Below are positions 1 through 16,869 of a stretch of 16,869 nucleotides of DNA, one piece after another. A model generated the notes under the pieces. That model had not been told where the DNA came from. It saw nothing but the letters and a program-made list of their open reading frames with translations, and did no database searches. Source of the DNA: Nitrospinae bacterium RIFCSPLOWO2_12_FULL_45_22 (GTDB lineage: Bacteria; 2-12-FULL-45-22). Location of the stretch: positions 1-16,869 of the forward strand of contig MHDQ01000310.1 of NCBI GenBank assembly GCA_001803565.1, written 5' to 3'. The position numbers and the translations under genes were made by a program. Numbering within the stretch: position 1 is the stretch's first letter; each line of letters opens with the position of its first letter.

Positions 1-353
1 ATGGTTTTGCCCCGGGTGACATCAAGTCCAGTGGTGTACGCAAGGGAGATGCCCCGGTCTTTATCACGTCCCAGTACCGGATTGGTGAAGCGGGAGACCT
101 TACCAACCATCATCCCATTGGATTTGGCTATCAGGATGTAGAGGCGGTGGACGATGAGATCCAGCGGGCATCGGCACCTATGAATGCCCTTTACACCATT
201 GGTGACCTGCTATGGGCCGGGCAGATGGAGTGTACCACCTGTCATGATGTCCATAACACCAAGAACACGGGTGAAAAATTCCTCTGGGTATCTGATAAAG
301 AGAGTGATCTTTGTATGACCTGTCACCTGAAGGGAGAAGTAAGTAAGGAATAG
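1..353 (+). CDS. Multiheme c-type cytochrome, C-terminal fragment (doubled CXXCH type)
   Basis: The frame is open from base 3 to the TAG at 351-353, so the gene begins before the window. The visible 116 residues carry two heme c attachment motifs, CTTCH and CMTCH, about 30 residues apart near the C-terminus. This is the spacing of the doubled-CXXCH domain, in which two hemes are stacked by short inter-motif segments. The upstream segment ...DLTNHHPIGFGY... supplies extra histidines that could be axial ligands, a pattern seen in periplasmic or extracellular multiheme cytochromes of this type. The total heme number cannot be known from the fragment. It probably belonged to the same transcription unit as the next gene, from which it is separated by 162 bases holding a strong hairpin. 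The heme motifs are seen directly. The electron-transfer role follows from the family, and the cell location is inferred. Confidence 0.8.
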   Translation, partial: GFAPGDIKSSGVRKGDAPVFITSQYRIGEAGDLTNHHPIGFGYQDVEAVDDEIQRASAPMNALYTIGDLLWAGQMECTTCHDVHNTKNTGEKFLWVSDKESDLCMTCHLKGEVSKE

Positions 354-363
354 TTTCCCATCG

Positions 364-390
364 CCCCCACCCTCTGGCAGAGGGTGGGGG
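364..390 (+). terminator. Perfect 12-bp GC-rich hairpin after the cytochrome stop
   Basis: Bases 364-375 (CCCCCACCCTCT) pair perfectly with 379-390 around a three-base loop GGC. The hairpin begins 11 bases after the stop codon. No T-run follows directly; the nearest T-rich stretch is near 417-423. It may therefore be an RNA 3'-end stabiliser or a dispersed palindromic repeat rather than a classic intrinsic terminator. The structure is certain, the function is not. Confidence 0.5.
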
Positions 391-515
391 TGATGGCCGC
401 ATATATGGGAGGAAACTTTTTTGGAAAAAGTTTCTCCAACCTTTCAAAAAACTTTATTTGCCCGCATAATTGTATATCTTGGTTTTTTAAAGCTCTAAGG
501 GAGGAGGGGGAGAAA

Positions 516-1316
516 ATGTGGAAAGATGTACTTAGAAAGGTGAGTTTATTTACGATAGTCATGATAGTTACAATGCTCATAGGCACTGGCTCGGTGGCTG
601 CCTGGGAGACGAATAAGCATGCTTACCACTTTGGGATGCACCAATTTAATCCAGGAGGGGCAAACGATGCTATGGTATGGGCAACCGCATGGAGTAGCAC
701 CAGAATATGGAGGCCGCCAATTCTCCAGAAGGCCTGGACTAACTGCTTCCCCAAGCGGAAGGGGTGGATATTGACAAAGATAGTACGCCCATGGCGTATG
801 GTAAAATTTGGCTATGCCCATATACCCTATTGCAAATGGTGTTGGTTTAATGTCGATTTTTACGTTCGGTCCCTTCCTCCATATATTAGTACTGCCTGGT
901 TCAGATGGACTCTCAATAGCCAGGGTATAGGCCCGTGGGTTTGGTTGGGATGGAGGGTGTCATCTCCCGCGGCCCTTTATAACCCTGCCACCGATCCCGA
1001 TGGAAATCCCGCAGAAGATATGGTGGTGAGGAATATCCAATTCGCCAATTCTCCTACCCGGATACCTAATGATCAGACCACCCTGGACAACCTTGAGGTG
1101 GTGGCGCTCTTCGCAGCATCTCAAGACCAAGGGAGGCTAGGTCCGTTTATAGTCCATCCCGGCACGGAAGTGATAATAGATCCTGTTCCAGTTGTGGATG
1201 AGCCTGTAGTAGGGGGCCGCACCGTGCTTGCTAAGGGAGAGATTGAGGTTCCGGAAGCTGAGGGAGGATTGATACCGTTTGTGATGCAGTTCATAGCCGA
1301 GAAGGATAGGGAATAG
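516..1316 (+). CDS. Secreted protein of unknown function; possibly a decaying gene
   Basis: I chose the ATG at 516 because a strong purine-rich ribosome binding site (around 498-511) lies just upstream and a clear signal peptide follows (residues 1-28, hydrophobic core FTIVMIVTMLIGTG, then SVAA). The product is 266 residues with no heme motif. The N-terminus (HAYHFGMHQFNPGG) and the last ~120 residues (acidic, proline-rich, ordinary bacterial composition) look like real protein. Residues ~58-140 are abnormally rich in Trp, Arg and Pro. Over the same DNA, another frame reads the more natural EGVDIDKDSTPMAYGKIW (about 760-815). A third frame gives an open hydrophobic stretch at about 812-925. 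This suggests compensating indels or gene decay. The frame also stays open after the TAG (see 1317-1451). I recognise no family. The position beside a cytochrome gene suggests an envelope role, but no function can be assigned. Confidence 0.5.
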   Translation: MWKDVLRKVSLFTIVMIVTMLIGTGSVAAWETNKHAYHFGMHQFNPGGANDAMVWATAWSSTRIWRPPILQKAWTNCFPKRKGWILTKIVRPWRMVKFGYAHIPYCKWCWFNVDFYVRSLPPYISTAWFRWTLNSQGIGPWVWLGWRVSSPAALYNPATDPDGNPAEDMVVRNIQFANSPTRIPNDQTTLDNLEVVALFAASQDQGRLGPFIVHPGTEVIIDPVPVVDEPVVGGRTVLAKGEIEVPEAEGGLIPFVMQFIAEKDRE

Positions 1317-1451
1317 GCCGGTTCCTGCTGCAAATGTGTCCGGGCTTTTGCCCTGGGCATCGTTGCCCTGGCTATACTGGCCATTAACCCTAAGAAGGAG
1401 AAGCGTAAGGGTTTCCCAAGTATAATGGGTAAGCCGGTTAGCTACCAGTGA
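1317..1451 (+). other. In-frame continuation past TAG encoding a membrane anchor-like tail
   Basis: After the TAG at 1314-1316 the same frame remains open for 44 codons to a TGA at 1449-1451. The encoded tail has a Cys-rich lead (GSCCKC), a hydrophobic segment FALGIVALAILAI and then a basic stretch NPKKEKRKG. This is the usual layout of a C-terminal membrane anchor followed by cytoplasmic positive charges. The segment has no good start codon of its own before the hydrophobic part. The transcription terminator starts only about 20 bases after the TGA. Together this suggests that the ancestral gene ended at 1451 and that TAG is a later nonsense mutation, or less likely a recoded codon. Confidence 0.45.
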
Positions 1452-1471
1452 TCAGCAAGACAAGGAAAATC

Positions 1472-1535
1472 AGTAAGCAGTGAGGGGTAAGGGGTGAAAA
1501 CTGCTCACTCCTTACCCCTCACTGCTTACTTTTTT
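1472..1535 (+). terminator. Intrinsic terminator with a 26-bp stem
   Basis: Bases 1472-1497 pair with 1505-1530, with one G-T wobble, around the seven-base loop AAACTGC. A run of six T residues (1530-1535) follows immediately. This is a textbook Rho-independent terminator for the plus-strand genes upstream. It also separates them from the convergent Rpn-family gene. The stem is much longer than is typical, so it could derive from a palindromic repeat. Confidence 0.88.
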
Positions 1536-1745
1536 AGCTGAACGCTTATTTTGTAAGGATTAGATGGCAAGGCTAAAGGCGGATCCAAGAAGGAAGCAAG
1601 GGCAACCTGGCGCAAAAGATAGGCGACATTTGCAGGTAGGCCTTTCGTTTAGTATCCTGGTAATACTTCTTTACCTCTTATATTTAGGACGCAGATTCCT
1701 GCAAATAATAAATAGAGTAGACGGGGAGCGGTTGACGCTTACTCT

Positions 1746-2621
1746 TTACTCTCTTGTCCATATCCGGCCAACACTTTCCATGAATTCAGATAAGGAGTTT
1801 ACTTTTATGCTCTGCCGCAAGAGGCTCCTGAGACTGGCCTCACCCCTTACCTCCTTAAGCCTCTCCTCCACATATTGAGGTATCGCACCAAACCTATCCC
1901 CTAAGATAGTAAGAATATCCATATATATTCCTTTTTCTATTCCTTTTTCTATACCCTTTTCTATTCCTTCTTCCACGATAGATTTATATGTGCTAGATTC
2001 CATAAGCGTTTCCCTCCTCACGAACCTATCTAAGAACTCTTTATCATACCTAATACCAGATAGTATATACCATATAGCCTGCAATTCCAATCGCCTGTTC
2101 TTATCCTCTATCTTCTCTATCCTATCTATCACCTTAGAGAAGATATTCTCGGGGTCTTCTACCTTCATAAGAGATATAAGGGGCAATAGACCCTCTTTTT
2201 CATAAAGCTCTTCTCTTATTTCTATCCCTGACAAGGGTATCATTTTATAATCATACCTGTTTATCTCCTTTCCCCCTATTACTATCTGGTAACTCTCCTC
2301 AGTATATGTGCCCTTTCCCAGGTAGATCAAGATACTTATCAGAGGTAGACCATACTCTCTCGATATCAATCCCGCATATTCGAAAATCCTGACCGGGATG
2401 TCCCCTTCCCATTCTGACTGAAACTCTAAATGGGCTATGAACCTCTCCTCATCCTCCGTGATGACCTCGTAGATAAAATCTACCCGCCTCTCTACCCTCA
2501 GCAGTTCCTTATCTAGCCTGAGGTGACTACTCCTGACCCTATATTCTGGTATGAATTCCTGAATGAATTCCTTAGGGTATAGGGTTGATAAGTGCTTTAT
2601 GGCTATATCAACCTCTCCCAT
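1746..2621 (-). CDS. Rpn-family recombination-promoting nuclease / putative transposase (PD-(D/E)XK)
   Basis: The 291-residue product matches the Rpn / PD-(D/E)XK transposase-like family in length and layout. The N-terminal nuclease core contains RRVDFIYEV followed by HLEFQSEWE. D48, E66 and Q68 form the D...ExQ-type active site used by this family in place of ExK. A helical middle region follows. A low-complexity hinge, three IEKG repeats near residues 212-225, precedes a C-terminal helical part (GDRFGAIPQYVEERL), as is common in these proteins. The start is ATG 2621, with GGGAGG three to four bases upstream, a short spacing. Family members are DNA endonucleases that promote RecA-independent recombination and often occur in many copies. 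The gene is convergent with the upstream plus-strand block and co-oriented with the Uma2-family gene. The family call is confident; activity in this copy is inferred. Confidence 0.88.
   Translation of the reverse strand: MGEVDIAIKHLSTLYPKEFIQEFIPEYRVRSSHLRLDKELLRVERRVDFIYEVITEDEERFIAHLEFQSEWEGDIPVRIFEYAGLISREYGLPLISILIYLGKGTYTEESYQIVIGGKEINRYDYKMIPLSGIEIREELYEKEGLLPLISLMKVEDPENIFSKVIDRIEKIEDKNRRLELQAIWYILSGIRYDKEFLDRFVRRETLMESSTYKSIVEEGIEKGIEKGIEKGIYMDILTILGDRFGAIPQYVEERLKEVRGEASLRSLLRQSIKVNSLSEFMESVGRIWTRE
1927..1974 (-). repeat. Four tandem 12-bp units inside the Rpn-family gene
   Basis: Units at 1927-1938 and 1939-1950 are identical (ATTCCTTTTTCT on the plus strand). Those at 1951-1962 and 1963-1974 are variants. 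Each encodes one four-residue IEKG-like step on the minus strand. A change of one unit would keep the reading frame, so slippage would lengthen or shorten the linker without inactivating the nuclease. Confidence 0.85.
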
Positions 2622-2809
2622 ATACCTCCCTAATTTAATCGTATGGCAATTTTCTTCTTTATTTTGCTGAGCCAGGAGACCCAGTACTACCCGGGGATAG
2701 GATCGGGTCTGCTAAGTCGGTCTTTCGCTTGAGGTGCCGGATCACGCCTGGATTCAAGTCCGCAGCAGCGTAGCTATTACACTTGGAGGGTTGACCATCC
2801 AGGGACACA

Positions 2810-2855
2810 ACCCTGAGCATGAAGAATTTCAGAGACCCCACCCTCCGCTCAGGGT
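2810..2855. repeat. Imperfect palindromic extragenic repeat
   Basis: ACCCTGAGC at 2810-2818 is the inverted complement of GCTCAGGGT at 2847-2855. Read on the minus strand, the stretch encodes CHPERRVGSLKFF. This is close to the CHPERSEGS-type spurious translation I associate with a dispersed intergenic repeat found in many environmental bacterial genomes. The minus-strand frame 2659-2877 that covers it is therefore unlikely to be a gene. The palindrome is seen directly; the link to a dispersed repeat comes from memory and would need a genome-wide search. Confidence 0.55.
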
Positions 2856-2880
2856 GACAAATGAAAGGCCAGGACATGCC

Positions 2881-3480
2881 TTAGATGAGTCTCCTGGCAA
2901 TTTCAAAGGGGTCTTCTTTATCAAAATTATCAAGCCATGCCATCATCAGAAAGAAACCTTCCCAAATGCTACTTTTGAATTCATCTCCTGCTATTTCTAT
3001 CCTTTGGAACCTCTTCCCTGCATTACTGTAAAATTCCCATTGCTTTTCAGACGGGTCCAATAACCATAATTCCTTAACATGAAAAGCTTCGTATTTCTTA
3101 AACTTCCAGCCCTTATCATATTCCGCGGTAGAAGGGGACAATATCTCTATGATCAAATCGGGGGCTCCATCCAGGTATTGTTCTTTAATGCGGAAGAGAT
3201 TCTCTTGGGAGACGAAAAAGATATCCGGCTCAAATAGGTTATCCTCATCCAACCGGACCACCGCAGGGTTATAATATAGCTCGCCCAGACCTTTAGACCT
3301 GATATAATAAGTCAAGATATTGAGCAGGAACAAGGCAAATTTCTGATGTATTATGGCTACCGGTGTATGCATGATAAGCTCCCCATCTATGACTTCCCAG
3401 TAATCGTCCTCGGTAGATTTTTCAAAAAAGTATTCTGCTGCACGCTTATATGTGAGCCCCAATTTACCCGATTTTGCCAT
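2881..3480 (-). CDS. Uma2-family (DUF820) PD-(D/E)XK endonuclease-like protein
   Basis: The 199-residue product has the conserved Uma2 pattern. An early WEVIDGELI segment (E29, E34) comes first, then FEPDIFFVS (D86), then APDLIIEILSPST (D108, E112) and a downstream DKGWKFKKY. These correspond to the acidic and lysine residues of the PD-(D/E)XK-like fold. I chose ATG 3480 because AGAGGTGG lies about seven bases upstream on the minus strand. An in-frame TTG at 3513 has a weaker context. Uma2 proteins are abundant in cyanobacteria and many anaerobes, and their biological role is mostly unknown. The gene lies upstream of the Rpn-family gene on the same strand, with a 259-base gap holding a palindromic repeat. 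Two unrelated PD-(D/E)XK families next to each other suggest an accessory insertion between cytochrome blocks. Confidence 0.9.
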   Translation of the reverse strand: MAKSGKLGLTYKRAAEYFFEKSTEDDYWEVIDGELIMHTPVAIIHQKFALFLLNILTYYIRSKGLGELYYNPAVVRLDEDNLFEPDIFFVSQENLFRIKEQYLDGAPDLIIEILSPSTAEYDKGWKFKKYEAFHVKELWLLDPSEKQWEFYSNAGKRFQRIEIAGDEFKSSIWEGFFLMMAWLDNFDKEDPFEIARRLI

Positions 3481-4090
3481 TATTAACCACCTCTTTATTC
3501 CTCCCTGTTTCAAAGAAAAGGATACCAGTTTTATCCAATAAAGTCAAAATAGATGAACCGCAGTGATCCGCTCGGGGCAGGGTAGATGGGGTGTACCACT
3601 CCATAGAATGCTACCGCCAGGTCATGCCATGAAATCAAGCCAGTATTAGACATGGCATACTGAGCCCACTTAATCTAGTTATCTGGCACGATTTGTGCTC
3701 ATTTCTTGATTCAGGAATACGTTCCAGAAAAGCCTGAAAAGACACGCCATGCCAGAAGTAAGCAAATGGGGTGAGCAATAACAATAATAAGGAGAAGGAT
3801 ACGTGGGTTAGAGTTAGATCAGATTAACAGTAGGGGTTGGAAAGTTTCAGTACTAAGTGCTCTAATCCATAATTACGGTGACGTATTTGAGAGAAAGTGC
3901 TTATGATAAGGAAACCAGGAATACAGGAGAGGTTAAAAATAGGGGATGTTAACCCCGCTTAGGCGGGGTTAATTTCCTGGCCTCTTGGTTTCCTAATAAA
4001 AAAGAAGGCAAAAAATAGGCATAATACGTAACTGTATTTATGAAATGAAGCACTAAGCCAACATCCAAATATATTAATGGGGTGGCGCAA
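3481..4090. other. Long intergenic region with nested hairpins, no gene seen
   Basis: About 600 bases separate the divergent Uma2-family and 9-heme cytochrome genes. I find no convincing ORF. Inverted segments include ATGCCATG (3624-3631) with CATGGCAT (3651-3658), GGTAG/CTACC around 3585-3615, and a nested hairpin at 3909-3994. I looked for a GEMM-type cyclic di-GMP riboswitch, which often precedes cytochrome genes in Geobacter-like bacteria, and did not recognise its conserved core. The region probably holds both divergent promoters, but no clear -35/-10 pair stands out. Confidence 0.5.
3949..3975 (+). terminator. Terminator-like hairpin upstream of the 9-heme cytochrome gene
   Basis: TTAACCCCGC (3949-3958) pairs perfectly with GCGGGGTTAA (3963-3972) around the loop TTAG, followed by TTT. 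It sits inside a larger stem, AGGAAACCA (3909-3917) with TGGTTTCCT (3986-3994). It lies about 115 bases before the cytochrome start, with no gene ending upstream on this strand. It may therefore act as an attenuator in a leader, or end a small RNA. Confidence 0.55.
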
Positions 4091-6181
4091 ATGATGCCTG
4101 ATAAGATTAAATACATTTTTATAGCGGTTATCTTTGTCCTGATCTTCTTCCTTATATTCACTGTTGATACCGGAGCATATGTGGGTGATGAAGAGTGTCT
4201 AATATGCCACAATCCAGGAGGTGCTGGTATCGGTGCTCCTGACAAGAGTGGCTATCTGATGACAGGCCATAAAAATGTGCTGAGAGAGGTTGTGCCTGGC
4301 GAAGCTTTGACCGGTCCTGATGGGGCTCCGTATGCAACCGATTCTTCTGGTCATATAATCGACTGGGCTACCGGGAGGATTGATTTAGATGGTGATAGTG
4401 CAGCCGAGACGGTGCTCTATTATGTTTTTAACGGTTGGATGGGTGGGGGCCCCTGGGCTCCGGGGGCGGTATATGCTGGCGGTGAATACGTCTGTGCAAG
4501 CTGCCATACCACGGGATATACAACCGATGAGCCCGGAGGTCCTGCCCCAGGGCCTGAACCTGACGCATCTTTTCCGGGCATACGAAGTTTGGTAACCATA
4601 GGTGGTTCATGGTATCTCGATGGCATCCAGTGCGAAAGGTGTCATGGAGATGGTGGAATCACAGTCCTCGGAGATTGTTTTCAATGCCACGATAATGGCT
4701 CCACAGATACTTCGGGCCACATATCCAAGTTCTCAATTGCCAATATCACAGCTCTCTGTGTGGAATGCCATACGAGCGGCAATACACCGCCTGCCGTCGG
4801 TGTTGGCTCCTACGGTGTATATGCTGCTTCCTTTGCCACTTACGGCATTGCACAGGAATTCCTGAATAGCCCCCATGGACAAAGCTCTGAGTTTGATGCT
4901 GATGGTTGTAGCACATGTCATAATGTCCATGAGAGCACGGTTGATGCGGTAGGTCATACCGGGGCAATAAAGAAGGTCTGTACTGATTGTCATTCAGGCA
5001 AGACCTTGGGATTTCATGAGGGTATTACCAAGGGACCCAAAAAATGTGAGGTCTGTCATATGCCTGCTGCAACAAGTGGTCGCATGACCCATCTCTGGAG
5101 AATAAACCCTGATCCTAACTATAGCTCTTTCCCTACAGAAGAGGAATACAATGCTGGGCAGGAAACTGCTTACACGGCTCCACATGGAGGCCTCGTTGAG
5201 GCTGTCTGGTTAGACGTAGAGATAGTCTGTCTCCAGTGTCATGGAGAATCGGGTGTGGCTTTAACTAAATTAACCAAGTTTGAGGTAGGGACTGTGGCAA
5301 AGGATTATCATTCAGGTGGGTGGGGTGGGATGCCAATAGCAAGGTTTAACTGGTATTATGGCACAGACTGCTACACGGTAAATTTTGATGCCACAATGAA
5401 TGATTCCACCACCTTCAATTGGGATTTTGGCGATGGTCATACGGGTGCAGGTGCAGTAATAAGCCATACCTATGATGCTCCAGGCAGTTATGCGGTTACC
5501 CTGACCAGTGATTATGGTGCAAGAAGAACGATGATTGTTACGGCAAAGGGCAGAAATATTCCTCCCACTACAGGTATGAACATTTTGGTCGATCCATCAT
5601 ACCTAACGGGTATGACCATTGAGGTATACGACCAATCTACTTCTAATGCCTGTGGAGCAATGGGTTCAAGTGATCCGGGTATAGCTTATGTGCTCTGGGG
5701 TGATGGGCTAATGGATCTGGTTTCAATCACTACCGGGCAGTCTGATCCTGTCGCTACCCACACCTACCCCACCGCCGGAACATATACCATAAGATACTTC
5801 TTCAAAGATTCCGCGGGTAATCGGTCAATGGCACCGCGGCAGACGTGGACATTGCCTGATATTCCAACCGCGGTGTATGATGTCACTGGTAGTATTATGT
5901 GGGATCATGATGATGATCCTGGTACACCCAATGTTGGATTAGCCAATGTTACCATTTACCTGAAGAGGAACTCCAGTACGATTAAGATGGGAAAGACCGA
6001 CCTTTTGGGGTACTACGAGATAAAGGATGTCACAGTAAAAGTGAATAGTAGCGGAAATGAGGTTAGCTATACCGTAGAGCCAGGGAAAAATGCATACTCC
6101 TTCGAGGTTGCACCCGGTGATTCAGATCGGGTGAATAAAGCAGACCCGGTGGCTAACTTTATCGCCACTGCTCAGTGGTAA
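4091..6181 (+). CDS. Secreted nonaheme c-type cytochrome with PKD-type and CnaB-like C-terminal domains
   Basis: The ATG at 4091 follows GGGGTGG by about seven bases; GTG 4082 and ATG 4094 are alternatives. The product is about 696 residues. An N-terminal membrane-spanning signal (residues ~8-28) is followed by nine CXXCH motifs at residues 36, 135, 181, 196, 223, 273, 297, 319 and 380. An acidic Ca2+-site-like stretch (IDLDGDSAAE) lies between hemes 1 and 2. The heme part ends near 400. A PKD domain (~426-486, core FNWDFGDGHTGAG then YDAPGSYAVTL) is followed by a PKD-like domain (~491-590, LWGDG... HTYPTAGTYTIRYFF). A prealbumin/CnaB-like beta domain (~596-696, GLANVTIYLKR and TDLLGYYEI) closes the protein. 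PKD domains are extracellular, protein- or polysaccharide-contacting modules. The inferred role is surface electron transfer with an adhesive tail. There is no C-terminal membrane anchor or obvious sorting signal, so attachment is unknown. Confidence 0.88.
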   Translation: MMPDKIKYIFIAVIFVLIFFLIFTVDTGAYVGDEECLICHNPGGAGIGAPDKSGYLMTGHKNVLREVVPGEALTGPDGAPYATDSSGHIIDWATGRIDLDGDSAAETVLYYVFNGWMGGGPWAPGAVYAGGEYVCASCHTTGYTTDEPGGPAPGPEPDASFPGIRSLVTIGGSWYLDGIQCERCHGDGGITVLGDCFQCHDNGSTDTSGHISKFSIANITALCVECHTSGNTPPAVGVGSYGVYAASFATYGIAQEFLNSPHGQSSEFDADGCSTCHNVHESTVDAVGHTGAIKKVCTDCHSGKTLGFHEGITKGPKKCEVCHMPAATSGRMTHLWRINPDPNYSSFPTEEEYNAGQETAYTAPHGGLVEAVWLDVEIVCLQCHGESGVALTKLTKFEVGTVAKDYHSGGWGGMPIARFNWYYGTDCYTVNFDATMNDSTTFNWDFGDGHTGAGAVISHTYDAPGSYAVTLTSDYGARRTMIVTAKGRNIPPTTGMNILVDPSYLTGMTIEVYDQSTSNACGAMGSSDPGIAYVLWGDGLMDLVSITTGQSDPVATHTYPTAGTYTIRYFFKDSAGNRSMAPRQTWTLPDIPTAVYDVTGSIMWDHDDDPGTPNVGLANVTIYLKRNSSTIKMGKTDLLGYYEIKDVTVKVNSSGNEVSYTVEPGKNAYSFEVAPGDSDRVNKADPVANFIATAQW

Positions 6182-6215
6182 AAACCAATATTATTCATTA
6201 TTTCGGCAAAAAAAC

Positions 6216-6420
6216 GGCATCTTTCATTTTCCAGTTAACACTTTTAACCCACAATAGTGTAAGCAAGAGGTGATGGGGAGATAGGGAAGATAATGGAGAT
6301 ATTGGAAAAACAATGATATCTCCCTAATCTCCAAGCTCTCCGAATCTCCTTTTCTTACACATATCAACTATTATACTTTTATGAAGTGTTAACTACTTTT
6401 GGCTAAATATGAAGGATGCC
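6216..6420. mobile_element. MITE-like element with inverted ends and candidate target-site duplication
   Basis: The 205-bp stretch folds back on itself. GGCATCTTTCAT (6216-6227) mirrors ATGAAGGATGCC (6409-6420) with one mismatch. AGTTAACACTT (6233-6243) mirrors AAGTGTTAACT (6384-6394) exactly. Inner arms around GTGTAAG (6257-6263) / CTTACAC (6354-6360) and GGAGATAT/ATATCTCC continue the pairing. It is flanked by identical AAAAAAAC (6208-6215 and 6421-6428), which could be an 8-bp target duplication. It has no coding capacity. It lies entirely between two cytochrome genes, close before the second one, so it may carry or disturb that gene's promoter. The A-rich flanks weaken the duplication argument. 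Confidence 0.65.
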
Positions 6421-6490
6421 AAAAAAACTTAGTGAAACTTGGCGTTCTTGGTGGGTGGATAGCTATTGGTATTTTAGGGTTTGATGGCAA

Positions 6491-9400
6491 ATGACTAAGA
6501 GAAAGATCATTATAAAAGCTTTAATTCCCCTATTGGTATTAAGCCTGATAGCTATTCTTGCCTATGCCCTGGATTATCCTCATAACGCTATAAATACCAT
6601 TGGATGCAATAATTGCCACGATGTGCATGGAGAAGGTGCCTTGGAAGATCTTTTCCCATCATGGATGCCATATAATCCGCAGAATATTGATGATACGCTA
6701 TCCAATACCCTCTGCTGGAGTTGTCATAATGACCTCGAGGCCCCTTATGTAAGGACCCATTCCAGTCTTACCACAAGCGATAAATATGGAGCCTGGTCCC
6801 TCGAATGCCGAACCTGCCATAACCCTCACCTTCAGGAGCAGTTCAGGATATATGGCAGTGAAAGTTATCTTTATGAGGGTACAGTATCGTCAGTTGATGG
6901 CACAACCCTAATAGATGATAGTGCAGGCTGGACTACCGATCAGTTTAAAGGATTAGTCGTTATCCCAAATATTAATGAGAGTGATTACAACTATAAGATT
7001 GAAATGAATACTGAAAATACCCTGACAATAGAAGGGCCAATGAATTTAGACAAGGTAGCCCTGGGAGATACCTTTGCCATTGTATACGGGAAGAGCATAA
7101 AGAGCACAATAAAACTCGATGAGATAACAATATCACCACCCAAGAGCGGAGATAAGAGCGTAAAATTTTTCAGGGATACTGATCCCGATTCTTTTGCTGA
7201 TGGGGTTATGCCATACGATGGGGTCTGCGAGGTATGTCACACACAGACCGCATATCACAGAAACAATGACTCGGGAGATCATGATCATAACGTTGGAGTA
7301 AAATGCACAAATTGTCATCTCCATCTCGATGGTTTTAAAGGAGGCATGGGCGGTGGAGCACATACAACCCATGTAATAGAAGATTATGGACCCCAAATAT
7401 CCTGTACTGACTGTCACGGTACAAATAACCCGCCCATGCTTGCCGATGGGCAGGATCTTGCCAATACAAGCGTATGCACTAACTGTCATTCAGGAGATGG
7501 GGTAGGTAATGCGAAAGGATACTTTGGGGATAACCCAGGCACTTGGGTAGCGACAGAAGGCGAGGCAGGCTACTGTGGCAGTTGTCACGACACATCACCG
7601 GGAAAGACAGGAGCCGGTGCTCCTGCACCCAATATAATAGGTGATAACTCAACCTATGGGGTTTTTGTCACAGGACATGGAAAGCCCTCCGGTAATTATG
7701 CAAGGCTTTCCTGGCAGGATACCTCAGCAACGGGTAATCCGGCAGCGAACAAACAGTGCGGCTCCTGCCATGACCTTACTTCACAACATTTTAATACCGC
7801 TACAAAGAGGTTAAAACCCGGCTATGAGAATGATAATAATAACAGCAATTGTAATCAGTGTCATAAACCGGGAGGAAGTGCCGTGGCTGCCCCTCAATGG
7901 TACACGACATATGCTGATTATCAGAATTCGGCACACAGTAGCAATAAGTGTTCAGAGTGTCATAATGTGCACGGCGCCTCAGGGAATTATGCCGGGATGA
8001 CGAAAAACAACAAAGAAAATCTCTGCAATACTTGTCACGCGGGACATGCAGGGCATGCCCTCGGTGTTTCGTTTGGTAAAGACAGCAAAACATATTCATT
8101 GGAATGCATATCCTGCCATAATGTGCATATCGTAAGCGGCCTGACATCAGCGGCGAATCCCAATGTTGCGGCAATGACCAAGCTCACAAATAATTTAGAA
8201 GTCTGGGGTGATGAAGCCAGCGAGAAGATAAATAATTATGCCGGAGGCGGCACATACAGGACACCAAATGGTGATATACTGTCAGGCTCACAACTCCCTG
8301 ACTATCCGTCTTTCTGCCTTGACTGCCACGGCGTCTCCCAGGCTGAATTTGGAGAGCATGGGGGTATAAGCTGGGGTGGTGACGATCCGCATGGATTAAA
8401 TTCGGCAAACGAACCTAATGGAGGCGGCACATGTCCTGACAGGTGGAGTTGCGGAATGGCGGACGGCTGGGACGGCGACGATTGTGCCGGAACAGAGGAT
8501 GAATGCTGGCCCGTAATGACAAAAGGAAAAGGAGACCAACTCTGGTCAAGAGAAGCATATAATCACGAAGAAAGAATTGCAGGTGCAAACTTTGTTCTCT
8601 CATGTAGTGACTGCCATGTGACACATGAAGCGGGCATTGGCTCAAAGCTCAGGTCGTCAGTCAATAACGGTCCAGGAAGTACCATTTGGAACACAATGTG
8701 CAACAACTGCCATTACTATTACAGCGATTGGCATGATGGAATGTCATGTGGTAGTGTAAGCTGTCACGGCGCCCCGCCCAATAACCCAAGATTTCCTGGT
8801 GGTGGTGGCTCTAATACTATACATGGAATGGGCAGGCGTGTAGGATCGTCAGGTACCAGAACGTTTAATCCCGACCTTGTGTTAGACATGAGGTTTGAAG
8901 GAAATCTCAATGATTCCGGCACATGGAGACTTCACGGCAAATGGATGGACAATATAGCAGGTTCCTACACATCTGGAAAATCAGGTCAGGCAGTAGTGCT
9001 TAACGGTGGGAAGAACGTCCAGGTCGGGACAAGAAATTCTTACTGGTCTACTGACGACGGGAAGCACGGCACATGGAAGTATACAGAGATGAAATACAAC
9101 ACAACACTTGAGGCATGGGTATATCCCACAGACAATGCTGGAAGTGAATATAGCATCTTTACCAAACATGTAGGATACAATGACGGAGGATATGCGTTTA
9201 CTCTCCAGAAGATAAATAACACACTTAGGGCGGCATTTAATATGCGGGCAGACAATAATGGATTTACACAGGGAGGTGCAAGTGGTGTCCGGGGTGCATA
9301 TAGTTCCATAGCTATTCCATTAAATACCTGGACGCATGTAGCAGTCACATTCGACAAAAACGGTCCAGACAGGGACAATAATAATCCGGCTGTCGGAAGA

Positions 9401-10783
9401 ATCAGGATATATGTAAATGGAGAGGATGTCACAACAAGCGATACATCGGGAAATAATATGCAGCCCGGCGCAGGCGAGACCTCGATATTCGCTTATTCTG
9501 AAAATAGTCCTTGGAATCAGGGCATATGCCATAACGGTACCTGGTGTGCATCTGAATTTTCGATCGGTGGGTTTTATGCGTGGCAGAATGAATTCATAGG
9601 AAGAATAGATGAAGCAAAAGTCTGGAATGTGACTAAAGACGCTACCTACTTCGCGACATATGATTCACAGACAAAGCCCTATATAGGTGCGGCCAAAGGC
9701 TTAATAGGCAATAATCAGCTCACTGTGTACTTCTCCGAGGGTGTGTACGGAGGCGGAGGGTCTGCACTGGATGCATCTGATTTTTCCCTGACGGATACAA
9801 ATGGCGATAACCCAAGGACTATTACCGGGGTAATTCACACAGCCGGGGCATCAACCGCAGTTATTACCATGAGTGCACCATTAATAGCGGATGATGTGAA
9901 CGCAGATACCATAGCGGCTGTCAGCAGTTCCATTTTTGATGATTATAACAACGCGGCCGGGACAGAGGCGATGACAATAGAACTGTCGTCACAATGTCCA
10001 ACATCGCCTGTGAGCATACAACTTAATGAACCATCAGGCAGCACATATATAATGGATACGCAGAACGTTCTCTACGGAGCGGTAAACGGCGGTGCAGCTA
10101 CATTAACAGGCAGCGCATATTCTGGCGACGGAAGCACCAAATACATAACATTTACCGGTAATAATTCGTGCCTCCAGGCAACAACGGCACTTACCATTGA
10201 AACGAGGATCAAACCGACAGGCATAACCGCTGATACCACCAATTACATTACACGCATATTTGCGCGAAACTACAACAACAACTACAATTACCAGATGTCG
10301 GTCTGGAGGAACAACAGCGCCTATCCGGGTTTATACACTGCACCTGCCGGCCAGACCTCCATTGCTCTCTGGCTGCTCACAAACGGTACCACAACGTGGA
10401 AACCTGTGCTGACGAATTACACAGGCGCCAAAACTGGCTCCGAGAACGATTGTCCCATAGTATCCGACCACTGGTATCAAATAAAGGCCGTATGGAATAC
10501 CAACAAGCCAGGAGGGATAATCGGCCAGTACTTCCAACCTGCTGACATCTATATAGAGGACCAAGGTACCGATGGGAACGGACTGGGCAAGAACTGGACG
10601 GGACTGATAAACTGTACGGATACCGACCAGTCTCTTAAGACTGATTCGGTCAAGTTCTTTACCAACGATCAGATAACCTCGGGCAGCGGCAGTTTTGCCA
10701 TAGGCGCAAACAAGGACACTCAAACCAATCTTCGATTCAACGGCCTGATAGACTGGATAACGTGGAAAGATACTGTTGATTAG
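6491..10783 (+). CDS. Giant multiheme cytochrome (16 CXXCH + 1 CX4CH) with LamG and Ig-like domains
   Basis: The 1430-residue secreted protein has a signal peptide (1-26, cleavage near AYA-LDYPHN). The ribosome binding site before ATG 6491 is weak. Canonical heme motifs start at residues 39, 75, 106, 246, 272, 305, 329, 362, 423, 454, 487, 512, 539, 609, 705 and 737. A CX4CH motif (C753...H759) follows, as in the CxxxxCH-type sites of Geobacter multiheme proteins. A small beta-rich module (~120-205) sits between hemes 3 and 4. A non-heme cysteine cluster (C648, C654, C665, C672) lies between hemes 14 and 15. After residue ~795 come a LamG/concanavalin-like domain (to ~1050), a SwmB/Ig-like domain (~1062-1165, LTVYFSEGVYG) and a second LamG-like domain (~1174-1430). 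The heme count is seen directly. Extracellular electron transfer with carbohydrate or surface binding is inferred from the domain types. The cytochrome part is paralogous to the gene at 12216. Confidence 0.9.
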   Translation: MTKRKIIIKALIPLLVLSLIAILAYALDYPHNAINTIGCNNCHDVHGEGALEDLFPSWMPYNPQNIDDTLSNTLCWSCHNDLEAPYVRTHSSLTTSDKYGAWSLECRTCHNPHLQEQFRIYGSESYLYEGTVSSVDGTTLIDDSAGWTTDQFKGLVVIPNINESDYNYKIEMNTENTLTIEGPMNLDKVALGDTFAIVYGKSIKSTIKLDEITISPPKSGDKSVKFFRDTDPDSFADGVMPYDGVCEVCHTQTAYHRNNDSGDHDHNVGVKCTNCHLHLDGFKGGMGGGAHTTHVIEDYGPQISCTDCHGTNNPPMLADGQDLANTSVCTNCHSGDGVGNAKGYFGDNPGTWVATEGEAGYCGSCHDTSPGKTGAGAPAPNIIGDNSTYGVFVTGHGKPSGNYARLSWQDTSATGNPAANKQCGSCHDLTSQHFNTATKRLKPGYENDNNNSNCNQCHKPGGSAVAAPQWYTTYADYQNSAHSSNKCSECHNVHGASGNYAGMTKNNKENLCNTCHAGHAGHALGVSFGKDSKTYSLECISCHNVHIVSGLTSAANPNVAAMTKLTNNLEVWGDEASEKINNYAGGGTYRTPNGDILSGSQLPDYPSFCLDCHGVSQAEFGEHGGISWGGDDPHGLNSANEPNGGGTCPDRWSCGMADGWDGDDCAGTEDECWPVMTKGKGDQLWSREAYNHEERIAGANFVLSCSDCHVTHEAGIGSKLRSSVNNGPGSTIWNTMCNNCHYYYSDWHDGMSCGSVSCHGAPPNNPRFPGGGGSNTIHGMGRRVGSSGTRTFNPDLVLDMRFEGNLNDSGTWRLHGKWMDNIAGSYTSGKSGQAVVLNGGKNVQVGTRNSYWSTDDGKHGTWKYTEMKYNTTLEAWVYPTDNAGSEYSIFTKHVGYNDGGYAFTLQKINNTLRAAFNMRADNNGFTQGGASGVRGAYSSIAIPLNTWTHVAVTFDKNGPDRDNNNPAVGRIRIYVNGEDVTTSDTSGNNMQPGAGETSIFAYSENSPWNQGICHNGTWCASEFSIGGFYAWQNEFIGRIDEAKVWNVTKDATYFATYDSQTKPYIGAAKGLIGNNQLTVYFSEGVYGGGGSALDASDFSLTDTNGDNPRTITGVIHTAGASTAVITMSAPLIADDVNADTIAAVSSSIFDDYNNAAGTEAMTIELSSQCPTSPVSIQLNEPSGSTYIMDTQNVLYGAVNGGAATLTGSAYSGDGSTKYITFTGNNSCLQATTALTIETRIKPTGITADTTNYITRIFARNYNNNYNYQMSVWRNNSAYPGLYTAPAGQTSIALWLLTNGTTTWKPVLTNYTGAKTGSENDCPIVSDHWYQIKAVWNTNKPGGIIGQYFQPADIYIEDQGTDGNGLGKNWTGLINCTDTDQSLKTDSVKFFTNDQITSGSGSFAIGANKDTQTNLRFNGLIDWITWKDTVD
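6533..6635 (+). repeat. 103-bp block nearly identical to 12258-12360
   Basis: It encodes the signal peptide end and first heme of the 1430-residue cytochrome. It matches 12258-12360 at 101 of 103 positions, including synonymous sites. The conservation is far above that of the DNA between shared blocks, which suggests recent duplication or gene conversion. Confidence 0.9.
7214..7318 (+). repeat. 105-bp block nearly identical to 12936-13040
   Basis: It covers hemes 4 and 5 (CEVCH and CTNCH). It matches the paralog at 100 of 105 positions by direct comparison. The stretch between this block and the one at 6533-6635 is much more diverged, apart from a perfect 32-bp match (6752-6783 with 12477-12508). 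Confidence 0.88.
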
Positions 10784-10870
10784 TCAGGAATGGTTATGGG
10801 AGGTTTTGCCGATATTCATCTTGCTTTGTCCCCTTGAGGGGTATGAATGTTTGATGTGAGGTGATGGAAG

Positions 10871-12178
10871 ATGAAATGGAAAATAACACACAGCAAACAA
10901 TACCTGATCATGCTCTTTGCTGTTTCTTTATTCTTTTTATTCTGTTTTGTCTGCACCATTCAAGCAGCAACCATGCCTGGGTATGAAAGATTCCAGCCCA
11001 TAACTACAAAGATAAATGCACCGACGGCAGTAGCCCTTGATGCTTCTGAAAACATCTATGTCGTAGAGTCAAGCAATAATAAGCTCCTCACTTATAGTCA
11101 AGACGGTCAATACTTGAGGACCCTTAGAGGGCTTGATAAACCAATCAGTATTGCTGTAAGTAATGATGGAAGGATATTTGTCGGCAACGACGGCAGAGGG
11201 GATGTAGAGGTTTATGACGCTGACCTGACCTTTCTCTATAAACTTGGCTCAGGAGATAAAGAATTTAGCCGACCGGGTGCAATTGCGGTTGATAGTGCCG
11301 GTAATGTTTATGTAGCAGACAGTAAAGGAGATAAGATAAAGGTCTATAATCCTGATAGTTCTTATAAATTTTCACTTGGGAGTTCTGGGAGTAAAGATGG
11401 CCAATTTCATTTTCCCACATCCATAGCAATAGATGAGCTGTCAGGGGAGATAATAATCTCAGACCTTCAGCTAGTAGAGACTGAGTTTGGTTCAACTCAG
11501 GGTGCCCGGATACAGGTCTTTGACCTGAATGGTGGGTTTAAAAGGGGCTTTGGTAATTTCGGGTTTGGAAAAGGAAAGTTAGCCAAACCCCTGGGTGTGG
11601 ATGTAGATAAAGAGGGCAGGATATATGTCAGTGATTCATATCAGAATATAGTGCAGGTATTTGATAGTAATGGCATATTTCTTGGAACCATATACGACCT
11701 GGATAATCCTATGAGGACACCCCTAGGGATAGCCATCGGCCAGAAGACCAACAGGCTTTTTATTGCATCACTCAATACCTCAAGGGTGGAAGTGTATGAT
11801 GTAATACATAAACCACGCCCTGACATCAAGGCCAATAATGCAGATGGGCCAATAGGCATAACCACTAATGAAGACTGTTCTATAACTGTATCCCTTAATC
11901 CTGGGGATCGAACCGGTGAGGCGGCAGACTGGTGGTTAGCAGTAGATACCTCTCTTGGCCTGTTTTGTTATAATGCATCCAAAGATTCCTGGGTATCTGG
12001 CAATTCAGTTACATATCAAGGCCCATTGTTTAACCTGGCTCCAACTGGGTTGGGGCATATCTCGGGTTTACCCCCAGGCACTTATACCTTCTATTTTGGG
12101 GTTGATATAAATATGGACGGCTCATTGGATGATAGCCAGTTGTATTATGACAGTGTTGAGGTGAATATAACTGAGTAA
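10871..12178 (+). CDS. Secreted six-bladed NHL-repeat beta-propeller protein
   Basis: ATG 10871 is set by GAGGTGAT at 10858-10865. An in-frame start slightly earlier is not available, since ATG 10864 is in another frame. The 435-residue product has a signal peptide (1-33, ending TIQA-ATMPG). About six NHL blades follow (residues ~45-330), each with the pattern P.giAvd..g.iyVaDs...ikvyd, for example PGAIAVDSAGNVYVADSKGD. The C-terminal ~95 residues form a separate beta domain beginning NADGPIGITTNEDCSITVSL, with ADWWLAVDT and ending LPPGTYTFYFGVDINMDGSL...YYDSVEVN. I recognise this tail as a module seen in secreted anaerobe proteins but cannot name a Pfam family. It contains no heme motif. It lies between the two giant cytochrome genes with gaps of 87 and 37 bases, so it is probably co-transcribed. 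A docking, assembly or scaffold role for the cytochromes is inferred. Confidence 0.88.
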   Translation: MKWKITHSKQYLIMLFAVSLFFLFCFVCTIQAATMPGYERFQPITTKINAPTAVALDASENIYVVESSNNKLLTYSQDGQYLRTLRGLDKPISIAVSNDGRIFVGNDGRGDVEVYDADLTFLYKLGSGDKEFSRPGAIAVDSAGNVYVADSKGDKIKVYNPDSSYKFSLGSSGSKDGQFHFPTSIAIDELSGEIIISDLQLVETEFGSTQGARIQVFDLNGGFKRGFGNFGFGKGKLAKPLGVDVDKEGRIYVSDSYQNIVQVFDSNGIFLGTIYDLDNPMRTPLGIAIGQKTNRLFIASLNTSRVEVYDVIHKPRPDIKANNADGPIGITTNEDCSITVSLNPGDRTGEAADWWLAVDTSLGLFCYNASKDSWVSGNSVTYQGPLFNLAPTGLGHISGLPPGTYTFYFGVDINMDGSLDDSQLYYDSVEVNITE

Positions 12179-12215
12179 ATGGAGCAGTGGGTGATTTCAG
12201 TATCCCGGGGGAATA

Positions 12216-15200
12216 ATGAGAAAGCGAAATGTCATTATAAAGGCTTTGGTTATGGTATTGGTATTAAGCCTGATAGCTATCTTTGCCTATGCCCTGGATT
12301 ATCCTCATAACGCTATAAATACCATTGGATGCAATAATTGCCACGATGTGCATGGAGAAGATGCCGAAGAGAATCTTTTCCCCCCATGGATAGAATACAA
12401 CCCTCAAAATATTGATGATACTCGATCTAATACCCTCTGCTGGCATTGTCACAATGGTATGGTGGCTCCCTACGTGAGGACCCATTCCAGTCTTACCACA
12501 AGCGATAAGTATGGAGACTGGTCCATCGAGTGCCGGACCTGTCATAACCCTCACCTGCAGGAGCAATTCAGGACATATGGAGAAGGTAGTTGTCTTTATT
12601 TGGGTGAATCAACAGACATTCAGATAGATCAGCCAGGGGGAGGAAAAAGTCAGCTTACTCAGACCGGTGCGGGATGGGAAAATGATGCGTATCGAGGATT
12701 AGTGGTTATTCCTAAGATTGCTGAGGAAAGTTACGGTTATAAGATAGAAAGCAATACCGGAGATACCCTGACAGTAGAGGGGATCATAGATTTAAGCAAG
12801 GTAGCGGTGGGAGATCGCTTTGCCATTATATATGGCAAGCTCATCAAGAGCCCAATATATACTCCCAACAGTGGGGAAAGGGAGGTAAGATTCTTCAAGG
12901 GTGGGGTTCTTAATTATGCGGATGGAGATATAGTATACGATGGCGTCTGCGAGGTATGTCACACACAGACCACATATCACAGAAACAATGACTTGGGAGA
13001 TCATGGTCATAACGTTGGAGTAAAATGCACAAATTGCCATTCACATCTTAATGGGTTTAAAGGTATTGGAGGCACCAGCGGATCCCATCCGACCCATCTA
13101 GGCGCCGCATATGGACCAAATATGACATGTTCCAGCGGTAATCTCGGATGCCATGGCGCAAATAGCCCACCCACATTTGCCGATGGAAATAACTTTCAAA
13201 ATACTACAGTGTGTAATACATGTCACAGCCCTGGTGGGTCTTATGACGGTGTAGACGATCTGATAATTGGTGCCAGAGCAAATTGGGATGAAGGGGTTTA
13301 TGAGGGAAATTTACTAAAATCTGGCAAAGAGAAATGGTGCGCAAGCTGTCACGATGAGATTCCATCGGTAATAGAGGGTGTAAGCGCTCCGAATATTATA
13401 GGGGATGAGGATACTGCCACTCCTTATGGGACCGGATACGGCTTTTACAAAACCGGTCATGGACTATCCACCAGCAAACGATACCCGGCCACAGGTGGTC
13501 CAGGTGCTGGACTTGGCTGCCAGAATTGTCATGATGCCGGAATGCCGCACATCGATGGGATCGTCAGGAGCTATGAACCTGATAGTGATTATTTGACGTT
13601 CGATCCTGTTAGTGCCAACTATCAGAATGGATTTAGGTTAAAAGACGTAGCAACAGGTTATGATGGGAAATATGCCCTGCATATACCCAGAACGGGCCAT
13701 GTTTATCCACCAGGTTTTAGAGCGGATTGGGAATTCGCTCTCTGTTTCCAATGTCATGCTAAGGATCAATTATTTAACGGGGGAGACCCGGAAACCGGAG
13801 AGGGTGCCGGCACGAACTTCTACGCCAAAAGTGATGGTGACGGGGGAGGCAATCCTTTACCTACAGCAGGTTTCTATTATAGCATGCACGATGTGCATAC
13901 GTGGGGCGCTAACGGTCCTTTAGGCCCAGAGACACCCCAATATGACTCAGACTTTGATGGAACTGCCGATTCCAGGATACGCTGTCCTGCCTGTCACAAT
14001 GTCCATGGCTCACCTTCTCCCGCAATGATGCGTCACGGTGAACTTATTGGCAAGGCCCCCGCTATAGACTTTCAATATACCCCTGAAGGAACCTATCCAA
14101 CCCTGGCAAACAGCACCGGGGGTAAGACCCGTTTTATTGCACCCGGGCCGGGAGATGTTTCAAAGAATGGTATATGCAACATGTGTCATAATGATCAAAT
14201 GACTTATGCCAGAACTCCCATTGATACCATTGCACCAGAGATTTCCTGGGTAGATGGACAGGTAGACAGCGATATTCTGACAGTCAGTTTTTCTGAAGGT
14301 GTATATAGTGATATGGGTGCCGTTGGTGACTTGACATCAAGCGATTTTACCCTGACAGATTCCGACAATGGCCGCGCAATTATAGGTGTAACTCATACTG
14401 CCGGTGATGCTACTGCGATCCTCATATTAGATTCTCCTCTCGATTCAACGGATGATATTGGAATTGATACGCTCTCAGGGGCTACCTCTACTTCTATCTA
14501 TGATGCCCTGGGTAATCCTATGGATACGACCCCAGTCATTATCTCCAGCGGGGACCATGCCCCGCCAACCCTTTCCAACAAAAATCCTGCAACTGGCACT
14601 ATTAATATTGCAGTTGATAGTGATCTGACTTTTACCTTGTCAGATAGTGGAAGTGAGATAGACTGGACAACATTCTCTATACAGATTTCAGGGGATAAGG
14701 GCTATTCGGCGATATATACCGATGAAGATACTTCTATAGTTTCAAAAACAGGCTCACCGGTCAGTTATGATGTTACGGTGAATCCTGATGCCGATTTCGG
14801 AAGCGGAGAAGTCATAACAATCATAGTCAATGTAGATGATCTGGTAGGCAATTCTATGATACCACCAGCCTGGTCTTTTACCATCACACCAGGAGGTGCT
14901 CCGGCAACGCTTTCCCTCCATCCATCGGGTGTTGCCTCAGATGGGGGATTTAGTCCGATAAATGGCTCCTGGGCGACGGTTCTGGACAGCAATGACGGGG
15001 ATGCCAGTTATGTTAATTATTGCTGTGGCCCGGGAGGTCAAATCTTTTATGTCCATATGGATGATCTTCCTGCGGGGCTGGAAGCTGCAACCATCGATAG
15101 TATTACCATTGATGTCTACGCCAGATACCTGGATGGTGCATGGCCCGGGGCTATACCTTATGCCGGAAATGTAGATATTGGCTATAAGACCGGGACGAAT

Positions 15201-15404
15201 ACTGTATGGAAAGGGAATACTGCTACTAATACCTCTGGCGCCTATAACCTTATCATGTCGAACACTTATACTACTGATTCAGATGGAGGTCCATTGGACC
15301 TAACCGATATCAATAACCTCCAGATTGCTGTCAAACGAAATACTTCCGGGCCACCAGTATTGCGTGTAACAGAGGTCTATGTCGAAATTGCTTATACCCC
15401 TTAA
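12216..15404 (+). CDS. Giant multiheme cytochrome (11 CXXCH + 1 CX6CH) with Ig-like and beta-sandwich tail
   Basis: ATG 12216 has CGGGGG about five bases upstream. The 1062-residue protein begins with the same signal peptide and first hemes as the 1430-residue cytochrome. CXXCH motifs start at residues 39, 75, 106, 245, 271, 333, 375, 435, 510, 590 and 654. At residue 305, where the paralog has CTDCHG, this protein has CSSGNLGCHG, a CX6CH spacing. The heme part ends near 665. A SwmB/Ig-like domain follows (~674-777, LTVSFSEGVYS, the same domain as in the paralog). Next come a second bacterial Ig-like domain (~782-893, APPTLSNKNPATGTINIAVD) and a C-terminal beta-sandwich (~896-1062) with a CC pair (YVNYCCGPGG), not found in the paralog. 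The function inferred is extracellular electron transfer with a different binding tail. No anchor is visible. Confidence 0.9.
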   Translation: MRKRNVIIKALVMVLVLSLIAIFAYALDYPHNAINTIGCNNCHDVHGEDAEENLFPPWIEYNPQNIDDTRSNTLCWHCHNGMVAPYVRTHSSLTTSDKYGDWSIECRTCHNPHLQEQFRTYGEGSCLYLGESTDIQIDQPGGGKSQLTQTGAGWENDAYRGLVVIPKIAEESYGYKIESNTGDTLTVEGIIDLSKVAVGDRFAIIYGKLIKSPIYTPNSGEREVRFFKGGVLNYADGDIVYDGVCEVCHTQTTYHRNNDLGDHGHNVGVKCTNCHSHLNGFKGIGGTSGSHPTHLGAAYGPNMTCSSGNLGCHGANSPPTFADGNNFQNTTVCNTCHSPGGSYDGVDDLIIGARANWDEGVYEGNLLKSGKEKWCASCHDEIPSVIEGVSAPNIIGDEDTATPYGTGYGFYKTGHGLSTSKRYPATGGPGAGLGCQNCHDAGMPHIDGIVRSYEPDSDYLTFDPVSANYQNGFRLKDVATGYDGKYALHIPRTGHVYPPGFRADWEFALCFQCHAKDQLFNGGDPETGEGAGTNFYAKSDGDGGGNPLPTAGFYYSMHDVHTWGANGPLGPETPQYDSDFDGTADSRIRCPACHNVHGSPSPAMMRHGELIGKAPAIDFQYTPEGTYPTLANSTGGKTRFIAPGPGDVSKNGICNMCHNDQMTYARTPIDTIAPEISWVDGQVDSDILTVSFSEGVYSDMGAVGDLTSSDFTLTDSDNGRAIIGVTHTAGDATAILILDSPLDSTDDIGIDTLSGATSTSIYDALGNPMDTTPVIISSGDHAPPTLSNKNPATGTINIAVDSDLTFTLSDSGSEIDWTTFSIQISGDKGYSAIYTDEDTSIVSKTGSPVSYDVTVNPDADFGSGEVITIIVNVDDLVGNSMIPPAWSFTITPGGAPATLSLHPSGVASDGGFSPINGSWATVLDSNDGDASYVNYCCGPGGQIFYVHMDDLPAGLEAATIDSITIDVYARYLDGAWPGAIPYAGNVDIGYKTGTNTVWKGNTATNTSGAYNLIMSNTYTTDSDGGPLDLTDINNLQIAVKRNTSGPPVLRVTEVYVEIAYTP
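12258..12360 (+). repeat. Partner of the 6533-6635 near-identical block
   Basis: It matches 6533-6635 with two differences (TC/CT exchange within GCTAT..TTGCC). It covers the signal peptide and first heme of the 1062-residue cytochrome. Confidence 0.9.
12936..13040 (+). repeat. Partner of the 7214-7318 near-identical block
   Basis: Five differences in 105 positions from 7214-7318; at least one changes an amino acid. It covers hemes 4 and 5. Confidence 0.88.
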
Positions 15405-15779
15405 TGATGTATCATTTCTATCCCGAGGCCGCTTCTCTCTTCCTAGCCTTTTCGCCACATCACTGAGGTAAAAAACCTCTCTATGGCTTGATCACCTGGT
15501 TTCCCTATTAATCATAAAAGGGTCATAACTGGTATTTTTTTGTATCTATAGAGACAAAGGGTATCACCTCAGGGCATAATAATTGTTCTCCCTTTCAAAC
15601 GGTGGGAAATTAATCATACCAGGGGGGGTAAACCGATATGAATAAATGTGTTAAAATTACTACAAACCTCCCTCTCAATTAGAAATGCAAAGAAATGGAG
15701 TCTTTTAGGAGAAAAGAAGGTATATGCAGGCGTAAATTTGCCCTATTCATTCCATAATAGTAACAGGAGGCAGGAGATT
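15405..15779. other. Intergenic region before the propeller lipoprotein gene
   Basis: This gap of about 375 bases has no convincing gene. A small hairpin GAGGT-AAAAA-ACCTC occurs at 15465-15479, without a clear T-run. A 14-codon ORF (15638-15682) follows an AGGGGGGG stretch by some eight bases, but it is too short to support. The length suggests an independent promoter for the lipoprotein gene; no certain -35/-10 pair is visible. Confidence 0.45.
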
Positions 15780-16869
15780 ATGCGGTTATCAAGACATTTA
15801 CTCATATGGGCTCTTTCAGCTTTCTTATTGATACCTTCCGGGTGTGCAACAACCCCTGAGAAACTGACACCTGTCATGGTACCAAAAGTATTCTTTCCCG
15901 ATCCTCCGGGACTTCCCCGCATCCAATTCCTCCGGAGCTTCACTTCCAGTAAGGATATAGAATCTCCAAGATCACAATTTGACCGGTTTGTGACCGGAGA
16001 GGAACAGCGGATAAAACGAATCGATAAGCCCTATGGTGTAGGTATCTACGATGGTAAGATATATGTCTGTGACAGCAATAGTACGGTAATGGTCTTTGAC
16101 CTTAAAAACAAGAAATTCCAGGAGCTGGAAGGGGCAAAAGGGTTGGGGAAGCTTGTACAGCCCCTTAATATAAGCATAGATAGTGATGGCACCAAGTATG
16201 TCGCTGACCCGGTGCGGGGACAGGTAGTTGTGTATAACCGGGAAGACTTTTTTGTGAAGGCCATCGGCTCTCCTGCCGAGTGGACACCTATTGATGCCGT
16301 GCCCTTTGATAATAAATTGTATGTGATCGATAAGAAGAGCCGTGATGTTTGGATCATGGATAAAAAGACCGGTGCATTGCTGAATAAGATAGGCAGGAAA
16401 GCAGAGGATGAGACCAAGTGGCTGGGCCTGCCAACAAACCTGGCCTTTGATTCCAAAGGCTATTTATATATATCAGATACCGGGAGATTTCAGGTGGTTA
16501 AATATGACCGGGATGGCCATTTTCTGGGGGCTATCGGGATGTTGGGCACGAGTCCGGGCCGCTTCTCCCGTCCCAGGGGTGTTGCAGCGGATAGAAACGG
16601 GAGATTATATGTGGCGGATGCATCATTTGATAATGTTCAGATTTTTAATAATGACGGTAGGCTGCTGATGTTCTTTGGCAGACCAGGAAATAGAGAGGGG
16701 GATCTCTTCCTGCCGGCTAAGGTGGTGATAGATTATAATCATTTAGCATATTTCTCAGAATACCTGGATCCGAATTTTCAGGCAGAGGCCCTGGTCATCG
16801 TTACCAGCCAGTTCGGGCCGCGGCTGGTTAATATATTTGCCCTGGGGAGACAAAAAGGGGTTAAGTATC
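15780..16869 (+). CDS. NHL-repeat beta-propeller lipoprotein, 5' part (runs off the window)
   Basis: The ATG at 15780 is preceded by the strong binding site AGGAGGCAGGAG. The frame is open through 363 codons to the window end, so the C-terminus is missing. The N-terminus is a lipoprotein signal (MRLSRHLLIWALSAFLLIPS, then G-C22). The -3 residue of the lipobox is Pro, which is not ideal, but the charge, hydrophobic core and GC are convincing. NHL-like blades follow from residue ~80. Examples are IDKPYGVGIYDGKIYVCD, VQPLNISIDSDGTKYVAD, LPTNLAFDSKGYLYISDTG and FSRPRGVAADRNGRLYVAD. It has no heme motifs. It differs from the propeller at 10871 in being lipid-anchored and in lacking the extra beta domain so far. 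Lipoprotein NHL propellers near multiheme cytochromes may serve as outer-membrane docking partners; this is inference. Confidence 0.9.
   Translation, partial: MRLSRHLLIWALSAFLLIPSGCATTPEKLTPVMVPKVFFPDPPGLPRIQFLRSFTSSKDIESPRSQFDRFVTGEEQRIKRIDKPYGVGIYDGKIYVCDSNSTVMVFDLKNKKFQELEGAKGLGKLVQPLNISIDSDGTKYVADPVRGQVVVYNREDFFVKAIGSPAEWTPIDAVPFDNKLYVIDKKSRDVWIMDKKTGALLNKIGRKAEDETKWLGLPTNLAFDSKGYLYISDTGRFQVVKYDRDGHFLGAIGMLGTSPGRFSRPRGVAADRNGRLYVADASFDNVQIFNNDGRLLMFFGRPGNREGDLFLPAKVVIDYNHLAYFSEYLDPNFQAEALVIVTSQFGPRLVNIFALGRQKGVKY

Follow-up and report, generated by a model that had tools for sequence, protein, structure and literature searches.

The window analysed here, the whole 16,869-base contig C310, encodes giant multiheme cytochromes with beta-domain tails, one of which, cytB, has a full-length homologue in one other phylum and a partial homologue in a third; an NHL gene is paired with the cytochrome in all three phyla. 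We lean, by a small margin over even, towards regarding these proteins as multiheme cytochromes that are secreted or displayed on the cell surface and serve extracellular electron transfer, with beta tails that would fix a heme wire to something outside the cell.

A cluster of multiheme cytochrome and NHL genes

The genome containing the window (G000; 3.67 Mb, 85% complete) has a second contig, C219, which ends in the same 80 bases with which the window begins. Joining both across this exact overlap restores an open frame for one tetraheme cytochrome of 274 aa, so the two contigs are contiguous in the genome. Window and C219 form one cluster, to which C219 contributes a paralogue of cytA, a cytochrome with four hemes and the third NHL gene. 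The joined order is tetraheme cytochrome (minus strand), NHL (minus), cytA paralogue, tetraheme cytochrome, an unassigned secreted ORF, Rpn-like ORF (minus), Uma2 ORF (minus), cytA, cytB, NHL1, cytC and NHL2 (Table 1). The Uma2 and weak Rpn ORFs break up the cluster on the opposite strand, and another Uma2-like ORF lies on C219. There are no tRNA genes in the window, an Rfam search of it gave no riboswitch or other RNA family match, and its 23 promoter-like sites are not above the 29.9 expected by chance. Family searches and reading of ORFs recognised no porin or PPIase in the window or in the joined C219, the cluster running off the contig. An MtrB/PioB-like porin is encoded elsewhere in the genome, on contig C64 (2e-8), beside a 9-heme ORF, and heme motifs abound in the genome (418 matches to the CXXCH pattern vs 75 with a reversed-pattern control); this porin and the several hundred heme motifs make extracellular electron transfer plausible.

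Table 1. Coordinates of features in the window (positions from its first base) and of B12-binding radical SAM genes in loci of other genomes.
Feature	Coordinates	Strand	Evidence or remark
Tetraheme cytochrome (274 aa), C-terminal part	3..353	+	heme motifs, C219 join; remainder on C219
ORF without family match, tryptophan-rich	384-1316		signal peptide from about residue 44
Rpn-family ORF, weak	1746-2621	-	match 0.007
Uma2-family ORF	2881-3513	-	match 5e-29
cytA, 9-heme secreted cytochrome, PKD-type tail	4082..6181	+	ATG more likely 4091
cytA PKD domain, residues 428-477	5363..5512	+	PF18911 1.3e-16; PDB collagenase PKD chains 1e-4
cytA second, divergent PKD/Ig-like domain	5594..5842	+	PF00801 3e-4 on fragment, below cut-off
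cytA C-terminal CnaB/transthyretin-like domain, weakly supported	5879..6178	+	tail kept in C219 paralogue
cytB, 16 CXXCH + CX4CH cytochrome, tail LamG1 / ~105-aa repeat / LamG-like	6491..10783	+	
cytB N-terminal module common to cytC	6491..7819	+	
cytB beta insert between hemes 3 and 4, residues ~124-203	6860..7099	+	
cytB non-heme cysteines C648, C654, C665, C672	8432..8506	+	
cytB LamG1 (concanavalin-like)	8855..9652	+	PF13385 1.1e-13
cytB ~105-aa repeat ('SwmB-like'), one copy	9656..9988	+	
cytB terminal LamG-like domain (LamG2)	9986..10780	+	sequence pattern only
NHL1, secreted NHL beta-propeller	10871..12178	+	36% to gene upstream of G349 cytochrome
cytC, 11 CXXCH + CX6CH cytochrome, beta tail	12216..15404	+	
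cytC middle heme module, residues 307-668	13134..14219	+	homologous (40%) to stand-alone 7-heme cytochrome of L013
cytC ~105-aa repeat, common to cytB tail	14211..14555	+	SWM_repeat 0.03
cytC Big_5 Ig-like domain, residues 780-889	14553..14882	+	PF13205 1.7e-5; 1e-6 on fragment
cytC C-terminal beta-rich domain	14883..15401	+	matches no family
NHL2, NHL propeller, probable lipoprotein	15648..16868	+	cut by contig end
B12-radical SAM, locus L100	8390-9841		
B12-radical SAM, locus L101	7063-8514		
B12-radical SAM, locus L129	10969-12429		
B12-radical SAM, locus L106	15033-16463		

The first-pass annotation had proposed 9, 16+1 and 11+1 heme sites, and motif counts agree: there are 9 CXXCH motifs in cytA, 16 in cytB and 11 in cytC, with a further CX4CH site in cytB (CGSVSCH, residue 753) and a CX6CH site in cytC (CSSGNLGCH, residue 305), whereas residue shuffles of each protein contained a mean of 0.02-0.03 motifs (<0.04) and a maximum of one. 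The CX6CH site aligns with an ordinary CXXCH of cytB and of its G349 homologue (see below), which marks it as a heme site that has been modified, not a random occurrence of the pattern. Signal peptides can be read by eye at the N-termini of cytA, cytB and cytC and, together with the several CXXCH motifs and candidate distal histidines, place them among multiheme c-type cytochromes of the extracellular electron transfer type. No C-terminal membrane anchor is visible in the sequence of the large cytochromes and no lipobox was seen on any of the three. They do not classify as MtrC/OmcA type: PF22113 matched cytA and cytC only in part, and TIGR03507 was matched by the 4-heme fragment alone, below cut-off. 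At E 0.01 neither cytB nor cytC had any PDB sequence match, and hence none to nanowire cytochromes of the OmcS/OmcE/OmcZ type; cytA retrieved PKD chains and a weak match to MccA, and nothing else. A search of the plasmid collection with cytB gave no match, and AlphaFold models made without alignments were uninformative for the cytB and cytC tails (pLDDT 30 and 38).

The domain labels given earlier to the tails hold in part. For cytA, described as carrying PKD plus CnaB-like domains, the PKD domain is clear, whereas no library confirms the CnaB-like label: Pfam and NCBIfam gave no significant match, the best being SdrD_B (0.03) on the tail of the cytA paralogue. This paralogue, on C219, has 906 aa, nine hemes and PKD, with 42% identity over cytA residues 418-698, and is the only protein with which the cytA tail was compared, the cross-genome comparison of tails having covered cytB. 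In cytB (LamG, SwmB/Ig-like, LamG), the first LamG stands, the PF13385 match spanning residues 869-995 with 52 bits vs a cut-off of 27.6, and neither the SwmB label nor the second LamG finds a library match. SWM_repeat (PF13753) matched no repeat copy of cytB or of its G349 homologue, and no Pfam family matched LamG2 in cytB, G310 or G349. By our own reading, LamG2 resembles LamG in its sequence pattern (ALTIExRI; HWYxIxxVWN; ADIYxDDQG; GxIDWxxW); when LamG2 and LamG1 were compared as profiles, albeit very thin ones of 2-3 sequences, no relation emerged, and the alignments of LamG1 and of the terminal domain retrieved nothing useful when used as profiles against the PDB. For cytC (SwmB/Ig-like, Ig-like, beta-sandwich), the Ig-like domain is upheld by Big_5, the repeat scored 14.9 bits against PF13753, under the cut-off of 27, and the last domain remains without a family.

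Apart from residues 1-455 (59% over the part that aligns) and a single beta domain of ~110 residues (37-38%), the giant paralogs cytB and cytC have little in common. The sharing is thus as first described, limited to the N-terminal heme part and the domain then called SwmB-like, a label that fails as above; this N-terminus is not purely heme, since it holds a beta insert. The insert domain also occurs in giant heme-free secreted proteins of genomes G180 and G314, and has a weak match (0.0018) to phrog_778, a phage tail assembly family. Four non-heme cysteines (C-X5-C-X10-C-X6-C), all kept in G349 and absent in G310, lie between hemes 14 and 15 of cytB and may form disulfides or a metal site. 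In the heme part, 38 of the 39 histidines of cytB are conserved in G349, comprising 17 proximal ones and 21 outside the motifs, which is enough for bis-His ligation at every heme, as in electron wires.

Homologues in other phyla and exchange of domains

A profile search of 386 genomes identified homologues of the shared N-terminus in 16 other genomes. The phylum of G000 has one other genome in this set, and the phyla of G000, G349, G237 and G306 are small, so that phylum-wide searches added few genomes. G349, from another phylum, encodes a 1,980-aa protein with 53% identity to cytB residues 11-1222 and with 16 CXXCH plus a CX4CH, and directly upstream of its gene lies that of an NHL protein 36% identical to NHL1. 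In a third phylum, G310 contains a partial cytB homologue (1,225 aa, 13 CXXCH plus CX4CH) without LamG1 but with two repeats and the terminal domain, also with an NHL gene directly upstream. Contamination was rejected as the source of the cross-phylum match, because contig GC fits both hosts (0.459 among 0.43-0.47 in G000; 0.596 and 0.594 in G349) and the G349 protein is 53% identical to cytB, not near-identical.

The two NHL propeller proteins of the window are confirmed by PF01436 (2e-22 and 1e-12), with NHL2 probably starting at an ATG near 15780 and containing 'LLIPSGC'. An NHL gene lies within two genes in six of the seven loci whose heme body closely resembles that of cytB/cytC (contig C367 of G349, two loci in G306 and one each in G400, G320, G310 and G237); for more distant matches, several of them on short contigs, linkage is found in about half or fewer. 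Both copies in G306 and that in G400 show the order NHL, 4-heme, 7-heme, NHL, B12-radical SAM, 14-heme (cytB N-terminus), ResB and CcsA-like ORF, and in G320 an NHL gene is followed by that of a 14-heme protein. Within G000, NHL genes also adjoin multiheme cytochromes on contigs C3 and C8, but not on C179 or C48. The NHL-cytochrome pairing seen in other genomes answers the objection, raised with the first-pass annotation, that the genes might be unlinked in relatives with no conserved neighbourhood.

We also observed that a B12-binding radical SAM protein with the common N-terminal motif VTPPYHSGVVESAG adjoins giant cytochromes in G306, G400 and G354. In G015, a single ORF (locus L019, 3-3848) combines NHL, PKD, TSP3 repeats and five hemes, constituting an NHL-cytochrome fusion.

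LamG1 (75%) is the part best conserved between cytB and its G349 homologue, followed by the heme segments (54-68%), then the repeat (46%) and lastly the terminal domain (32%). Judged by this pattern, LamG1 is not a dispensable add-on; conservation this strong indicates that the domain would be essential, whether for binding or for contact with the hemes, and could reflect packing on the heme core instead of ligand binding. The heme part is itself, by sequence comparison, a mosaic: in L013 the counterparts of cytC residues 307-668 and of cytB residues ~533-760 are two adjacent stand-alone genes, and in G237 the cytB body is divided into a 5-heme and a 9-heme gene. The earlier picture of one heme module combined with swapped tails was therefore right as to modularity and apparent exchange of pieces, but not as to a constant heme module, given the splits in L013 and G237 and a LamG1 conserved above the heme core.

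A model built from cytB and cytC finds one copy of the ~105-aa repeat in each of these, five copies in G349 and two in G310. Among heme body sites, 185 are shared only by cytB and G349 vs 19 only by cytB and G310, whereas in the terminal domain the respective counts are 18 and 67. The terminal domain occurs in only three of the 386 genomes (G000, G349, G310), always on such a cytochrome. These conflicting affinities of body and terminal domain suggest domain exchange, although, with three sequences only, rapid change of this domain in G349 would account for part of the conflict as well. Tentatively, and with less confidence than in a role in electron transfer, we propose a horizontally dispersed two-gene cassette formed by an NHL propeller and a giant lectin-cytochrome, with a conserved 14-17-heme wire, an exchangeable terminal recognition domain and a stalk of variable repeat number. 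If so, the target specificity and the reach of the wire would evolve apart from its conductance.

Proposed role of the tails and alternatives

Under the favoured reading of extracellular electron transfer, the chain of bis-histidine hemes would act as the wire, continued covalently by the beta domains, whose target would most likely be an extracellular polysaccharide, a glycoprotein or a partner surface. LamG1 of cytB would be an integral part beside the last hemes, the ~105-aa repeats (1, 2 or 5 copies) a spacer or stalk whose reach varies, and the LamG-like domain at the C-terminus of cytB an exchangeable tip, while the paired NHL propellers, from their linkage, may be assembly or docking partners. 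We infer in this way outer-membrane secretion, ligand binding, the stalk role, NHL docking and electron flow, as well as attachment by the tails.

A possible, if unlikely, alternative is that the beta domains are structural, serving folding, secretion or polymerisation into a nanowire-like filament and not the binding of an outside ligand. Extracellular cytochrome nanowires are known (OmcS, OmcE, OmcZ), LamG1 is conserved above the heme core, as an internal interface would be, and the terminal domain is confined to these cytochromes; however, cytB and cytC match no solved nanowire cytochrome in sequence, and the lack of LamG1 in G310 and a repeat number varying from 1 to 5 are hard to square with a fixed packing role. 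It seems improbable that, instead of serving as wires, these proteins work as redox enzymes or sensors on a polymer or mineral to which their tails would direct them. Extracellular enzymes typically use lectin-like domains to reach their substrates, and the four conserved cysteines between hemes 14 and 15 and the two hemes with unusual CX4CH/CX6CH motifs would fit such an activity, but the conserved histidines suffice for bis-His ligation throughout, leaving no open catalytic site, and G310 does without the cysteines. We give marginally less credit still to the tails being incidental, the product of generic accretion of surface domains in a cytochrome-rich lineage, without a dedicated attachment function: the heme-LamG1-repeat-terminal layout and its NHL neighbour are kept nearly full-length across phyla, even though the beta insert also occurs in heme-free giant secreted proteins and multiheme cytochromes are rapidly gained, lost and exchanged (PMC12977616).

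Relation to known systems and significance

Published adhesion-type fusions, OetF and the giant MHC of ANME, bear out the earlier statement that fusions of this type exist. In the Oet conduit of ANME-partner sulfate reducers, as here, a cytochrome of a presumed extracellular conduit carries beta adhesion-type domains; those of OetF are fibronectin domains, for which binding to matrix or partner has been proposed (PMC10553843), vs LamG, PKD and the ~105-aa repeat in the window, Oet being compared by description and not by sequence. The ANME giant MHC types A-C are likewise giant cytochromes with fused domains, S-layer or pectin-lyase-like, the latter proposed to recognise the partner cell wall (PMC9012536), but they are archaeal, with 20-80+ hemes and other fused domains than those found here. 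A SEEP-SRB operon encodes 26- and 16-heme cytochromes, a PPIase and a beta-propeller protein (PMC12246660), resembling the window in that large multiheme cytochromes adjoin a beta-propeller gene, and differing from it in the beta tails and in the PPIase gene, not recognised in the window. The available excerpts on Uet, Dethiobacter and D. ferrophilus (PMC10734462, PMC10376724, PMC9769857) place NHL genes with extracellular or outer-membrane multiheme cytochromes, as occurs here with NHL and extracellular-type cytochrome genes, and describe no beta tails for those cytochromes. A literature search with most subscription journals outside its coverage found no paper combining a multiheme cytochrome with LamG. 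Adhesion-domain cytochromes and propeller-cytochrome clusters are thus already known; what is new is the particular set of domains, the fact that it is kept together with NHL in three phyla, and a body and a tip that, as the site comparison suggests, evolve independently.

It is an open question how extracellular electron transfer is directed by cells at a given surface or partner, and a conserved wire with a separately evolving tip would make it directly testable. The conservation of LamG1 above the hemes is also a warning against treating such domains as add-ons in cytochrome annotation.
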